NCBI RefSeq assembly: GCF_031312535.1
Contig: NZ_CP133594.1
Span: forward strand, 1,674,001-1,738,000
DNA: 64,000 nucleotides
Direction: 5' to 3'
Source: Methanolobus mangrovi
GTDB lineage: Archaea; Halobacteriota; Methanosarcinia; Methanosarcinales; Methanosarcinaceae
In this document: positions 1 through 64,000 of the stretch, in pieces
Layout of the letters: each line of letters begins with the position of its first letter
Numbering within the stretch: the stretch's first letter is position 1
Program-made: the position numbers and the translations under genes
The notes under the pieces: model-generated
Databases searched by the model: none
What the model was told of the DNA's origin: nothing
Seen by the model: the letters and a program-made list of their open reading frames with translations, nothing else

Positions 1-1123
1 CTACAGAATCAACTGAACCTTTTTCCATGATTACCTGGGCTGCTGCCACCTTTGGTTTATCAATGGCAACACCGATGTCGCTCAGGAGCCATACGTATGC
101 TTCTTTTACATCGGGCACTTTGTCCACAATCCTGCCAGCAATATAATGGGACAGGACATTGTATATTTTACCCACATGGCTCACCGGGTTCTTTCCTGCC
201 GCCGCTTCACTGCTAACAGGACGATTCAGAGGAATTATACCATTCACACGGTTGCCACGACCAACCTGCCCGCAGTCGGCATCTTCAGCTGATGTACCTG
301 TAACACTTGTATAGATTCCTTGCATTCCACGGCCGGGAATGTCAAGATTGTTGAAAGAAACAGACGCGTTCATCTCCACACCATTTGATTCCATATAATT
401 TGCCAGGAATCCGTTCATTGCTCCAAAAAGGTCACCCTTCATGTTGAAATAATGCTGTTCGGAATCAACAAAAGAATCAATTAGAGGCATAGCAATTGTA
501 AGATCAAGCTTGTTACCCCGCCTTATACCCATGACCTTAACATCTTCACCTGATTCAGGATATTCTTCCTTGAATTCTGCGGAATTAAGATGTTTCTCCA
601 TATCCATCACTGCATGTTCTGTAAAGGAGAGAGGAGCATACCCAACTGCTGCAGATGTATCATTGGAACCAAGTATGCCCTTTTGCCTTCTGAAGATATC
701 TGTTAGTTCTGCTGAGCCGGGTTTAAGTTCCACCTGATATTCCACAAAATCCTGTTTCATAAAACGCAGATTCTCATCAAACCAGCTTCTGGCAGTATCC
801 ACAGCTATATTGGCAACATCTATCTCTGTATCTTCAGCCTTGAATGTTGCACGGTCACCAATTACAAGAAGCATGGGGTTTACTACAACGCCCCCGCCAA
901 AGATACCTGCAGTCTCACCGGCAACAAGCAGGCATTTATCAATATTATGATGCAAGATCGCATCGAACTTTTCAAGGTATTCAGTACACAAATTGACTGA
1001 TATCCTGTCCATAATAGCATCACAAATACTGTCCGGGTGACCCAGTCCTTTTCTTTCGACTATCTCCAGGTGTTGTTCCGGAGCACTTGCTGCCCTGAAT
1101 TTCTCTACAGTTATATTTCTCAG
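1..1123 (-). CDS. mat: Archaeal S-adenosylmethionine synthetase (methionine adenosyltransferase), 3' end off the window
   Basis: Makes S-adenosylmethionine from methionine and ATP in the cytosol. The reverse-strand frame is open from about 1138 to the window edge and reads as the archaeal MAT family, with the N-terminal block ERKGLGHPDSICDAIMD, then GETAGIFGGGVVVNPML and, near the edge, GKIYNVLSHYIAGRIV. About 374 codons are visible, so roughly 25 residues are missing. The start is odd. No ATG or GTG lies in frame after the TGA at 1142-1144. Candidates are TTG at 1138, without a ribosome binding site, and CTG at 1123, five bases after GGGAGGGG. The CTG start gives L/M-R-N-I, which matches the family's usual M-R-N-I opening, so I prefer it. 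It lies downstream of the RNase P gene on the same strand (about 80 bases apart) and may be co-transcribed. Family assignment is secure; the start codon is not. Confidence 0.93.
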   Translation of the reverse strand, partial: MRNITVEKFRAASAPEQHLEIVERKGLGHPDSICDAIMDRISVNLCTEYLEKFDAILHHNIDKCLLVAGETAGIFGGGVVVNPMLLVIGDRATFKAEDTEIDVANIAVDTARSWFDENLRFMKQDFVEYQVELKPGSAELTDIFRRQKGILGSNDTSAAVGYAPLSFTEHAVMDMEKHLNSAEFKEEYPESGEDVKVMGIRRGNKLDLTIAMPLIDSFVDSEQHYFNMKGDLFGAMNGFLANYMESNGVEMNASVSFNNLDIPGRGMQGIYTSVTGTSAEDADCGQVGRGNRVNGIIPLNRPVSSEAAAGKNPVSHVGKIYNVLSHYIAGRIVDKVPDVKEAYVWLLSDIGVAIDKPKVAAAQVIMEKGSVDSV

Positions 1124-1203
1124 TTTTACCCCTCCCAAGGATCACTGACCGCCATTGGCAGTTACAATATGTAATTTAGATTAAACAGGTATCGGATTAA
1201 TAA

Positions 1204-1908
1204 TTATTCATTTTCAGAAGGAGACACATCTGATGATTGGGCATGTTTCAGATATTCCTGCAATATCATGGGGAATGTGTTAGCAGGGACAAACCTTACA
1301 CCAAGTTCCTCAGCCCATTTCTGAATTCCAAAATCGCTGGCCACAACAGCAGCATCAAGCTCCTTTGCAAGTATAAGAACATCTATATCAGGAGCACTGT
1401 CAAGAATACCATAACGAAGTGCAGAACGGTATTTGTTCCGGAATTTGCCGATATGCCCTCCGATAACCCTCTTCTCGATATCAAAACCAATATCTTTCTT
1501 GGTCTCTGCTTTTGTATCGATGAGCAGGCATTCGGTGGACGCGTCCCAGATGGTTTCCTCGGCAATTACCATTCCCTTGTTGATACGCTCGCGCATATGT
1601 GATACATATTCATGGAATACCTTGGATGGAATCTGCACATTATACCTATCAGGAGCCTTTTTCACAAGCCACGTATCTATCTTTGCAATTACATCGACGT
1701 CACAATTGTTGTTCTGGGCAAACTCATGCAGCTCTTTATAAACAGATGGAAAAGGCACGTAACAGCTTATGCCAAGGTTTAGCCTGGAACTGGCTATGAG
1801 CTCCAATACCTCTTTCATTCCCTCGCATATACCATTCGACCCCATCTTTTCTCTTGTCTGCAAATCGGTCAGTGCAGTGGTATCCAGAACAAAACGTTGC
1901 CTTAGCAT
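1204..1908 (-). CDS. RNA-free ribonuclease P (HARP family, PIN domain)
   Basis: This 234-residue protein matches the family once called 'RNA ligase partner' (UPF0278), now known as HARP, the homologues of Aquifex RNase P. Family members remove the 5' leader of pre-tRNA with a single protein and no RNA subunit. Visible PIN-domain signs are the opening [11 protein letters not shown] with an early acidic residue, the mid-protein acidic/helical insertion (about residues 120-165) and the C-terminal block [22 protein letters not shown], which supplies further metal-binding aspartates. AAGGT at about seven bases before the ATG supports the start. Archaea normally also have the RNA-containing RNase P, so this is likely a second, non-essential activity. 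The 5' leader holds a hairpin shaped like a tRNA T-arm (separate entry). The gene precedes mat on the same strand. Confidence 0.88.
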
Positions 1909-1928
1909 GTGATTACCTTCGTGTTGAG

Positions 1929-1945
1929 GCAGGTATTGAACCTGC
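1929..1945 (-). promoter_or_regulatory. T-arm-like hairpin in the leader of the RNase P gene
   Basis: Read on the minus strand, this is a 5-bp stem GCAGG/CCTGC closing the 7-base loop TTCAATA. Stem length, loop length, the G-C closing pair and the TTCRANN loop all match a tRNA T-arm. It lies about 20 bases upstream of the RNase P start codon. I found no matching 5' acceptor strand or D-arm, so it is not a full tRNA. A second possible stem (CTCCG/CGGAG) lies just 5' of it. Function is unknown. Confidence 0.4.
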
Positions 1946-2060
1946 TCCGTATAATATAGATGGGCGGAGTATAGTTAAAGTATTTTTGGTAGTAATACAC
2001 TATCAAAATTATCAATTTGGAAAATGTGGACGATTTTATATATTGGTAGATATTATTATT

Positions 2061-2083
2061 TTACCATTATAATTAAATGGTAA
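2061..2083. promoter_or_regulatory. Inverted repeat upstream of the hybrid histidine kinase
   Basis: A perfect 8-bp inverted repeat, TTACCATT / AATGGTAA, with a 7-base AT-only spacer. It lies about 120 bases before the kinase start and in the divergent gap shared with the RNase P gene. A further GGTA copy sits just upstream at about 2045. It could be a protein-binding site for either gene; no regulator is identified. Confidence 0.3.
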
Positions 2084-2203
2084 TCACTTGCTTTGAATAA
2101 TAGTTGTACACACGATAATATCCCACCACACACATTGCGAAATTAATAGATCATCTTTTCGCGAAGATAACGTGTAGCTTTTCAATCACATAAGAGGAAT
2201 CAA

Positions 2204-5200
2204 ATGAAGATCCGCAGCAAAACCCTGGCAATCCTTGGAATCACCTTTTTCTGCATGTTTGCACTTTTAACAATTACTACCGGACAAATAATAGAGAGTG
2301 GTTTCAACCATCTGGAAGTGGAAGAGATCACTAGAAATGTTGAAAGGGTGAACGCTACCATTGACTCACGGATCGATCACCTGGTGATACTGGCAAATGA
2401 CTGGGGACACTGGGATGACTCTTATTATTTTCTGCTTGGGGAAGATGAAGATTATGTGTACAACAATCTCGACATAAACTCCATGACAAACCTGCAGGTA
2501 GACATGATGTTATATTATGATGCTACCGGTGAATTGTACTCCGCTGTCGGGACGGATCTTGATGCTCATGAAGAAAAAGAAGTATCGACTTCAGTGCTTG
2601 ACTATCTAGGCTCCAATGAGATATTGTTCTCCGGACCTTCTGAACCCGTATATGTAAAAGGTATCATCAATACTCCCGAGGGTACCTTGCTCATAGCATC
2701 TAACCCTATAACACAAAGCATAGACTACGAAACTATAGTCGGCACCCTTGTTGTTGGAAGATATGTGGATGAAGCTTTAATAGCAGAATTACAGGACACA
2801 ACCAAATTACATATTGTTCTGGAAGAAATTGGACCAGATGAGTTGATCCAAAAGAATGAGATGGCTACGCTTTCGCAGGAAAATAGCATATTAAACATTG
2901 AATATGTGAATGATGACGCAGTTATTGGAACCACACTGCTAAACGATATTAACGGAGACAATGCAGTCTCACTGAAAGTTGAAATGACAAGGGAAATATA
3001 CCAGCAGGGGCAATCTGTGATTGCATACCTTTTCTATGCCATACTCTTCCTTGGAATCGTCTACGGTATTGTCCTGATATTCTCCCTTGAGAATTATGTG
3101 TTGTCACGCCTATCTGTCCTCAGCAGGAATCTGACTGCAATCACTAAGGATGGAACATTATCTTCACGTGTTAAGATGGATGGTAATGATGAACTGTACG
3201 ACCTCTCCGAAAACATCAACTATATGCTGGAGACACTTGAGAATAAGGAGAACAAGATACAACAGGCTGAACAGATAAGCCGGAAGAGGATGGAATCCAT
3301 TGTTGAGAACATAATCAGTGGTGTTCTTGTCATTGATGAACAGACACACCAGATCACCGATGTAAATCCAGTCGCTGAAGAGATAATTGGCCTGCCCAGA
3401 AACAAAATTGTGGGCAATTTGTGCCACGAATTCGTATGTCCTGCAGAAAAAGGAAAGTGCCCCATAAGCGACCTTGGAAAAACAGTGAATCGATCAGAAC
3501 GCATCCTGATCAATGCAAAGGGAGAGAAGATACCAATCCTTAAATCCGTAGCAACTGTGGCCCTGTCGGACAAAAAGTACCTGATTGAGAGTTTTGTGGA
3601 CCTGAGTAAGATAAAGGAAGCTGAAAACGAGATAATTCAGGCTAAAATTGTGGCAGAATCTGCAAACCGGGCAAAGAGTGATTTCCTTGCAACCATGAGC
3701 CATGAACTTCGCACACCCCTTAATTCTATAATAGGATTCTCAGACCTGATCCTGGAAGGGAATGCAGGGGAATTGACCGATCCACAGAGCAGGTATATTA
3801 CAAACATATCTACAAGTGGGAAACATTTACTTTCACTAATAAACAATGTGCTTGACCTTTCTAAGATCGAAGCAGGAAAAATGGAGCTGTATTTGGAGGA
3901 GTTCCCGGTTGAAGAGACCCTTATTGAAGTAAAACAACTGATGACAACTCTCGCTAACAAAAAAGGAATCACTGTCAATTATAATGTAGATCAGCCGGTG
4001 ACGATGATATGCGCTGATAAGATCAAGTTGAAGCAGATACTTTACAATCTTATCAGTAATGCCATCAAATTTACCCCGCAACACGGCACAATAGACGTTA
4101 ATGTTGAGGCATTAGAAAATATTGTCAGATTCTCTGTTAAGGATAATGGCATTGGAATCTCGGAAGAGGGTCTTGCCAGGCTATTCCAGCCTTTCACCCA
4201 ACTGGACTCTGCCGCTAACAGGCAATACGAGGGAAGCGGACTTGGACTTACCCTTGTAAAGAGATTTGTGGAACTGCATAAAGGAAGAATATGGGTCGAA
4301 AGTGAGCCAGGAAAAAGTACCACCTTTACTTTTGAATTGCCATTAGATGAAAACATAGATAGTCCTGACAAAAGAGACAATGCTCCTGAAAATGTAGATA
4401 GCATCCCTGATTCTCCTGATGATGCACCAGCACACATCATCCCCGAGAACAGCACAGGTGATGAAGCACTCATACTTGTTGTGGAAGATGACGAGACATC
4501 CAGGGAATTGCTTGAGGAGACGTTGAAATATGCAGGTTATCGCGTGATCTCTACATCCAAAGGTGAAGAAGCCATAAAACTTGCTGAAAATATGAATCCC
4601 TTTGCCATAACTCTCGATGTGATGATGCCAGGGATGGATGGATGGGATGTGCTCAAAGAGTTAAAAAGAAAAGAAAGCACGAGACACATACCTGTTGTTA
4701 TCACTACAATGCTTGATGATCGCAAGATTGGTACAGAATTGGGAGCAGAGGAACACTTCATCAAGCCGGTGGAGAAAGAGATACTTATAGCAACACTCGA
4801 AAAAATAAGAAGCTATAATTCAAAATCATCCTTCAGGGTACTGGTAGTGGATGATGAGAAAATTGCTGTTGAGATGATGGAAGAGATGCTTAAAGATACA
4901 AATTACGATGTACTGACAGCCTATGGTGGACAGGAAGCCATTGTTACCGCTTTAAATGACCATCCTGATGTCATCGTGCTTGACCTTATGATGCCAAACG
5001 TGACCGGCTATGATGTTATTAAAGCACTGAAGGAAAATAAAGGAACAAAAGACATCCCCATTATTATCTGCACAGCCAGGCATCTGGAGAGAGAAGACGA
5101 AGAAGCCTTAAAAGGACAGATATCAGGTTTTATGCAGAAGGGCGAGTTCAGCAAAGAGAAACTGATCTCATGCATCAGGAATCTCCATAAAAATGGAAAC

Positions 5201-5224
5201 CAGAATGATTCCGACAACACATAG
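2204..5224 (+). CDS. Membrane hybrid histidine kinase: CHASE4-HAMP-PAS-HisKA-HATPase-REC-REC
   Basis: A 1006-residue sensor. A membrane helix (about 8-30) is followed by an extracytoplasmic CHASE4-like domain (about 45-255; NDWGHWDDSYYF is typical), a second helix (about 272-297), HAMP (about 298-350), a PAS domain (about 362-470), HisKA with the phospho-acceptor His500 in FLATMSHELRTPLN, and a HATPase with N (LISNAIKF), G1 (DNGIGIS) and G2 (GSGLGLTL) boxes. Two receiver domains end the protein, with phospho-acceptor aspartates at about 805 and 927. The PAS domain holds three cysteines (Cys407, Cys412, Cys419) that could bind a cofactor or respond to redox state; that is inference. GAGGAATCAA before the ATG supports the start. 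There is no DNA-binding output and no cognate regulator beside it. The signal is unknown. It converges with a chemoreceptor gene. Confidence 0.92.
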   Translation: MKIRSKTLAILGITFFCMFALLTITTGQIIESGFNHLEVEEITRNVERVNATIDSRIDHLVILANDWGHWDDSYYFLLGEDEDYVYNNLDINSMTNLQVDMMLYYDATGELYSAVGTDLDAHEEKEVSTSVLDYLGSNEILFSGPSEPVYVKGIINTPEGTLLIASNPITQSIDYETIVGTLVVGRYVDEALIAELQDTTKLHIVLEEIGPDELIQKNEMATLSQENSILNIEYVNDDAVIGTTLLNDINGDNAVSLKVEMTREIYQQGQSVIAYLFYAILFLGIVYGIVLIFSLENYVLSRLSVLSRNLTAITKDGTLSSRVKMDGNDELYDLSENINYMLETLENKENKIQQAEQISRKRMESIVENIISGVLVIDEQTHQITDVNPVAEEIIGLPRNKIVGNLCHEFVCPAEKGKCPISDLGKTVNRSERILINAKGEKIPILKSVATVALSDKKYLIESFVDLSKIKEAENEIIQAKIVAESANRAKSDFLATMSHELRTPLNSIIGFSDLILEGNAGELTDPQSRYITNISTSGKHLLSLINNVLDLSKIEAGKMELYLEEFPVEETLIEVKQLMTTLANKKGITVNYNVDQPVTMICADKIKLKQILYNLISNAIKFTPQHGTIDVNVEALENIVRFSVKDNGIGISEEGLARLFQPFTQLDSAANRQYEGSGLGLTLVKRFVELHKGRIWVESEPGKSTTFTFELPLDENIDSPDKRDNAPENVDSIPDSPDDAPAHIIPENSTGDEALILVVEDDETSRELLEETLKYAGYRVISTSKGEEAIKLAENMNPFAITLDVMMPGMDGWDVLKELKRKESTRHIPVVITTMLDDRKIGTELGAEEHFIKPVEKEILIATLEKIRSYNSKSSFRVLVVDDEKIAVEMMEEMLKDTNYDVLTAYGGQEAIVTALNDHPDVIVLDLMMPNVTGYDVIKALKENKGTKDIPIIICTARHLEREDEEALKGQISGFMQKGEFSKEKLISCIRNLHKNGNQNDSDNT

Positions 5225-5453
5225 AACATTAAATGATGATATGGGAACCTGTATGAATACTGTATTAATGCAGGTTAATCATTTTTTTGAAACTGCATGT
5301 GAGAGATATTTGTACAAGCCGTCTGCGTTTTAAAGATATTTGCAAGTAGTTGCTTTAGAAAACACAAAAGAAACGTAGCATTATAAATTAAAGAGCAGGT
5401 GCCAGAGTAAACCCTCACACCTCACGTAAATTAAAAATGAACAGGCAGGATGC

Positions 5454-7505
5454 CTATTCAATTCTGAATTTTGCAGCACCCTGCATCAGGCTGTTTGCAA
5501 GATCTGCAAGTTGCTGGGCAGATGCTGAAAGTTCTTCCATGGAAGCGGTTTGCTCCTGAACAGATGCTGATGCCTGTTCAGTACCTGCAGCGGATTGCTC
5601 TGAAATTGAAGATACTTCCTCAACGGAAGCGGTTACCTCTTCAATGCTGGCAGCCTGTTCCTCGGCGGCAGCAGCGATTTCCTGTGCCATCCTTGCAATT
5701 TGCTCACTGCCCTCAACAATGGACCTTACAGCTTCAACTGTTTCCTTGAGGGATGCTGCACCAACCGATACCTTACTTGTTCCTTTTTCCATAGCATCTA
5801 CAGCTTCGTTGCTGCCGTTCTGTATGTCCTGGATAAGTACAGAGATATCCTTTGTCGCTCGGCTTGAATCTTCTGCAAGCTTGCGGACCTCATCAGCGAC
5901 AACGGCAAAACCCCTGCCGTGTTCTCCGGCACGGGCTGCTTCTATTGCAGCGTTGAGTGCAAGGAGGTTGGTCTGGTCAGCAATCGAAGTAATGAGGTTC
6001 ACAATATCCCCTATCTGCTTTGATTTACCATCGAGTTCACGAATAACTTTAGCTGAGTCGGATACAGCACCCTGTATTTCATCCATCTGAGCGAGAAGCT
6101 TTTCTGATTCCTTACCGATACCCCTGATAGTCTCACTTGCCATACTTGCATTCTGAGCTGCATTCTGTGCGTTTGATGCAATCTCCTGAACACTGACGGA
6201 CATGTCATTCATTGCATTGGAAACTTCTATTGCCTTTGATGACTGGATTTGAGCACCCTGTGAGATGTCAGTCACTGTTTCGGATATCTGGCCGGAGGAA
6301 GCTGTCATCTGTTCTGAAGATGCTGATATCTCTTGTGAAGTTGAAGCTACCCTGGAAGCACCTTCCTGAACTTCTGATATCAGTCCTGTCAGGTTTCCTA
6401 CCATTGATCTTAGCGCGTTGGAAAGTTGTCCAAGCTCATTGGAAGAATCGTTTTCCAGCTCTACAGTAAGATCGCCGGCAGCAACTTTATTGGCTGCATC
6501 AAGCATTTCATTGACCGCCTTTGAGATCATTTTAGAAATGAATAAAGCCATTACAGAACCTACAATAATAGCAAGCACAACCATGACGATCATTGTAAGG
6601 ATAGAGCTTGACATTTCCTGATCCATCTTTTCTTTCTGATCTGCACGGGCTTCCTCTGTTATAACCTGAACATCAGATGCAGCTTCATGCATCTCTTCGC
6701 TTGCAACTACCTGTTGTTCTGCATATGAAACATAGGAGTTGAAATCTGATTTATATGCGTTTGTTGCTGCGACTATGGCCTGGACATTTTCTTTGTCTGC
6801 CTTATTCTGGAATCGTGAATCGAGGGTTTCTGAAATTACTATAATCTCATCCATTAGCTCATTAACATTTTCTGCATACTGGTGGTCAACATGCATCATA
6901 AAACGCAATCTTTCACCACGTGCCTGGAGGAGTAACTGGCTGAGACGATTTGCATATTCAACGTTTTCAAACTCTTCTTCAAGAAGAACGTTGTTAGCAT
7001 TTTGTTCAAGCGCCTGTGTATAATCCTCGTCCTGGCTGATGAGTACTTCATTTATCAGCTCTTCAAGAACCAGACCCTGCTGGATCATAGCTGCTTCTGT
7101 TTCTTCTTTCTGACCTTCGAGTTCAACATATCTATTGAATGCTGTATTATACGTTAGAGCAGCCTTTTGAACATCGTCCATCTGTTGATCATTCGCAGCA
7201 TCCTTGAATGATACCTTTGATGCCTCGGTCTGGGCTACTATATCATTTACAACAGTGTTTACCTGTGTTGCATAGACATCGTCCATTGTTAATTGATAGG
7301 TTGCTTCATCAAAACGAGCATCTTTCATGTATTTTACCAGACGGTTCATGTCATCCGCCTTAATGACCCTATCATCAACCTTTTGCATTCCATTATAACC
7401 GCTGTAACCAACGATAGCGGTCAGTATGAGCAATACTGCAAAACTTCCAAGGAGAAGATTTTTGATTTGTATGTTTTCTAGTTTTTTTATAATATCTTCA
7501 AACAT
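5454..7505 (-). CDS. Methyl-accepting chemotaxis protein with a helical periplasmic-type sensor
   Basis: A 683-residue chemoreceptor from ATG 7505; a GTG/ATG reading extending to 7568 adds 21 residues of unlikely sequence, so I chose the internal ATG that opens [17 protein letters not shown] first membrane helix (about 14-36) leads into an all-helical extracytoplasmic region of about 260 residues, resembling the four-helix/HBM type of sensor. A second membrane helix, HAMP, and the signalling domain follow, with the conserved hairpin tip [19 protein letters not shown]. It would pass a signal to CheA/CheW and thence to the archaellum motor; no che genes are present in this window. It is divergent from a second chemoreceptor with a different sensor. 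The ligand cannot be predicted. Confidence 0.92.
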
Positions 7506-8022
7506 GGTTTGACATCCCGTGTACCAACACAAGTAATAATTTATAGTAAGTTTCTGTGAACTCATCATTGCTAATGAACTGTTAGTGAAAATGTATGATT
7601 GTTCAACAGTTGAGCTTTACATACAAATTATAATATAAAACAGTAATTATACATGATTAATAGATAATTAAACAATAATTTACGCTATCAGAATAACCTT
7701 TTTGACCTTCACTCTTTTTTATCATGTAGCTTTTAAAGATTTGTAGCAAATGAGATTCTATTTTAACAAAGTATCCTGCTATGGAAATTGCAAGCACCTA
7801 GCAATAATTTTAAATATGGATTTAATTTGCACTGTGGTTTAACCCAGATAAATAGTATATATATTTTATGAGTGAATAAACTTATTTAGAAGAAAAATAC
7901 GCATCAATAAAACGGTTTTTACTAATACATACTAAATATAGTATGTTTTAAATATAATAAATTAGTATTTATATTTTCGTGTGACGGTGTTGCACTTATT
8001 TTGAACAAAATAAAAGAAATAG
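7506..8022. other. AT-rich divergent promoter region between two chemoreceptors
   Basis: This 517-base gap has no convincing gene. It is very AT-rich with many TATA-like runs serving both divergent receptors. The clearest element is a perfect 8-bp inverted repeat, ACATACTA / TAGTATGT, with a 4-base spacer at 7927-7946, about 80 bases before the right-hand receptor's start. Confidence 0.5.
7927..7946. promoter_or_regulatory. 8-bp inverted repeat upstream of the dCache chemoreceptor
   Basis: ACATACTA-AATA-TAGTATGT is a perfect two-fold symmetric site of 20 bp. It lies just upstream of TATA-like runs (about 7950-7975) that could drive the gene starting at 8023, which is a usual place for an archaeal regulator to bind. 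The regulator is unknown. Confidence 0.35.
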
Positions 8023-10179
8023 ATGAGAAAAATGAATTTTAAAAATATGAATATCAACACTAGACTAATTCTATACATCGTTACAAGTGTTACTATATTG
8101 ATGGCTATAAGCACCTATGTAATCGTTGACAAAGTGACAGAACAGGAGATGAATATGGCCTATTCTGAATCTGAAAACATTGCAAGGGGTTATGCATACC
8201 AATATGACAGTGGTATGCAGTCGAACCAGTTACTTGCACAAACACTTGCAAGCACCATGGAGAACTATGGAACAGGCGACAGGGATGAAGTCAATGCCAT
8301 ACTGAAGAGCCTGCTGCAAGAAGACCAAGGGCTACTGGGAACATATGTTGCATACGAAGCCAATGATTTTGATGGGAACGATGCAGAATTTGCAAACACA
8401 CAGGGACACGACTCAACCGGAAGATTCATCCCATACTGGAGCAGGATCGGCGGTTCTGTTGCCCTTGACCCCCTCGCTGGTTATGAGACCGATGATTATT
8501 ACCAGTTACCAAAATCCCTGAAACAGGATGTTATTCTTGAGCCTTTTATGTATGACGGAGTAATGATGATCAGCTATGTATCCCCCATAATAAAAGAAGG
8601 AGATTTCATAGGAATTGCTGGTGTGGATGTTTCACTGGATTATATAGACGAAGAGGTTTCAAAAGTCACTGTCTTTGATACGGGATACGCATTCATGGTC
8701 AGTAATTCAGGAATGTTCATGTCACACCCTGATGAAAAGAAATGGATAGGCACAAAATACCTTGCTGATTTCGATGATCCGGAAATAAACAAAATGGCAA
8801 CTGATATTGAGAATGGTGTCAGCGGACATGTTGAAGTCATTGACCCTACAACGGGTAAAGAAGTGACCATGGTTTACCACCCGGTAGAAACTGCTGATTT
8901 TGCATTCGTACTGAGTATCCCTGAAGAAGAGATGTTTGCAGGGGCAATGGAACTCAGGAACCAGTTGATCATCATATCTTTGATTGCGATCATTGCAATG
9001 GCAGGAATAGCCTACCTGATAGCACGCTCCATTACCAAGCCGATAGAAGATATCGTTGATGATTTCAAGAATATATCGACCGATGCACTTGAGGGTAAAC
9101 TCGATCGAAAGGCAGAAACCGATGTCGGTGTGGACTTCGAGGCAATCCCCAGAGGACTGAATGATATTATGCAAACTTTGAATGGAATCATTACCGATAT
9201 CAGCAGAAATTCAAATGTGATTGCCAGTACATCTGAACAGATGTCTGCAGCTATTGAAGAAGTCACAGCTACATCCGAAGATGTCTCAAGAACTATTGGC
9301 GACATCGCAAAAGGAGCACATGAACAATCCTCTAAAGCAGAAGACATCTCCCGTGCAATGACCGATATGTCATCAAACGTCCAGGACATAGCCGTCAATG
9401 CGCAGAGATCAGCCGAGATTGCCATGGAATCAAGTGAACAGACAAAAGCTGTCGGATATAAGTCAGAGGAACTGATGAAACAGATGGAAGAGATACAGAG
9501 AACATCCATCGAATCTGTGAATGCGATAAGGGAACTGGAATCTAAATCCAAGCAGATAGGAGAAATAGTCAACCTCATCACCAATATCGCTGACCAGACC
9601 AACCTCCTTGCGCTCAATGCAGCTATCGAAGCAGCACGTGCTGGCGAACACGGCAGGGGTTTTGCAGTCGTTGCTGATGAGGTTCGCAAACTTGCAGAGG
9701 AATCCGGTAGTGCAGCAAAGCAGATATCAGGCCTTATCCATGAGATACAGAATGATACTGATGTCGTAGTTGACTCAGTAGAAAAGGGCAATACCACGGT
9801 TTCCAGCGGAGTTCAGGCTCTCGATGAAACTGCTAGAGCTATGAGAGAGATCGTTGAAGGTTCTATCAAGGTCGCTGAAATGGTACAGGACATTGCTGCT
9901 GCCGCTGAAGAACAGTCTGCTTCCATCGAGGAGATAACAGCTTCTGTTGAGGAGGTAACATCAATTTCCCAGGAAGCCGCTGCGGGAACTGAAGAGACAT
10001 CAGCATCTGTCGACCAGCAGGGCATGTCTATGCAGGAACTTGGCCGAAGCTCACAAGAACTTGCCGGCATGGCTGTTGCGATGCAGGAAATGGTAAACAA
10101 GTTCGTGCTTGCAAGTGACGATGTTGTGGCGCATGAGGATGCACCTAAATTAAAAAATAGCGGAAAGGGACTGCATTAA
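8023..10179 (+). CDS. Methyl-accepting chemotaxis protein with dCache-type sensor
   Basis: A 718-residue chemoreceptor. After a membrane helix (about 15-33) comes a dCache-like extracytoplasmic domain (about 40-300), recognisable from the sequence [19 protein letters not shown], the segment [11 protein letters not shown] and the membrane-distal to proximal repeat around [19 protein letters not shown] second helix (about 308-330), HAMP and the signalling domain with [19 protein letters not shown] follow. dCache domains often bind small organic ligands such as amino acids or amines, but the ligand here is not predictable. ATG 8023 is used; an in-frame ATG four codons later is possible. The signalling half closely resembles the divergent receptor at 5454-7505, so both probably feed the same CheA. 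A strong terminator overlaps the stop codon. Confidence 0.93.
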
Positions 10180-10199
10180 TTGTCCCTTTTATTTTTGTT
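10164..10199 (+). terminator. Terminator hairpin after the chemoreceptor
   Basis: An 8-bp perfect stem, AAAGGGAC / GTCCCTTT, with a 10-base loop that contains the stop codon, followed by a T-rich run. The position is right for the end of the chemoreceptor transcript. Confidence 0.65.
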
Positions 10200-10273
10200 T
10201 TTGCTTTTTACTTTTCTAGTTCAGGTTTCAAATTGAAGTTATTAGTGATGATTTGTCAGCAAACTGTTGACAA

Positions 10274-12511
10274 TCACTGATACGCCCTCTCATCCTCACC
10301 CGTACTCTTTTCATCCTCGTTAGCCGCATACTTGGCAAATGATTCAGCCGCCTGCTCATAGAAACTCATGGCAGTGCGGGAAGTGGTTGGTTTGACGCGT
10401 TTTTTGGCTTTGAGGAAGTGTTCGGCTGTGATTTTCAGACCCGTGGCTCTTTCCATGGCATCTTCCTTGCTGAGGCCGGGAGTGATTATCTCACGGAGAG
10501 CCAGCATTGTGGCTTCACGGGAAATGGATTCAATATCAGCACCTACGTAACCCTCGGTAATATCGGCAAGCTCATGGACATCCACACCTTCAGCCAGGGG
10601 TTTGTCATCCAGATGAATTTGGAATATCTTTTCACGGCTCTGCCTGTCAGGTGGACGGACATAGATAAGACGGTCAAATCTTCCGGGGCGCAGCAGGGCG
10701 GGGTCCACAATGTCAGGACGGTTTGTGGCTGCGATTATCACAACATCCTTCAGTTCCTCCACACCGTCTATCTCGGTGAGTATCTGGCTCACCACGCGCT
10801 CGGTAGCATGGGCATCCACACTGGAACCACGCTCCGATGCCATGGAATCGATCTCATCGAAGAAAATAATAGTTGGAGCTGCCTGCTTGGCCTTGCGGAA
10901 GGTTTCACGAACCGCACGCTCGGATTCTCCTACATAACGACTGAGCAGCTCAGGACCCTTGATACTTATGAAATTTGCCTCGCTTTCAGTAGCCACTGCC
11001 TTTGCAAGCATGGTCTTACCAGTTCCGGGCGGACCGAACAACATGATGCCACGAGGTGGTTTGGTACTCACCGCGTCAAATAGTTCAGGATATTTCAGGG
11101 GCCACTCAACAGCCTCGATCAATTCCTGCTTGGCTCCTTCCAGACCGCCGATATCCTCCCAGCTCACATGCGGAACTTCCACGAAAACCTCTCTCATGGC
11201 AGAAGGCTCTATATTCTTCAGCGCTTCATCGAAATCCTTCCTTGAAACTTCCAGCTTTTCCATGAACTCTGAGGGAATCTCATCTTCAACATCATCGATC
11301 TTTAGTTCAGGAAGCAGACGCCTGAGGGCATGCATTGCAGCCTCTTTACACAGGGATGACAGGTCAGCACCCACAAAACCGTGAGTTACTGCGGCTATTT
11401 CCTTTAATTCCAATCCTTTTTCCAGAGGCATGCCTCTTGTGTGTACATAAAGAACCTGTAACCTTCCATCAGAATCAGGAATACCTACCTCTATTTCCCT
11501 GTCAAACCTTCCGCCACGGCGCAGTGCCTCATCAATTGAATTGGGGCGGTTGGTGGCAGCGATAACTATGACCTTGCCCCTGGAAGCAAGACCGTCCATG
11601 AGGGACAGCAACTGGGCAACTATCCTGCGCTCCATCTCCCCTACAACCTCATCGCGCTTAGGAGCTATGGAATCGACCTCATCAATGAAAATAATGGTCG
11701 GTGCATTGCGCTGAGCCTCTTCGAATATCTCGCGCAGTTTCTGTTCACTTTCACCATAGTACTTGGAAACTATCTCAGGTCCGCTAACTGAAATGAAGTT
11801 TGCATCGGTCTCACTCGCAACTGCTCTTGCTATCATGGTCTTGCCCGTACCGGGAGGACCGTACAGGAGAACACCTTTAGGAGGGTCGATTCCAAGTTTA
11901 TTGAACAATTCAGGATGTTTGAGCGGAAGCTCTATCATCTCACGCACAAGCCCCAGTTCCCTCTGAAGACCTCCGATGTCCTCATAGGTCACCTGACCGG
12001 CGGTGGTCTCTCCGATAGCCGCCTTCTCCCTGAGTTGTATCTGGGTATTCCTTGTCACAACCACGGGACCTGAAGGTTTGGTTGAAAGCACCACGAAAGA
12101 AATAGGATTGTTAACCGTTTCAACACGAATATTCTGTCCCTTTACAACAGGACGACCTTCCAGTATCCTGAGAATAAAACGTGCGCCGCCAACAAGATGC
12201 GTTTCCCGCGTGGGAGCAAGGCTGACAGCCTCGGCCTCCACTACCTGAACCTTTCTCAGGGTCACCTTGTCATCGATACCCACTTTTGCATTATTACGCA
12301 GATTACCATCAATCCTTACAAGCTCCTTGCCTGCATCCTCAAGATAACCCGGCCAGACGATGGCGTAGCACTTTTCCTTGCTCTTTATCTCAATGATATC
12401 GCCACTGATGGCACCTATCTGCTGCATGAGGATCTTATCGAGCCTGGCAATTCCCCTGCCTGCATCACGAGGATATGCCTGACCAACGCTGACGGTGATC
12501 TCTTCAGTCAA
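10274..12511 (-). CDS. cdc48: Cdc48/VCP-type double AAA+ ATPase
   Basis: A 745-residue archaeal Cdc48 (VAT) protein, a hexameric unfoldase that pulls apart proteins and complexes and feeds the proteasome. The N-domain (about 1-185) has the double-psi barrel block [16 protein letters not shown]1 has Walker [10 protein letters not shown] at about 218-226 and Walker [11 protein letters not shown]2 has Walker A at about 493-501 and Walker [10 protein letters not shown]. Both carry the second region of homology with arginine fingers (for example [10 protein letters not shown] in D2). The D1 copy reads [10 protein letters not shown], a normal variant. The start is TTG, because an in-frame TGA lies three codons upstream and no ATG is available; GGTGA sits about six bases before it. 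It stands alone, convergent with a chemoreceptor. Confidence 0.96.
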
Positions 12512-12866
12512 ATCCTATCACCACATGTCCAATCTTAAATACGGTATCGATGGTCGTCATTAATAATATATTCATCAGAACTATGATTTAACGCTTCTGG
12601 GGTTTTTGGAGAATATATAGTTAGCAGGAAGCAAGTGATCAAGGATTTTCTGAAAATACAACAGGTCAAAGAAAATGAGCACTTTAGAAAAAAGCAGATT
12701 AGATACCTACCTATAACCCACAATAAGGAAGTCTGAGAGATGAAATCAGAAAAACAAATGAGAATCAACTTAGAGAGATTGAAGAATCTTAAGAAAAACA
12801 TTGATTAAAATGTAATCATTTCCAGGACACCATAAAAGATTTAACCAGTTATCTCTTGATATTTTT
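12512..12866. other. Gene-poor gap between cdc48 and a methyltransferase
   Basis: I see no confident gene here. One plus-strand frame from about 12590 to 12740 is open for some 48 codons, ending in a basic stretch, without a good start or ribosome site; it may be a gene remnant, but I cannot name it. The gap should hold the divergent promoters of cdc48 and the methyltransferase. Confidence 0.4.
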
Positions 12867-13613
12867 ATGGTAGAATCGCCGATTTTTGAGATATTTGACG
12901 GGTTACCCAGACAGGGTCCCGGCAGTAATGAATGTACTGAAAAAGCCTTTAATATGCTTTCTTCCCTTCCTGCAGGTGTTAAGATCCTTGACATTGGCTG
13001 CGGTGTGGGTATGCAGACAATACATCTTGCGAAGATATGCAACGACTGTCACATCACTGCGACTGACGTTTACCAGCCTTTTCTGAATAAACTTATGGAA
13101 AATGCAGTTAAAGAAGGAGTTGATGACAGGATCACCACGGTTTGTGCTTCCATGGATGAACTGCCTTTTGAAGCTGAAGAATTCGACGTCATCTGGGCAG
13201 AAGGCTCCATCTTTATCCTTGGTCTTGAAAAAGGAATTAGCTACTGGAAACAGTTCCTTAGAAATGGAGGATATATGGCAGTGACAGAGAACACATGGTT
13301 CACGGATGAACCTTCCCCGGAAGTGCTTCAATTCTGGCAGGAGATATATCCTGGTATCATGAACATACCTGACACTGAGAAAGTTATCACAGCAACAGGA
13401 TATGATATCATTGACCACTTTAAACTGCCAGTTTCTGTCTGGTATGATTTTTACTCCAATCTGGAAAAAAGAGTCGATGACATCAGTGATAACTATAAAG
13501 GAAACACCGAAGCAGAAATGATACTTGAGTTTAACAGAAAAGAGATCAAGCTATTCAGAGAACGTCCGGATGAATATGGTTATGTATTCTATATTTTTCA
13601 GAAGAACAAATGA
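12867..13613 (+). CDS. SAM-dependent class I methyltransferase, substrate unknown
   Basis: A 248-residue protein with a Rossmann methyltransferase core. Motif I is ILDIGCGVGMQT (about residues 40-51), an acidic residue ends the second strand at ITATDVY, and motif IV is EFDVIWAEGSIFIL. The first 35 residues and the C-terminal 80 residues, which would hold the substrate, do not point to a known reaction. The pattern resembles small-molecule or arsenite-type methyltransferases in general, so only the fold and cofactor are safe. Two similar methyltransferases lie at 29080-29886 and 31107-31784 but they are not close copies. No ribosome site is obvious before the ATG, so translation may be leaderless. 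It converges with mfnB. Confidence 0.8.
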   Translation: MVESPIFEIFDGLPRQGPGSNECTEKAFNMLSSLPAGVKILDIGCGVGMQTIHLAKICNDCHITATDVYQPFLNKLMENAVKEGVDDRITTVCASMDELPFEAEEFDVIWAEGSIFILGLEKGISYWKQFLRNGGYMAVTENTWFTDEPSPEVLQFWQEIYPGIMNIPDTEKVITATGYDIIDHFKLPVSVWYDFYSNLEKRVDDISDNYKGNTEAEMILEFNRKEIKLFRERPDEYGYVFYIFQKNK

Positions 13614-13689
13614 CCTGTTACTGATGAACAATTAAATGACCCTAATATTCAAAAAGTAATTCAAAAGTAGTAAAAAGAAGTAACCGAAG

Positions 13690-14388
13690 TTACATCTCGT
13701 TCTTCAACTTATCAACAAGTTCTGCCTTGATGCAGGAAGTCCTGTCGCCGCCGCAGACCATGCCGCGTACACCGATGATGTCAGGCTGGATACGCTTGAG
13801 CATTGGAAGGTCCTCGAACTTGAGGGTTCCGGCAAGTGCGGACTCAAGACCTACTGCGCGGATAGCTGATGTGAACTTTGTGAGCTCTTCCTCATCCATG
13901 AACTCGAATGTGGAGCGGCCGTCCTTGATACCTGTGTCCACCATTACAACATCTACTCCTGCTTTTGCACCGATGGCAGGCAGCAAATGAGGATTGATGG
14001 AATTGATGCGCTCATAATCAGAATAACCGGATGCTACTACCTTAAGATCAGGATTGTAATCCTTAACTGATCTTGTGATATTGGTAAGCATTTCAAGAGC
14101 CTGTTCCTCGGTCTGCACATCATAAAGACCAACCTTTATATAATCTGCACCTGCAACTGCGGCACCCAGAGCTGCAAGGGATGCAGTACCGGGCTTGAAA
14201 TTAAAGTCACCGATCGTTGCACTGATAGGCTTTGCAGAATTAATGGATTCCTTAACAGATCTTATAATCCACGGAAAATTAGCACCAAGAGAACCCTCTT
14301 TTGGATTTTTCACGTCAACAATGTCAGCACCGCCTTCGTACGCTGCGATGGCTTCTTCCGGATTGATAGGGCTGATGAGTAATTTCAT
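13690..14388 (-). CDS. mfnB: (5-formylfuran-3-yl)methyl phosphate synthase, MfnB
   Basis: The first dedicated enzyme of the furan moiety of methanofuran; it condenses two glyceraldehyde-3-phosphate molecules into 4-(hydroxymethyl)-2-furancarboxaldehyde phosphate. The 232-residue protein opens MKLLISPINPEEAIAAYEGG, followed by ADIVDVKNPKEGSLGANFPW; the lysine in DVKNPKEGSLG belongs to the family's active site. Further along are SATIGDF and a TIM-barrel phosphate-binding end, GVRGMVCGG. Start: ATG 14388, eight bases after GAGGT; the reading that extends to 14427 has no such site and overlaps the promoter. It is divergent from a HisA-like gene with only 45 bases between them. Confidence 0.93.
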   Translation of the reverse strand: MKLLISPINPEEAIAAYEGGADIVDVKNPKEGSLGANFPWIIRSVKESINSAKPISATIGDFNFKPGTASLAALGAAVAGADYIKVGLYDVQTEEQALEMLTNITRSVKDYNPDLKVVASGYSDYERINSINPHLLPAIGAKAGVDVVMVDTGIKDGRSTFEFMDEEELTKFTSAIRAVGLESALAGTLKFEDLPMLKRIQPDIIGVRGMVCGGDRTSCIKAELVDKLKNEM

Positions 14389-14433
14389 AATATAAACCTC
14401 TTTTTTATAGCATGACAGATGTATCAATTATAT
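14389..14433. promoter_or_regulatory. Compact divergent promoter for mfnB and the HisA-like gene
   Basis: Both genes start from a 45-base gap. TTTTTTATAG at about 14401-14410 is placed to start transcription near 14434, which would make the HisA-like mRNA leaderless. On the other strand, ATATATAATT at about 14424-14433 would start mfnB around 14403, leaving room for GAGGT. The two promoters therefore overlap back to back and probably respond together. Positions are inferred from archaeal TATA spacing (about 25 bp). Confidence 0.45.
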
Positions 14434-15141
14434 ATGTTTCGTATCATTTTCGTTCTTGATATATTCAACCAGACCGTAGTTCATGCGCAAGGCGGGAATC
14501 GTAGTGAATACAAACCCATACACTTTTCCAGCCACATATGCAATACATCCGATGCGATAAAGATAGTGGATGCGGTAAAACCGGCAGAAATATACATAGC
14601 AGACCTCAATCTGCTTCAGAAGATCGGCAAGAGGGAAAAGAACTTTGATATCATTCAGGCCGTTTCTGAAAAGGCAAGAGTAATGCTGGACCCCGGAATT
14701 ACATCTGTTTCCGAAATAGAAGACGTTATGGAAATAGTACAATCAGTGATACTGGGAACTGAAACAGCATCTCTTGAAACCATAAAACAGGCTAGTTCAC
14801 TGTATCCCAAAAGGATCAATGTCAGCATTGACAAAAAGAATGGCAAAATACTCACAAACGACCCATCCATGCCCGATGACCCATTCAAGATAGTAGAACT
14901 CCTCAATGACTACGATCTGGAGGACATCATTATTCTGGACCTTGACAGGGTCGGCACATCAAGCGGCATAGATTCACAATTTTTAAGTAAGATTGCTTCC
15001 ATCTCAGACCATAATGTGCTTCTTGGGGGCGGTGTCCGCAACGTGGAAGATATTGAAGCACTGGAAGGGATAGGAATTAAAGGCGCACTTGTTGCAACAG
15101 CGCTGCATAACGGCTCAATACCTCTTCAGATGATTCAGTAA
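14434..15141 (+). CDS. HisA/HisF-related TIM-barrel protein (COG1411 type), function unknown
   Basis: A 235-residue (beta/alpha)8 protein related to the histidine enzyme HisA. It keeps the internal two-fold look, with VLDIFNQTVVHAQGG at the start of the first half and IILDLDRVGTSSGID at the start of the second, plus the C-terminal phosphate loop LLGGGVRNVEDIEAL. Because it lacks a clear set of histidine-pathway neighbours and is divergent from mfnB, a role in C1-cofactor or folate-like synthesis is an attractive guess, but this is inference. Start: ATG 14434 opens directly into the first beta strand (FRIIFVLDIF); the ATG at 14419 would add five residues. The short gap predicts a leaderless message. 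Confidence 0.75.
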   Translation: MFRIIFVLDIFNQTVVHAQGGNRSEYKPIHFSSHICNTSDAIKIVDAVKPAEIYIADLNLLQKIGKREKNFDIIQAVSEKARVMLDPGITSVSEIEDVMEIVQSVILGTETASLETIKQASSLYPKRINVSIDKKNGKILTNDPSMPDDPFKIVELLNDYDLEDIIILDLDRVGTSSGIDSQFLSKIASISDHNVLLGGGVRNVEDIEALEGIGIKGALVATALHNGSIPLQMIQ

Positions 15142-15182
15142 CAATTTCAATTAATCACAATATATCATTTATCGGTGTAATC

Positions 15183-15416
15183 ATGGCAGACAAAGAAGAA
15201 AATGTAGAAATCGGCGAAAACTACGGTGAAATAAAGATGGGAGCAGGCTGGTTCCTGACAATCACTCTCGCATCAAGTGAAAAATACGAGAACGAATACA
15301 TAGAAATAGCAAAGGAAAGAGGCGGACAGAAAAAAGCACGTTTCAACCTCAACCCTAAATACACCCGTACACTTGGAGAAGCACTCATCAAATTCGCTGA
15401 TGAGAACAAACTCTAA
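15183..15416 (+). CDS. Small hydrophilic protein, unknown
   Basis: A 77-residue protein with no membrane segment, no cysteine and no known motif that I recognise. It is rich in charged residues and has a central strand-like stretch (GAGWFLTITLASSEKYE) and a helical C-terminus (RTLGEALIKFADENKL). A GGTG site five bases before the ATG and the typical coding composition argue that it is real. It follows the HisA-like gene by 42 bases on the same strand and could be in its operon. A T-run after the stop codon suggests termination. It may be conserved in close relatives; I cannot assign a role. Confidence 0.6.
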   Translation: MADKEENVEIGENYGEIKMGAGWFLTITLASSEKYENEYIEIAKERGGQKKARFNLNPKYTRTLGEALIKFADENKL

Positions 15417-15458
15417 TTATTTTTTTTATTTTAAAACTACTAAAACCGGTCCTGACAA

Positions 15459-16079
15459 TTATTCCCTGCCAGTTCCAACCAGAGAGAATATAGCACTCAG
15501 GACATCCTTTTCTACAATATCGACTGGCCTGTCAGTATCAATCACAACAAATCTGTCAGGGTATTCTTTAGCAAGCTGGAGATAGTTTGCCCTTACTTCC
15601 TCAAGGAAACCTATTTTTTCAAACTTTGTCTGAGCACCACGGTTCCCGCATCTTTCCACCGCAATTTTAGGATCAATGTCAAACAGTATAGTCATATCAG
15701 GATCCACTGTCCAGCCCTCGTGTATACCCCTTATCCATTTCATAGGATCAGGGAAACGGCCTTTCAGTGTCACAGCCTGGTACGCATACCGGCTGCCTGA
15801 ATAACGATCGGATATTACATTCGTTCCGCTTTCAAGAGCTGGCAAAATCAATTTAGAGATATGTTCAGCATGGTCTGCAGTGAAAAGCAAAAGCTCTGCA
15901 AGATGATCCGTATCTGAATGAATAGCACGATTTACAGCCTCGCCTATCCATCCGGTGGTAGGTTCTCTTGTGAAAACAAACTCTGAAAACTCAGGATTTG
16001 AACCCAGGCGACTTGTAATCGTAGATTTTCCAGAACCGTCTATACCTTCCAGAGTAATGAGTTTACCTTTCATTGACAT
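15459..16079 (-). CDS. tmk: Thymidylate kinase
   Basis: Phosphorylates dTMP to dTDP. The roughly 206-residue protein has the P-loop LEGIDGSGKST (about residues 9-19), the DR(Y/H) nucleotide motif in VISDRYSGSRYAYQ, and a C-terminal helix region. FTREPTTGWIGE contains the conserved arginine and the loop that contacts dTMP. Start: ATG 16079 or ATG 16073; the longer reading to 16094 is less likely. No strong ribosome site is visible. A zinc-ribbon micro-gene lies upstream on the same strand and a putative thymidylate synthase (DUF166) is divergent beyond it, so two steps of dTTP synthesis may sit together. Confidence 0.92.
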   Translation of the reverse strand: MSMKGKLITLEGIDGSGKSTITSRLGSNPEFSEFVFTREPTTGWIGEAVNRAIHSDTDHLAELLLFTADHAEHISKLILPALESGTNVISDRYSGSRYAYQAVTLKGRFPDPMKWIRGIHEGWTVDPDMTILFDIDPKIAVERCGNRGAQTKFEKIGFLEEVRANYLQLAKEYPDRFVVIDTDRPVDIVEKDVLSAIFSLVGTGRE

Positions 16080-16163
16080 CAACAGTGAAAGCAAAGGAAT
16101 ACTATTTAGATTATTTGTTCCTGAAAAACAGAAGACTTTTCCATGATTTTTTCAGGTTACTTA

Positions 16164-16292
16164 TTATGTCCTCGAAACGTTTTCACTACTGCATTGGGGA
16201 CATCTTACCGGAAATAATTCGGGATTTTCCATAAACAGAAATTCGCAGGTATTACATACGAAATACACTTTATTGGGGTCATAGTCGTCCAT
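16164..16292 (-). CDS. 42-residue zinc-ribbon protein
   Basis: A short gene easily missed by length cut-offs. It encodes 42 residues with two CxxC knuckles, CNTC (13-16) and CPQC (31-34), separated by 14 residues, which is the pattern of a rubredoxin-like or zinc-ribbon metal site. GAGGT lies five bases before the ATG, the best kind of ribosome site in this genome. The peptide begins MDDYDPNKVYFVCNTC and ends CPQCSSENVSRT. It lies between tmk and the divergent DUF166 gene. It could be a stand-alone zinc ribbon that binds nucleic acid or a partner protein; the role is unknown. Confidence 0.72.
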   Translation of the reverse strand: MDDYDPNKVYFVCNTCEFLFMENPELFPVRCPQCSSENVSRT

Positions 16293-16403
16293 AATCTACC
16301 TCTAATTAAATAAGAGGCATACTGATAAATATAGTAATCGGTCGTATAAATATCCTGGCAAAGCATATTAATGTAAGGGAAAATAACCCTGAAAAGGAGA
16401 AAA

Positions 16404-17075
16404 ATGACTACAATCGGAGTAATCACCAGGGGAAAGTATGGGAACCGTCTGATAGAGACCATTATCACAAAGACTGAAATGAAAGTGGTCCATACTTCCG
16501 TGCCGGAAATCCTGCCTGATTTTATAGATGAGCCCGAAGAATTCCTTGAAGAATTAAACATAGATCGATCTGTATTCGATTCGGACATTGTCATCACCTA
16601 TTCACTTCACCCGGACCTTACCGTGGCACTCGCACACATGGCAGGAAAAGCAGGATTAAAAGCCATGATCGTACCCGGTGGAGCTTCAAAGGCACCTGTG
16701 CTAGAACTTGAGAATATTGCAAAACAATATGGTATGCTCATTCAGGTTGAAGATATATGCTGCACCCTTCAGGAAAAACCAGAGACAAAAGAACTTTGCT
16801 CCTGCCTTTCAAGTCCGGTGCTTGACATCGATACAGATAAAGGTATAATAGAATCGGTTGAAGTATTGTGCGGAGCGCCATGTGGAAGTACGTGGCACAT
16901 GGCAAGGGAACTCGTGGGAACTAAAGTTGAAGAGGCACCTGCCAGAGCCGGACTGCTCATACAGCAATACCCCTGCAGGGCTGTCAGGGGAAATATGGGA
17001 GGCATCCATGAATCCGGCGAGATTCACAAAAAAGCCGTTGAAGAAGCCCTCAAAAGAAAAAAGGAAGAAAGCTGA
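16404..17075 (+). CDS. DUF166 family protein, proposed archaeal thymidylate synthase
   Basis: A 223-residue protein of the DUF166/COG1810 family, restricted mostly to methanogens. The Pfam family has been linked to dUMP-to-dTMP conversion from work on a Methanothermobacter protein, but this is not settled. Visible features are the opening TIGVITRGKYGNRLIETI, the motif VPGGASKAP, and a run of cysteines in the middle and second half: VEDICCTLQE, ELCSCLSS, LCGAPCGSTW and QQYPCRAVRG. The Cys pattern suggests a metal or iron-sulfur site. It begins after AAAAGGAGAAAA, a good ribosome site, and ends 33 bases before polX. Closeness to tmk fits a nucleotide role. Confidence 0.7.
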   Translation: MTTIGVITRGKYGNRLIETIITKTEMKVVHTSVPEILPDFIDEPEEFLEELNIDRSVFDSDIVITYSLHPDLTVALAHMAGKAGLKAMIVPGGASKAPVLELENIAKQYGMLIQVEDICCTLQEKPETKELCSCLSSPVLDIDTDKGIIESVEVLCGAPCGSTWHMARELVGTKVEEAPARAGLLIQQYPCRAVRGNMGGIHESGEIHKKAVEEALKRKKEES

Positions 17076-17108
17076 TAATCGGTGAAAATGGGAAAACGTG
17101 GGGGAAAC

Positions 17109-18836
17109 ATGGACAACATTCAGATAGCTGAGATGTTCAACCGAATGGCAAAGCTTCTGGAATTCAAGGGTGAGAACCCGTTCAAGACCAGAGCCTATAC
17201 AAATGCTGCAAGAAGCATAAAAGGACTTGACGAAGAACTGTCAGTGTTATACAAAAGCGGGGTAATGGACAGCATACCGGGTGTTGGGGAAGCACTAAAA
17301 AGCAAAATTGTGGAGATACTGGAAACCGGATCATTCGATGCCTATGAGAGAACGATAAAAGAGATACCTCCGGGCATTATGGAAATCATGGACATCCCCG
17401 GCATCGGTCCTAAAATGACCAGATCATTCTACGAAAAACTTGGAGCCACATCTGTTGAGGAACTTAGCAAGGCTGCCAGAGAGCACAGAATACGAAGACT
17501 TCCCAGAATGGGTGAGAAACATGAAGAGAAGATTCTCAGGTCAATTGTGCGAATGCAACAGGACAAGGACCATGGAAGACACCCCATAGCATTTGCAGGG
17601 GAAATTGCAAAGCAGATCAGGGATGAATTATCCTCCAGCCCGCATATCGAAAAAGTTGTCATAGCAGGAAGCCTGAGAAGAAAGAAAGATACCGTGGGAG
17701 ATATTGACCTTATAGCAATTTCCAATGAACCCGAAAAAGCAATTCGATTCTTTGTTAATATGGAGCAGGTCGAGGAGATAGTGGAATCAGGAACTTCCAA
17801 AGGTGCTGTCCTATACCCCGGAAACCTGCGAGTGGACCTGAGAGTTGTGGAAATGGCTTCTTTCGGTTCGATGATACAACACTTCACGGGTTCAAAGGAA
17901 CACAATATCCACCTCAGGAAGATTGCACTCTCAAAAGGCTACAGCCTGAATGAGTACGGCTTTAAAAATGAGATTAGTGGAAAGCTCACACCATGCAGTA
18001 AAGAAAAAGAGATATATGATTTTCTGGGACTGGAATATCTGCCTCCAGAGATCAGGGAAGACATGGGAGAGATAGAAGCAAGCCTCACCGGGAAACTTCC
18101 CCGGCTGATCGAGAAAGAAGACATTAAAGGTGATCTTCATGTCCATTCTAACTGGAGTGACGGCGTAAACTCAATAGAGGAACTCGCACAGGCTGCGATA
18201 CAGAGAGGATATGAATACATTGCGATTACCGACCATTCACATTCCACAGGCATCGCCAACGGATTATCTGAAAAACGCTTGCTTGAGCATATCAAGATAA
18301 TAGACACTCTCAATGAAAAAACGGATGACATTCGGATACTCTCAGGTACGGAATGCGATATAAGAGCAGACGGAAAGCTGGATTATAGCAATGAGATCCT
18401 GGAGAAACTTGATATTGTGATCGTGGCAGTTCATGCAGGGCTCGAACAGGACAGGAACAAAATTACCCGAAGGATAGTTGCGGCTCTTGAGAATGAACAC
18501 GTGGATATACTTGCCCACCCCACCGGCAGAAAATTAGGAAAACGACCTGCATATGATATTGACATGGATAAAATGATCAGCGTGGCGAAAGAGAACGAGA
18601 AGATACTTGAGATAAATTCCTCGCCCTGGAGACTTGACCTTAATGATACCAATGCAAGAAAAGCAAAAGAGCAGGGTGTCATGCTTGCCATCAACACGGA
18701 CACACATACGATCGAGCATTTTGACAATATATCATTTGGAATAGATGTTGCAAGAAGGGGCTGGGTAGAATCGGATGATGTGATAAATACCATGAACCTG
18801 AAACAACTCTGCGCCAGACTTGGTATTTTAAAGTAA
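17109..18836 (+). CDS. polX: PolX-type DNA polymerase/3'-5' exonuclease (Pol beta-like plus PHP domain)
   Basis: A 575-residue family X polymerase used in base-excision repair. Order: an N-terminal 8-kDa-like domain (ENPFKTRAYTNAARSI), helix-hairpin-helix motifs (SIPGVGEAL and DIPGIGPKM), the nucleotidyltransferase palm with GDIDLIA and the third carboxylate in LRVDLRVV, then a C-terminal PHP phosphoesterase domain with GDLHVHSNWSDG, DHSHSTGIANG, a histidine in VVAVHAGLEQ and DTHTIEHF. PHP-containing PolX enzymes trim 3' ends as well as filling gaps. Start: ATG 17109 after GGGGG; in-frame GTG 17082 and ATG 17088 are possible but begin in a Lys/Gly-rich stretch unlike the family. It is 33 bases after the DUF166 gene and may be in its operon. 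Confidence 0.93.
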   Translation: MDNIQIAEMFNRMAKLLEFKGENPFKTRAYTNAARSIKGLDEELSVLYKSGVMDSIPGVGEALKSKIVEILETGSFDAYERTIKEIPPGIMEIMDIPGIGPKMTRSFYEKLGATSVEELSKAAREHRIRRLPRMGEKHEEKILRSIVRMQQDKDHGRHPIAFAGEIAKQIRDELSSSPHIEKVVIAGSLRRKKDTVGDIDLIAISNEPEKAIRFFVNMEQVEEIVESGTSKGAVLYPGNLRVDLRVVEMASFGSMIQHFTGSKEHNIHLRKIALSKGYSLNEYGFKNEISGKLTPCSKEKEIYDFLGLEYLPPEIREDMGEIEASLTGKLPRLIEKEDIKGDLHVHSNWSDGVNSIEELAQAAIQRGYEYIAITDHSHSTGIANGLSEKRLLEHIKIIDTLNEKTDDIRILSGTECDIRADGKLDYSNEILEKLDIVIVAVHAGLEQDRNKITRRIVAALENEHVDILAHPTGRKLGKRPAYDIDMDKMISVAKENEKILEINSSPWRLDLNDTNARKAKEQGVMLAINTDTHTIEHFDNISFGIDVARRGWVESDDVINTMNLKQLCARLGILK

Positions 18837-19088
18837 TGATGAAAAATTAAGATTCATAGATTTAAGTGAATACATATATGATAATGTAAGGAAATTATTG
18901 AGATTATCAGTTCTTCCTTCATGAAAAAAGCAAAAAATATAAATTCCTGTCCTGCCAATCAATTTTTGTTAATACAAAACAGAGGTAGAATTGCCGAAGA
19001 ATGAACAGTGTAATAGACAACGTTTTTGGTACTTTGTGCTTCGCAGGTAGTTAAACACATCATACATGACAGGCTATGAGGTGCGATT
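18837..19088. other. Non-coding gap after polX
   Basis: Between polX and the 33-residue reading frame I see no gene. TATA-like sequences occur around 18875-18885 and 18945-18955, so this part may carry the promoter of the small gene that follows. Confidence 0.35.
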
Positions 19089-19190
19089 TTGAAAAATACA
19101 AGAGCTAACAGGCATGACAGATCTATGAAAAAGCATGAGATCGAATTCCAGAAAGAGATAAAAAGGCAGCAAAAAAGAAGAGCATTCTAA
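19089..19190 (+). CDS. Possible 33-residue basic peptide with TTG start
   Basis: GAGGTG lies five bases before a TTG that opens a 34-codon frame. The product would be strongly basic and helical, ending EIEFQKEIKRQQKRRAF. An ATG at the 13th codon gives a shorter alternative. A run of AT follows the stop. The ribosome site is the main evidence; composition (Lys/Arg about 40%) suggests a nucleic-acid-binding peptide if it is made. I cannot place it in a family. Confidence 0.42.
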   Translation: MKNTRANRHDRSMKKHEIEFQKEIKRQQKRRAF

Positions 19191-19265
19191 TATTGCTTTT
19201 GTAAATTAATTTTTACTAAAATGATTAACTGGCAGGATAATCCTGCCAATTCCTGTTCTTTGTTC

Positions 19266-20702
19266 TTATTTGTTCTGTAATTTTACACGCTGGCCAAGTA
19301 TGCATTTTCCTCCCCTATGACCACCTAATGGATTAAAGGTAGTTCCCAGGGAGTTCATACACCTGGCCATAACTGCGGCACCACGTGCAAGACCATCATC
19401 AACGAATACAACATTCTCGTCGATATTGTGGTTGATACCAAGCTCATGAAGGTATTTCAGAATCAGCTTTGGCTTGTTACCGGTTATACCAGCCCTGCCG
19501 GTGACACCTATTGCAGTATCCTCAAAGACAAGACCCTCATCCTGTGCCACTTTGACAAGACGCTGTACTACACGTCCCATGACCTCATCGATGACAGCGA
19601 ACAGGAGCTTCATATTATGTTTCTCATAGATCTCAGCACCAAGTGCCGCTAGCTTATCCATGTCGGAACCATTGTCCCCTACATCACAACCAATGAGTAC
19701 TACATTTATAGCGTCTGCTGCTTCTGAATTTACGGGAACACTACCATATCTTTTACGGCCTTTGGGTACTTTCTCGATGATAATGTAGTTCAATATCTTC
19801 TCAGCATATTCGTTAATGGTCTTTCCCTTCAGTTTAAGCGCAAGACCATCAAGGGACTTGTCATCGGAAATATCAAGTGCAGTACCTTTTTTGGAATCAA
19901 CCTGCCCGGTTCCCTTGATAATAGCATCAGGAATCGCACCGGCGTAACCACAGAAGTTTCCGATGGTCTTTGCATAGGGAAGATCAGGACTGATTATCCT
20001 TCCATCAAGTGTGGTACCAAAGTCCATGGAAATACAGGGATTACGGAAATCCACATCCACCCATTTAGCACCTTCCTTGATTCCTGCCGTTGCAAGTTCT
20101 CCCTCCATTTCGTTGGCAACGATCTCAACACCTGTTGCACCTGTCGGAGGAGTCACACTTGCCACTGCGCCATCGAATATCACTTTTTCAAGTTTGGAAT
20201 ATTTCTGGAACCTGTCAGGGATGTTCGAGATGGACATCGGAGGAGTCATACGGTTTGGAGGCACACCTGCCATCAGGCATCCGTCTGCCAGTGCCTTGAT
20301 GAACTCACCTACTTCATCAGGAGAATCGAAACCAGCAACAACACCTGTTGACCTGACAACGAAATGAACGTCGGTCTTGATGTCAAGATTTGCATCTTTT
20401 ACAGCTCCAAGAAGTGTATTCTTCACCAGCTCTGCGACCGATTCCCTTGTCAGTTCGACACCATTCAGTGTCATTCCAAATACTTCTTCCCCGGGTTTTG
20501 GAGGACGGACATCCCTTGTCATACTAACTGTTTTTTTAACAAGTCTGGTCTTACCGTCTTCCAGATTCGTTGCTGTAAGAATGCATTTAGTAGTTGTGTT
20601 ACCAACTTCCACCGATGCCACGATAAAATATGATTTGGATTTGTCTTTAAGATCGAGTAAACGAACTGAAGGACTTTCTGATATTCTGGGTTTATGTGCC
20701 AT
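19266..20702 (-). CDS. Methanogenesis marker protein 14 (DUF2114)
   Basis: A 478-residue protein of the family found in essentially all methanogens and little else. It has two phosphate-loop-like segments typical of ASKHA-fold ATPases, VEVGNTTTKCIL (about residues 31-42) and SMDFGTTLDGR (about 225-235), and a third glycine-rich one, VVLIGCDVGDNGSD. ASKHA proteins include reductive activases and chaperones, so an ATP-driven activation step in methanogenesis is plausible, but the exact role is unknown. It is only nine bases after a thioredoxin gene on the same strand and almost certainly shares its transcript. The ATG lies after GAGGGA (TGTGAGGGATATAA), a good ribosome site. Confidence 0.93.
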   Translation of the reverse strand: MAHKPRISESPSVRLLDLKDKSKSYFIVASVEVGNTTTKCILTATNLEDGKTRLVKKTVSMTRDVRPPKPGEEVFGMTLNGVELTRESVAELVKNTLLGAVKDANLDIKTDVHFVVRSTGVVAGFDSPDEVGEFIKALADGCLMAGVPPNRMTPPMSISNIPDRFQKYSKLEKVIFDGAVASVTPPTGATGVEIVANEMEGELATAGIKEGAKWVDVDFRNPCISMDFGTTLDGRIISPDLPYAKTIGNFCGYAGAIPDAIIKGTGQVDSKKGTALDISDDKSLDGLALKLKGKTINEYAEKILNYIIIEKVPKGRKRYGSVPVNSEAADAINVVLIGCDVGDNGSDMDKLAALGAEIYEKHNMKLLFAVIDEVMGRVVQRLVKVAQDEGLVFEDTAIGVTGRAGITGNKPKLILKYLHELGINHNIDENVVFVDDGLARGAAVMARCMNSLGTTFNPLGGHRGGKCILGQRVKLQNK

Positions 20703-20711
20703 TTATATCCC

Positions 20712-21104
20712 TCACATGTAAGGCTGAAGTTTCTGGATAATATTCTGCTTTGGAACAGCACCTATTAGCTTGTCAACGAATTTTCCTTCTTTGAAGATCA
20801 GCATTGCAGGGATGCTGGCTATTCCAAAATTAACTGCTGTCATTTTTTCCTCATCTACATTCAACTTGCCAAAAACAACTTTTCCCTGCATTTCCGTAGC
20901 CATTTCATCGAGAACTGGAGAAAGCATTCGGCAAGGTCCGCACCAGGGTGCCCAGCAGTCAACCAGAACTAAAGAGTACTTTGATACGAACTCATCAAAA
21001 GAAGCATCTGTAATTGTGACAGGACTTGAAGGATACTGCTTTTGCTCCAGAGATTGCTTCAGTTCCTGCATCCTTTTTTGCTTTATAGATTCTAAGTCAT
21101 CCAT
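20712..21104 (-). CDS. trxA: Thioredoxin with N-terminal helical extension
   Basis: A 130-residue thioredoxin with the active site WAPWCGPCR (Cys at about 58 and 61) and the cis-proline region IASIPAMLIF. The first 25 residues (DDLESIKQKRMQELKQSLEQ) form a charged helix not found in the minimal fold, and may help binding to a partner. ATG 21104 is used because GGGTGA lies just before it; a GTG three codons upstream would bury that site. It heads an operon with methanogenesis marker 14, so its target may be that protein or the system it activates. A perfect inverted repeat overlaps the likely TATA box. Confidence 0.95.
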   Translation of the reverse strand: MDDLESIKQKRMQELKQSLEQKQYPSSPVTITDASFDEFVSKYSLVLVDCWAPWCGPCRMLSPVLDEMATEMQGKVVFGKLNVDEEKMTAVNFGIASIPAMLIFKEGKFVDKLIGAVPKQNIIQKLQPYM

Positions 21105-21131
21105 TGAATTCACCCTTTTGAGTAGTATTAT

Positions 21132-21157
21132 TGTTTACAGATATTTAACTGTAAACA
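21132..21157 (-). promoter_or_regulatory. Inverted repeat enclosing the likely TATA box of the trx operon
   Basis: Nine-bp perfect arms, TGTTTACAG / CTGTAAACA, surround the 8-base TTAAATAT, which has the sequence of an archaeal TATA box on the minus strand. It lies 28-53 bases before the thioredoxin start. A protein bound here would block TBP, as in typical archaeal repression. The regulator is unknown. Confidence 0.5.
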
Positions 21158-21312
21158 TGATTTGATACATCTATTGGATTTTCTTCTCAGTATCTGTTGT
21201 TAACACATTTAATTGTTTGTATGGTTGTGTGACTACTCCACAACACCCATGTCATCAGGAAACTCCGGCAAAAAGACATAAACAGTATGATGCTAGATTA
21301 GCAGGGATAATA

Positions 21313-22332
21313 ATGGCAAAATGGACACTTGAGAATCTGCTTGGGATTGATCCGCAGGAGTTTGAAATACTGCTCTCAAGGCTTTTTTCTAATATGGGGT
21401 ACAGGACAGAGCTTACCCAATACTCCAGAGACAGGGGAGTTGACATCGTTATTAAGATCGAGAATTTCGGACTCACGCATACATGGCTGGTCCAGGCAAA
21501 GAGATATTCAGGGTCTGTCGGGGTCAAAGAAGTAAGGGAGTACAGCAGTCTCAGATACAGGGACCGCGTGGATGGCGTGATCATAGCTGCAACCTCATCA
21601 TTCACAAAGGAAGCTATGGAAGAAGCAGCAGAACATAACCTCAAACTTATAGATGGAAACCTGCTTGTGGAAATGCTCAACTACTACTTACCGGATGGAT
21701 GTACAGAAGTGGTGAGTGCAGGAAAACAGACCGATAAGGCTTCAGAAGAAATCGGTGGCGGAGCAATCCTCAAAAGAGGAGAAATGGTCCTTGCAAATCA
21801 AATTGTAACAATCGGAAACGAAAAGTTCACCATCACCCTGACAAACAGGAACATATTCCTTAAAAAGGAAAGTTCCGGCTTCTTTTCAAAGAGTTCAGAT
21901 ATTGAAGAGCGAATCGAAATAAAAGAGATATTAGGCATACATACCGAACCAAACAGAGTTATACTGATAACAGGGAACAAAAACCTCAAAATGTATCCCA
22001 TCAGTTCCAGAAGGCTTTCAGAGCTTGTTGAGATATTCCAGAATCTTCGTCCTGAATACCTGAAAGGCGAACATCTGGATCTTTCGTCGAGAAATGGGAC
22101 ACAGCTTACAATACTCACAAACAAGCGAATCATTGTTTCCGATATTTCAGGAGAGATACAGAAGGAGATCATCCACAAGAAGATCGTTGGCGTTGAACTG
22201 AAAGGTGGCTTCCTTAAAAGAGACCAGTTAGTTGTATCAGATAATTCAAATGCTGTGACAAAACATTACCTTGATGTTGATAATCCTATTCTTTGGAAGG
22301 ATATGATTGAACAGTGTGTAAGGACATTATAA
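21313..22332 (+). CDS. Mrr-like restriction endonuclease domain protein with PH-like C-terminal region
   Basis: A 339-residue protein. Residues about 1-120 are an Mrr_cat-type PD-(D/E)xK nuclease domain: RDRGVDIVI supplies the aspartate, LVQAKRYSG the QxK pair, and GYRTELTQYS the preceding strand. Residues about 150-330 look like two beta-rich PH-like modules (EKFTITLTNRNIFLKKES and GTQLTILTNKRIIVSD are similar to each other), of the kind found in membrane-linked bacterial PH proteins. No methyltransferase is nearby, so it is probably not a classical modification-dependent system; a role in defence or repair is inference. Start: ATG 21313 after AGGGAT. The longer reading from 21217 is unlike the family. 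Confidence 0.78.
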   Translation: MAKWTLENLLGIDPQEFEILLSRLFSNMGYRTELTQYSRDRGVDIVIKIENFGLTHTWLVQAKRYSGSVGVKEVREYSSLRYRDRVDGVIIAATSSFTKEAMEEAAEHNLKLIDGNLLVEMLNYYLPDGCTEVVSAGKQTDKASEEIGGGAILKRGEMVLANQIVTIGNEKFTITLTNRNIFLKKESSGFFSKSSDIEERIEIKEILGIHTEPNRVILITGNKNLKMYPISSRRLSELVEIFQNLRPEYLKGEHLDLSSRNGTQLTILTNKRIIVSDISGEIQKEIIHKKIVGVELKGGFLKRDQLVVSDNSNAVTKHYLDVDNPILWKDMIEQCVRTL

Positions 22333-22344
22333 CTTTGTCATGAC

Positions 22345-22370
22345 ACTTCACAAGCGTGAAGTCTATATAA
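22345..22370 (+). promoter_or_regulatory. Promoter with flanking inverted repeat for the copper operon
   Basis: ACTTCAC-AAGC-GTGAAGT (22345-22362) is a perfect 7-bp inverted repeat directly abutting the TATA box CTATATAA (22363-22370). TATA spacing puts the transcript start near 22392, just before the chaperone ATG at 22409. The repeat occupies the TFB-recognition position, a good site for activator or repressor binding. Confidence 0.5.
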
Positions 22371-22408
22371 TTGACGCATCAAATTGATATAGCCAGGAGA
22401 AATAAAAA

Positions 22409-22618
22409 ATGGTTACAGAAACAATCAAAATCGAAGGCATGATGTGCGGACACTGTCAGGCAAATGTTGAAAAATCCATTGGCGCAATTGCCGGAGTCAG
22501 TGAAGTAAAGGTTGACCTTGCGGCAAAGCAGGCAACAGTTACCTTTGATGCTTCCGTTGCAAACCTTGATGCTATCAAGGCAGCTGTAGCAGATGCAGGT
22601 TACACTGTTGTAGCCTGA
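22409..22618 (+). CDS. copZ: Heavy-metal-associated domain copper chaperone
   Basis: A 69-residue single HMA domain with the metal site [15 protein letters not shown] (Cys13 and Cys16) and the ferredoxin-like beta-alpha-beta-beta-alpha-beta pattern. Such proteins bind Cu(I) and pass it to a P-type ATPase. AGGAGA lies before the ATG, and the copper ATPase follows 52 bases later, which supports the assignment. The site has Met-x-Cys-x-x-Cys as in CopZ/Atx1. Mercury or another soft metal is possible but less likely given the ATPase type. Confidence 0.9.
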
Positions 22619-22670
22619 TGTATTGAAGTATACTCGAAAATACCCCTTTTCTTTTACTTTTTCCAACAAC

Positions 22671-25436
22671 ATGAAAGCAGATATCAAAGTCTATGGCATG
22701 ACATGCATGCATTGTCATAAACGTGTGACTGATACAATATCAGCCCTCGAGGGTGTTAATTCTGTTGAAGTCAGCCTTGAGGATGAAAAAGCATCCGTGG
22801 AATTCGATGCTGAAAGGATTGGCCTTGAGGAGATTAAAAAGGCAGTTACAAACGCAGGATATGAAGTTGGTGAAGATGCCTGTCATATCCCTGAGGAAAG
22901 TGAGGCTGCATGTCCCATCATAATTGATGACATGGAACCGGAAGAAAGCAAACCTGAACCGGGAACTGTTAAGGATATTGCCTTCAAGGTATCAGGAATG
23001 CAATGTTCTGCCTGCGCACAGAATATAGAAAAAGCCCTGAATAAACAGGACGGAGTGATATCTGCTTCAGTGAACCTGCCTATGGAAAGGGCTTCTGTCA
23101 GCTATGATCCTGCACTCATAAATCCTGAAGAGATGGAAAAGATTATTGATTCCATCGGTTATCATGTTGTAAAGGACAGGATAGTTCTTGAGATAGGTGG
23201 AATGACATGTGCCGCCTGTTCCCAGAACGTTGAAAAGGTCCTCAAGAGACTGAAAGGTGTCAGCTCAGCAAGTGTCAATATCACCACAGGAAGGGCACAT
23301 GTGGAGTATAATTCATCCCTTGTCTCGATAGATGAGATAAGAAAAGCCGTGGATGGTATAGGATATTCAGCTTCTCTTCCTGCCGACAGGAAGGAATCGG
23401 AAGACAGGGAAAGGAAAGAAAGGGAACAGGAGATCAGACAGCAAAGGAATAACCTGCTCATCTCTATTGCAGTCCTTATCCCGATAATGCTTGGGAATAT
23501 GAGAATGATGTTCCCGGGTTTGTTCGGATTTGCACCAGCCTTGCTTTCCGACAGGAACGTATTGTTCCTGCTGGCAACCATAGTGATGGTTTTCCCCGGA
23601 AGACAGTTCTTCATCGGAACATACCGTGGTCTGAAACATGGTGTAACTGACATGAACCTGCTGATAGCCACCGGTACCGGGGCGGCTTACGTCATCAGTA
23701 TTGCAGCAAGTTACCTTAATCTCGGTCCCGGCTACGAACATGTATATTACGACACGGCAGTAATGCTTATCACTTTCATCGTTTTCGGAAGATACCTGGA
23801 GGCAAGAGCAAAGGGAAGAACATCCGAATCCATTAAGAAACTCATCGGCCTTCAGGCAAAGACAGCACGCATCATCGTTGCCGGCGAAGAGAAGGAAGTA
23901 CCTGTGGAAGACGTACAGGTAGATGATATCGTCTTTGTAAGACCCGGAGAAAAGGCACCTGTAGATGGTGTTATTGTCGAAGGCTCTTCTGCCATGGATG
24001 AGTCAATGATAACAGGTGAGAGCATACCCGTGGAAAAGAACGTTGGCGATATGGTCATCGGGTCCACGCTTAACAAATCAGGAGCATTGAAATTCAGAGC
24101 CACCAACGTTGGTGCTGATACCGCCCTTGCAAGGATTATCGAACTCGTGGAAAATGCCCAGAATTCCAAAGCACCCATACAGCGTATCGCCGATGTGGTT
24201 GCCGGTCATTTCATTCTTATAGTACATGTTATTGCACTTGCAGCATTCGTCTTCTGGTACTTCATCGGGTATGAGATGTTCGATGTTGCAATGCATTCAG
24301 GAATAGCAAGTCCGTTCCTGTTCTCTTTGCTTATTTCCATCACAGTGCTTGTAATATCGTGTCCATGCGCCGTGGGACTTGCGACACCTGCTGCTATTAT
24401 GGTGGGTACTGGAAAAGGAGCTGAGAACGGTATACTCATAAAAGGTGGTGAAGCCCTTGAGAGAACACTGAAGATAGACACCATTGTGTTCGACAAGACA
24501 GGAACTCTCACAAAAGGCAAACCGGAGCTTACAGATATTGTACTAACTGCCGGTCATGACAAAGACGAAGTACTTGCAATTGCTGCAAGTGCTGAAAAAG
24601 GCTCAGAGCATCCCCTTGGAGAAGCCATTGTGAAGGCAGCCGAGGAAAAGAAACTGGAAATAATGAATGTAGATACTTTCAACTCCATTGCAGGACACGG
24701 TGTTGAAGCTACTATCGAAGGCAAGCGGATTCTTCTGGGAACCCGCAAGCTCATGGAAGACAATGATGTTGATACCGTATCGCTAATCGAGAACATGGAA
24801 AGCCTTGAAGCACAAGGCAAGACGGCCATGATAGTTGCAGAGGAAGGACAAGCTATCGGCCTGGTTGCCGTTGCTGACACCCTCAAGGAAAACTCCAAAG
24901 AAGCCGTTGAAAAGCTACAGAGTATGGACATCGAGGTTGTGATGATAACAGGAGACAACCGCAGGACAGCAGATGCCATAGCATCCCAGCTTAGCATCAG
25001 GAGAGTGCTGTCTGAAGTGCTTCCCGGTGACAAGGCATCAGAGATCAGGAAGCTTCAGGACGAAGGTAGGATCGTTGCAATGGTGGGAGACGGCATCAAT
25101 GATGCACCTGCACTCACTCAATCTGACATCGGTATTGCAATGGGAGCAGGAACCGATGTTGCAATGGAATCCGCACAGATAGTCCTGATAAAGAACGACC
25201 TGAGAGATGTGCTTGCATCCATAAGGTTAAGCCGCCTGACCATGAACAAGATCAAGCAGAACCTGTTCTGGGCATTCGGTTACAACAGCGTTGGCATCCC
25301 GCTTGCAGCCGGCATACTGTATCCGTTCATCACCAAGATAGTAATCAGCCCTGAACTTGCAGCGGCTTTCATGGCTATGAGCTCTGTATCGGTCACAACC
25401 AATTCCCTGCTTATGAAACGCAGCAGGATAAAATAA
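22671..25436 (+). CDS. copA: Cu(I)-exporting P1B-type ATPase with three N-terminal HMA domains
   Basis: A 921-residue P1B-1 ATPase that would export Cu(I). Three HMA domains carry GMTCMHC (residues about 9-15), GMQCSAC (about 108) and GMTCAAC (about 178). Eight membrane helices follow, with the ion-binding CPC in [12 protein letters not shown], the actuator TGES, the phosphorylation site [11 protein letters not shown] in SEHPLGEAI, and the hinge [12 protein letters not shown] in [10 protein letters not shown] and MSS in MAMSSVSV mark a Cu(I) rather than Zn/Cd transporter. ATG 22671 opens directly into the first HMA strand; the TTG at 22623 gives an unlikely extension. Cotranscribed with the chaperone and the small membrane protein behind it. 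Confidence 0.95.
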
Positions 25437-25448
25437 GGAGATGGTCAC

Positions 25449-25694
25449 ATGAATAAAGTTTCAGGGAACAATACAGGAAAATACACACTTATCGCAAGCA
25501 TAGCTTCATCACTTTTGCTTGTGATCGTTTTTACAGTACTTTCTTTCAGTGTGAACAGTTCCAGAACAATACCACTATACAGTCAGGTGGATATCATTGC
25601 GGGCATGGTCTTTGTGTTCATTCTGAGTATGATAGTAGCGGCCTCGGTGTGGCCTGGAATTATTGAGAAAAGAGCAAAGAACAACTCTAAATAA
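25449..25694 (+). CDS. Small two-helix membrane protein of the copper operon
   Basis: An 81-residue protein with two membrane helices (about residues 13-34 and 46-68) and a basic end (EKRAKNNSK), so both termini are probably cytoplasmic. It starts 12 bases after copA behind AAGGAGATGG and must be on the same transcript. No cysteine or histidine cluster is present, so it is not an obvious metal binder. It might stabilise the ATPase, as small proteins do for other P-type pumps; that is inference. Confidence 0.65.
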   Translation: MNKVSGNNTGKYTLIASIASSLLLVIVFTVLSFSVNSSRTIPLYSQVDIIAGMVFVFILSMIVAASVWPGIIEKRAKNNSK

Positions 25695-25712
25695 AAAGAT
25701 CAGAGGAAAAAA

Positions 25713-26696
25713 TCATTCCTCTAGATCTATATGTGGATTGATGTCGCACCCAGTACATGGCAGGCACATCGTATCAAAAGTATCGGCGCGCAGACCATAC
25801 TCATCCAGTTTTTCCTTCAGGAAACGGTTTAGATGCAGCAACCTTTCTGCAGATGGCCTCTCTATTGTGACCTCACCCTGACGCAACGGATGTCTGGCGG
25901 CTGCCCTGAGAATTGGCACAACTCCTATTGATACGAGTTCCTCAATACCTTTCTCTGCGGACTCATCTGTTTCACCAAGACCTATTATGAAATTGGAGCA
26001 GACCTTGTTCTTTCCGAATATCTCGACTCCTTGCCTTAATGCATCAAGCAGGAATTCAAGGTCCTGGTCAGGACAGACCTTTGCATGAATCTCACGGTCC
26101 ATGGTCTCAACATTGTATTTTAGCTCGCTTGCACCAGCCGCCTTGAGTCTGCGGGTGGAGTCTTCGGTCGGATATACTGAAACACCGATAGGAACATTGT
26201 ATAGTTCCCGAAGCCTGCGGATGAGTTCTTCAGCCCTGTCAACCTCGTCCTCCGCGGAGACTTCAACGCCTGACGTAATGGAGATTGCATTCATCCTGCC
26301 GGTTTTGTGGGCATCTTCGATCATCTTTAGCATCTGATCCATGGTCTTGACCTTGCCCCCAAGCTTTGGAACAGGACAGAACTTACAGTCAAAGATACAT
26401 TTCTCACACATGGTGATGAAAGCCTGATCCGGGCAGTGGATGAGTTCTTCTTCAATACTGCCTCTTGCGATCTCAACACCGTCCTTTCTTATCACAAGTT
26501 CCCCATCTTCGATTTCTGCATTTAATGGGGATTCTTTTTTAACAGCGAGACGCACACGGTGCCCTCCTGAATTGAAAAAGAAGGCAACATTGCCGGCTCC
26601 CGGTCCGGCTGTAGGAATGGTTAACCAATGGATAAGAGCAGGGTCCATATTTACGGAACCTACCGAGATGAGCTGTGCTTTGGTTTCTGGTTTCAT
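25713..26696 (-). CDS. Radical SAM protein with a second C-terminal CxxCxxC motif
   Basis: A 327-residue radical SAM enzyme with the cluster motif CIFDCKFC (CxxxCxxC, about residues 100-107), then the SAM-binding strand YNVETMDREI and GLGETDES. After the barrel, MCLPCTGCD carries CxxCxxC, which could hold an auxiliary iron-sulfur cluster. A 90-residue N-terminal domain precedes the barrel. The overall look is biotin-synthase-like, but no substrate can be named. GGAG precedes the ATG. It follows the sulfite-reductase-like gene by about 50 bases on the same strand, probably as an operon, and converges with the copper operon. I could not match it to lipoyl synthase or a marker protein. Confidence 0.8.
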   Translation of the reverse strand: MKPETKAQLISVGSVNMDPALIHWLTIPTAGPGAGNVAFFFNSGGHRVRLAVKKESPLNAEIEDGELVIRKDGVEIARGSIEEELIHCPDQAFITMCEKCIFDCKFCPVPKLGGKVKTMDQMLKMIEDAHKTGRMNAISITSGVEVSAEDEVDRAEELIRRLRELYNVPIGVSVYPTEDSTRRLKAAGASELKYNVETMDREIHAKVCPDQDLEFLLDALRQGVEIFGKNKVCSNFIIGLGETDESAEKGIEELVSIGVVPILRAAARHPLRQGEVTIERPSAERLLHLNRFLKEKLDEYGLRADTFDTMCLPCTGCDINPHIDLEE

Positions 26697-26748
26697 GAAT
26701 TCTCCGTTACCAAATGTATGGCCGTTTTTACTAATATACCTATACAGG

Positions 26749-27615
26749 CTATTTTTGCCGGGAATACTTTATTGTTTCCCCAAACTGATCCAGACCACAG
26801 CGGTCAATGACATCGCCAAGCCTTTCCCCTTCAAGAGCATTTTCGCGATAATAGTCAATGGTCTTTTCAAGAATATCAAATACAACTTCCTCGTTGCCTG
26901 TTCTAAAAAACATATCACCCATACGTGGCCTTTTACCCACCTTGCCACCAACAAATATCGTGTATCCCTGCCCCTTTACCTGCATGGCATCTTTGCGGCA
27001 GGCTTTCACGCATAAACCGCATGATACACATTTGTGCATGTCAAGATACAGGCTTCCATTATCTATTGTAATGGCAGACATCTCGCAGGCTTTCTCACAC
27101 AGCCTGCACATGACACAGTTTTCTTCAATGAAGACAGGGTCTGTAAAACCCATGATACCAAAGTCGTTTTCCTGAACTTTCAGGCAGGATGCGGGACAAC
27201 CGGTGACTGCTATTTTGAACTTATATGGAACCGGTTTTCCAAAGTAGAGCTTATCTATTTTTTCGCATATTCCCTGACAGTCGATAAGACCGCGTTTGCA
27301 CACCCTGTCACCCTGACATGCCACAACCGCTCTTATCTTTTTACCGGAGGCTCCGGGACCAATTCCCGCAGAGTTCATTTGCTCACTGGCAGCATCTGTG
27401 TTTTCAAGATGAACGAACGGTATCTCTATGCCCTGGCGTGAGGTTACGTGTACATAACCCTTACCATACCGGTCAGCAGCATCGGCTACTGCCCTGAGAT
27501 AGTCGGATGTCAGATTGCCGCCTGCTGCATGCAAGCGCATGGAAAAGTAGTCATCCTGCCTCTGGGAAAGGAAACCTTTGTCCTTGAGCAGGTCTTTATC
27601 TGTATTTTTTGCCAT
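26749..27615 (-). CDS. Small dissimilatory sulfite reductase-like protein (Dsr-LP) with two ferredoxin clusters
   Basis: A 288-residue protein of the group of short sulfite/nitrite reductase-like proteins found in methanogens. The siroheme/[4Fe-4S] ligands appear as CQGDRVC (CX5C) and CPASC (CX3C). An inserted ferredoxin domain has two full motifs, CVMCRLCEKAC and CVSCGLCVKAC. It is too short to be a complete assimilatory enzyme, which has about 500-600 residues. The N-terminal half-domain has RLHAAGGNLTSDYLR and the arginine SRQGIEIPFVH. Sulfite, nitrite or another substrate is possible. ATG 27615 is used; a GTG nine bases upstream also fits. It shares a 250-base divergent region with a YHS-ferredoxin-FrhB protein. 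Confidence 0.86.
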   Translation of the reverse strand: MAKNTDKDLLKDKGFLSQRQDDYFSMRLHAAGGNLTSDYLRAVADAADRYGKGYVHVTSRQGIEIPFVHLENTDAASEQMNSAGIGPGASGKKIRAVVACQGDRVCKRGLIDCQGICEKIDKLYFGKPVPYKFKIAVTGCPASCLKVQENDFGIMGFTDPVFIEENCVMCRLCEKACEMSAITIDNGSLYLDMHKCVSCGLCVKACRKDAMQVKGQGYTIFVGGKVGKRPRMGDMFFRTGNEEVVFDILEKTIDYYRENALEGERLGDVIDRCGLDQFGETIKYSRQK

Positions 27616-27864
27616 TTGGGTCACTTTCTGTTCCAGTTAATATGGAATTTACTTGAAACGCCTTTTAATGCGGAGGAAATAATTAAGGCTGTAATATTGA
27701 ATTAAATGTGGTAAAAATGTTTTGGAACAAAATTGAGAAAAAAAGAATATAATGAATAATCATAATGCTAAGAACTTTAATGATTATATTGTTCAATTTT
27801 TGTTTTATACTATAAGAACAATGTAGCATTCCTACAAGGACATCCGTGATCCTGGGAGATTGAG

Positions 27865-29025
27865 ATGCCTATTGATCCTATATGTAAGAAAATAGTCCCT
27901 GAGGACACTCCGTGTAATACAGAATACGGGGGAAAGAAGTATCATTTTTGTTCTGACTGGTGCCAGGTTAAATTCGAGCACCTCGAAAAAAGCGTTATAC
28001 GAATGAAGAGATCCATTCCTGCCAAAGAGCGCATAGCATTTGGAAAACTGAGGAAGGATATAATCAAGCCGGGAATCTGTACTTTATGCGGAGCCTGTTC
28101 GGCAACCTGTGATTCCATAACTATCAAAAACGATCAGCCTACTCTTATAGACAAATGTACTGCGTGTGGTGTATGCTACAACCAGTGTCCGCGAACCATA
28201 ACAACTGAAGAGGGACTGGTCGGTAAAATGCGAAACGCCTACAGGGCGCGTTCAGCACTTCCCAATATAAAGGGACAGGATGGCGGAGTTGTGACTGCAA
28301 TGCTCTCCTATGCCCTTGATGAAGGACTCATCGACTGTGCTATCGTTACAACAAGATCTGAAGAAGAGCCGTGGAAACCTGTGCCTATGATCGCACGAAC
28401 ATGCGATGAATTGCTGGATTCCTCCGGCAGTATGTACAGCCATAGCATGACGATGAGTGCGCTTATGAGTGCTATTAAGCAGGGATTAAGAAGCATTGCT
28501 TTTGTAGGTCCGAGTTGTAATATTGATGCTGTTACTAAGATGCAAAAGAGTCCATACGGATTTTTGAACCTTTTCATGAGGGCAAATATTGTAAAAATGG
28601 GACTGTTCTGCATGGATACTTTCTACTACGAAGGAATCAAGGAATTCGTTGAAAGTAAGAACATTCGTCTTGAAGACATAGAATCCATGAAGATCCGCAA
28701 AGGTCAATTCGAGTTCCATACCCCTGAAGAATTAAAGGTCTACCCTCTCCATGAGCTGGACATGTACAGGAGCAGTTCATGTAAGTTCTGCACGGATATG
28801 GCTGCCGAGAGTGCCGATATATCCTTTGGCGGAGTAGGTACGCCACAGGGCTGGACTACGGTCATTGCCCGCTCCGGTCTGGGATACGAACTGTATAATG
28901 AAGCTGTAGATAATGGATATATAGATTCACACCTGCTGGAAGAAAAGGAGATGAAGGGCGCTCTTAATCTTGCGAAGATGAAGAAGATACAGATGTATTC
29001 ACTCAACCGCAGGCAGAATATTTGA
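27865..29025 (+). CDS. F420-dependent reductase-type flavoprotein: YHS - 2[4Fe-4S] - FrhB fusion
   Basis: A 386-residue fusion. Residues about 3-37 form a YHS metal-binding domain (DPICKK and YHFCSDWC). Residues about 70-110 carry two ferredoxin motifs, CTLCGACSATC and CTACGVCYNQC. The rest is FrhB/FpoF-type: DGGVVTAMLSYALDEGLID in the N-terminal subdomain, FVGPSCNIDAV, LFCMDTFYYEG and the C-terminal SFGGVGTPQGWTTVIAR. FrhB proteins use FAD to move electrons between F420 and iron-sulfur centres. The YHS front end is unusual and suggests a metal- or sulfur-linked acceptor. ATG after GGGAGATTGAG. It is divergent from the Dsr-LP gene, its likely partner (inference), and followed 54 bases later by a methyltransferase. 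Confidence 0.86.
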   Translation: MPIDPICKKIVPEDTPCNTEYGGKKYHFCSDWCQVKFEHLEKSVIRMKRSIPAKERIAFGKLRKDIIKPGICTLCGACSATCDSITIKNDQPTLIDKCTACGVCYNQCPRTITTEEGLVGKMRNAYRARSALPNIKGQDGGVVTAMLSYALDEGLIDCAIVTTRSEEEPWKPVPMIARTCDELLDSSGSMYSHSMTMSALMSAIKQGLRSIAFVGPSCNIDAVTKMQKSPYGFLNLFMRANIVKMGLFCMDTFYYEGIKEFVESKNIRLEDIESMKIRKGQFEFHTPEELKVYPLHELDMYRSSSCKFCTDMAAESADISFGGVGTPQGWTTVIARSGLGYELYNEAVDNGYIDSHLLEEKEMKGALNLAKMKKIQMYSLNRRQNI

Positions 29026-29079
29026 GAGGCATAATACGGCCCCCTCCTCTTTTTTAAGCAAAGTGGACAATATTCTATT

Positions 29080-29886
29080 ATGACCTCCTATGACTACGTC
29101 CATGGCTACTCCGAAAGAGAATCAGTTCGCCTCAGCGACCAGGCAAACACACTGGAAGAACTCCTGCACAGCGATACAAAATACCCCGCCGGCAGTAAAG
29201 TGCTTGAAGCCGGATGTGGCATCGGTGCGCAGACAGTAATCCTGTCAAAGAACAGCCCGCAAGCACAGATAACATCCATCGACATATCAGAGGACTCCCT
29301 GAACAAAGCTAAAGAACGTGCCGCAAGAGAGGGAGTCAAGAATGTGGAGTTCCGTGTGGAAAGCATCTTCGACCTCCCATTTGAGGATGAGAGCTTTGAC
29401 CACGTTTTCGTCTGCTTCGTGCTTGAACACCTCAAAGAACCAGTTCAGGCCCTTGCAAACCTGCACAGAGTACTCAAAAAAGGCGGCACCATCACAGTAA
29501 TAGAAGGCGACCACGGTTCATGCTTCTTCCACCCCGAAACAGAGGATGCAGTGAAAGCATGGAACAGCCTTGTTCAAGTGCAGGCAAGACTCGGCGGCAA
29601 TTCACTTATCGGCAGGCAGGTCTACCCGCTTATCAAAAAAGCAGGTTTCACTGATATTACGGTCTTACCCCGCATGGTCTACAGCGATTCCAGCCGCCCA
29701 CACATGGAGGAAGGATTTGTCAGAAGGACCATTATCCCTATGGTAGAAGGTGTCAGGGAGAGTGCCATTGAGATGGGAATTATTGATGCAGAAACCTTTG
29801 AAAGAGGAATTGAGGATCTGCACAGGACTGCGGCGGAGTACGGGACTTTTGTTTATACTTTCTTTAAGGGTGTGGGAAGAAAATGA
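29080..29886 (+). CDS. SAM-dependent class I methyltransferase
   Basis: A 268-residue methyltransferase. Motif I is VLEAGCGIGAQT, the acidic end of strand 2 is ITSIDIS, motif II/III is FDLPFEDESFDHVFVCFVLEHL and motif IV follows in LKKGGTITVIEGDHGS. The C-terminal third (HMEEGFVRRTIIPMVEGVR) is not diagnostic. It resembles UbiE/COQ5-like and other small-molecule enzymes. It follows the YHS-FrhB gene by 54 bases on the same strand, so it may work in the same pathway; no direct proof. The ATG at 29080 has no strong ribosome site. Confidence 0.82.
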   Translation: MTSYDYVHGYSERESVRLSDQANTLEELLHSDTKYPAGSKVLEAGCGIGAQTVILSKNSPQAQITSIDISEDSLNKAKERAAREGVKNVEFRVESIFDLPFEDESFDHVFVCFVLEHLKEPVQALANLHRVLKKGGTITVIEGDHGSCFFHPETEDAVKAWNSLVQVQARLGGNSLIGRQVYPLIKKAGFTDITVLPRMVYSDSSRPHMEEGFVRRTIIPMVEGVRESAIEMGIIDAETFERGIEDLHRTAAEYGTFVYTFFKGVGRK

Positions 29887-29990
29887 ATCCAGCTACCGTT
29901 ATTGAAGAGCATCTGAAAAAATGAATTGCTATGCAAAATATCCAGGGTGAACAAGAACAAGAATAAACAATGACCTTTTACAAAGTCTTT

Positions 29991-30368
29991 TCAATCATCT
30001 ATGTTCAATAGTTCTTTAGTCAGCCCATAGCTGTGTTCTGTACATGCTGGAGTGGAATCATCAGCACATTCCTTATAGGCAAATCCTGAAAGCTCATAAA
30101 GCACTTTGTTCAGATTCCTGCCTTTACTGGTCAGGTGATATTCTATAGATACTGGAGTCTTGGATACAATGACCTTTTCTATTAACCCGTCCTGCTCCAG
30201 TTGACGCAATTTTCCGGACAGTACCTTGCTGCTAAGCTTTGGGTTGCATTTTAGAAATTCATTAAATTGTTTTTTTCCACAGAACATATCCCTGATGATG
30301 TTGAGCGTCCATTTCTTGCTTATTATTTTTATTGCACTGTCTATAGGACTGTGTTCCAGGTTTCCCAT
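29991..30368 (-). CDS. HxlR-family winged-helix transcriptional regulator
   Basis: A 125-residue HxlR-type regulator: helices leading to KWTLNIIRDMFCGKKQFNEF, recognition helix KLSSKVLSGKLRQLEQDGLI and the wing IEYHLTSKGRNL. HxlR itself activates formaldehyde assimilation genes in Bacillus subtilis, and this gene is divergent from fae, the formaldehyde-activating enzyme. It lacks the usual N-terminal Cys of many HxlR proteins (HSPIDSAI at that place) but has four others, Cys30, Cys41, Cys101 and Cys109, which may sense an electrophile or redox change. Linking it to formaldehyde control is inference from context. Confidence 0.88.
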   Translation of the reverse strand: MGNLEHSPIDSAIKIISKKWTLNIIRDMFCGKKQFNEFLKCNPKLSSKVLSGKLRQLEQDGLIEKVIVSKTPVSIEYHLTSKGRNLNKVLYELSGFAYKECADDSTPACTEHSYGLTKELLNIDD

Positions 30369-30518
30369 GATTTCTCACCAGGTTACCAAATGGTTAGAAT
30401 AAGTATTTACATGTTCTCCCGGTAACTACCGTAATGAAAATAAGGAACGGCAGGAATGCCTGAAAATGCTTTAAAATCATACAAGGCGTTTCTGCAAAAT
30501 CCTGATTGAGATGATAAT
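30369..30518. promoter_or_regulatory. Divergent regulatory region between HxlR-type regulator and fae
   Basis: Two dyad sites stand out: GGTTACCAAATGGTTA (30381-30396, imperfect) and CGGTAACTACCG (30420-30431, 5-bp arms with 2-base centre). They share GGTAAC on one strand or the other. A TATA-like GCTTTAAAATC at 30469-30479 suits a fae start near 30502. These are the likely regulator sites, by position only. Confidence 0.4.
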
Positions 30519-31022
30519 ATGACAAAAATAGTAAACAGTCTTGTAGGCGAAGCTTTAGTGGGAGAAGGACCGGAAGTTGCTCATATAGACCTTGTGATAG
30601 GAAGAAAAGGAAGTGCTGTTGAAACTGCATTTATGAATTCTCTTGCAATGCCAAGACAGGGACACTCTCCTTTGCTTGCTGTACTTGAACCAAATGTTGC
30701 ACCAAAACCTGCAACATTACTCGTGAACAAGGTGACCATCAAGAATGTATCCCAGGCAGCCCTGATGTTCGGACCTGCACAGGCATCCATTGCAAAAGCT
30801 GTGATGGACAGTGTGGAAGAAGGGATTATTCCAAAAGAAGAAGCTGAAGACCTCCTCCTCATTGTTTCAGTTTTCATTGAATGGGATGCAAAAGACAAGG
30901 ACAAGATCTATGAGTTCAACTACGAAGCAACAAAAGTTGCAATCAAGCGTGCTGTTGAAGGAACTCCTACCGTAGATGATGCACTTGCTAAAAAGGACAG
31001 TGCAGCACATCCATTTGCATAA
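30519..31022 (+). CDS. fae: Formaldehyde-activating enzyme (Fae)
   Basis: A 167-residue Fae that condenses formaldehyde with tetrahydromethanopterin (or tetrahydrosarcinapterin) to give the methylene form. The N-terminal VGEALVGEGPEVAHIDLVIG contains the catalytic histidine (His22), followed by GSAVETAFMNSLAMPRQGH and the C-terminal NYEATKVAIKRAVEG. It is the stand-alone form, not the Fae-Hps fusion also known in methanogens. In methylotrophic methanogens it may detoxify formaldehyde or join it to the C1 pathway. It is divergent from an HxlR-type regulator, which probably controls it. Confidence 0.95.
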   Translation: MTKIVNSLVGEALVGEGPEVAHIDLVIGRKGSAVETAFMNSLAMPRQGHSPLLAVLEPNVAPKPATLLVNKVTIKNVSQAALMFGPAQASIAKAVMDSVEEGIIPKEEAEDLLLIVSVFIEWDAKDKDKIYEFNYEATKVAIKRAVEGTPTVDDALAKKDSAAHPFA

Positions 31023-31106
31023 ATGAGAATATCCTGCAAGATGATTGCAGGATTCACTTATTTTCCCAGATCGATGACTAAAATCTTTTAGAATTTGAGT
31101 TTTGAT

Positions 31107-31784
31107 CTATTCCTTTCTTCCCACAACCACAAAACCATTAACCTGATTCCCAGTCCTTGTCACAAACTCATCGTTCTTAAAATACTCAACCTCAAACCCG
31201 TTCTCGATCAACAAAAAGACAAGTTCCTTCTCAGTAAAGTGATGAGCAACATAAGCAAGTTCCCCGGTCTTCTGGTCATAGGCAAGGAATGAACCCTCCT
31301 CTTTTGTAACCGCGAGGTCATTGATGTACCGTTCACGATATATCTTCGAGTGCCATGTCTGCCCGAAATCAGCGATGTAGAGATGGCCTTGTGGTTTCAG
31401 CACCCTGCAGGCTTCACGGATGATTCGGGCACGATTCTCTTTTGAGATTACTGTGGTCAGGAAAGCCTGCATTACTGCAACATCGAAGGTTGCATCTGCG
31501 AAGGGGAGAATTGTGGCATTGCCCTTAGCGAATAATGGAATTTGCAGGCAGTTCTGCGACTTACAGGAGGATTTTGCCATGCTCAGAACCTCGGTGTTGA
31601 TGTCAACACCGGCCACCGAATAGCCATGCAATGCCAGAGGTATACTTACTTTTCCATTGGCACAGCCGATATCAAGAATACGGCAGCCTGAAAATGTGTA
31701 TTTGTAGATGATCGGGTCAAGCTCAACGGTTGTCGGGATGTTCTTTCCCTCTATTTTTGACCATGAACATGATTGGCTTTCCAT
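31107..31784 (-). CDS. SAM-dependent class I methyltransferase
   Basis: A 225-residue methyltransferase with motif I RILDIGCANGKVSIPLA, the acidic residue AGVDINTEV, a motif around FADATFDVAVMQAFLTTV, and motif V/VI at CRVLKPQGHLYIADFG. The C-terminal half (FTEKELVFLLIENGFEVEYF) is typical of generic Methyltransf_11/25 proteins. No substrate can be read from the sequence. It stands alone and converges with fae. Confidence 0.8.
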   Translation of the reverse strand: MESQSCSWSKIEGKNIPTTVELDPIIYKYTFSGCRILDIGCANGKVSIPLALHGYSVAGVDINTEVLSMAKSSCKSQNCLQIPLFAKGNATILPFADATFDVAVMQAFLTTVISKENRARIIREACRVLKPQGHLYIADFGQTWHSKIYRERYINDLAVTKEEGSFLAYDQKTGELAYVAHHFTEKELVFLLIENGFEVEYFKNDEFVTRTGNQVNGFVVVGRKE

Positions 31785-31925
31785 TAGACAGACTCCGTGA
31801 TAGTTTAGCTACTTGCCCTTTGCCCTTTATAATTAACCTGAAAACTATTTGAATATCTGGTATACCAAGTAACAATATATCCTGAAACAAACGTTTTATT
31901 AAGTAAACTGTGAGAAGTAAGTATC

Positions 31926-32300
31926 ATGACCGGACTCGACTCCAAATGCATCTCCAAAAAAAGATGCATTATCTATACTATTCTCCTGTTTATCCTTGCA
32001 GGTATTTTTGAGATAGGGGGAGGCTATCTGATCTGGCTATGGATACGAGAGAATAAAGGTATGAGCTTTGCACTTCTCGGGGCAATCACCCTGTTCCTTT
32101 ATGGAATCATACCGACCTTTCAGCCCTCGCATTTCCACAGGATATACGCCACCTACGGGGGCATATTTGTGGTAATGTCACTGCTATGGGGATGGGTGTT
32201 TGACAGGATACCACCGGACACCTATGACATCATAGGCTGTATTGTGATCCTTGTTGGCGTAGGAATCATTTACTACTGGCCAAGGGAAGGTGAAGAATAA
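31926..32300 (+). CDS. YnfA/UPF0060 family small membrane protein, first of a pair
   Basis: A 124-residue protein with four membrane helices of the UPF0060 (YnfA) family, which is related to small multidrug resistance (SMR) transporters. The family block IFEIGGGYLIWLWIREN and the loop GIIPTFQPSHFHRIYATYGG are clear. It overlaps the next gene by one base (TAATG) and the two products are related, so they may form a paired heterodimer like paired SMR proteins. The first 20 residues are a hydrophilic extension (TGLDSKCISKKRC) absent from the partner. Substrate unknown. Confidence 0.87.
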   Translation: MTGLDSKCISKKRCIIYTILLFILAGIFEIGGGYLIWLWIRENKGMSFALLGAITLFLYGIIPTFQPSHFHRIYATYGGIFVVMSLLWGWVFDRIPPDTYDIIGCIVILVGVGIIYYWPREGEE

Positions 32301-32644
32301 TGAACGAAGGATTGGTTTCTTTTACATTCGTATCCCTCGGACTGTTCTTCCTTGCAGCCCTCTTTGAGATTGGGGGAGGATATCTGGTATGGTTATGGCT
32401 GAGGAAAAAGAAAGGAATATGGATTGGCCTGCTTGGAGGGCTTGTGCTTGCAGTCTACGGGATCATCCCCACATTCCAGCCGGCCCACTTCGGAAGGGTG
32501 TATGCTGCTTACGGAGGAATATTCATAGTATCCTCAATTATCTGGGGAAAATACGTGGATAAAACAGAACCGGACAGATATGAGATAATTGGTGCACTGA
32601 TAGCTCTTATAGGAGTATTCATCATGTTTTACGTGCCGAGGTAA
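32300..32644 (+). CDS. YnfA/UPF0060 family small membrane protein, second of a pair
   Basis: A 114-residue four-helix UPF0060 protein, about two-thirds identical to its upstream neighbour through the helices (LFEIGGGYLVWLWLRKKKG, GIIPTFQPAHFGRVYAAYGG). The start codon shares its A with the preceding stop, so translation is coupled. The conserved acidic residue in the first helix (the Glu of FEIGGGY) matches the essential Glu of SMR-type exporters. The charge in loops differs from the partner (RKKKG versus RENKG), as expected when paired subunits insert in opposite directions; this is inference. Confidence 0.87.
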   Translation: MNEGLVSFTFVSLGLFFLAALFEIGGGYLVWLWLRKKKGIWIGLLGGLVLAVYGIIPTFQPAHFGRVYAAYGGIFIVSSIIWGKYVDKTEPDRYEIIGALIALIGVFIMFYVPR

Positions 32645-32684
32645 AAAGGAATGTTCAAACATTCTTAAAGCAGCCTGAAGCACA

Positions 32685-33992
32685 CTATTGTAACTGAGGA
32701 CCACCACGGCCGTATGTCGTGGAGTCCAGGATAACCAGCCAGTCGAAATCTGTGAAGTCTTCAGATGTAAAGGGAAAATAGGTTGGGTTCTTTATACTAC
32801 CCAAGCGAGTCGGAAGAGCTGCGATTTCCGAGGCTGGAAGCCCCTGTCCTTTATGAGTTGGAATGAATAATGCGGGCTCCGGCAAACCGGTCAGCAATGC
32901 TTCGAGAGTTCCAGATTGAGGCAGGCCAATACCATTTTCCTCAGAAACACCCACTCCAGAACTAATGATGGCATAACGTGGACCGAACATCTCATAAAGG
33001 TGTGACCCCGCAGGCCACCATTTTAATGCATAGGGCCCCAGTTGCATGTGGGTTTTTCCGCGTTTTAGATGGCTGTTGTGAGCAAAAGCCAGTACTTTCC
33101 CCCGGCTGCGCTCTCTCGATACGATGTAAGTCAGATTGTCCGCCATCATCGCATCCCTGATGCCGAGAAGCCTTACCAGCCGGTCATCTGAATTTCGGGC
33201 TGATACAGCGTGATAGTTCAGCAATTGCCGGGCTACCGTAGCGTATTGTACAGCTTTAAGATATTGATCATCACTGGTTTTATCCACTAATTCAGGACGG
33301 CGTTCGTTTATTTCCGAGATGAGGTCCTCTGTCTCGATCCTGAGCGCATTGGCATTTGAAGATAGACCTACCGATCTCGTCGGGTCCATCGCTGCAGCAG
33401 GGTTCTCCCACTCTGCATCATTGCCGAGAAGCGGATCTATTTGTTCATGATGATATCTGCCACTGGCACTATCGACTGAGGTGAGGTAATCCAGTACAAA
33501 ATGTAAAAGATGTCTTGGGCTGTCAGCGTACATCATTTCACTGGGACTGTCGAATCCATAGAACCGTATTTTAATCTGGTGGGAAGGATCTGCATTGTAT
33601 TCCCGCATCCACTTCACCAGTTCGCGGTTGGCCTCAAGTCTGCCGAAACCATGACTGAATCCGGCTTCCTGTATATCTTCATAAGATGCAGGGCCACGGC
33701 CGGCCACATACTCATTAACTATGTGTGCCCTTGGAAAGCTACTCTCGATTGCAATGGCACTGTACCCATACTTCTTCACCAGATACTTGAAAAGCTGGTT
33801 ACGGAGCATAAGAATTTCCTCGCCACCATGAAGCGCTTCACCAAAACCAAGTAATTCCACAGAATCGTCAAGTGAAGCGATCAGCCTGTCCACAGCTGCA
33901 CTGAATGTTTCAGATGAATCGAGGGAAAAAGGAATCGCTGCTTGTTGTATCCAATCAGCAAGAGTTGAGTAAATGGGAACAGGATGAGACAT
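32685..33992 (-). CDS. Erythromycin esterase-like protein
   Basis: A 435-residue protein of the erythromycin esterase (EreA/EreB-like) superfamily. The family block GFGEALHGGEEILMLRNQLF with its active-site His and Glu residues, and AIAIESSFP, then FYGFDSPSEMM and VLAFAHNSHLKRG, are clear. Archaea are not macrolide targets, and most relatives act on unknown esters or other hydrolysable substrates, so a resistance role should not be assumed. It looks like a gene acquired from bacteria, though I cannot measure its composition. It is convergent with the YnfA pair and stands alone. Confidence 0.85.
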   Translation of the reverse strand: MSHPVPIYSTLADWIQQAAIPFSLDSSETFSAAVDRLIASLDDSVELLGFGEALHGGEEILMLRNQLFKYLVKKYGYSAIAIESSFPRAHIVNEYVAGRGPASYEDIQEAGFSHGFGRLEANRELVKWMREYNADPSHQIKIRFYGFDSPSEMMYADSPRHLLHFVLDYLTSVDSASGRYHHEQIDPLLGNDAEWENPAAAMDPTRSVGLSSNANALRIETEDLISEINERRPELVDKTSDDQYLKAVQYATVARQLLNYHAVSARNSDDRLVRLLGIRDAMMADNLTYIVSRERSRGKVLAFAHNSHLKRGKTHMQLGPYALKWWPAGSHLYEMFGPRYAIISSGVGVSEENGIGLPQSGTLEALLTGLPEPALFIPTHKGQGLPASEIAALPTRLGSIKNPTYFPFTSEDFTDFDWLVILDSTTYGRGGPQLQ

Positions 33993-34170
33993 GGATCGAA
34001 TGTCAGCATTTCAGGATAAATATGTTGCTGTACCATATTTGAGAGAATATTATACTATCTTACCAGAGTATTGATAAAGTCTTTAACCAACATTTTTAAT
34101 ATAATCGTTTGCTTTTCTAACACTTAAATATCTAGACATATTATTCCATTTCAAATTCGAGGAACTTACG

Positions 34171-34452
34171 ATGATCACTAAAGAAGAGGTAGAACACGTA
34201 GGCTGGCTCGCACGTATCGAGATCGATGAGAAGGAATCCGATGCTTATGCGCAGAAGCTCAACTCCGTGCTGGACTATTTCGGACAGCTCGACGAGGTTG
34301 ATACCGAAAATGTGCCACCTACATACCATGTTGCAGACATTATGAACGTATTCAGGGAAGATATTGTTAAGCCATCCATGCCACAGGATGATGTGCTTGC
34401 AAACACCGAGAACAAACAGGAAGGCAATTTCAAAGCCCCAAGGATCATGTGA
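34171..34452 (+). CDS. gatC: Aspartyl/glutamyl-tRNA amidotransferase subunit C
   Basis: The 93-residue GatC subunit, a helical clamp that holds GatA and GatB together. ITKEEVEHVGWLARIEIDE is the conserved N-terminal helix, and the extended tail ends FKAPRIM as usual. GAGGAAC before the ATG is a good ribosome site. It is followed nine bases later by gatA and then gatB. In archaea, Gln-tRNA is made by GatDE, so this complex most likely forms Asn-tRNA(Asn) from Asp-tRNA(Asn). Confidence 0.95.
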   Translation: MITKEEVEHVGWLARIEIDEKESDAYAQKLNSVLDYFGQLDEVDTENVPPTYHVADIMNVFREDIVKPSMPQDDVLANTENKQEGNFKAPRIM

Positions 34453-34461
34453 GGTGTGTCA

Positions 34462-35889
34462 ATGGCAGCATGGACAAACATTTCAGACATAAAACAAAAG
34501 ATTGCAGACTCATCAGCCGAAGAGGTCACAGCAGCATATATAGAGACCATCGGCAAGAGCAAGATAAACGGATTCACAACCGTATGGGAAGAAGCAATTA
34601 ATGTAGCCCGCGAGATTGACTCAAACGGCCATGAAGGACCTCTTGCAGGCATCCCCATCGCCATCAAGGAGAACATATCCACAAAAGGACTTTCCACAAC
34701 CTGCTCATCAAAGATATTGCAGGGATATGTGCCACCATACGATGCACACGTCATCGAAAGGTTGAAAGAAGCAGGCGCAGTAATTCTCGGAAAGACCAAC
34801 ATGGATGAGTTCGCCATGGGAACATCCACCGAATCAAGTTGCTACGGACCAACATTCAACCCATGGGACCTTGAAAGAGTGCCCGGAGGTTCTTCAGGTG
34901 GAAGCGCCGCTGTTGTTGCAGCAGGTGAGGCACCTATTTCTCTTGGTTCAGACACAGGTGGGTCGGTCAGGTGTCCGGCAGCATTCTGTGGTGTGGTGGG
35001 ACTAAAACCAACCTACGGCTGCATCTCAAGATACGGACTCATCTCCTATGCAAACTCACTGGAGCAGATCGGTCCTCTGGCAACCAACGTTGCAGACATC
35101 GCAACCATCATGGACGTTGTCGCAGGATACGACAGCAGGGACAGCACATCCATCAACAGGGAGAACACATACAGCGATGCCCTGAAGGATGATGTAAAGG
35201 GAATGAAAATCGGTGTGCCTGATGAGTACTTTGGAGAAGGTATAGACAAGGATGTCGAGAAATCTGTATGGGATGCCATCGGCAAATTCGAGGATATGGG
35301 AGCTACTTACGAGAAAGTATCCATGCCACACACAAAATATGCACTTGCATCATATTATATAATAGCCATGAGCGAAGCTTCATCCAATCTTGCCCGTTTT
35401 GACGGAACCAGATACGGACTCCGTGCAGATGGCGAGAACTGGCATGTAATGGCATCAAAGACACGTGCAGAAGGATTTGGAACCGAAGTCAAGCGCAGGA
35501 TACTGCTTGGAACCTACGCACTTTCAGCAGGATACCATGATAAGTATTATCTTAAAGCACTCAAGGTCAGGACCCTTGTAAAGCAGGACTTTGATAAGGC
35601 TCTTGCTAACGTTGATGTACTTATGGCACCAACCATGCCGGCACCCGCATTCAAGATAGGTGAGAAGATAGAGGACCCGCTTTCACTCTACCTATCAGAT
35701 GTCAACACAGTACCGATGAACCTTGCAGGTGTGCCATCCATCTCAGTACCATGTGGATTCGCAGGCGATATGCCTGTTGGACTGCAGATAATAGGCAAGC
35801 AATTCGATGAGAATACAATCATCAAAGCGGCTTACAGTTTCGAACAGAATACCGATCACCACAGCAGAAGACCCCCGGAGGTGGCATAA
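34462..35889 (+). CDS. gatA: Aspartyl/glutamyl-tRNA amidotransferase subunit A (amidase)
   Basis: A 475-residue amidase-signature enzyme that releases ammonia from glutamine. The catalytic Lys is in [11 protein letters not shown], the cis-Ser in [16 protein letters not shown] and the nucleophile-side serine cluster in [13 protein letters not shown]. Start: ATG 34462, five bases after GAGGTG; the GTG at 34456 is inside that ribosome site. The stop codon lies immediately before gatB. It delivers ammonia through a channel to GatB. Confidence 0.96.
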
Positions 35890-37311
35890 ATGGTATACGA
35901 GAACCCTGACGGAGTAAGGATAGGACTTGAGGTTCACGTCCAGCTGAACAAGCTCAATACAAAGTTGTTCTGCGGCTGTTCCACAAACTACCACGACTCC
36001 GAACCTAACACCCATGTATGTCCTGTATGTCTTGGACTTCCTGGCTCACTGCCAGTCATCAACGAGAAGGCTGTTGAGTATGCCATGAAGATAGGACTCG
36101 CACTGAACTGCAGTATCGTCGAACAGACCCAGTTCCACAGGAAGAATTACTACTACCCTGACCTTCCAAAGGGTTTCCAGACCACCCAGTATGATTACCC
36201 GATCGCAGGCGAAGGAAAGATAGTCATTGAGGGCGAGGACGGGGAACGTGTCATCGGAATTACACGTGCTCATATGGAAGAGGACCCTGGAAGGCTTCAG
36301 CACATGGGAAGCATCGACAAGTCCAAGGGTACGCTCATCAACTACAACCGTTCAGGAATGACGCTTATTGAGATCGTCAGTGAACCGGACATGAGAAGCC
36401 CAAAAGAGGCAAGACGCTATCTGGACAAGCTCAGGAGTATACTTGACTATCTTGATGTTTTCGACGGTGACCTTGAGGGAGCCATGAGGGTGGATGCCAA
36501 TGTTTCCGTGTTTATGGGAGAGCGTGTTGAGGTAAAGAACATCTCATCCTTTAAAGGAGCTGAGAGAGCACTCCTTTATGAAATAATGAGGCAGAAGAAC
36601 CACATCAGACGTGGCGGCGAGATCACTCTTGAAACCAGGCACTTCGATGAGGCCAGAGGTGTGACACTCTCCATGCGTACCAAGGAGACAGAGAATGACT
36701 ATCGTTACTTCCCTGAACCTGACCTCGTACCGCTGAGAGTGGCAGACAGAGTGCCGGAAGTACTCAAAACATTGCCGGAACTTCCTGATGCAAAGAGAGC
36801 ACGTTTTGTCAAAGAATACGAAATCATCGACATGCACGCAAGGGCACTCACGACTGAGATTAAGGTGGCCAACTTCTACGAAGATGTGGCAGCTAAAGTG
36901 GACCCTAAAGCAGCCGCGGTATGGGTTGCAGATATCCTCAAGGGCGAGCTCAACTACCGTGATCTGAATGTCGAGGCTTTCACCGTGGATGACATCGCAG
37001 AGATCATCACACTTGTAACCGAGGAGAAGATTACCGAGAACAGTGGCGTAGAGATCATACGCACCATCCTTGACAACGGAGGAAAACCTCAGGATATCGT
37101 CAAGGAAAAAGGACTTCTCAAGGTAGAAGATGACATTGTGGCAAAAGCAGTAGAGGAAGCAATTGCCGAGAACCCTGAAGCTGTTGCAGATTTCCATGCA
37201 GGCAAGGAGAAGTCAATGAACTTCCTTGTGGGCAAGGTAATGCAGAAGACAAAGGGACGCGCTGATGCCCGTGAAGCCAGAGAAAAGCTTATTGATAAAC
37301 TAAATGAATAA
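35890..37311 (+). CDS. gatB: Aspartyl/glutamyl-tRNA amidotransferase subunit B
   Basis: A 473-residue kinase-like subunit that activates the aspartyl- or glutamyl-tRNA carboxylate with ATP and accepts ammonia from GatA. The family blocks IGLEVHVQLN, CPVCLGLPGSLPVIN (zinc/Mg ligand region near the N-terminus), YYYPDLPKGFQ, and NRSGMTLIEIVSEPDM are intact, followed by a helical and a YqeY-like tail domain. GGAGGTG precedes the ATG, and the ATG follows the gatA stop without a gap. A strong terminator lies behind it. Confidence 0.97.
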   Translation: MVYENPDGVRIGLEVHVQLNKLNTKLFCGCSTNYHDSEPNTHVCPVCLGLPGSLPVINEKAVEYAMKIGLALNCSIVEQTQFHRKNYYYPDLPKGFQTTQYDYPIAGEGKIVIEGEDGERVIGITRAHMEEDPGRLQHMGSIDKSKGTLINYNRSGMTLIEIVSEPDMRSPKEARRYLDKLRSILDYLDVFDGDLEGAMRVDANVSVFMGERVEVKNISSFKGAERALLYEIMRQKNHIRRGGEITLETRHFDEARGVTLSMRTKETENDYRYFPEPDLVPLRVADRVPEVLKTLPELPDAKRARFVKEYEIIDMHARALTTEIKVANFYEDVAAKVDPKAAAVWVADILKGELNYRDLNVEAFTVDDIAEIITLVTEEKITENSGVEIIRTILDNGGKPQDIVKEKGLLKVEDDIVAKAVEEAIAENPEAVADFHAGKEKSMNFLVGKVMQKTKGRADAREAREKLIDKLNE

Positions 37312-37322
37312 ATTTTAAAACT

Positions 37323-37356
37323 AAATGGGGCTATAACCCCATTTGCCACCTTTTTT
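37323..37356 (+). terminator. Terminator of the gatCAB operon
   Basis: A perfect 8-bp stem, AAATGGGG / CCCCATTT, with a 6-base loop (CTATAA), followed by a run of six T at 37351-37356. It lies 12 bases after the gatB stop. Confidence 0.8.
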
Positions 37357-37402
37357 ACAGATCTTTGACTAAAATCCACTGTTGAGTGGCTCATTATTAG
37401 AT

Positions 37403-38062
37403 TTAAAGGTGCTTTGCATCAACATTCTCAAGGAATGCCTCGCCGCGCACTGTGATAACGTAAGTCGTGTCATCTTCTTTTTCGATATACAGAGTATCCA
37501 CAAGCATATCAAGATTCAGCCTGGCCTGTACATCATTGAGATCGAACTTGGCCTTAACCTCATCAAAAGTCATTTTGCCTTCACCCAGGCTTTCAACAAT
37601 GTGCCTGCGGACAGGGTTCTGCATGGCTTTCAAACCAGCCCTGTGGTCTTCTGTGGGATTTTCCTTGAGCTTGCCTTCTTTCTTTGCTTTCTCATACCAT
37701 TCGTCCCGCCTCTTCTTCAGGTCGTCCAGTTTTTCGTCCTTTGGTTCGATGCTCTCAAGGTAGTCCTCGCCACGTGGTGTGATGACATAGGTGTCATTAT
37801 CCTCTTTTTCAACGTACAGGGTATCCTCGAGCATTCCAAGGTGTAGTTTCAGTGACATGTTCTCAAGGTTGAACTCAGCCTTTAGTTCATCGAATGTCAT
37901 CTTCTCCTCATTCAGGCTTTTGATGATGTTCCTTCTGACAGGATTTTGCAGGGTCTTCAGTTTTGCGTCATGTTCCTCTTTAGGACTCCTATTGAGCTTA
38001 CCCTCTTTCTTCATCCTATCGTACCATTCCTGCCTTCTTTTCTCCGAATCATCATTTGCCAT
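37403..38062 (-). CDS. Regulator-like protein made of two tandem winged-helix domains
   Basis: A 219-residue protein in which residues about 11-105 and 120-214 are close repeats. Each begins RR(Q/D)EWY, passes KKEGKL and QNPVRR(N/H)I, then a helix-turn-helix like MTFDE(L/V)KA, and ends in a wing with DTYVITPRGE or TTYVITVRGE. The domain looks like an ArsR-type winged helix (QNPVRRHIVESL resembles ArsR first-helix sequences). A single chain with two DNA-binding heads would bind a pseudo-symmetric site without dimerising. No metal cysteines are present. Start: ATG 38062 (the reading to 38071 adds three residues). It stands alone between gatB and L40e; the target is unknown. Confidence 0.75.
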   Translation of the reverse strand: MANDDSEKRRQEWYDRMKKEGKLNRSPKEEHDAKLKTLQNPVRRNIIKSLNEEKMTFDELKAEFNLENMSLKLHLGMLEDTLYVEKEDNDTYVITPRGEDYLESIEPKDEKLDDLKKRRDEWYEKAKKEGKLKENPTEDHRAGLKAMQNPVRRHIVESLGEGKMTFDEVKAKFDLNDVQARLNLDMLVDTLYIEKEDDTTYVITVRGEAFLENVDAKHL

Positions 38063-38276
38063 AGTAATCAATCATTATTAATAATGATACTATTAAATAG
38101 TTTGTCCTGTGGAAAGAAGAATTAGCATGAATATTTATAGCATAGGAGATAGTGAAAGGGTTAACCAAATAGGATGCGAAACGAAGCATGGTTTTGCCAA
38201 AACAATTATATGTTTTGAGCATCATGTATGCAGCCTATTATCCTATTTATAGATCATAATCATTTAGGTGAAAATA

Positions 38277-38426
38277 ATGGCAAGATTTCCAGAAGCTGAA
38301 AATAGAATATTGATTAAGAAGATTTGTATGGACTGCAATGCCCGCAATGCAGTACGTGCAACAAGATGCAGGAAATGCGGTGGCAAAGCCCTGCGTATGA
38401 AATCCAAGGAAGCAAAGGGTGGCTGA
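38277..38426 (+). CDS. rpl40e: Large-subunit ribosomal protein eL40
   Basis: A 49-residue zinc-binding ribosomal protein, below the usual length cut-off. It opens [20 protein letters not shown] and has the two knuckles CMDC (17-20) and CRKC (31-34), as in archaeal eL40, with a basic end. GGTG lies six bases before the ATG. The GGGP synthase gene starts eight bases after the stop, so the two are co-transcribed. This pairing of eL40 and the lipid enzyme gene is a compact operon. Confidence 0.93.
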
Positions 38427-38434
38427 TCTTTTTT

Positions 38435-39178
38435 ATGCAAGTGGAAGAGTACCTCAATAAGATCGCAGAACGCGAAGGTACAGTTCACTTGACACTTATC
38501 GACCCGGCATCCCAGACTCCTGATGAGGCTGCAGAAATAGCATATGCTGCAAGTCTTGGGGGAACAGATGCCATCATGGTCGGTGGTTCCACAGGAGCCG
38601 GAGGAGTGGTACTGGATCAGACACTCCTTAAAATAAAAGAGAAGACGGACAAACCTACGATTCTGTTCCCGGGCAACGCAGCAGGTGTCAGCAGGTATGC
38701 TGATGCTATATTCTTCATGAGCCTGCTGAATTCCCGTGACATCAATTTTGTCACCACCAATCAGGCAATGGGAGCACCACTTGTTTACAAGAGTGGTATT
38801 GAACCCATCTCCATGGCTTACTTAATAGTAGAGCCCGGAGGAACCGTTGGTTGGGTCGGCGATGCCAGGCTCATACCAAAACGAAAGCCGGAGCTAGCAG
38901 TTGCCTATGCACTTGCAGGGAAATACCTTGGCATGCACTACACATATCTTGAAGCAGGCTCTGGTGCTGATGCACCTGTGACCCCGGAGATGATAGGTGC
39001 TGTAAAGCATGTCCTTGGAGACAACAAATTAATTGTTGGTGGCGGAATACGAGACGGTGAAACTGCAAAGTTATGCGCCCTCGCAGGAGCCGACATGATA
39101 GTAACAGGAACTATCCTTGAAGAGAGTTCAAATGTTACTGCAAAAATAGAAGAACTTGTTTCAGCTATAAAGAAGTAA
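38435..39178 (+). CDS. Geranylgeranylglyceryl phosphate synthase
   Basis: A 247-residue TIM-barrel prenyltransferase that joins geranylgeranyl diphosphate to sn-glycerol-1-phosphate, the first ether bond of archaeal lipids. The family blocks THLTLIDPASQ-like (VHLTLIDPASQTPDE), IMVGGSTG, ILFPGNAAGVS, TYLEAGSGA and the phosphate loop LIVGGGIRDGETAK are intact. ATG 38435 is used; the longer reading from 38324 overlaps eL40 in another frame. It may be translated by coupling to eL40. It is a membrane-associated cytosolic enzyme. Confidence 0.95.
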   Translation: MQVEEYLNKIAEREGTVHLTLIDPASQTPDEAAEIAYAASLGGTDAIMVGGSTGAGGVVLDQTLLKIKEKTDKPTILFPGNAAGVSRYADAIFFMSLLNSRDINFVTTNQAMGAPLVYKSGIEPISMAYLIVEPGGTVGWVGDARLIPKRKPELAVAYALAGKYLGMHYTYLEAGSGADAPVTPEMIGAVKHVLGDNKLIVGGGIRDGETAKLCALAGADMIVTGTILEESSNVTAKIEELVSAIKK

Positions 39179-39240
39179 TTAAAGGACTTTTCTTTTTATT
39201 ATATTTTCTTCAGTCCAGGACCATTCATGGAGGTTTGGCG

Positions 39241-40965
39241 ATGCTTGAAGTATGCAATATCGTAAAAGAGTATGAATTCAATAACGAGAAGAGAAGAATT
39301 CTGGATAATATCAGTTTCAATGTTGCAGACGGAGAGATTCTTGGAATTACCGGAAAAAGTGGAAGCGGCAAAACCACGATTTTAAAGATTCTCAGAGGAA
39401 TTGAGGATTTTGATTCAGGTTTTTTCGAACTTGACGGGGAAAAGATCGAACCAAATGCAGGAAAAGACAAACAGAAATTCCTTGCATGCACAAGCGCAAT
39501 ACACCTTCAGCGCAATTTTGGCCTATGGAACGGACCCGCGATCGAGAATATAATCCGCAAGTTGAATTTCCAGATAGAAGGACATGAAGGATTGCCAGAA
39601 CCTGATGATGACCTCAACTATGACGAACTATACGAAGAGGCCATGTACTACATGCGCCTTGTAGGACTTGAACACAAGGCAAGACATTCTGCAAACCTGT
39701 TGAGCGGCGGGGAGAAACAAAGACTTATACTTGCACGCCAGCTTGCGGCTAAACCACGACTTTTACTTCTGGATGAACCTGTTACCATGACTGGTCCCGA
39801 CACAAAACAGGACATGCTTGATCTCATAAAGAACATAAAGACAGAACTTAACATTCCTATTATCGTCGTTTCACATCTTCCTGAAGTCCACCTCTACCTT
39901 GCAGACAGGGTCGCATACCTGGAAGAGGGCAAGATCATTGAGATTGGCGAAGCTGAAAAGGTACTGAAACATTTCCTGAAGGATATCGAAGAACAGGTCC
40001 CACTCACCGACAAAGCAGACGGTCGCCCAATTATAAAAGTAACAGGACTTTCAAATCGTTTTGTCCTTTTGAGAGTGGGTGAAGTGTTAAAGTTTGAAGA
40101 TATATCACTTGAGATTAACAAGGGAGAAATAACTGCATTTATAGGACCTTCAGGTGCAGGAAAGACAACGCTTCTGAAGATGATAGCAGGACTCAGGGCT
40201 CCAAAAGAAGGAGATATCAGTTATCTGCATGATGGAAACTGGATGAATATCATCGAATTTACCCTGCAGCGCATGGATCTTCGCAGGAAGATGAGCATCA
40301 TGCATCAGGAGTTCACGCTTTCACCCCATTCCACAATCAGAGATCAAATGGCATTCAAACTGCGTCTCAAAGGCGAAAGGTCACTGGATTATGCCCGAAA
40401 AAAGGCCATAGAGCTTGGCATATCAGATGAAGCGCTTGATACGCTTTACAAAATAACGGAAGTTAACGAGGACGAGAAGGACAAGGCACTCAAGGAACTG
40501 AACCTGTCCATCGACATCTATTCCAAGCTATTCCCCCTTATCACAAGAGAGAATGTTGACGAACATGCCGTAGAGGTATTTGAGGCTCTTGACCTCCCCC
40601 TTTCAATACTTGACAAAACCCCTTACCAGATAAGCGGCGGAGAACATGTAAGGGCATACATCGCACTGGCACTTGTATCACGTCCGGAAATACTGATCCT
40701 TGACGAACCGTTCGGCGACCTTGACCCGGTTACCCTCAGAGATGTCACAAACTCCCTGAAGAGGATAAATCAGACATTTGGCACAAGCATTATATTTGTA
40801 AGCCATCACATGGACTTTGTAAGGGAAGCTGCGCACAGAGCCATTCTTATTGATAACGCAAAGATAATCATGGACGGAAAGCCTGATCAGGTATGCGGCA
40901 AACTTGTAGAGATGAGTCATGCGAAGTATCTTGACCACGACATCAGTGAATTGGTCGATAACTGA
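39241..40965 (+). CDS. Dual-ABC ATPase, methyl-CoM reductase component A2-like
   Basis: A 574-residue protein with two ABC ATPase domains on one chain. The first has Walker A TGKSGSGKTT, signature LLSGGEKQRL and Walker B LLLLDEP; the second has GPSGAGKTT, signature QISGGEHVRA and ILILDEP. Component A2 of methanogens (AtwA family) activates methyl-CoM reductase with ATP, and has this double arrangement with an insert between the Walker A and signature of domain 1. Here that insert (about residues 70-125) includes AIHLQRNFGLWNGPAIENII but I see no Cys cluster, so it may be a paralogue and not the canonical A2. Start: ATG 39241 after GGAGG; the TTG six bases upstream overlaps that region. Confidence 0.72.
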   Translation: MLEVCNIVKEYEFNNEKRRILDNISFNVADGEILGITGKSGSGKTTILKILRGIEDFDSGFFELDGEKIEPNAGKDKQKFLACTSAIHLQRNFGLWNGPAIENIIRKLNFQIEGHEGLPEPDDDLNYDELYEEAMYYMRLVGLEHKARHSANLLSGGEKQRLILARQLAAKPRLLLLDEPVTMTGPDTKQDMLDLIKNIKTELNIPIIVVSHLPEVHLYLADRVAYLEEGKIIEIGEAEKVLKHFLKDIEEQVPLTDKADGRPIIKVTGLSNRFVLLRVGEVLKFEDISLEINKGEITAFIGPSGAGKTTLLKMIAGLRAPKEGDISYLHDGNWMNIIEFTLQRMDLRRKMSIMHQEFTLSPHSTIRDQMAFKLRLKGERSLDYARKKAIELGISDEALDTLYKITEVNEDEKDKALKELNLSIDIYSKLFPLITRENVDEHAVEVFEALDLPLSILDKTPYQISGGEHVRAYIALALVSRPEILILDEPFGDLDPVTLRDVTNSLKRINQTFGTSIIFVSHHMDFVREAAHRAILIDNAKIIMDGKPDQVCGKLVEMSHAKYLDHDISELVDN

Positions 40966-41124
40966 TTGTTATTTCTTTTCCAATTCTCTTTTTTTCTTTT
41001 AATTATGTTTGCTTAGTAGGGCATTTGTGATTTTACATCCAAACTTGATTCGGCGCCAAACCTGCTACATCCCAGAATAAGATATTTATTCTTACACAGG
41101 ATAATTAATCATTGGAGGTTTAAA

Positions 41125-41472
41125 ATGAAAGACGTTTCAGACATCACAGAAATCATGAAAAAGGTTGGTCTTTTTGGAATCGGTTTGTGGGCATTAACAG
41201 AGGAGAAGATACAGGACATTGCCGATGATCTTATCGAGAACGGAGAGATCAAGAAGGAAGAAGGCAAGAAATTCGTTCGCGAAGTAGTTGATGAACAAAA
41301 GAAACAGAAGGAAGACATCGAGAAAAAGATATCATCCAAGGTCCAGGAAACCATCAACAAAGCTGACATCGCAACAAAAGAGGAAGTCCGCGAACTCAAA
41401 GAGATCATTAAAAAGCTTGATGAGAAACTTGACAAACTCACAGGCTCCGATAAAGAAGAGAAGGATGTTTAA
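41125..41472 (+). CDS. Phasin/PhaF-like coiled-coil protein
   Basis: A 115-residue helical protein with an N-terminal hydrophobic helix (VGLFGIGLWALTEEKIQDIADDL) and a long charged coiled coil (IEKKISSKVQETINKADI). This is the layout of the short polyhydroxyalkanoate-granule-associated (PhaF/COG3937) family. No polyester synthase is in the window, so granule binding is uncertain; in archaea these proteins may act at membranes or as scaffolds. TTGGAGG precedes the ATG. Confidence 0.7.
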   Translation: MKDVSDITEIMKKVGLFGIGLWALTEEKIQDIADDLIENGEIKKEEGKKFVREVVDEQKKQKEDIEKKISSKVQETINKADIATKEEVRELKEIIKKLDEKLDKLTGSDKEEKDV

Positions 41473-41532
41473 CCCTAAAGCGGAGGAGTAAACTTCAGCA
41501 AAAGCGAAAACCTCTTCCTGCTTTTTTCAAAG

Positions 41533-42093
41533 ATGCTTTATTCTTTGATCTATGAACAGACAGAAGAGAATCCGGATGCACCATTGGATGAATGGAGCAT
41601 TCATCCCTCCTCGCCCTGCACAGGCGATATACTGGACATAGAGGGAAAAACAAATCCCAGGGAAACTATAGGAATGGCAGTTTCATTCACAATATATACC
41701 CCGGTCATTGACAATGAATATAGATACGTATTCAAAAATATCAGGATACCTGGTGGAAGTAACAGTTTTCAGGTAAGATCACAAAAGGTTGATGATCTGA
41801 ATTTTATTGTTCATATGTTCGTGGATTTTAAGCGTAGCTTTGATGCTGAGGAAGGAATCGCTGAATTCTTCGAAAAGAATGTCCCAGCCGGGAACTATGA
41901 GATCGTGATTGAAGGAAATGCGCTTGAAGGTGAAAAGGAAGTAATGATCGATTTTGTAGCCACTCAGACCATCAAGGCAGATGAACAAGGTAACTTTTAT
42001 CACAAATATGATACCAGTGCGTTACCGGATGGAGAATTCACTGTGAAGATAGGAAACAGTGAAAAAATAATCACGTTGATGCCTGCTAATTAA
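41533..42093 (+). CDS. Beta-rich protein of unknown function, similar to methanogen surface-domain proteins
   Basis: A 186-residue protein. It has no signal peptide in the reading from ATG 41533, yet its sequence (PSSPCTGDILDIEGKTNPRE, VPAGNYEIVIEGNALEGEKE and ALPDGEFTVKIGNSEKIITL) looks like the beta-sandwich modules seen in exported proteins of Methanosarcina. An in-frame stretch upstream (FSKSENLFLLFSK) is short and hydrophobic but has only a CTG as possible start. The gene may be cytosolic, or a fragment of a longer exported protein. It is on the same strand as the phasin-like gene, 60 bases later. Similarity is from memory of family style, not a search. Confidence 0.55.
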   Translation: MLYSLIYEQTEENPDAPLDEWSIHPSSPCTGDILDIEGKTNPRETIGMAVSFTIYTPVIDNEYRYVFKNIRIPGGSNSFQVRSQKVDDLNFIVHMFVDFKRSFDAEEGIAEFFEKNVPAGNYEIVIEGNALEGEKEVMIDFVATQTIKADEQGNFYHKYDTSALPDGEFTVKIGNSEKIITLMPAN

Positions 42094-42117
42094 AGACAAA
42101 AAATGGAAGAAAGGGAA

Positions 42118-42387
42118 TCACAATCCCTTTGCGATCATAAGTTTTATGAAATCAGTGGATTCCATAACAGGTACACTGTCTATAACACAGACATCAGACC
42201 AGGGAATATTGAATTCTGCATACGCTTCTGAGCTTTCTGCCTCATAGAGAATGAAATACCTGCCCCCATTGAGATCTACCCACTGGTTGATTACATTAAT
42301 ACCTGCAGGTGGCCTTAAATTCTTAAAGTGTTCAATTACCTTTTCACTATCATGGGGATCCCATGAACTTATATCAAAAAATAGCAT
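42118..42387 (-). CDS. DUF3303 family protein
   Basis: An 89-residue protein of the DUF3303 family, with a ferredoxin-like alpha/beta arrangement. It opens MLFFDISSWDPHDSEKVIEH, a beta strand then a helix, and has the block GINVINQWVDLNGGRYFILYEAESSE, typical of the family. Such proteins are common in methanogens and bacteria, usually small and stand-alone. The function is unknown. GAGTGAGGAA precedes the ATG. It converges with the preceding gene. Confidence 0.78.
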   Translation of the reverse strand: MLFFDISSWDPHDSEKVIEHFKNLRPPAGINVINQWVDLNGGRYFILYEAESSEAYAEFNIPWSDVCVIDSVPVMESTDFIKLMIAKGL

Positions 42388-42577
42388 TCTTCCTCACTCC
42401 TTGTTACCTATTTCGAACAATTAGCCAGATATTTCCTGACCATGAACAATTTGGAGTATGAAATTATATAACTGTTCCTCTAAATTTTGAAATAAAGGTA
42501 TCAACGATAATTTAATAATAAATCCTGTCATAAATAATACTACATCCAAATAAAAGAATCAAAGTACAGGAACGATA

Positions 42578-44257
42578 ATGAGACCCCGGAAACTCCATCG
42601 ATATTCAATGATCAAACGATACGGGAAGATCGTTGATGCACTTGTAAAATATGAATTCGGACATCTTGTTGACAGGATGGGAATAGGTAACATTCGGCCT
42701 TTAAGATCAAGAATAATAAAACAGGAAAAGGTCTTGAAGGATACATATTCCGGGCCAACGAAAGTCAGGTTGATGCTGGAAGAACTTGGACCTACATACA
42801 TAAAACTTGGCCAGATACTCAGCATGCGACAGGATCTGATACCCCCTGAATACGCAAATGAATTTACCAAGCTTCAGGATGAGATACAGCCTTTTGGAAT
42901 AGAAGAAGTTGAAAAACTCATCAAGGAAGAACTGGGTTCGGGCGTAGATGATCTTTTTGATCTTTTTGAAGAAACACCTATTGCTGCAGCTTCGATCGGT
43001 CAGGTTCACCGTGCAAAATTAAAGAGCGGCGAGGAAGTGGTCGTTAAGGTCCAGAGACCAGGGATCAAGAAGATAATAGAAGCAGACCTCGACATAATAT
43101 ACAGTATTGCATCTTTTACAGAAGAACATCTGCCTGAAGCAAAATTATATCGGCCGATGGAAATTGTAGAGGAATTTGAACGATCCATCCGTGCAGAACT
43201 TGATTACACCCAAGAAGGCAGGAATGCCGAGCACTTTGCCCACAATTTCAGAGAACATCCACGCATATACATCCCGAAGGTCTACTGGGATTATTCCAGT
43301 ATGAAAGTACTGACCCTTGAGTACATTGACGGCGTCAAAAGCAGTTCTTTTGAGGAACTTGACAGAATGAAAGTGGACAGGAAAGAAATTGCTGTCGATG
43401 TGCTGAAATCTTTCATGAAGCAGATGTATGATGACGGCTTCTTCCATGCAGACCTGCATCCGGGGAATGTATTCATAATGAAGGACGGAAGGATAGCACT
43501 TCTGGACTTTGGAATGGCAGGATTCCTGTCCGCGGATATGCGCAATCTGCTCATTGACGAACTTGTCGCCATCACCAGAGGTGACACTGTCCTGTATATT
43601 GAACTTTTAAGGGACCTCGGATCCATCGGAGATGAAGTGGATATAGCATCCCTTAAGATCGATATTGACCACCTCTTATACAAGTACTATGGAAGAACTG
43701 CTAACCAGCTTAACACTGCACTGATACTGGAAGAAATGATTGGCCTCCTGAGGAAATATCAGATCAGAGTTCCTGCCAATGTTGCACTTTTATCAAAGGG
43801 TGTTATGACCATAGAAGGATTCAGCAGTATCATGGACCCGCAAATAAACCTGGCAGTCGTAGCGGAACCCTTTGCAAAGAAAGCAATAAAAGACCGTATT
43901 CGCCTCACAAATATCGCAAGCACTGCATACAGGGATTTTAGCAACTGGTCCCGTGTCCTTCACCGGGCACCTATGAAGATATCACATATACTGGACATTG
44001 CTGAAAGGGGTTATCTAAAACTGCAGTTTGAGCCACAGGGTTTTGACAGGGTCGTTGCTGAAATAGATGCAGCAAGTAACCGTCTTGCCTTCAGTCTTAT
44101 AATTTCAGCCATAATCGTAGGATCCACCCTGATAATACAAACTGGAATGGAACCTCACATATGGGGAGTACCGTTACTTGGAGTCATTGGATTTCTAATG
44201 GCAGGATTTTTGGGAATGTGGTTGGTAGTATATATTCTCCGAACAGGAAGGATATAG
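42578..44257 (+). CDS. AarF/ABC1/UbiB family atypical kinase
   Basis: A 559-residue UbiB-family protein. The KxGQ motif is in YIKLGQILSMRQDLIP, the nucleotide-site alanine-rich loop in AAASIGQVHRAKL, the lysine in VVVKVQRPG, the HADLHPGN catalytic loop, and the metal aspartate in LLDFGMAG. Two membrane helices end the protein (about 505-525 and 532-552). In bacteria and mitochondria the family supports quinone synthesis; methanosarcinal archaea make methanophenazine, so a link to that lipid or another isoprenoid is a guess. It is followed 85 bases later by nrpR. Confidence 0.93.
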   Translation: MRPRKLHRYSMIKRYGKIVDALVKYEFGHLVDRMGIGNIRPLRSRIIKQEKVLKDTYSGPTKVRLMLEELGPTYIKLGQILSMRQDLIPPEYANEFTKLQDEIQPFGIEEVEKLIKEELGSGVDDLFDLFEETPIAAASIGQVHRAKLKSGEEVVVKVQRPGIKKIIEADLDIIYSIASFTEEHLPEAKLYRPMEIVEEFERSIRAELDYTQEGRNAEHFAHNFREHPRIYIPKVYWDYSSMKVLTLEYIDGVKSSSFEELDRMKVDRKEIAVDVLKSFMKQMYDDGFFHADLHPGNVFIMKDGRIALLDFGMAGFLSADMRNLLIDELVAITRGDTVLYIELLRDLGSIGDEVDIASLKIDIDHLLYKYYGRTANQLNTALILEEMIGLLRKYQIRVPANVALLSKGVMTIEGFSSIMDPQINLAVVAEPFAKKAIKDRIRLTNIASTAYRDFSNWSRVLHRAPMKISHILDIAERGYLKLQFEPQGFDRVVAEIDAASNRLAFSLIISAIIVGSTLIIQTGMEPHIWGVPLLGVIGFLMAGFLGMWLVVYILRTGRI

Positions 44258-44273
44258 GTTGAACAGTATATCT

Positions 44274-44306
44274 TAAATAGACATAGAATATAACTAGTAC
44301 GCCGTA
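44274..44306 (+). promoter_or_regulatory. Putative nrpR promoter with CCGT element
   Basis: TTAAATA at 44273-44279 is a TATA box candidate. GCCGT at 44301-44305 lies about 27 bases downstream from its centre. The same element occurs at the same spacing in the amtB and nifH promoters, which suggests a shared operator around the transcript start. It could be autoregulation by NrpR. Confidence 0.35.
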
Positions 44307-44342
44307 GACAATAGTCATCGACAACCATCTTCGAGTGAAAAA

Positions 44343-45317
44343 ATGACTGATCCAAACGTTGAGAGAAAGCTTGTCGAAATTATGCGCATTATCAATGAAA
44401 GTGACAAGCCAGTAGGTGCACGCCTTATAGCTGATGAGCTGCACAACCGCGGCTATGCAATCGGAGAAAGGGCCGTTAGATACCATTTACGCATACTTGA
44501 TGAAAGAGGCTTTACAAAGAAACATGGATACATCGGGCGCACTATAACTGAACGTGGCAAGAAAGAACTCAATGATGCACTTATAAGTGACAGGTTTGGT
44601 TTTGTCATTACCAAAATAGAAGAGTTGATGTACAGGGCAAACTACAATCTCGAAACCGGTAAAGGCAATGTTATCGTCAATATAACGAATATCGACAAAA
44701 ATGATTATGATAATGCCACAGACATCATCAGATACGCCATGGAACATGGTGCAACTATCAGCCCCAGAGTAGGAATAATCGAGGAAGATACGGACCTTGA
44801 TATTTATGTGCCTGATGGAAAAGTTGCCCTTGCAACCGTGTGCAGTATCACTTTTGATGGTTTGCTTTTGAATAACGGAGTTCCGGTAGTTCCTATATAC
44901 GGTGGTCTGATGCAAATGGAAGACTACAGCCCCACTGGTTTTCTGGACCTCATTTCATACAGCGGGACATCCATTGACCCCATTAAGATATTCCTCAGGC
45001 GTAAAGCAACATCCATCCTTGAAGCAATTGACACAGGTAACGGTAAAATGCTTGCAAACGTCCGCCAGATACCTGCATCTGCAGCCCAGAGAGCAACGGA
45101 GATTATGGAAATGGCAAAGAAAGAGGACATCACCGGGCATATTACAGTAGGAGACCCTGGAGAAGATGTTCTTTATGCGCCAATAGAAAGAGGAAAGATT
45201 GGCATCCCTGTAATGGTTGGAATCAATTCTGTTGCTGCTGTTGAAGAAGCCGGGATCAATGTTGACACACATCCAGTATCAGCAGTTATGGAATACAGCA
45301 AGATGAAGAAGCTTTGA
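44343..45317 (+). CDS. nrpR: NrpR, nitrogen-responsive transcriptional repressor (one-domain form)
   Basis: A 324-residue regulator. Residues about 1-70 are a winged helix (VGARLIADELHNRGYAIGERAVRYHLRIL contains the recognition helix), then one NrpR/DUF128 domain covers the rest (for example GIPVMVGINSVAAVEEAG). In Methanosarcina the HTH plus single-domain NrpRI works with a separate two-domain NrpRII, so a partner gene is expected elsewhere. NrpR represses nif and glnK-amt under nitrogen sufficiency and is released by 2-oxoglutarate. The gene sits 500 bases before amtB on the same strand, as expected for a local regulator. Confidence 0.93.
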   Translation: MTDPNVERKLVEIMRIINESDKPVGARLIADELHNRGYAIGERAVRYHLRILDERGFTKKHGYIGRTITERGKKELNDALISDRFGFVITKIEELMYRANYNLETGKGNVIVNITNIDKNDYDNATDIIRYAMEHGATISPRVGIIEEDTDLDIYVPDGKVALATVCSITFDGLLLNNGVPVVPIYGGLMQMEDYSPTGFLDLISYSGTSIDPIKIFLRRKATSILEAIDTGNGKMLANVRQIPASAAQRATEIMEMAKKEDITGHITVGDPGEDVLYAPIERGKIGIPVMVGINSVAAVEEAGINVDTHPVSAVMEYSKMKKL

Positions 45318-45557
45318 AGAACTGTTAAGGTTCTGCAAGCACACACACATCATTCTTATTTTTATATTATATTTCTTTTTGAGAAGGTTTTTGTATTCAT
45401 TTTTACTGCAGATAGCAGCCTATTTTGAAAATATAGGCCAGTAAAAATATGATACCTCTTAAATGTTAAAATTTACTTCTAATAAATAGGATAATCTTAC
45501 ATATATAAACTATTCCTAAATTGTCAAACTTTTTTTTATATACAGCTTCCTATTAAA

Positions 45558-45625
45558 ATCCTGCCCCGGAATATTGGTGGTGACCAGGGGAGAAGAAGGG
45601 AAAATGAGAACTCTTTTTATATTAC
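45558..45625 (+). ncRNA. Candidate small RNA: GC-rich hairpin between nrpR and amtB
   Basis: CTGCCCCGG and CCAGGGGAG bracket an inner TGG...CCA, giving a stem CCCC/GGGG plus TGG/CCA with a bulge. It is the only GC-rich stretch in a 500-base AT-rich gap. TTTTTATATAC at about 45532-45542 would start a transcript near 45563, at the island edge. A short GAG...CTC stem followed by TTTTT (about 45606-45620) could end it. The purine run GGGGAGAAGAAGGG could pair with pyrimidine-rich targets. Whether it is an RNA is inference from structure and composition. Confidence 0.3.
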
Positions 45626-45760
45626 TTAGATAGAAAAATATCTAATGTGTATGATTTGCTGTTTTTATGCCTGGTTTTGGCCCTAAATGCGAACAACTGT
45701 GTATAGAAATAGTGAGTAGCGTATATCATATGCAGAAAGTGATAGAGATAAACCACATTG

Positions 45761-45794
45761 TTTAAATAATATGAAGTCTACACATAGCATCCGT
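45761..45794 (+). promoter_or_regulatory. amtB promoter with CATAGCATCCGT element
   Basis: TATA box TTTAAATA at 45761-45768. CATAGCATCCGT at 45783-45794 lies over the expected transcript start, with CCG about 27 bases from the TATA centre. nifH has CATAGGATTCCGT at the same distance. Confidence 0.5.
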
Positions 45795-45826
45795 CTTCCT
45801 AATAAGACAAAACAAAGGTGTTACTC

Positions 45827-47239
45827 ATGTATGGAATATCACAGAAACTCAATTCAAAGATGATCTGGCAGGCTTTACTGCTGATGAGCGTCATTTTTAT
45901 GTTATTTATAGTTCCGGCATCTGCTGGAACGGTTGAAGAGAACAGCGAATCAATAGCAAACCTTGAAACTGCACTTACAGTCTTGTGGCTGATCATTGCA
46001 GGTGCAATAGTGTTCCTTATGCATGCAGGTTTCTCACTTGTGGAGATCGGTCTGACAAGAACAAAGAACACAGCCAACATTCTCATGAAGAACTTCATGA
46101 CCATCTGTCTTGGTGTAGTTGTATACTGGGCAGTAGGCTGGGGAATCATGTATGGTGCTGACTTTGCAGGACTTATTGGTATTGACCAGTTCTTCCTTGT
46201 AGGAGCTGACAATGCAGTATGGAACAGCTGGTGGTTCCAGATGGTCTTCGCAGCAACCGGTGCAACAATCGTTTCCGGTGCAATGGCTGAGAGGACTGAC
46301 TTCAAGGCATATCTCATTTACACAGTACTTATGGTAGCACTCATCTATCCAGTATACGGACACTGGGTATGGAGCGGCTCAGGAATTCTTACAAGCGGAT
46401 TTATCGTTGATGCAATCGGTGTGGGACACCACGACTTTGCAGGATCTGGTGTAGTACACTCAATTGGTGGTTACTCAGCTCTTGCAGGTGTATTACTTGT
46501 AGGCCCAAGAATCGGAAAGTTCAAGAACGGAAAGGCATTGGCAATTCCTGGTCACAGTCTTCCACTCGCATTCCTCGGTACCCTTATACTGGCATTCGGC
46601 TGGGTAGGATTCAACGGTGGTAGTACCCTTGATGGAAATGACCCATTTGTCAGCCTTGTTATCGCAAACACATTCCTGGCTGGTGCAGCTGGCGGAATCA
46701 TGGTTATGATCATCACCTGGATGAAGACAGGAAAGCCAGACCCATCCCTTACAGCAAACGGACTTCTTGCAGGTCTTGTAGCAATCACAGCCCCTTGTGG
46801 TTCAGTTAGTAACACAGCAGCAATCATCATTGGTGTCATCGGTGGTATTGTAGTATACGCAGGTGTAATGTTCAATGAGAACGTACTTAAGTTGGATGAC
46901 CCTGTAGGCGCAATCGCAGTACACGGATATACCGGTAGCTGGGGACTTCTTTCAGTAGGTCTCTTTGCACTCGGAACCAATGGTACAATACTCGAAGGTG
47001 CAGCATACACAGCAGAGACAGCAGGTCTCTTCTACGGTGGTGGAGTACAGCTCCTTCTCATCCAGATAGTCGCTGTAATACTCAGTATAGTCTGGGCATT
47101 TGGTATCTCATTCATCATCTTCAAGATCCTCGATGCTGTAATCGGACTCCGTGTATCTGAAGAACATGAGATCACAGGACTGGACGTCGTTGAACACGGT
47201 ATCAGTGCATACCCAGAGTTCCTTATTGCAAAGGAGTGA
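45827..47239 (+). CDS. amtB: Ammonium transporter
   Basis: A 470-residue Amt channel for ammonium, in the cytoplasmic membrane. The first helix is a signal-type segment (LLMSVIFMLFIVPASAG) with likely cleavage, then eleven helices. Family blocks FLMHAGFSLVEIGLTRTKNT, DFAGSGVVHSIGGYSALAG and the second pore histidine region (AIAVHGYTGSWG) are present. ATG 45827 is chosen because AAAGGTG lies six bases before it; a GTG at 45818 is in that site. It forms an operon with glnK, whose protein blocks the channel when ammonium is plentiful. The C-terminal tail (SEEHEITGLDVVEHGISAYPE) is the usual GlnK-binding one. Confidence 0.96.
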   Translation: MYGISQKLNSKMIWQALLLMSVIFMLFIVPASAGTVEENSESIANLETALTVLWLIIAGAIVFLMHAGFSLVEIGLTRTKNTANILMKNFMTICLGVVVYWAVGWGIMYGADFAGLIGIDQFFLVGADNAVWNSWWFQMVFAATGATIVSGAMAERTDFKAYLIYTVLMVALIYPVYGHWVWSGSGILTSGFIVDAIGVGHHDFAGSGVVHSIGGYSALAGVLLVGPRIGKFKNGKALAIPGHSLPLAFLGTLILAFGWVGFNGGSTLDGNDPFVSLVIANTFLAGAAGGIMVMIITWMKTGKPDPSLTANGLLAGLVAITAPCGSVSNTAAIIIGVIGGIVVYAGVMFNENVLKLDDPVGAIAVHGYTGSWGLLSVGLFALGTNGTILEGAAYTAETAGLFYGGGVQLLLIQIVAVILSIVWAFGISFIIFKILDAVIGLRVSEEHEITGLDVVEHGISAYPEFLIAKE

Positions 47240-47244
47240 TTTAA

Positions 47245-47583
47245 ATGATGAAGATAGAAGCAATTATAAGACCAACAAAGATCCACGAAGTCAAGGACGC
47301 ACTGGATGCAGCAGGATATGAAAGTATCACTGTGACAGACGTAAAAGGCCGTGGTAAGCAGAAGGGTGTAATGCAGCAGTGGAGAGGACGCAAGTATTGT
47401 GTCGATCTGCTGCCAAAGATAAAGATGGAAATAGTGATCAATGATGAAGATGTCGACAAGGTTGTCGAGGTCATCATGAAGACCGCAGAAACCGGTTCAA
47501 TCGGTGACGGTAAGATCTTTATCTATCCTGTAAGCAAGATCATCAGGATCCGTACAGGAGAAACAGACGGAGAAGCACTTTAA
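47245..47583 (+). CDS. glnK: PII signal protein GlnK
   Basis: A 112-residue PII protein. It keeps the opening MKIEAIIRPTKIHEVKDAL, the block KGRGKQKGVMQQWRG, the T-loop tyrosine in GRKYCVDLLPK and the C-terminal GEIG-like ATP loop, here GSIGDGKIFIYPVSKIIRIRTGE. It binds ATP/ADP and 2-oxoglutarate and closes AmtB by T-loop insertion. It starts six bases after amtB behind GGAG. In methanogens GlnK also tunes glutamine synthetase. Two further PII-like proteins, NifI1 and NifI2, are in the nif operon. Confidence 0.96.
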   Translation: MMKIEAIIRPTKIHEVKDALDAAGYESITVTDVKGRGKQKGVMQQWRGRKYCVDLLPKIKMEIVINDEDVDKVVEVIMKTAETGSIGDGKIFIYPVSKIIRIRTGETDGEAL

Positions 47584-47606
47584 GTGCTTTCTTCTTTTTT
47601 TTTTTA
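47573..47606 (+). terminator. Terminator of amtB-glnK
   Basis: Stem AAGCAC / GTGCTT with a 5-base loop that includes the glnK stop codon, followed by CTTCTTTTTTTTTT. Typical hairpin plus T-run. Confidence 0.65.
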
Positions 47607-47983
47607 TTTTTAAAAACGTATTTACCTACATTACAGAATCATCGCAGTGAGCCCCGGGAATTCAACATACCTATTGCACAGGATTCTGCAAGTCCAGTTG
47701 TCACAATATATAGCACACTTCCATAGTTTTTCGGGGCTCTTCCCTAACTACATTTTTACATTGGATTTCTTGTTTTAAAGTTGTTTTCTTTTCGCGTTAT
47801 TTGCTTATTTTTATCTGCATCCTGACTCAAGGACAAAAGCTTTGCGGACCTTGACAATCTCCCAGATCATGAGAAATAATGGAAATTGTAAATGGGAACG
47901 GAAGCAACGACTAAGAATCTACAACCCATTACATAAATTCAAAACATAATATACTATATACTAGAATAATAATATGCATAGGC
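47584..47983 (+). other. Gap between glnK and the receiver-kinase gene
   Basis: No protein gene is apparent. The GC-rich structured segment at 47649-47739 is described separately. The last 60 bases (about 47940-47975) are AT-rich with TATA-like sequences (AATATACTATATAC) and probably drive the kinase gene. Confidence 0.45.
47649..47739 (+). ncRNA. Candidate structured RNA between glnK and the receiver-kinase gene
   Basis: GAGCCCCGGGAA (47649-47660) pairs with TTTTCGGGGCTC (47728-47739) over 12 bp, including two G-U pairs, closing a 67-base loop. Inside is a second stem TTGCA / TGCAA (47674-47678 with 47687-47691). Long-range pairing with GC-rich ends in an AT-rich gap is typical of a small RNA or a leader element, and it lies in the nitrogen island. 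I know that a nitrogen-controlled sRNA (sRNA154) acts on nif mRNA in Methanosarcina mazei; I cannot tell from sequence whether this is its relative. Confidence 0.35.
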
Positions 47984-49459
47984 GTGAGTAGTAAACAAAA
48001 GATATTGATCGTGGATGATGAGAAGATCAACGTAGCACTTCTTACGTCATACCTTACTGAAACCTATGACGTAATAACAGCATCCACAGGCGAGAAGGCA
48101 CTGCAGATCGTGAAGAAAGAAGAGCCGGACCTTATACTCCTTGATGTTATCATGCCGGGAATGGATGGGTTTGACGTATGCAGGATCATCAAGCACGATT
48201 ACAAACTTGATTTTATACCAATCATAATGCTCACAGCCCTGACATCCAGGGATGACCACCAGAAAGGAATCGAAGTCGGTGCTGACGACTTCCTAAAAAA
48301 ACCTGCAGACAGATTTGAGCTGGACAAAAAGATAACATCCCTTTTGCGTATCAAAGAACAGCATGATACACTACTTATGGATCGCAACAAGGCATACGAA
48401 TATCTTGACTATGTAGGCGTTCTGATAGCTGTTCTTGATAAGAATTACAAACTTATCCATATCAACAAGAAAGGCGCTGATATTCTTGGTTACAACAGAG
48501 ACAACATCATCAACAGAAACTGGCTGGATCTCTTTGTTGCAGAAAGTTATGCAGAACATGTGAAAAACAAATATGACCCTCTACAGCAAGGACAGCCCGA
48601 TGGACAGGAATATCACGAATACCCCATAATGACCATCACAAGGAAAGAAAGACTGTTCAGATGGTACGACAGCGTCCTTAGAGACGAGAATGGTAGGGTA
48701 GCCAGCATTCTCATATCAGGAGAAGATATCACAGAGAAAAGGAAAGACGAGATCAAATTGATGGAATATGCAAACCAGCTGAAGCATTCCAATGACCTGA
48801 AAGACCTTTTCACTGACGTACTACGCCATGACCTGTTAAATCCTGCAGGACTTATAAAGTCATTTACTGAGATACTTGAAGAGAAGAATCCCACTAATGA
48901 ACAGAAACGTATAATAGATAATATCAAAAAATCAAATTTGAAACTTATTGAACTCATTGAGGATGCAGCCCATCTTGCAAAACTGGAATCCATGGAAGAA
49001 ATGGTATTTGTAAGAACGGACATAGGATTCATACTCAGAGAGACCAGTGATAATTTTTCACATGATCTGAAGAATAAAGAGATCAAGCTTGATATGACAC
49101 CAAACGCTTCATATCCTGCGCTTGCTAACCCTATGATACAGGGTGTTTTTTCGAACCTGCTTTCAAACGCCATCAAATATAGCCCCGATAACACTAAAAT
49201 CACCATAAAAGTAGATGATGTTGGTAACAGATGGAAAGTGAGTATTGCAGACCAGGGAGATGGCATCCCGGACAAAGATAAAGCAGCCGTTTTCGACCGT
49301 TTTAACAGATTGCATAAAGAAACCATAAAAGGAAACGGAATCGGTCTTGCTATTGTAAAAAGAATTATGGACCTGCATGACGAAAGTGTAGGTGTGGTCA
49401 ATAATCCTGAAGGGAAGGGAAGTATTTTCTGGTTCACCTTGAAGAAAGCCCAGATATAA
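47984..49459 (+). CDS. Receiver-PAS-histidine kinase hybrid without DNA-binding output
   Basis: A 491-residue cytosolic protein. The receiver domain comes first (phospho-acceptor Asp54 in ILLDVIMPGMDG, Lys in DFLKKP), then PAS (about 130-250; residues GADILGYNRDNIINRNW), a HisKA domain with His282 in LRHDLLNP, and a HATPase with N box SNAIKYSP, G1 DQGDGIP and G2 GNGIGLAI. A receiver at the front of a kinase usually means it takes phosphate from a separate sensor and changes its own kinase activity. No transmembrane segment or DNA-binding domain is present. It is the only gene between glnK and nifH, on the same strand, so a nitrogen or redox role is plausible (inference). GTG start. Confidence 0.9.
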   Translation: MSSKQKILIVDDEKINVALLTSYLTETYDVITASTGEKALQIVKKEEPDLILLDVIMPGMDGFDVCRIIKHDYKLDFIPIIMLTALTSRDDHQKGIEVGADDFLKKPADRFELDKKITSLLRIKEQHDTLLMDRNKAYEYLDYVGVLIAVLDKNYKLIHINKKGADILGYNRDNIINRNWLDLFVAESYAEHVKNKYDPLQQGQPDGQEYHEYPIMTITRKERLFRWYDSVLRDENGRVASILISGEDITEKRKDEIKLMEYANQLKHSNDLKDLFTDVLRHDLLNPAGLIKSFTEILEEKNPTNEQKRIIDNIKKSNLKLIELIEDAAHLAKLESMEEMVFVRTDIGFILRETSDNFSHDLKNKEIKLDMTPNASYPALANPMIQGVFSNLLSNAIKYSPDNTKITIKVDDVGNRWKVSIADQGDGIPDKDKAAVFDRFNRLHKETIKGNGIGLAIVKRIMDLHDESVGVVNNPEGKGSIFWFTLKKAQI

Positions 49460-49755
49460 TTAATAATTTATTGCAAAGACCCTGACCAAGTCGGAGAAAG
49501 CAAGCATTTTTTAGCCATATCAAATTATGTGAAACTAAAATTTGCCTTGACCTAGAAATTACACTGAATACTTGAAATGTTTGCCAGTTCGAGTATATAA
49601 GCATTCACCTGTTTTGGATGAAAAATATCATTTTTGGCTGGAAGCGGACAGATTATTACATCTTTTGAATAATAGTAATACTGTTAGCTCATGCAGCCCA
49701 CACATGGCGTTTTTAACACATGCAATCTGAAAATCACATCCTCTATTAGTAGATA
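49460..49755 (+). other. Gap upstream of the nifH promoter
   Basis: No gene is apparent. GTATATAAG at about 49592-49600 is a second TATA-like box; it would start a transcript near 49622, upstream of the main nifH promoter. A 16-codon ATG frame at 49619 is not supported by a ribosome site. Confidence 0.35.
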
Positions 49756-49756
49756 C

Positions 49757-49800
49757 TTTTATATATGGTTACATAGTACATAGGATTCCGTTGTACTATG
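49757..49800 (+). promoter_or_regulatory. nifH promoter and operator-like inverted repeat
   Basis: TATA box TTTTATATATGG at 49757-49768. CATAGTACA (49772-49780) and TGTACTATG (49792-49800) are a perfect 9-bp inverted repeat with an 11-base spacer, TAGGATTCCGT. Transcription should start near 49787, in the middle of the repeat, where a bound repressor would block it. The CATAGGATTCCGT piece matches an element in the amtB promoter at the same TATA spacing. I found no GGAA-N6-TTCC site, the operator known in Methanococcus. Confidence 0.55.
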
Positions 49801-49821
49801 CAACTGAAGCAGCTCCAATAA

Positions 49822-50706
<885 letters not shown>

Positions 50707-50728
50707 ATATAATCTGAGGTGAAAAACA

Positions 50729-51046
50729 ATGCAAATGATTCGTGCAATTGTCAGACCGAACAAGGTAACTGATATTGTAGAGGCACTCGAAAAGGACGGC
50801 TTTGTATCCCTTACCAAGACCGATGTATTTGGTAGAGGTAAGCAAAGAGGTATACACACAGCTGATGTACAGTTCGATGAACTTCCAAAGACAATGCTCA
50901 TGCTGGTAGTTGAAAACGAAGACAAGGACAAAGTCCTTGAAATCATCAAGACTTCAGCTCACACAGGAAAGTATGGAGACGGTAAGGTCTTCGTAAACCC
51001 AGTAGAAAACGCATACACAATACGTACTGGCGAAAGCGGACTTTAA
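50729..51046 (+). CDS. nifI1: PII-family nitrogenase regulator NifI1
   Basis: A 105-residue PII-like protein. With NifI2 it binds the MoFe protein and shuts off nitrogenase after ammonium addition; 2-oxoglutarate and ATP relieve it. IRAIVRPNKVTDIVEALEKDG and the short T-loop region GRGKQRGIHTADVQFDELPKTML show the NifI1 type, with a shorter T-loop than GlnK, and the C-terminal YGDGKVFVNPVENAYTIRTGE. The position between nifH and nifD is typical for methanogens. GAGGTG before the ATG. Confidence 0.95.
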   Translation: MQMIRAIVRPNKVTDIVEALEKDGFVSLTKTDVFGRGKQRGIHTADVQFDELPKTMLMLVVENEDKDKVLEIIKTSAHTGKYGDGKVFVNPVENAYTIRTGESGL

Positions 51047-51064
51047 ATCCGGAGGGGATTTTCA

Positions 51065-51445
51065 ATGAAGGAAATAACGGCAATTATTCGCATGAACAAG
51101 GTGCACAAGACCCTAGATGCACTTTCAGAGTGTGGATACCCTTCTTTCACTGTGGAAAAGGTAATGGGAAGAGGCAAGCAGAGAGGATTGTGCTATGAAT
51201 TCGACCCACCACTTCCTGAGCAGGAAGGAGTATCATCAAAGAACTGCATCCCATTCATTCCAAAGCGTCTGTTCACAATCGTAGTTGATGACAAGGCAGC
51301 AGACAGGGTAGTACAGAGGATAATCAACATCAATCAGACAGGCCATGCAGGAGATGGAAAGATATTCGTAACGGACATACCTGAAGCTTACAGAGTAAGA
51401 ACAGGAGAATCCGGAGAGATGACTGTAGGGAGGAATGAAGAATGA
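51065..51445 (+). CDS. nifI2: PII-family nitrogenase regulator NifI2
   Basis: A 126-residue partner of NifI1 with a longer T-loop region ([20 protein letters not shown]), which carries the contact surface for the nitrogenase. The common frame [19 protein letters not shown] and [20 protein letters not shown] is intact. GGAGGGG precedes the ATG. The stop overlaps the nifD start (ATGA), so translation is coupled, which keeps the regulator in step with its target. Confidence 0.95.
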
Positions 51446-53022
51446 GTTCTGAAGTAGAACAGTCACAAAACATCATTGATGAGATGATGAAGATCTATCC
51501 TGATAAGGTCGCAAAGGACAGGAGACAGCACTTAACTGTCAAGGATTCCTGCTCCGAAGAAAATCATATCGAGGCTAATGCCAAGACAATACCAGGCATA
51601 ATGACAAACCGTGGTTGTGCCTATGCCGGTGGTAAGGGTGTGGTAATGGGACCAATCAAGGATATGGTCCACATCACACACGGACCAATTGGCTGCGGAT
51701 ATTACACCTGGGGAACCAGGAGAAACATGGGTAAGGCAGAAGATGGCGGTGACAACTATCTGCAATACTGTTTCTCAACCGACATGGGAGAAACAGACAT
51801 TGTATTCGGTGGTGAGAAGAAGCTCAAGGCAGCTATTGATGATGCTGTCAGGATATTCAAGCCTGGTGCAATATCCATCAATGCAACATGTCCAGTAGGA
51901 CTTATCGGTGATGACATCGAAGCAGTCGCTGCAGAAGCAGAGAGGGAACATGGTGTAAAGATAATGTCCCTTCGCTGTGAAGGGTACAGAGGTGTAAGTC
52001 AGTCTGCAGGACACCATATTGCAAGTAACATTCTTATGGAACATGTGGTAGGTACCGAGGTACTTGAAAACCCAACACCATTCGACATCAACATCTTTGG
52101 TGAATACAACATTGGTGGTGACCTTTGGGAGATCAAGCCACTCTTTGAGAAGATTGGATATCGTATCGTCTCAAGTTTCACAGGAGACGGTTCATACCAC
52201 GCTCTTGCAAAGGCACACATGGCAAAGCTCAGTATCCTCCTCTGTCACAGGTCAGTTAACTACACTAACCGTATGATGGAAGAAAAGTATGGAGTACCAT
52301 GGTTAAAGGTCAACTATGTAGGAATTGAAGGTACAAAGAAGTCACTCAGAAAGATGGCTCAGTTCTTCGATGATGCAGAGATCACAAGGAAGACCGAGGA
52401 AATAATCGAAGAAGAGATGGAAAAGATACAGCCAGAACTTGAGAAGTACAGGAACAAACTCAAGGGCAAGACAGCATTCATCTACTCCGGTGGATCCAGA
52501 TCACACCACTACCAGAATCTCTTTGAAGATCTTGGCATGAAGGTTCTTGTTGCGGGATACCAGTTTGCTCACCGTGATGACTACGAAGGAAGACAGATCC
52601 TTGACGGTCTGAAGGAAAAGGCATCCAGCGGAATCCTTGAAGATCTTCACTACGAGATGGAAGAAGGATTTGAACCTGCCATCAGTCCAGAACGCATGAA
52701 GGAACTCAAGGAAAAGCTTGGCCTGATGTCCTATGAAGGAATGATGCCGGAAATGAAGGATGGTACCATCGCTGTAGATGACCTCAACCACTACGAAACT
52801 GAATTCCTCATCAAGGAACTCAAGCCAGACCTGTTCTGTTCAGGTATCAAGGACAAGTACATGGCACAGAAGATGGGAATTCCATCCAGGCAGATACACT
52901 CCTACGACTACAGCGGGCGTTACACCGGTTTCACAGGTGTACTTAACTTCGCAAGGGATGTCGATATGGCAGTGAACAACCCAAGCTGGAAGCTCATAAA
53001 GACCCCATGGAAGGCAGAGTAA
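51442..53022 (+). CDS. nifD: Nitrogenase MoFe protein alpha chain
   Basis: The 526-residue alpha subunit of the MoFe protein, holding the FeMo-cofactor where N2 is reduced. P-cluster cysteines are Cys59, Cys85 and Cys150. The cofactor ligands are Cys268 (LLCHRSVNY) and His486 ([10 protein letters not shown]). Residues that shape the active site are also kept: a valine in KGVVMGP, Gln and His in [10 protein letters not shown], and Arg353 in GGSRSHH. Compared with Azotobacter, about 50 residues are inserted around 390-440, as in other group II/III alpha chains. No G subunit follows, so it is not a V or Fe nitrogenase. Overlaps nifI2 by four bases. Confidence 0.97.
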
Positions 53023-53035
53023 GGGAGGAAGAAAA

Positions 53036-54406
53036 ATGTTAGATTATACACCAAAGGAAGAAGTTAAGAGAGATGCATTGGTGGTCAATCCTGCCAAGAT
53101 ATGCCAGCCAATTGGTGCATCATATGCTGCAATGGGTATACACAACTGTATGCCCCACAGTCATGGATCACAGGGGTGTCTCTCATATTTGAGAATGTGT
53201 CTTACAAGACACTTCAGGGAACAAACCGTAGGAACTACCAGTAGTTTCTATGAAGGTACCGCCGTTTTTGGTGGTGCATCCAATCTTAAGAAGTCACTCG
53301 CCAACATTGAGGCAGTATACACACCAGAAGTTGTTGCAATTCACACAACATGCCTCTCAGAGACAATTGGTGATGATGTAAACCAGATCATTGAAGACGT
53401 AAAGATGGAAGAGCTCATTGACCCTTCTATCAAGCTCTGTGCTGCATCAACTCCAAGTTATGTGGGTTCCCACGTAACAGGCTATGACAATATGGTAAAG
53501 TCATTCGTTACAACCTTTGCCACAAAGACAAAGCCGAATGGTAAGCTTAACCTGATCCCAGGTTTTGTGGACCCTGGAGACATACGCGAGATGAAGAGGA
53601 TACTCTCCATCATGAAGATCCCAGCTATCGTATTCCCTGACCAGACAGATGTATTCGATGTAGGAATTACCGGAGATGGAGGACTCTTTGCAAAGGGCGG
53701 TACACCAATAGGAGATGTTGAGGACAGCGCAAACTCAATGGGAACCATTGCACTCTGTCATATGGCAGGAGGCGCAGCAGCAAATGTATTCCATAACAAG
53801 TTCAAGATGCCAGTACAGATCGGACCTGTGCCAATAGGTGTTCGTTTCACTGACAGATTCATCATGAAGGCAGCAGAGCTTGCAAACGTCCCAATCCCAC
53901 CGGAACTGGAACATGAAAGAGCAAGAGTTGTTGATATGATGACAGATGCTCACTCACACTTCTATGGAAAGAAGGTAGCCATCTTCGGTGACTGCGACAT
54001 AATAGAAGGTCTGACAAGCCTGGTGCTTGAAATGGGAATGGAACCAACTGTGATCCTCTCTGGTTCAGTGAGCAAGGATTTCGAAGAAAGAGTTTCAGAA
54101 ATGGTTCATCCACTGTACCCTAACTCACAGATCCTAACCGGAGCAGATCTTTTCACACTCCACCAGATCATAAAGAACGAGCCTGTAGACATGCTGATCG
54201 GTAACACCTATGGAAAGTACATAGCACTTGCTGAAGATATTCCGCTGATCAGAGTCGGCTTCCCAATCATGGACAGGGCAAACCTGCACCACTTCCCTGT
54301 CATGGGATACGCAGGAGCAGCTCGCATGATCGAGTGGATAGGAAACACATTCTTGGACATTAAGGACAAGACGGTTCCTGAAGAAGAACTTGAGGTCGTT
54401 CAATAA
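53036..54406 (+). CDS. nifK: Nitrogenase MoFe protein beta chain
   Basis: The 456-residue beta subunit. P-cluster cysteines are Cys23 (AKICQPIG), Cys48 (GSQGCLSY) and Cys106 (HTTCLSETIGDD). The N-terminus is about 47 residues shorter than in Azotobacter, a common feature of methanogen and clostridial beta chains. With NifD it forms the alpha2beta2 MoFe protein. AGGGAGGAAG precedes the ATG, 13 bases after nifD. Confidence 0.97.
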   Translation: MLDYTPKEEVKRDALVVNPAKICQPIGASYAAMGIHNCMPHSHGSQGCLSYLRMCLTRHFREQTVGTTSSFYEGTAVFGGASNLKKSLANIEAVYTPEVVAIHTTCLSETIGDDVNQIIEDVKMEELIDPSIKLCAASTPSYVGSHVTGYDNMVKSFVTTFATKTKPNGKLNLIPGFVDPGDIREMKRILSIMKIPAIVFPDQTDVFDVGITGDGGLFAKGGTPIGDVEDSANSMGTIALCHMAGGAAANVFHNKFKMPVQIGPVPIGVRFTDRFIMKAAELANVPIPPELEHERARVVDMMTDAHSHFYGKKVAIFGDCDIIEGLTSLVLEMGMEPTVILSGSVSKDFEERVSEMVHPLYPNSQILTGADLFTLHQIIKNEPVDMLIGNTYGKYIALAEDIPLIRVGFPIMDRANLHHFPVMGYAGAARMIEWIGNTFLDIKDKTVPEEELEVVQ

Positions 54407-54437
54407 CGACCTCATTACATATTTAGGGAGTGAGAAC

Positions 54438-55928
54438 ATGCCAGACATTACAAGTGTAGTAGACACACTGGATGAAAGAAAGCCATATATAGAACTGAAG
54501 CAGGCAAAGAAGAGCAGCGAACTAGCATGCGATAATACATCCATCGCCGGTTCAATGAGCCAGAGAGCCTGTGTGTATTCAGGTGCTCGCGTGGCATTAA
54601 ATCCTGTGACCGATGCAGTACACCTCGTACACGGTCCAATCGGATGTGCAAGTTACACCTGGGATATCAGGGGTAGCCTGTCAAGTGACAAGGAAACGTT
54701 CCGTACCAGTTTCTCAACTGATATGAAGGAACTTGACGTAGTGTTCGGCGGAGAGAAAAAACTCTCAAAGAGCATAGATGAGATCGTTGAGTTATACAAC
54801 CCTCCGGTCATCTTTGTCTATTCAACCTGTATTGTCGGTATCATCGGAGATGATCTCGAAGCTGTATGTAAGGATGCAAGCGAAAGAGTAGGAATCCCAG
54901 TTATACCTGTAAAGTCAGAAGGCTTCAAGGGAACAAAGTCCGATGGATATAAGGCAGCATGCAATGCACTTATGCAGATCATCGGGACAAAGGAACCTGA
55001 AATAACCTCTGAATACAGGATCAATATATTTGGCGACTACAATGTAGCAGGAGATGTATGGCTGGTAAAGCCCCTCTTTGAAAAGATGGGAATACAGGTC
55101 ATCACTTCTATGACAGGAGATGCAACAGTAGATACCATCTCAAAGTCACACGGGGCCCAGTTGAATTTAGTGCAATGCTCAGGTTCCATGACATACCTTG
55201 CAAAGTGGATGATGAAGAAGTATGGAATTCCTTTCACCAAGGTGAGTTATTTTGGAATAGAGGATCTTGCAATTGCACTTAGAACAACAGCTGAGTTCTT
55301 TGGTTCTGAAGAAATGATGAGAATCGCTGAAGAGATCATTGAAAAGGAAACAGCAAGAATAATGCCCGAGATTCAGGCAATCAGAAACCGGGTTCAGGGA
55401 AAGACTGCAGCAATTTACATGGGCGGTGCTGCCAAGGCACTTACACTCATAAAGGGCTTCCGGGAACTTGGAATGGAAGTCGTTATAATAGGTACACAGA
55501 CTGGAAAGCGGGATGACTACAAGCAGATAAGTTACCAGGTAAAGGACGGAACTGTCATTGTAGATGATGCAAACCCGCTGGAACTTGCTGACCTTCTTGT
55601 TAATCAGAAGGCAGACCTGATGGTAGCAGGCGTCAAGGAAAGATTCCTGGCTTATAAGCTTGGAGTCTCTTTCTGTGATTTCAATCATGACAGAGTCATT
55701 GAGTTCGAAGGATATGACGGGTTCCTGAACTTCGCAAGGGAAATTGACACTTCAATAAACAGTCCTGTGTGGGGATATGTAAGAAGCAAGCTGGGAGCCG
55801 GAACTACGCAAACAAAGGGCACCAGCGAATCTGCTGAACAAAACACAGCAGACTCCAAGAAGGTTGTAGGGGAGAGAAGCAATATGCATGACATTAACAT
55901 AAATACATTACAGGGGTCTGTGATATGA
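54438..55928 (+). CDS. nifE: FeMo-cofactor scaffold subunit NifE
   Basis: A 496-residue NifD-like scaffold subunit that, with NifN, matures the FeMo-cofactor precursor made by NifB. P-cluster-type cysteines are kept (RACVYSGA, GCASYTW, YSTCIVGIIGDD), and a cofactor-site Cys in LVQCSGSMTYL; the nitrogenase His ligand region is altered (CDFNHDRVIEFEGYDG), as expected for a scaffold. ATG 54438 is used because AGGGAGTGAG lies just before it; the longer reading to 54390 overlaps nifK. The last 45 residues form a low-complexity tail (GAGTTQTKGTSESAEQNT) that could be flexible. It overlaps nifN by four bases. Confidence 0.95.
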   Translation: MPDITSVVDTLDERKPYIELKQAKKSSELACDNTSIAGSMSQRACVYSGARVALNPVTDAVHLVHGPIGCASYTWDIRGSLSSDKETFRTSFSTDMKELDVVFGGEKKLSKSIDEIVELYNPPVIFVYSTCIVGIIGDDLEAVCKDASERVGIPVIPVKSEGFKGTKSDGYKAACNALMQIIGTKEPEITSEYRINIFGDYNVAGDVWLVKPLFEKMGIQVITSMTGDATVDTISKSHGAQLNLVQCSGSMTYLAKWMMKKYGIPFTKVSYFGIEDLAIALRTTAEFFGSEEMMRIAEEIIEKETARIMPEIQAIRNRVQGKTAAIYMGGAAKALTLIKGFRELGMEVVIIGTQTGKRDDYKQISYQVKDGTVIVDDANPLELADLLVNQKADLMVAGVKERFLAYKLGVSFCDFNHDRVIEFEGYDGFLNFAREIDTSINSPVWGYVRSKLGAGTTQTKGTSESAEQNTADSKKVVGERSNMHDININTLQGSVI

Positions 55929-57340
55929 GCGAACGTAACTATACAACGGTCAACCCCTGTATAATGTGCCAGCCTATCGGCAGCGTGATGGCATTTAAGG
56001 GAATAGAAGACTCAATGGTCCTGCTACACGGGTCCCAGGGTTGCAGTACATATATGAGACTGCACCTTGCACACCACTTCAGGGAACCTGTAGACATAGC
56101 TTCAAGCTCACTTAGTGAGAAGGGGGCAGTCTATGGTGGAAGCGAGAACCTGAAGAAGGCACTTAAGAACATAATATCACGCTACGACCCAAAGGTTATC
56201 GGTGTTTCAACAACATGTCTCGCTGAAACCATCGGAGATGACATTTCCCGTATAATCAGTGAATTCAGGGAAGAAGAAAATATTGGCGATGAAAGGATAA
56301 TCATCCCTGTGCCAACACCCAGCTATGAAGAAAGCCACAACAGTGGATACATCAAGGCTGTAGAGGCCATTGTCAAGACCTTTACACTGGAAGATTCCAA
56401 GAAGGAAATATTCAATAATAAGCTCAATGTCGTGCTTTCAGAGAATATCTCTCCGGAAGATACCAGGGAAATGAAGCACCTTTTCACCAGTATCGTAGGA
56501 CATAATTCATTCATACTTCTGCCTGACATCTCAGAGACCTTTGATGCACCTATGACCGGAGATCTTCACAAGATCCCTCTTGGTGGAACAACACACTCCG
56601 ATATTGCAGACATGAAGAATAGTGCAGCAACCATCGGACTGGGGATTACAAACGACAACAGGGCAGTCAATTATCTCGAACAGACATTTGACATCCCCTC
56701 ACAGAATTTGCCACTTCCCATCGGACTTGAATACACTGACAAGGTGCTGAATGCATTAGCAGAGATATCCGGAATGGAAATACCTGATGAGTTCCAGAAG
56801 GAAAGAGGCAGACTCATCGATGCCATGGTGGATGCTCACAAGTATGTTTATGGTACTAAGGTTGCTATCTACGGAGATCCAAACAATGTGCTGGGAATGT
56901 TATCCCTTGCACTTGAGAATGGCATGCATCCGATACTTGTGGTTGCTTCCAGCAAGTCACCAAGATTTGCAGAACATGCTATGGAAAGGGTCAATCAGGT
57001 AAAGCCAGACTGTGATGTCACAATCCTTGAGGATGTGGACTTTGATACTTTCAATGACGCTGTCAAAAAGGCAAAGCCTCAGATGCTCATTGGAAACTCC
57101 AATGGAAAGTACATTGCAAAGGATATGAATATCCCATTAATAAGATTCGGATTCCCTATACACGACAGGGTCGGTGCCCAGAGGACACTGATACTTGGGT
57201 ATAAGGGAGCAATGCGCATGCTTGACAGGATAACCAATACTATCCTGGATGTTCAGGACGCTGAAATGGCTGCGAAATGGTCTGAACCGGAAAGCTATGT
57301 TCCGCTCGGCGAAAGTAGCTTTCACTCCGCAGAAGCGTGA
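55925..57340 (+). CDS. nifN: FeMo-cofactor scaffold subunit NifN
   Basis: A 471-residue NifK-like scaffold subunit. NPCIMCQPIGSVMAFKG and GSQGCSTYMRLHLAHHF match the NifN/NifK family, and the third Cys is in TTCLAETIGDD. With NifE it forms an alpha2beta2 scaffold. It is translationally coupled to nifE (ATGA overlap) and is the last gene of the operon, as a strong terminator follows. nifB, nifX and nifV are not in this window and must be elsewhere. Confidence 0.95.
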   Translation: MSERNYTTVNPCIMCQPIGSVMAFKGIEDSMVLLHGSQGCSTYMRLHLAHHFREPVDIASSSLSEKGAVYGGSENLKKALKNIISRYDPKVIGVSTTCLAETIGDDISRIISEFREEENIGDERIIIPVPTPSYEESHNSGYIKAVEAIVKTFTLEDSKKEIFNNKLNVVLSENISPEDTREMKHLFTSIVGHNSFILLPDISETFDAPMTGDLHKIPLGGTTHSDIADMKNSAATIGLGITNDNRAVNYLEQTFDIPSQNLPLPIGLEYTDKVLNALAEISGMEIPDEFQKERGRLIDAMVDAHKYVYGTKVAIYGDPNNVLGMLSLALENGMHPILVVASSKSPRFAEHAMERVNQVKPDCDVTILEDVDFDTFNDAVKKAKPQMLIGNSNGKYIAKDMNIPLIRFGFPIHDRVGAQRTLILGYKGAMRMLDRITNTILDVQDAEMAAKWSEPESYVPLGESSFHSAEA

Positions 57341-57366
57341 GGAAGATACAAAAGATGTGTGATTGA

Positions 57367-57414
57367 AATTTGGCAGATTTCTGATACAGAAATGCCAAAT
57401 TCAATTCTTTTTTT
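57367..57414 (+). terminator. Terminator of the nif operon
   Basis: AATTTGGCA and TGCCAAATT form an outer stem, with TTTCTG / CAGAAA continuing it inside a 2-base bulge and closing a 3-base loop. TTTTTTT at 57408-57414 follows. It lies 27 bases after the nifN stop. Confidence 0.8.
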
Positions 57415-57472
57415 CGATTTTGAGTTTTAGATTCTGAGCGGTTTTCAATATCTGTTTAACGTGAACACCACA

Positions 57473-58054
57473 TCAGTACACCCAGACAACCCGGGGTTCA
57501 TTCTTAGGCGGTTCTTCAGGTTCCTTTACTGAATACCCGAACACAATAGGTGCAATGACCCTGTAATCAGGTGTTATGCCAAGTTCTTCCAGTATCTCTG
57601 GATTATCCTGAATGAAACATCCGGTTCCTACCCAGCAACTGCTGATGCCCATGGAATGTGCTGCAAGCATCATATTCTCAGCACACAGGGAACAATCATA
57701 ATCTGTGGTAAAACCTGCATTGTGTCCAAGAACGATAATAAGTGCAGGAGCATCGTAGAAGATGTTGAACTCTTCTCTTGCAAGTTCTTTTTTGAATCCC
57801 ATTGCAGATTCATCGGTCGTCTCTTCCAGTTGTCCCAGAAGACGTGGCTTGCAATGATCGGACATCCTTTTCATCATTTCACGGTTCTTTACCACGACAA
57901 AGAACCATGGCTGACTGTTAAAACCGGAAGGAGCATGAATTCCGGCATCGATTATTGTCTTGATGTCTTCGTCACTTACTTCCCTGTCAATATATTCCAT
58001 GACACTTCTTCGTGTCTTTATATTTTCAATTACGCTGTTTTCTTCCACTCCCAT
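57473..58054 (-). CDS. Nitroreductase-family flavoprotein
   Basis: A 193-residue FMN-dependent nitroreductase-like protein. The family blocks KTRRSVMEYIDREVSDED, AGIHAPSGFNSQPWFFVVV and MLAAHSMGISSCWVG are present. Proteins of this type in anaerobes reduce quinones, nitro compounds or act as flavin oxidases; the substrate is not known. It ends the six-gene redox operon (three Rieske proteins, glutaredoxin-like, FTR-type reductase). ATG 58054 after GGGAGTG; the reading to 58063 starts within that site. The next gene upstream ends 12 bases away. Confidence 0.86.
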   Translation of the reverse strand: MGVEENSVIENIKTRRSVMEYIDREVSDEDIKTIIDAGIHAPSGFNSQPWFFVVVKNREMMKRMSDHCKPRLLGQLEETTDESAMGFKKELAREEFNIFYDAPALIIVLGHNAGFTTDYDCSLCAENMMLAAHSMGISSCWVGTGCFIQDNPEILEELGITPDYRVIAPIVFGYSVKEPEEPPKNEPRVVWVY

Positions 58055-58066
58055 TATAAACACTCC

Positions 58067-58408
58067 CTATTTTTTTGATTCGAGGAATTCTTTTAGCGAT
58101 ATCTGCATCAGACTGTCAGGGTCATCAACATCCTTATGCACATACATGCCACACCAGCAGCGTTTCATGGCATCATAGTGCTCCCTGTGAAAAGGTATGC
58201 ATGGACATACAAGTTTCATATCATATTCCCTTTCACCTGTAAGACCCTGGCATGGACAAAAAGGATGTCCTTTCTCCTTCTCGATATTGACCTCCTGCTC
58301 AAGCAGGAAATCAACCAATTCCTCATCAGGACTGAATTTGTAACCCAGATGATCCACAACCTTTGCAAACATCGTCCTGAGCTGTTCTTTTCGCTTTTCA
58401 GTATCCAT
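58067..58408 (-). CDS. Ferredoxin:thioredoxin reductase catalytic (beta) subunit
   Basis: A 113-residue FTR catalytic-subunit protein. The six cysteines that form the [4Fe-4S] cluster and redox-active disulfide appear as CPC (51-53), CPC (68-70) and CWC (84-86). Such proteins take electrons from ferredoxin and reduce a thioredoxin-type disulfide. The usual third motif is CHC; here it is CWC, so the residue that normally polarises the site (His) is replaced. There is no variable (alpha) subunit nearby. It lies six bases after the glutaredoxin-like gene, which is likely to be its partner. Confidence 0.9.
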   Translation of the reverse strand: MDTEKRKEQLRTMFAKVVDHLGYKFSPDEELVDFLLEQEVNIEKEKGHPFCPCQGLTGEREYDMKLVCPCIPFHREHYDAMKRCWCGMYVHKDVDDPDSLMQISLKEFLESKK

Positions 58409-58414
58409 TTGAAA

Positions 58415-58663
58415 TCACAACCCCAGTAATTTAGAATACTTATCCGGGTTGTACCCTACAACCACATCCCCACCTATTTTCACAAATGGAAACGACATTT
58501 CCGAACCATGTGCCAGACAATCTGCCCTGATAGCTTTTTTAGTACTATCATCTGCCTTATCATAATCTGTATACTCAAATGGAACATCATGTTCCCTGAA
58601 GAACTTCTTTGCCCTCATACACCAGGGACAGGTACTGAGGGTGTACATCACAACTTTTTTCAT
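58415..58663 (-). CDS. Glutaredoxin-like redoxin
   Basis: An 82-residue glutaredoxin/NrdH-type protein. The active site is TCPWC (Cys12, Cys15) after the first beta strand, then cis-proline in SFPFVKIGGDVVVG and GYNPDKYSKLLG. CPWC differs from the CPYC of classical glutaredoxins, so it may be reduced by the adjacent ferredoxin-dependent enzyme and not by glutathione, which methanogens lack. It overlaps the preceding Rieske gene by four bases. Confidence 0.92.
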   Translation of the reverse strand: MKKVVMYTLSTCPWCMRAKKFFREHDVPFEYTDYDKADDSTKKAIRADCLAHGSEMSFPFVKIGGDVVVGYNPDKYSKLLGL

Positions 58664-58989
58664 TTGTCTGCACCTTCCAGATTTACAAAAACACTGCCTT
58701 CCATAACTTTTATCTCATAGAGAGGGACCTTGATCTCTCTTGCATCAAGGAATTCACCGTTGCGAATATCAAATTTCCAGTCATGACAGGGACATTTGAT
58801 CACGTATTGTTCAAGAGTTCCCTTTGAAAGAGGACACTCCATATGTGGACATTTATTGGACATTGCAAAAAAGTCACCATCGATCCTGAGAACCAGCACT
58901 TTGTTACCTTCGATCAGTAAGGGCTTCTTTTCACCATCATTAAGGTCATCTGCCTTCAATGCAAATATCCAGTTGTTTTCCTGTTTCAT
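58660..58989 (-). CDS. Rieske-type [2Fe-2S] protein, third of three
   Basis: A 109-residue soluble Rieske protein. Cluster ligands are Cys47-x-His49 and Cys66-x-x-His69 (CPHMEC and CPCHDW). Cys52 and Cys68 are at the positions that form the structural disulfide in high-potential Rieske proteins of cytochrome bc complexes, whereas oxygenase-type Rieske ferredoxins lack them. ATG 58989, with GGGA before it, aligns with the starts of its two paralogues; the GTG at 59010 would add seven residues. Overlaps the glutaredoxin gene by four bases. It may be an electron carrier for the nitroreductase. Confidence 0.9.
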   Translation of the reverse strand: MKQENNWIFALKADDLNDGEKKPLLIEGNKVLVLRIDGDFFAMSNKCPHMECPLSKGTLEQYVIKCPCHDWKFDIRNGEFLDAREIKVPLYEIKVMEGSVFVNLEGADK

Positions 58990-59006
58990 AGATATATCCC
59001 TGCTAC

Positions 59007-59312
59007 TCACACAAGAACGGAAATACTTCCATCCATCACCTGTGTTTCATATACGTTTACCTTTATCTTGTCTGATGCCACATATGCTCCGGTTCGAAGG
59101 TCAAAAGTCCAGCTATGGCAGGAACATTTGATAGAGTGATCCAGAAGAATACCACCCTGAAGAGGACAGTTCATATGAGGACAACGATTCTCAATGGCAA
59201 ATATTTCCCCGTCAATGCGAATTAGGAGAATTCTTGAACCTCCTACTTCTACTGGTTTCATTTTGCCTTCTTTCACATCATTTTCGCTTGCAGCTACAGT
59301 CCATGAAGTCAT
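59007..59312 (-). CDS. Rieske-type [2Fe-2S] protein, second of three
   Basis: A 101-residue soluble Rieske protein with ligands Cys44-x-His46 and Cys63-x-x-His66. The extra pair Cys49 and Cys65 (CPHMNC and CSCHSW) is present, as in the two other paralogues. No membrane helix or signal is seen, so it is cytosolic. It is 24 bases after the first Rieske gene. The copies differ along most of their length and are old duplicates, not recent ones. Confidence 0.9.
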   Translation of the reverse strand: MTSWTVAASENDVKEGKMKPVEVGGSRILLIRIDGEIFAIENRCPHMNCPLQGGILLDHSIKCSCHSWTFDLRTGAYVASDKIKVNVYETQVMDGSISVLV

Positions 59313-59336
59313 TCCGATCCTTCCTTTCTCCAGGGT

Positions 59337-59651
59337 TTAAAGAAGGACAAGTATGTCTCCGCCTTCAATCTTATTCTCGAAGACTGAAAGAGCTTCGTCC
59401 TTGTCTCCAAGATACTTACCGGTCCTTATGTCGTATTCCCAACCATGGCATGGGCATTTGAGCACATATTCTTCACTGAAAGTACCTTTTGATAAACGAC
59501 AGCCCATATGTTTGCATTTCCCAAAGAGGGAATATACTGCATCATTCTTCCTGATCAGAATCACAGGTGTCCCTTTTACCCTTGCAAACTCCATACTGCC
59601 TTCTTTAAGATCATCGTCTTTTATAGCAAAGAACCAGGATTTTTCCGGCAT
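59337..59651 (-). CDS. Rieske-type [2Fe-2S] protein, first of three
   Basis: A 104-residue soluble Rieske protein that heads the operon. Ligands are Cys46-x-His48 and Cys66-x-x-His69 (CKHMGC and CPCHGW). Cys51 and Cys68 again form the possible disulfide pair. Bis-His cluster ligation gives potentials higher than ferredoxin; a near disulfide raises it further. GGGAG before the ATG lies inside an inverted repeat (separate entry). It is divergent from nothing but follows the MATE gene on the same strand by about 75 bases and probably has its own promoter. Confidence 0.9.
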   Translation of the reverse strand: MPEKSWFFAIKDDDLKEGSMEFARVKGTPVILIRKNDAVYSLFGKCKHMGCRLSKGTFSEEYVLKCPCHGWEYDIRTGKYLGDKDEALSVFENKIEGGDILVLL

Positions 59652-59657
59652 TTATAT

Positions 59658-59678
59658 CTCCCATAAATAATCAGGGAG
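59658..59678 (-). promoter_or_regulatory. Inverted repeat at the start of the Rieske operon
   Basis: CTCCC and GGGAG are 5-bp arms 11 bases apart, with the right arm (minus strand) serving as the ribosome site of the first Rieske gene. A TATA-like TTTATATT is about 30 bases upstream of the ATG's site. If the mRNA includes both arms it would hide the ribosome site; if not, the repeat is a DNA operator at the start point. Confidence 0.35.
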
Positions 59679-59727
59679 TCAAAAATATAAATAGTTGTCG
59701 TGAAATAAAAAAAGAGAGCAAGGTCAT

Positions 59728-61086
59728 TTATGGTTGCTCTTGCATTTGAAAATAGCGATATTCCCTCCAGACAAGGAACATACTCAAAAGAGCAGCCAGC
59801 AGATCCGATATTGGAAATGCCATCCATACACCGGTAAGGTCGAAGTAATACGGGAGAAGGATCACCAGTGGAATAAGGAACAATATCTGACGGGACATTG
59901 AAAGGAAGAAGGATGGCTTTGCTTTTCCCATTGATTGGAAGAATGTTGTACCAATAACATTCAGACCGATCAACGGACTTGCCAGTACCATTATCCTCAG
60001 AGCAGATGCTCCACTGCCGATAAGATCGGCATCGGAGCTGAACATACTAAAGAATGTGCCTGGAAATGCTGAAAGCAAAAGAAAACCTACCAAACCAAAA
60101 AAGGTAGTGATCATTAGTGATGTCTTAACAGACTCATTAACTCTTGCATAGTTTTCTGCTCCATAATTATAACCGACAATTGGCTGCAGACCATGAGATA
60201 TACCTATTATAGGCATAAGAATCAACATAAGTAATTTGATGGCAACACCAAATACTGCTATTGAAAGATCGCCTCCGTAAATTGCAAGTACATTATTTAG
60301 TACAAGCATCATGAAACTGTTTGATGCACCCATTACAAAGGAACCAAAACCTATCAATGATATTTCCTTGATCATATTGAATTTTGGAGCAAAATTTGAT
60401 AATTTGATCTTGACCTGACTCTTCCCACCCAGATAATAATACACTAGATAAAGAGTTCCTGCCAGTTGTGCAAGTACGGTTGCAAGAGCTGCACCTTTTA
60501 CACCCATGCCAAAACCGAACATTAGTATCGCATCAAGGAAGATGTTCAGTACTCCTGAAAAGACCATGTTGTTCATGGCAACTTTTGAGTTTCCTTCAGC
60601 TCTTACAAGATTATTCAACACAAAACCAAAAGTGAATGCCAGTGTACCCTGCAGAATCACAACAGAGTATTCCTTTGCATAGAATAGATTGTCAACAGTA
60701 GCACCGAACAGGTTCAGTACTGCATCTACATTAAAGAAAAAGAGGATCTGAAAAATCACACTAAGTATCAGTGTATAGGTAAAGACATTCCCGAGAGTTT
60801 TTTCAGCTTTGTTCACATCCCCGGAACCAAGCATACGGGATATCACCGAAGAACCACCTACGCCTATTCCAATGGAAATTGCCATCATAAGCATCTGTAA
60901 AGGAAAAGCAACAGCTACACCTGCAATTCCAAGTACACTCTGCTCACCCAATGCCCTTCCAACAAAGAATGTGTCCACCAGGTTATAGAATGCCTGTACA
61001 AGAAGTCCTATTATAGCAGGCGTTGATAGTTTCCACAATAGCTTATTAATGCTCTCCGTACCTAAAAACTCACTTTTATTGTTCAT
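59728..61086 (-). CDS. MATE-family multidrug/Na+ efflux transporter
   Basis: A 452-residue, 12-helix MATE exporter. The two halves show the usual NKLLWKLSTPAIIGLLVQAFYN at the start, VDTFFVGRALG, GIAGVAVAFPLQMLMMAISIG and the second-half block GISHGLQPIVGYNYGA. It would expel cationic drugs or metabolites in exchange for Na+ or H+. It follows the MarR regulator gene by 41 bases on the same strand, so the pair is an operon controlled from the tandem operators upstream of marR. Confidence 0.93.
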   Translation of the reverse strand: MNNKSEFLGTESINKLLWKLSTPAIIGLLVQAFYNLVDTFFVGRALGEQSVLGIAGVAVAFPLQMLMMAISIGIGVGGSSVISRMLGSGDVNKAEKTLGNVFTYTLILSVIFQILFFFNVDAVLNLFGATVDNLFYAKEYSVVILQGTLAFTFGFVLNNLVRAEGNSKVAMNNMVFSGVLNIFLDAILMFGFGMGVKGAALATVLAQLAGTLYLVYYYLGGKSQVKIKLSNFAPKFNMIKEISLIGFGSFVMGASNSFMMLVLNNVLAIYGGDLSIAVFGVAIKLLMLILMPIIGISHGLQPIVGYNYGAENYARVNESVKTSLMITTFFGLVGFLLLSAFPGTFFSMFSSDADLIGSGASALRIMVLASPLIGLNVIGTTFFQSMGKAKPSFFLSMSRQILFLIPLVILLPYYFDLTGVWMAFPISDLLAALLSMFLVWREYRYFQMQEQP

Positions 61087-61127
61087 GACGTTATCCTGAT
61101 ATCAAGTAATCATTTTTCATTTCTTTT

Positions 61128-61565
61128 TTATGACTGTCTGTCAAATTCCATAAGGGTATTTTTTGTTTTATCGAGAAGCTTTCTGAATATCTGTTCCTCT
61201 TCATCTGACAGGTCTGAAAGCAGAATTCCATTCCATTCCTGAAGAGCAGCGTTTATCGCCGGAACAACTTCCCTGCCTTTGTCCGAGATAAAAACCCGAT
61301 ATATGCGTTTATCATTCTCATCCCTCTCACGATAGACATAGCCTTCTTTTTCAAGTGCCGTAATGACCCTGGTTGCCGTAGCTTTGCTAAACATAAGATA
61401 GCGTGCCAGACTTTCCTGAGAACAACCGTCTTTATGAGAGAGAGTCAGCAGGAATGCAAACATTGGACCTTTCAGCTTGTATGATTCAAGCGCATTCTCG
61501 ATGTAATGGTGATTGTGCGAAAAGATGTATGCGATCTTAGCACCGATTCTTTCAGACTGCTTCAT
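61128..61565 (-). CDS. MarR-family transcriptional regulator
   Basis: A 145-residue MarR-type winged-helix regulator. The DNA-recognition helix is in GCSQESLARYLMFSKATATRVITALEKEGYVYRERDENDKRIYRVFIS, with the wing at its end, and dimerisation helices at both ends. It is expected to repress its own gene and the MATE exporter until a ligand is bound. Two back-to-back palindromes between its TATA box and ATG are probably its sites. Cysteine content is minimal (one Cys in the recognition region), so it is not an obvious redox sensor. Confidence 0.93.
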   Translation of the reverse strand: MKQSERIGAKIAYIFSHNHHYIENALESYKLKGPMFAFLLTLSHKDGCSQESLARYLMFSKATATRVITALEKEGYVYRERDENDKRIYRVFISDKGREVVPAINAALQEWNGILLSDLSDEEEQIFRKLLDKTKNTLMEFDRQS

Positions 61566-61580
61566 ATTATTCCCTTTTAA

Positions 61581-61620
61581 TTAGTTTCATGTGAAACTAA
61601 ATAGTTTAATGTGAAACTAA
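61581..61620 (-). promoter_or_regulatory. Two tandem 20-bp MarR operator palindromes
   Basis: TTAGTTTCATGTGAAACTAA (61581-61600) has perfect 9-bp arms and a 2-base centre. ATAGTTTAATGTGAAACTAA (61601-61620) is the same site with two changes. They are adjacent with no spacer and lie between a TATA box (minus strand TTTATATA, about 61621-61628) and the marR ATG, so they cover the transcript start. Confidence 0.7.
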
Positions 61621-61668
61621 TATATAAAGGTAATTGGAAAAGGAAAGAAAAGAAAAATAGAGAAATGC

Positions 61669-62724
61669 TCAGTTGTAACTGGAAGGTGTATCTTCCCAGT
61701 TATCCGGAGCATCTTCTGTTCCTGAACTCAAGTCCATGAAGTATTCATTGTTGTAATAGTACCATAATTCTATGACAGAGTATCCTTCATCCTGGAAATA
61801 ATTGAAATCTATATCCTCATAGTCATCAGGATAGATCACTTCTTCCTCGTCATCATCGTAGTATGGACCAACTGTAGCATCCACAGGGAACCATTCTCCG
61901 TCCTCGTAGACCTCAACCCATGCATGTCCACCGGTACTGCCGTCAAAATTCACAAGGCCTATTGCAACTCTAACATCGCTCTCATCATATTCACCGGAGC
62001 CTATAAGCAGTGATGCCAGAGTGTTGGCCTGGTCTTCACAGTCACTTACTATTTCACCAGGAACCGGGTTTGAATCATAATCCGGAGTTTTCTCAAGGAA
62101 CTCAGTTGGGGTCAACCATTCTTCCTGTTGTCCATTCAGTGTACTGTCAGATACCCATATCCACTGAACTGCAGCCTCATAGATCTCATCCTCATTATCG
62201 AGATTTTCATCATCAAGATAATCCTGAACCGCATCTACATATGGAGTTACATATTCCTGGAACTCTGAGACATCTGTTACTGAGAATGTGTTATCCTGCA
62301 GGAAATCCCTAAGTTCTTCCCTGTCCGTCATTCCCTGTTGCATTCTTGGAACAGGCCCTATAGGAACATTCTGGCCAGGCATGTTTGAAGGAGCAGTATT
62401 CATTCCATCCTGTTGACCCTGTTGCCTCATATTCTGCATATCCTGATTTTGCATATTATTCTGCAGGGCTTGAGGAGTATGCATGTTTTGTGCATTCATC
62501 TGATTCTGGCCAAATCCTAATCTCCGGGCCATATTGGAATTAAAGAACTGCTGACTGGTCACATAGCATATTTGCTGGGCTTTAGCCTGCATTCGACCTG
62601 AAACACCATCCCCTATGGAAACAGAAGAAAAGAATAGAGTCGAATCGTCATTTTCAGCAGCTACACAATAGGCCGAGAACATCAATGTCAGTGCCATTAT
62701 AGTCGACAGTACCAGTTTCTTCAT
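61669..62724 (-). CDS. Secreted transglutaminase-like protein with a Gln/Asn/Met-rich linker
   Basis: A 351-residue protein with an N-terminal signal peptide (MKKLVLSTIMALTLMFSAYC). A short domain follows, then a low-complexity linker (about residues 72-130) rich in Gln, Asn and Met (for example MQNQDMQNMRQQGQQDGM), and a transglutaminase-fold domain (about 135-340). The catalytic triad is Cys229 in SDCEDQANTLASLL, His267 in GGHAWVEVY and Asp283 in PVDATVGPYY. These domains are often proteases or crosslinkers of surface proteins. The C-terminus is very acidic (YYDDDEEEVIYPDDYED), as in extracellular proteins of salt-adapted archaea. It is on the strand of an upstream ABC permease but behind a terminator. 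Confidence 0.85.
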   Translation of the reverse strand: MKKLVLSTIMALTLMFSAYCVAAENDDSTLFFSSVSIGDGVSGRMQAKAQQICYVTSQQFFNSNMARRLGFGQNQMNAQNMHTPQALQNNMQNQDMQNMRQQGQQDGMNTAPSNMPGQNVPIGPVPRMQQGMTDREELRDFLQDNTFSVTDVSEFQEYVTPYVDAVQDYLDDENLDNEDEIYEAAVQWIWVSDSTLNGQQEEWLTPTEFLEKTPDYDSNPVPGEIVSDCEDQANTLASLLIGSGEYDESDVRVAIGLVNFDGSTGGHAWVEVYEDGEWFPVDATVGPYYDDDEEEVIYPDDYEDIDFNYFQDEGYSVIELWYYYNNEYFMDLSSGTEDAPDNWEDTPSSYN

Positions 62725-62812
62725 AGTATTTCACCTTATTTTGCATATACTATCCTCTATTCAATCAATTATATCCATTTTATTTCATTAGTAAACCCAT
62801 ATTCCCGATATT

Positions 62813-62852
62813 AAAAAAGGATCATATGAAGTACCCCCATAGCTTCATATGA
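62813..62852 (-). terminator. Terminator of the ABC permease transcript
   Basis: TCATATGAAG (62822-62831) and CTTCATATGA (62843-62852) are perfect 10-bp arms with an 11-base loop. On the minus strand the stem is followed by TCCTTTTTT, so it ends the permease transcript and separates it from the secreted protein gene. Confidence 0.75.
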
Positions 62853-62882
62853 AACCTGCCAAGTCCTTTCAGGAGAGGAACT

Positions 62883-64000
62883 TTATTCGTATCTCAGTGC
62901 GTCAACCGGCCTCATCTTCGATGCGTTGTATGCAGGGACAATACCTGACAGCACTCCAATGACCACTGCGATGGAGATTCCCATTAGCATAAGGTCAGGA
63001 GCTATCGTCGAACCCATGGATGAACGCATCATAGATATTCCAAGGTACGGAAGCAGAGATGTTAACACAAGACTCAGCACTATACCGAGCACACCTCCTA
63101 CAAAACCCACCAGTGCCGAGTTAAACAGGAATATCATCAGAATATCCTTGTTCTTGGCACCAATGGCCTTCATAGTACCGATCTCCTTGGTCTTTTCCAT
63201 CACAGAGGTGAACATTGTGTTGGCAATCCCCACAGAACCTACAACAAGTGATACACCTGCTATGGCTCCCAGGAAGATAGTCATGGATTCCATCATTTCA
63301 CTGGCCGATTCTGCCTGCGAAAGTGAATCAGATACACTGAAGTCCCTGTCATCATCGTTGGCAATGTGCCTGGATATCAGGAGCTTCTCTTCGATCTCAT
63401 CAACTACTGTCTCGACGTTGTCGACACCATCCACCTTTACAACGATCTTGTCGTATACATCCTGTTCAGCATCATCAATGATATCCACTGCTGAGTCTAT
63501 CGGCATGATGATCGCATTATCACTTTCACCGTCTGCCAGTATACCTACAACTCTGTAGGATTTGCCTTCGATAGCAAGCACACGGTTCAGGCCGACCTCC
63601 TGATCGTACATGTCATGGGCAATTCCGTAACCAATGACCACGACGTTATTGTCGGTGGCTTCCAGCAATCTGCCGGATTCCAGTTCATAGGTAACAGTAT
63701 ACTGCCATACCTGTGGATCGACCCCGGTCACAGAGAGATCAGCAGTCTTACCCATAAAGTAAACTTCCAGATCACTGCCAGATATCTGACCATAGATGTA
63801 ATCGATATTCTCGACCAGTTTTATCGCCATGATGTCCTTATCTGTCAGTTCTGCATCATCTGAGGAATAACTGCTGCCCCCCATGCCAGGAGGACCGCCG
63901 CCGCCAAATCCTGACATGGCCTTGGTATAGCCAGGACTGACCTGAACCAATGTAAGGTCCATGTCAGCAAACCTTTCTTCCATATCTGCAGACATGCTAT
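62883..64000 (-). CDS. MacB-type ABC transporter permease, 5' end off the window
   Basis: The visible 370 residues lack the first membrane helix, which should lie in about 40 residues beyond the right edge, since the frame stays open to the last base. An extracytoplasmic MacB_PCD domain (about visible residues 1-235, with a Gly-rich insertion GGGGPPGMGGSSYSS) is followed by the FtsX-like core with three helices (SVGIANTMFTSVMEKTKEIG, then LVGFVGGVLGIVLSLVLTSL and VIGVLSGIVPAYNASKM). The end RPVDALRYE is standard for MacB/LolE-type permeases. These systems, with an ATPase and often a periplasmic adaptor, move lipids or peptides. The ATPase gene is probably the next gene upstream. Confidence 0.92.
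   Translation of the reverse strand, partial: SMSADMEERFADMDLTLVQVSPGYTKAMSGFGGGGPPGMGGSSYSSDDAELTDKDIMAIKLVENIDYIYGQISGSDLEVYFMGKTADLSVTGVDPQVWQYTVTYELESGRLLEATDNNVVVIGYGIAHDMYDQEVGLNRVLAIEGKSYRVVGILADGESDNAIIMPIDSAVDIIDDAEQDVYDKIVVKVDGVDNVETVVDEIEEKLLISRHIANDDDRDFSVSDSLSQAESASEMMESMTIFLGAIAGVSLVVGSVGIANTMFTSVMEKTKEIGTMKAIGAKNKDILMIFLFNSALVGFVGGVLGIVLSLVLTSLLPYLGISMMRSSMGSTIAPDLMLMGISIAVVIGVLSGIVPAYNASKMRPVDALRYE

Follow-up and report, generated by a model that had tools for sequence, protein, structure and literature searches.

Three genes for small Rieske proteins in Methanolobus mangrovi form a cassette with the genes of a glutaredoxin-like redoxin and of a predicted ferredoxin-dependent disulfide reductase of the FTR catalytic subunit type (FTR), and this gene set recurs in both archaea and bacteria, where its catalytic and ligand residues are intact, its linkage is close to exclusive, and an extra cysteine pair in the Rieske protein is conserved. 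The best explanation, which is given about an even chance, is that the Rieske protein, redoxin, and FTR make up one dedicated thiol-redox unit, in which the redoxin and FTR would control the Rieske disulfide. This is the leading idea because the cysteine pair is conserved and the genes are linked in many phyla, and the recurrence of the cassette as a single unit in methanogens and many unrelated bacteria suggests that the disulfide may undergo active opening and closing instead of serving only as a scaffold. The linkage would also fit a system in which all the proteins act on a shared client, as well as one in which the redoxin reduces the Rieske protein.

All the parts of the cassette belong to known families, and the cassette was not found described as a unit. 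No paper on it was found in the open-access literature searched, although it may still have been described elsewhere.

Gene Organization of the Cassette

The cassette lies on the minus strand at 57473-59651 of the window (the whole stretch of DNA analyzed, 64,000 nucleotides in length), which belongs to a closed genome of 2.62 Mb. The reading of the open reading frames (ORFs) recovered six open frames in the order Rieske1, Rieske2, Rieske3, CPWC redoxin, FTR, and nitroreductase, and their Pfam domains (Rieske, PF00355, in the first three, with E 1e-18 to 1e-21, followed by glutaredoxin, 1e-11, FeThRed_B, 6e-26, and nitroreductase, 3e-29) agree with the six-gene redox operon proposed in an earlier, sequence-only reading of this DNA. 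The features of the locus, from upstream to downstream, are as follows:

59728..61565, minus strand: genes of a MATE efflux protein and a MarR-type regulator, immediately upstream of the cassette; common in Methanolobus only
59685..59702, minus strand: conserved promoter element CACGACAACTATTTATAT, TATA box and upstream flank; ends 34 bases before the first Rieske gene
59337..59651, minus strand: Rieske protein 1, 104 aa; ligands C46, H48, C66, H69; extra pair C51/C68; Pfam
59007..59312, minus strand: Rieske protein 2, 101 aa; extra pair C49/C65; Pfam
58660..59010, minus strand: Rieske protein 3, 116 aa if started at GTG, 109 aa if started at the likelier ATG (58989); extra pair C52/C68
58415..58663, minus strand: glutaredoxin-like redoxin, 82 aa; active site CPWC; PF00462, E 1e-11
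58067..58408, minus strand: predicted ferredoxin-dependent disulfide reductase, FTR catalytic subunit type, 113 aa; CPC ... CPC ... CWC
57473..58063, minus strand: nitroreductase-family flavoprotein, 196 aa; optional cassette neighbor

The three extra cysteine pairs were present exactly as the sequence-only reading had described them, together with the Cys2His2 ligands, in all three Rieske proteins, and all six catalytic and cluster cysteines are present in the FTR of the window. The four-base overlap that had been noted between Rieske3 and the redoxin is real (58660-58663), whereas the one reported between Rieske2 and Rieske3 exists only if translation begins at the GTG (59010), and gives way to a gap of 17 bases with the ATG start. 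The ATG is the likelier of the two, because it matches the starts of the relatives, and the C52/C68 numbering of Rieske3 is counted from it. Other lineages have a single cassette Rieske, to which Rieske3 corresponds.

Distribution of the Cassette

The distribution was surveyed by comparing an alignment of FTR alone with 84,980 genomes, one per species, which avoids choosing loci by their Rieske gene. The patterns were built from Methanosarcinaceae FTRs, and the survey covers this FTR subfamily only. It recovered 66 loci in about 11 phyla, although many of the genomes are metagenome-assembled, and single taxon assignments may be wrong. The archaeal loci belong to Methanolobus, Methanomethylovorans, Methanohalobium, Methanosalsum, Methanoperedens, and Bathyarchaeota, while the bacterial ones are labeled as Bacillota, Lithacetigenota, Actinomycetota, Chloroflexota, Fibrobacterota, Bacteroidota, Myxococcota, Spirochaetota, and Ignavibacteriota.

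Linkage was counted in the 64 of these 66 loci that had at least 1 kb of upstream DNA. A disulfide-type Rieske gene was located by script within 1 kb upstream of the FTR in 59 of the 64, and in 60 once L134, where the Rieske gene has an odd start (like its relative L047), had been read by hand and found to encode both cysteines. The redoxin lay within 500 bases of the FTR in 59/64 loci by the same approach; it occupies an overlapping ORF in L156 and sits some kilobases upstream in L168 and L170. The Rieske gene of L121 is in place, with one ligand cysteine changed to serine, and an intact Rieske gene is truly absent from only three of the 64 loci (L154, L173, and the fragment L177). The expectation of the sequence-only reading that the genes would be linked elsewhere is thus borne out in many phyla, and on these counts the cassette is far beyond a local coincidence.

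The pairwise distances of the Rieske protein, redoxin, and FTR also correlate (r 0.65-0.70, permutation p 0.001, n 44), which shows that the three share a history. At one Methanoperedens locus (L173, Mnv1, 4600-5250), they have decayed jointly, leaving a Rieske remnant, a redoxin in which CPWC has become DPWS, and a truncated FTR, which counts in favor of the disulfide model. At another locus, L154, only remnants of the Rieske gene and redoxin persist, with the FTR and a second Rieske gene being kept.

Within Methanolobus, the six genes followed an identical order in all nine members of the first sample, and every copy in a larger set was arranged as Rieske-redoxin-FTR, with one to three Rieske genes. 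Some Methanolobus genomes have a second, single-Rieske cassette beside the main one (L089 in G125 and L106 in G119).

The linkage was also approached from the opposite side, by searching with a model of the cassette Rieske (A2). Each of 18 genomes outside the family yielded one strong match, the cassette copy, at 118-162 bits, with the next match at no more than 72 bits; the weaker matches were mostly the second cassette Rieske. Among the 301 genomes of one carrier's phylum, the only strong match was in the carrier (150 bits vs. 86 for the next), and the redoxin and FTR lay beside this one match alone among 30 Rieske loci from that phylum. Neither gene occurred within the flanks read at the remaining 29 loci, where the pair-bearing Rieske proteins have the respiratory CHGS form. 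In the phylum of the host, the strong matches were the cassette copies and a fourth Methanolobus Rieske, with weaker matches to Methanosarcina orphans. The existence of such pair-bearing orphans (the fourth copy of the host and the Methanosarcina copies) counts against the disulfide model. The claim that Rieske proteins are rare in methanogens needs to be narrowed, given that the domain was found in 23 of 29 sampled genomes of the family, and holds for the rest of the class, with only three of 32 genomes.

The Redoxin and the FTR

The CPC-CPC-CxC motif is kept in all 62 of the testable full-length cassette FTRs, and the closest relatives of the FTR of the window are those of Methanolobus. The host genome has three FTR genes, and the cassette FTR falls in a clade of its own (100/98 support), apart from the other two, which distinguishes it from FDR-type systems. 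One of these two is a family-wide type that is found beside a thioredoxin gene in several relatives, and the other lies by a flavodiiron-like gene. Stops inside the matches to these genes raised the possibility of selenocysteine, which was rejected, as the ORFs end normally upstream of those stops.

The cassette shares with the plant FTR and the Methanosarcina FDR the CPC-CPC-CxC catalytic family, a partner redoxin, and ferredoxin as the presumed donor, but differs in its dedicated CPWC glutaredoxin-like partner and near-obligate Rieske gene. The solved structure 7pwe has redoxin-like and FTR-like domains in a single chain.

The redoxin is the sole match of its kind in the host genome, and the dithiol CxxC site is kept in nearly all cassette redoxins. 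This retention argues against the redoxin being a factor for the assembly of the Rieske clusters or the maturation of the proteins, an explanation that would account for the tight coupling of the Rieske and redoxin genes and recalls the glutaredoxins that carry clusters elsewhere, but leaves the dedicated FTR unexplained. Glutaredoxins that carry clusters need glutathione, which is not known to occur in methanogens, and this explanation is regarded as quite improbable.

A further alternative is that the redoxin and FTR serve a class III ribonucleotide reductase, with the Rieske genes as bystanders. The enzyme of Methanosarcina barkeri takes its electrons from an FTR-like enzyme, according to work that is cited in PMC6262447, and this NrdH-FDR system resembles the cassette in combining a redoxin with an FTR-like enzyme in a methanogen. 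In the host, however, the cassette and its redoxin are distant from both class III nrdD genes, one of which has a different redoxin gene, of the NrdH-like type, directly upstream. The M. barkeri type of route would thus not explain the cassette pair, and a ribonucleotide reductase role for the cassette redoxin is disfavored. With the Rieske linkage near-universal, this alternative is hardly credible.

The Bacillota-type redoxins have CFHC, CYHC, or CFYC in place of CPWC (L139, L143, L145, L146, L155, L158, L163, L166, and L171).

The Rieske Proteins as a Distinct Subfamily

A diverse alignment of cassette Rieske proteins shows no variation at C52, at C68, or at the four ligands, and the conservation of the pair in orthologues, on which the sequence-only reading had depended, was confirmed. 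The 66 loci provided 87 cassette Rieske proteins with both cysteines, and all 87 have a tryptophan two residues after the last histidine ligand. Respiratory Rieske proteins have a serine here, which, together with a tyrosine (CHGSxY), raises the potential of the cluster (PMC12954380). At the tyrosine position of this pair, the same 87 proteins have phenylalanine (60) or tyrosine (27). The cassette Rieske proteins are, on these residues, a distinct subfamily, because the tryptophan is universal where the respiratory proteins have the potential-raising serine.

The AlphaFold2 model of Rieske3 (pLDDT 93.8) has the Rieske ferredoxin fold, and its best matches are the Rieske ferredoxins (BphA3, 2yvj, with Z 18.4 and an rmsd of 1.6 over 104 residues), with a lower score for a Rieske domain of a photosynthetic cytochrome complex (Z 13.5). 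From this model, the cassette Rieske looks like a ferredoxin-type Rieske to which a respiratory-type cysteine pair has been added. The suggestion that the disulfide raises the Rieske potential is therefore doubtful here: a high potential is not secure, because the tuning serine of respiratory Rieske proteins is replaced by tryptophan and the fold is of the ferredoxin type.

The respiratory Rieske proteins (bc1, b6f, and arsenite oxidase) resemble those of the cassette in their second cysteine pair (CxHxxC ... CxCH), but the latter are small, soluble, and anchorless, with the fold nearest to the Rieske ferredoxins. A single-domain Rieske of 101-116 aa has no room for a membrane anchor, and none of the six genes encodes a cytochrome b. 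The Rieske ferredoxins of the aromatic-ring dioxygenases share the size and fold of the cassette proteins; unlike these, they lack the extra pair, and the cassette has no oxygenase genes, its neighbors being the redoxin, FTR, and nitroreductase. The signature CxHxxC ... CxCHxW beside a redoxin and FTR marks proteins that are now named only “Rieske 2Fe-2S domain-containing”.

This likeness of fold and sequence to soluble Rieske ferredoxins, which donate electrons to enzymes, underlies the main alternative to disulfide control, that is, that the Rieske proteins are the one-electron donors or acceptors of the cassette, replacing ferredoxin in a chain from Rieske to FTR, redoxin, and client, with the pair only stabilizing the cluster. 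A second Rieske gene, without the pair, often lies directly 3' of the FTR, which counts in favor of this alternative. Known FTR-type enzymes, however, take their electrons from low-potential ferredoxin, below the potential of most Rieske clusters, and the pair is invariant beside the redoxin, even though ferredoxin-type Rieske proteins manage without it. This alternative is considered unlikely.

The pair-less second Rieske was found at 27 of the 64 loci, and disulfide control thus cannot account for the cassette on its own. This second Rieske is carried by Methanoperedens, Bathyarchaeota, and the majority of the bacteria. The Methanosarcinaceae cassettes lack it, and many have extra disulfide-type copies instead, while the Bacillota-type cassettes have neither. 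A paralogue of Rieske1 in one locus (L110 1715, on a contig shared with L129 3752) has lost the second extra cysteine, which is replaced by glycine, while the other two Rieske proteins keep their pairs, a case that also counts against the disulfide model.

The fourth small Rieske of the host (G000:C1:692750-693067; L052, L212) lies approximately 1.04 Mb from the cassette, and has the cysteine pair and CHNW. Two Methanomethylovorans-type loci (L107 and L109) have this type within the operon, and the fourth Rieske has therefore probably moved out of the cassette. In a Methanosarcina-type genus (g6; L026-L028), proteins of approximately 517 aa with the respiratory-type motif CxHMGC ... CPCHGS are unlinked to the cassette.

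A Proposed Mechanism for Disulfide Control

Under disulfide control by the redoxin and FTR, electrons would pass one at a time from reduced ferredoxin to the [4Fe-4S]/disulfide center of the FTR, which would then reduce the CPWC redoxin. The redoxin would, in turn, reduce the disulfide that the two extra cysteines would form in the cell, next to the [2Fe-2S] cluster of the Rieske protein, with the flow presumably running from ferredoxin to the Rieske disulfide. The disulfide may re-form under oxidizing or electrophile stress. The Rieske protein would act as a one-electron carrier, whose potential, partner docking, or cluster stability could be switched by the two-electron disulfide step. In a wider proposal, which falls somewhat short of probable, the cassette is a widespread module whose Rieske protein combines one-electron transfer with a reversible two-electron disulfide switch, the latter being set by a dedicated redoxin that ferredoxin drives.

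The idea of disulfide control has a precedent in the thylakoid lumen, since the chloroplast protein HCF164, which is thioredoxin-like, interacts with the disulfide-bearing Rieske protein of b6f (PMC3813922), although HCF164 is membrane-bound, belongs to an unrelated locus, and is tied to the assembly of the complex. The Rieske disulfide is usually viewed as structural, although it may serve as a physiological redox switch. The cassette is a natural, soluble system of three proteins for testing the switching of the Rieske disulfide directly, and cultured species of Methanolobus carry it. FTR-type systems beyond photosynthesis also gain a candidate class of clients from it. If the switch reading is true, the charge state of ferredoxin would be coupled directly to Rieske function in an anaerobic cytoplasm.

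Neighboring Genes

The clustering of the cassette neighborhoods found no constant further partner gene. The nitroreductase is a recurrent but optional neighbor, present next to the cassettes of Methanolobus and Methanomethylovorans and at three actinobacterial loci, and the MATE and MarR genes lie upstream in most Methanolobus. A zinc-binding dehydrogenase gene is found directly upstream of one Chloroflexi cassette, and sequence clustering placed its relatives upstream of the Methanoperedens cassettes.

These inconstant neighbors offer a hint of electrophile or redox stress, and could be accommodated by a module for electrophile/quinone or oxygen stress, in which the redoxin, FTR, and flavoenzyme would repair or detoxify, and the Rieske proteins would carry electrons to the nitroreductase or to quinone-reductase-type partners. 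The adjacent nitroreductase, the dehydrogenase, the MATE and MarR genes of Methanolobus, and a GCS2 gene by one cassette would all be consistent with such a module, but most of the cassettes lack these neighbors. The module is rated as improbable as an explanation in its own right, and is compatible with, rather than exclusive of, control of the Rieske disulfide. The GCS2 (glutamate-cysteine ligase) gene lies just downstream of the cassette at L161 (5858-7009), where the redoxin reads CPGC.

The position beside nif had been taken as a hint of oxygen or redox protection, which loses its force in the wider comparison. About two thirds of the main Methanolobus copies and two of the Methanomethylovorans copies have nif genes at the 3' end of the cassette, in every case in convergent orientation, and these genes were seen at no other cassette locus examined. 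A general link with nif was rejected on these grounds.

The Promoter Region

Nearly every Methanolobus cassette has the consensus CACGACAA(C/T)TATTTATA upstream of its first Rieske gene, and the same element, with small changes downstream, is present in Methanomethylovorans. In both genera, it is kept even where the upstream gene is different, and it has a single match in the window at up to three mismatches, against 0.06 expected. This conservation marks a dedicated promoter of the cassette in the Methanolobus group.

With up to one mismatch, the element occurs at two sites in the genome, that is, at the cassette and, with one mismatch, approximately 100 bases upstream of the fourth Rieske. 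Of two weaker sites, one falls within a coding region and the other precedes a tRNA. The site before the fourth Rieske is absent from most other Methanolobus fourth copies, and a wider regulon based on this element is not supported.

The stretch from the TATA box to the start codon, within 59652-59702 on the minus strand, holds a dyad, CTCCC-N11-GGGAG, which may be an operator over the transcription start. Its arms are changed but similar in Methanomethylovorans (ACCC...GGGGT), and the right arm doubles as the ribosome-binding site.
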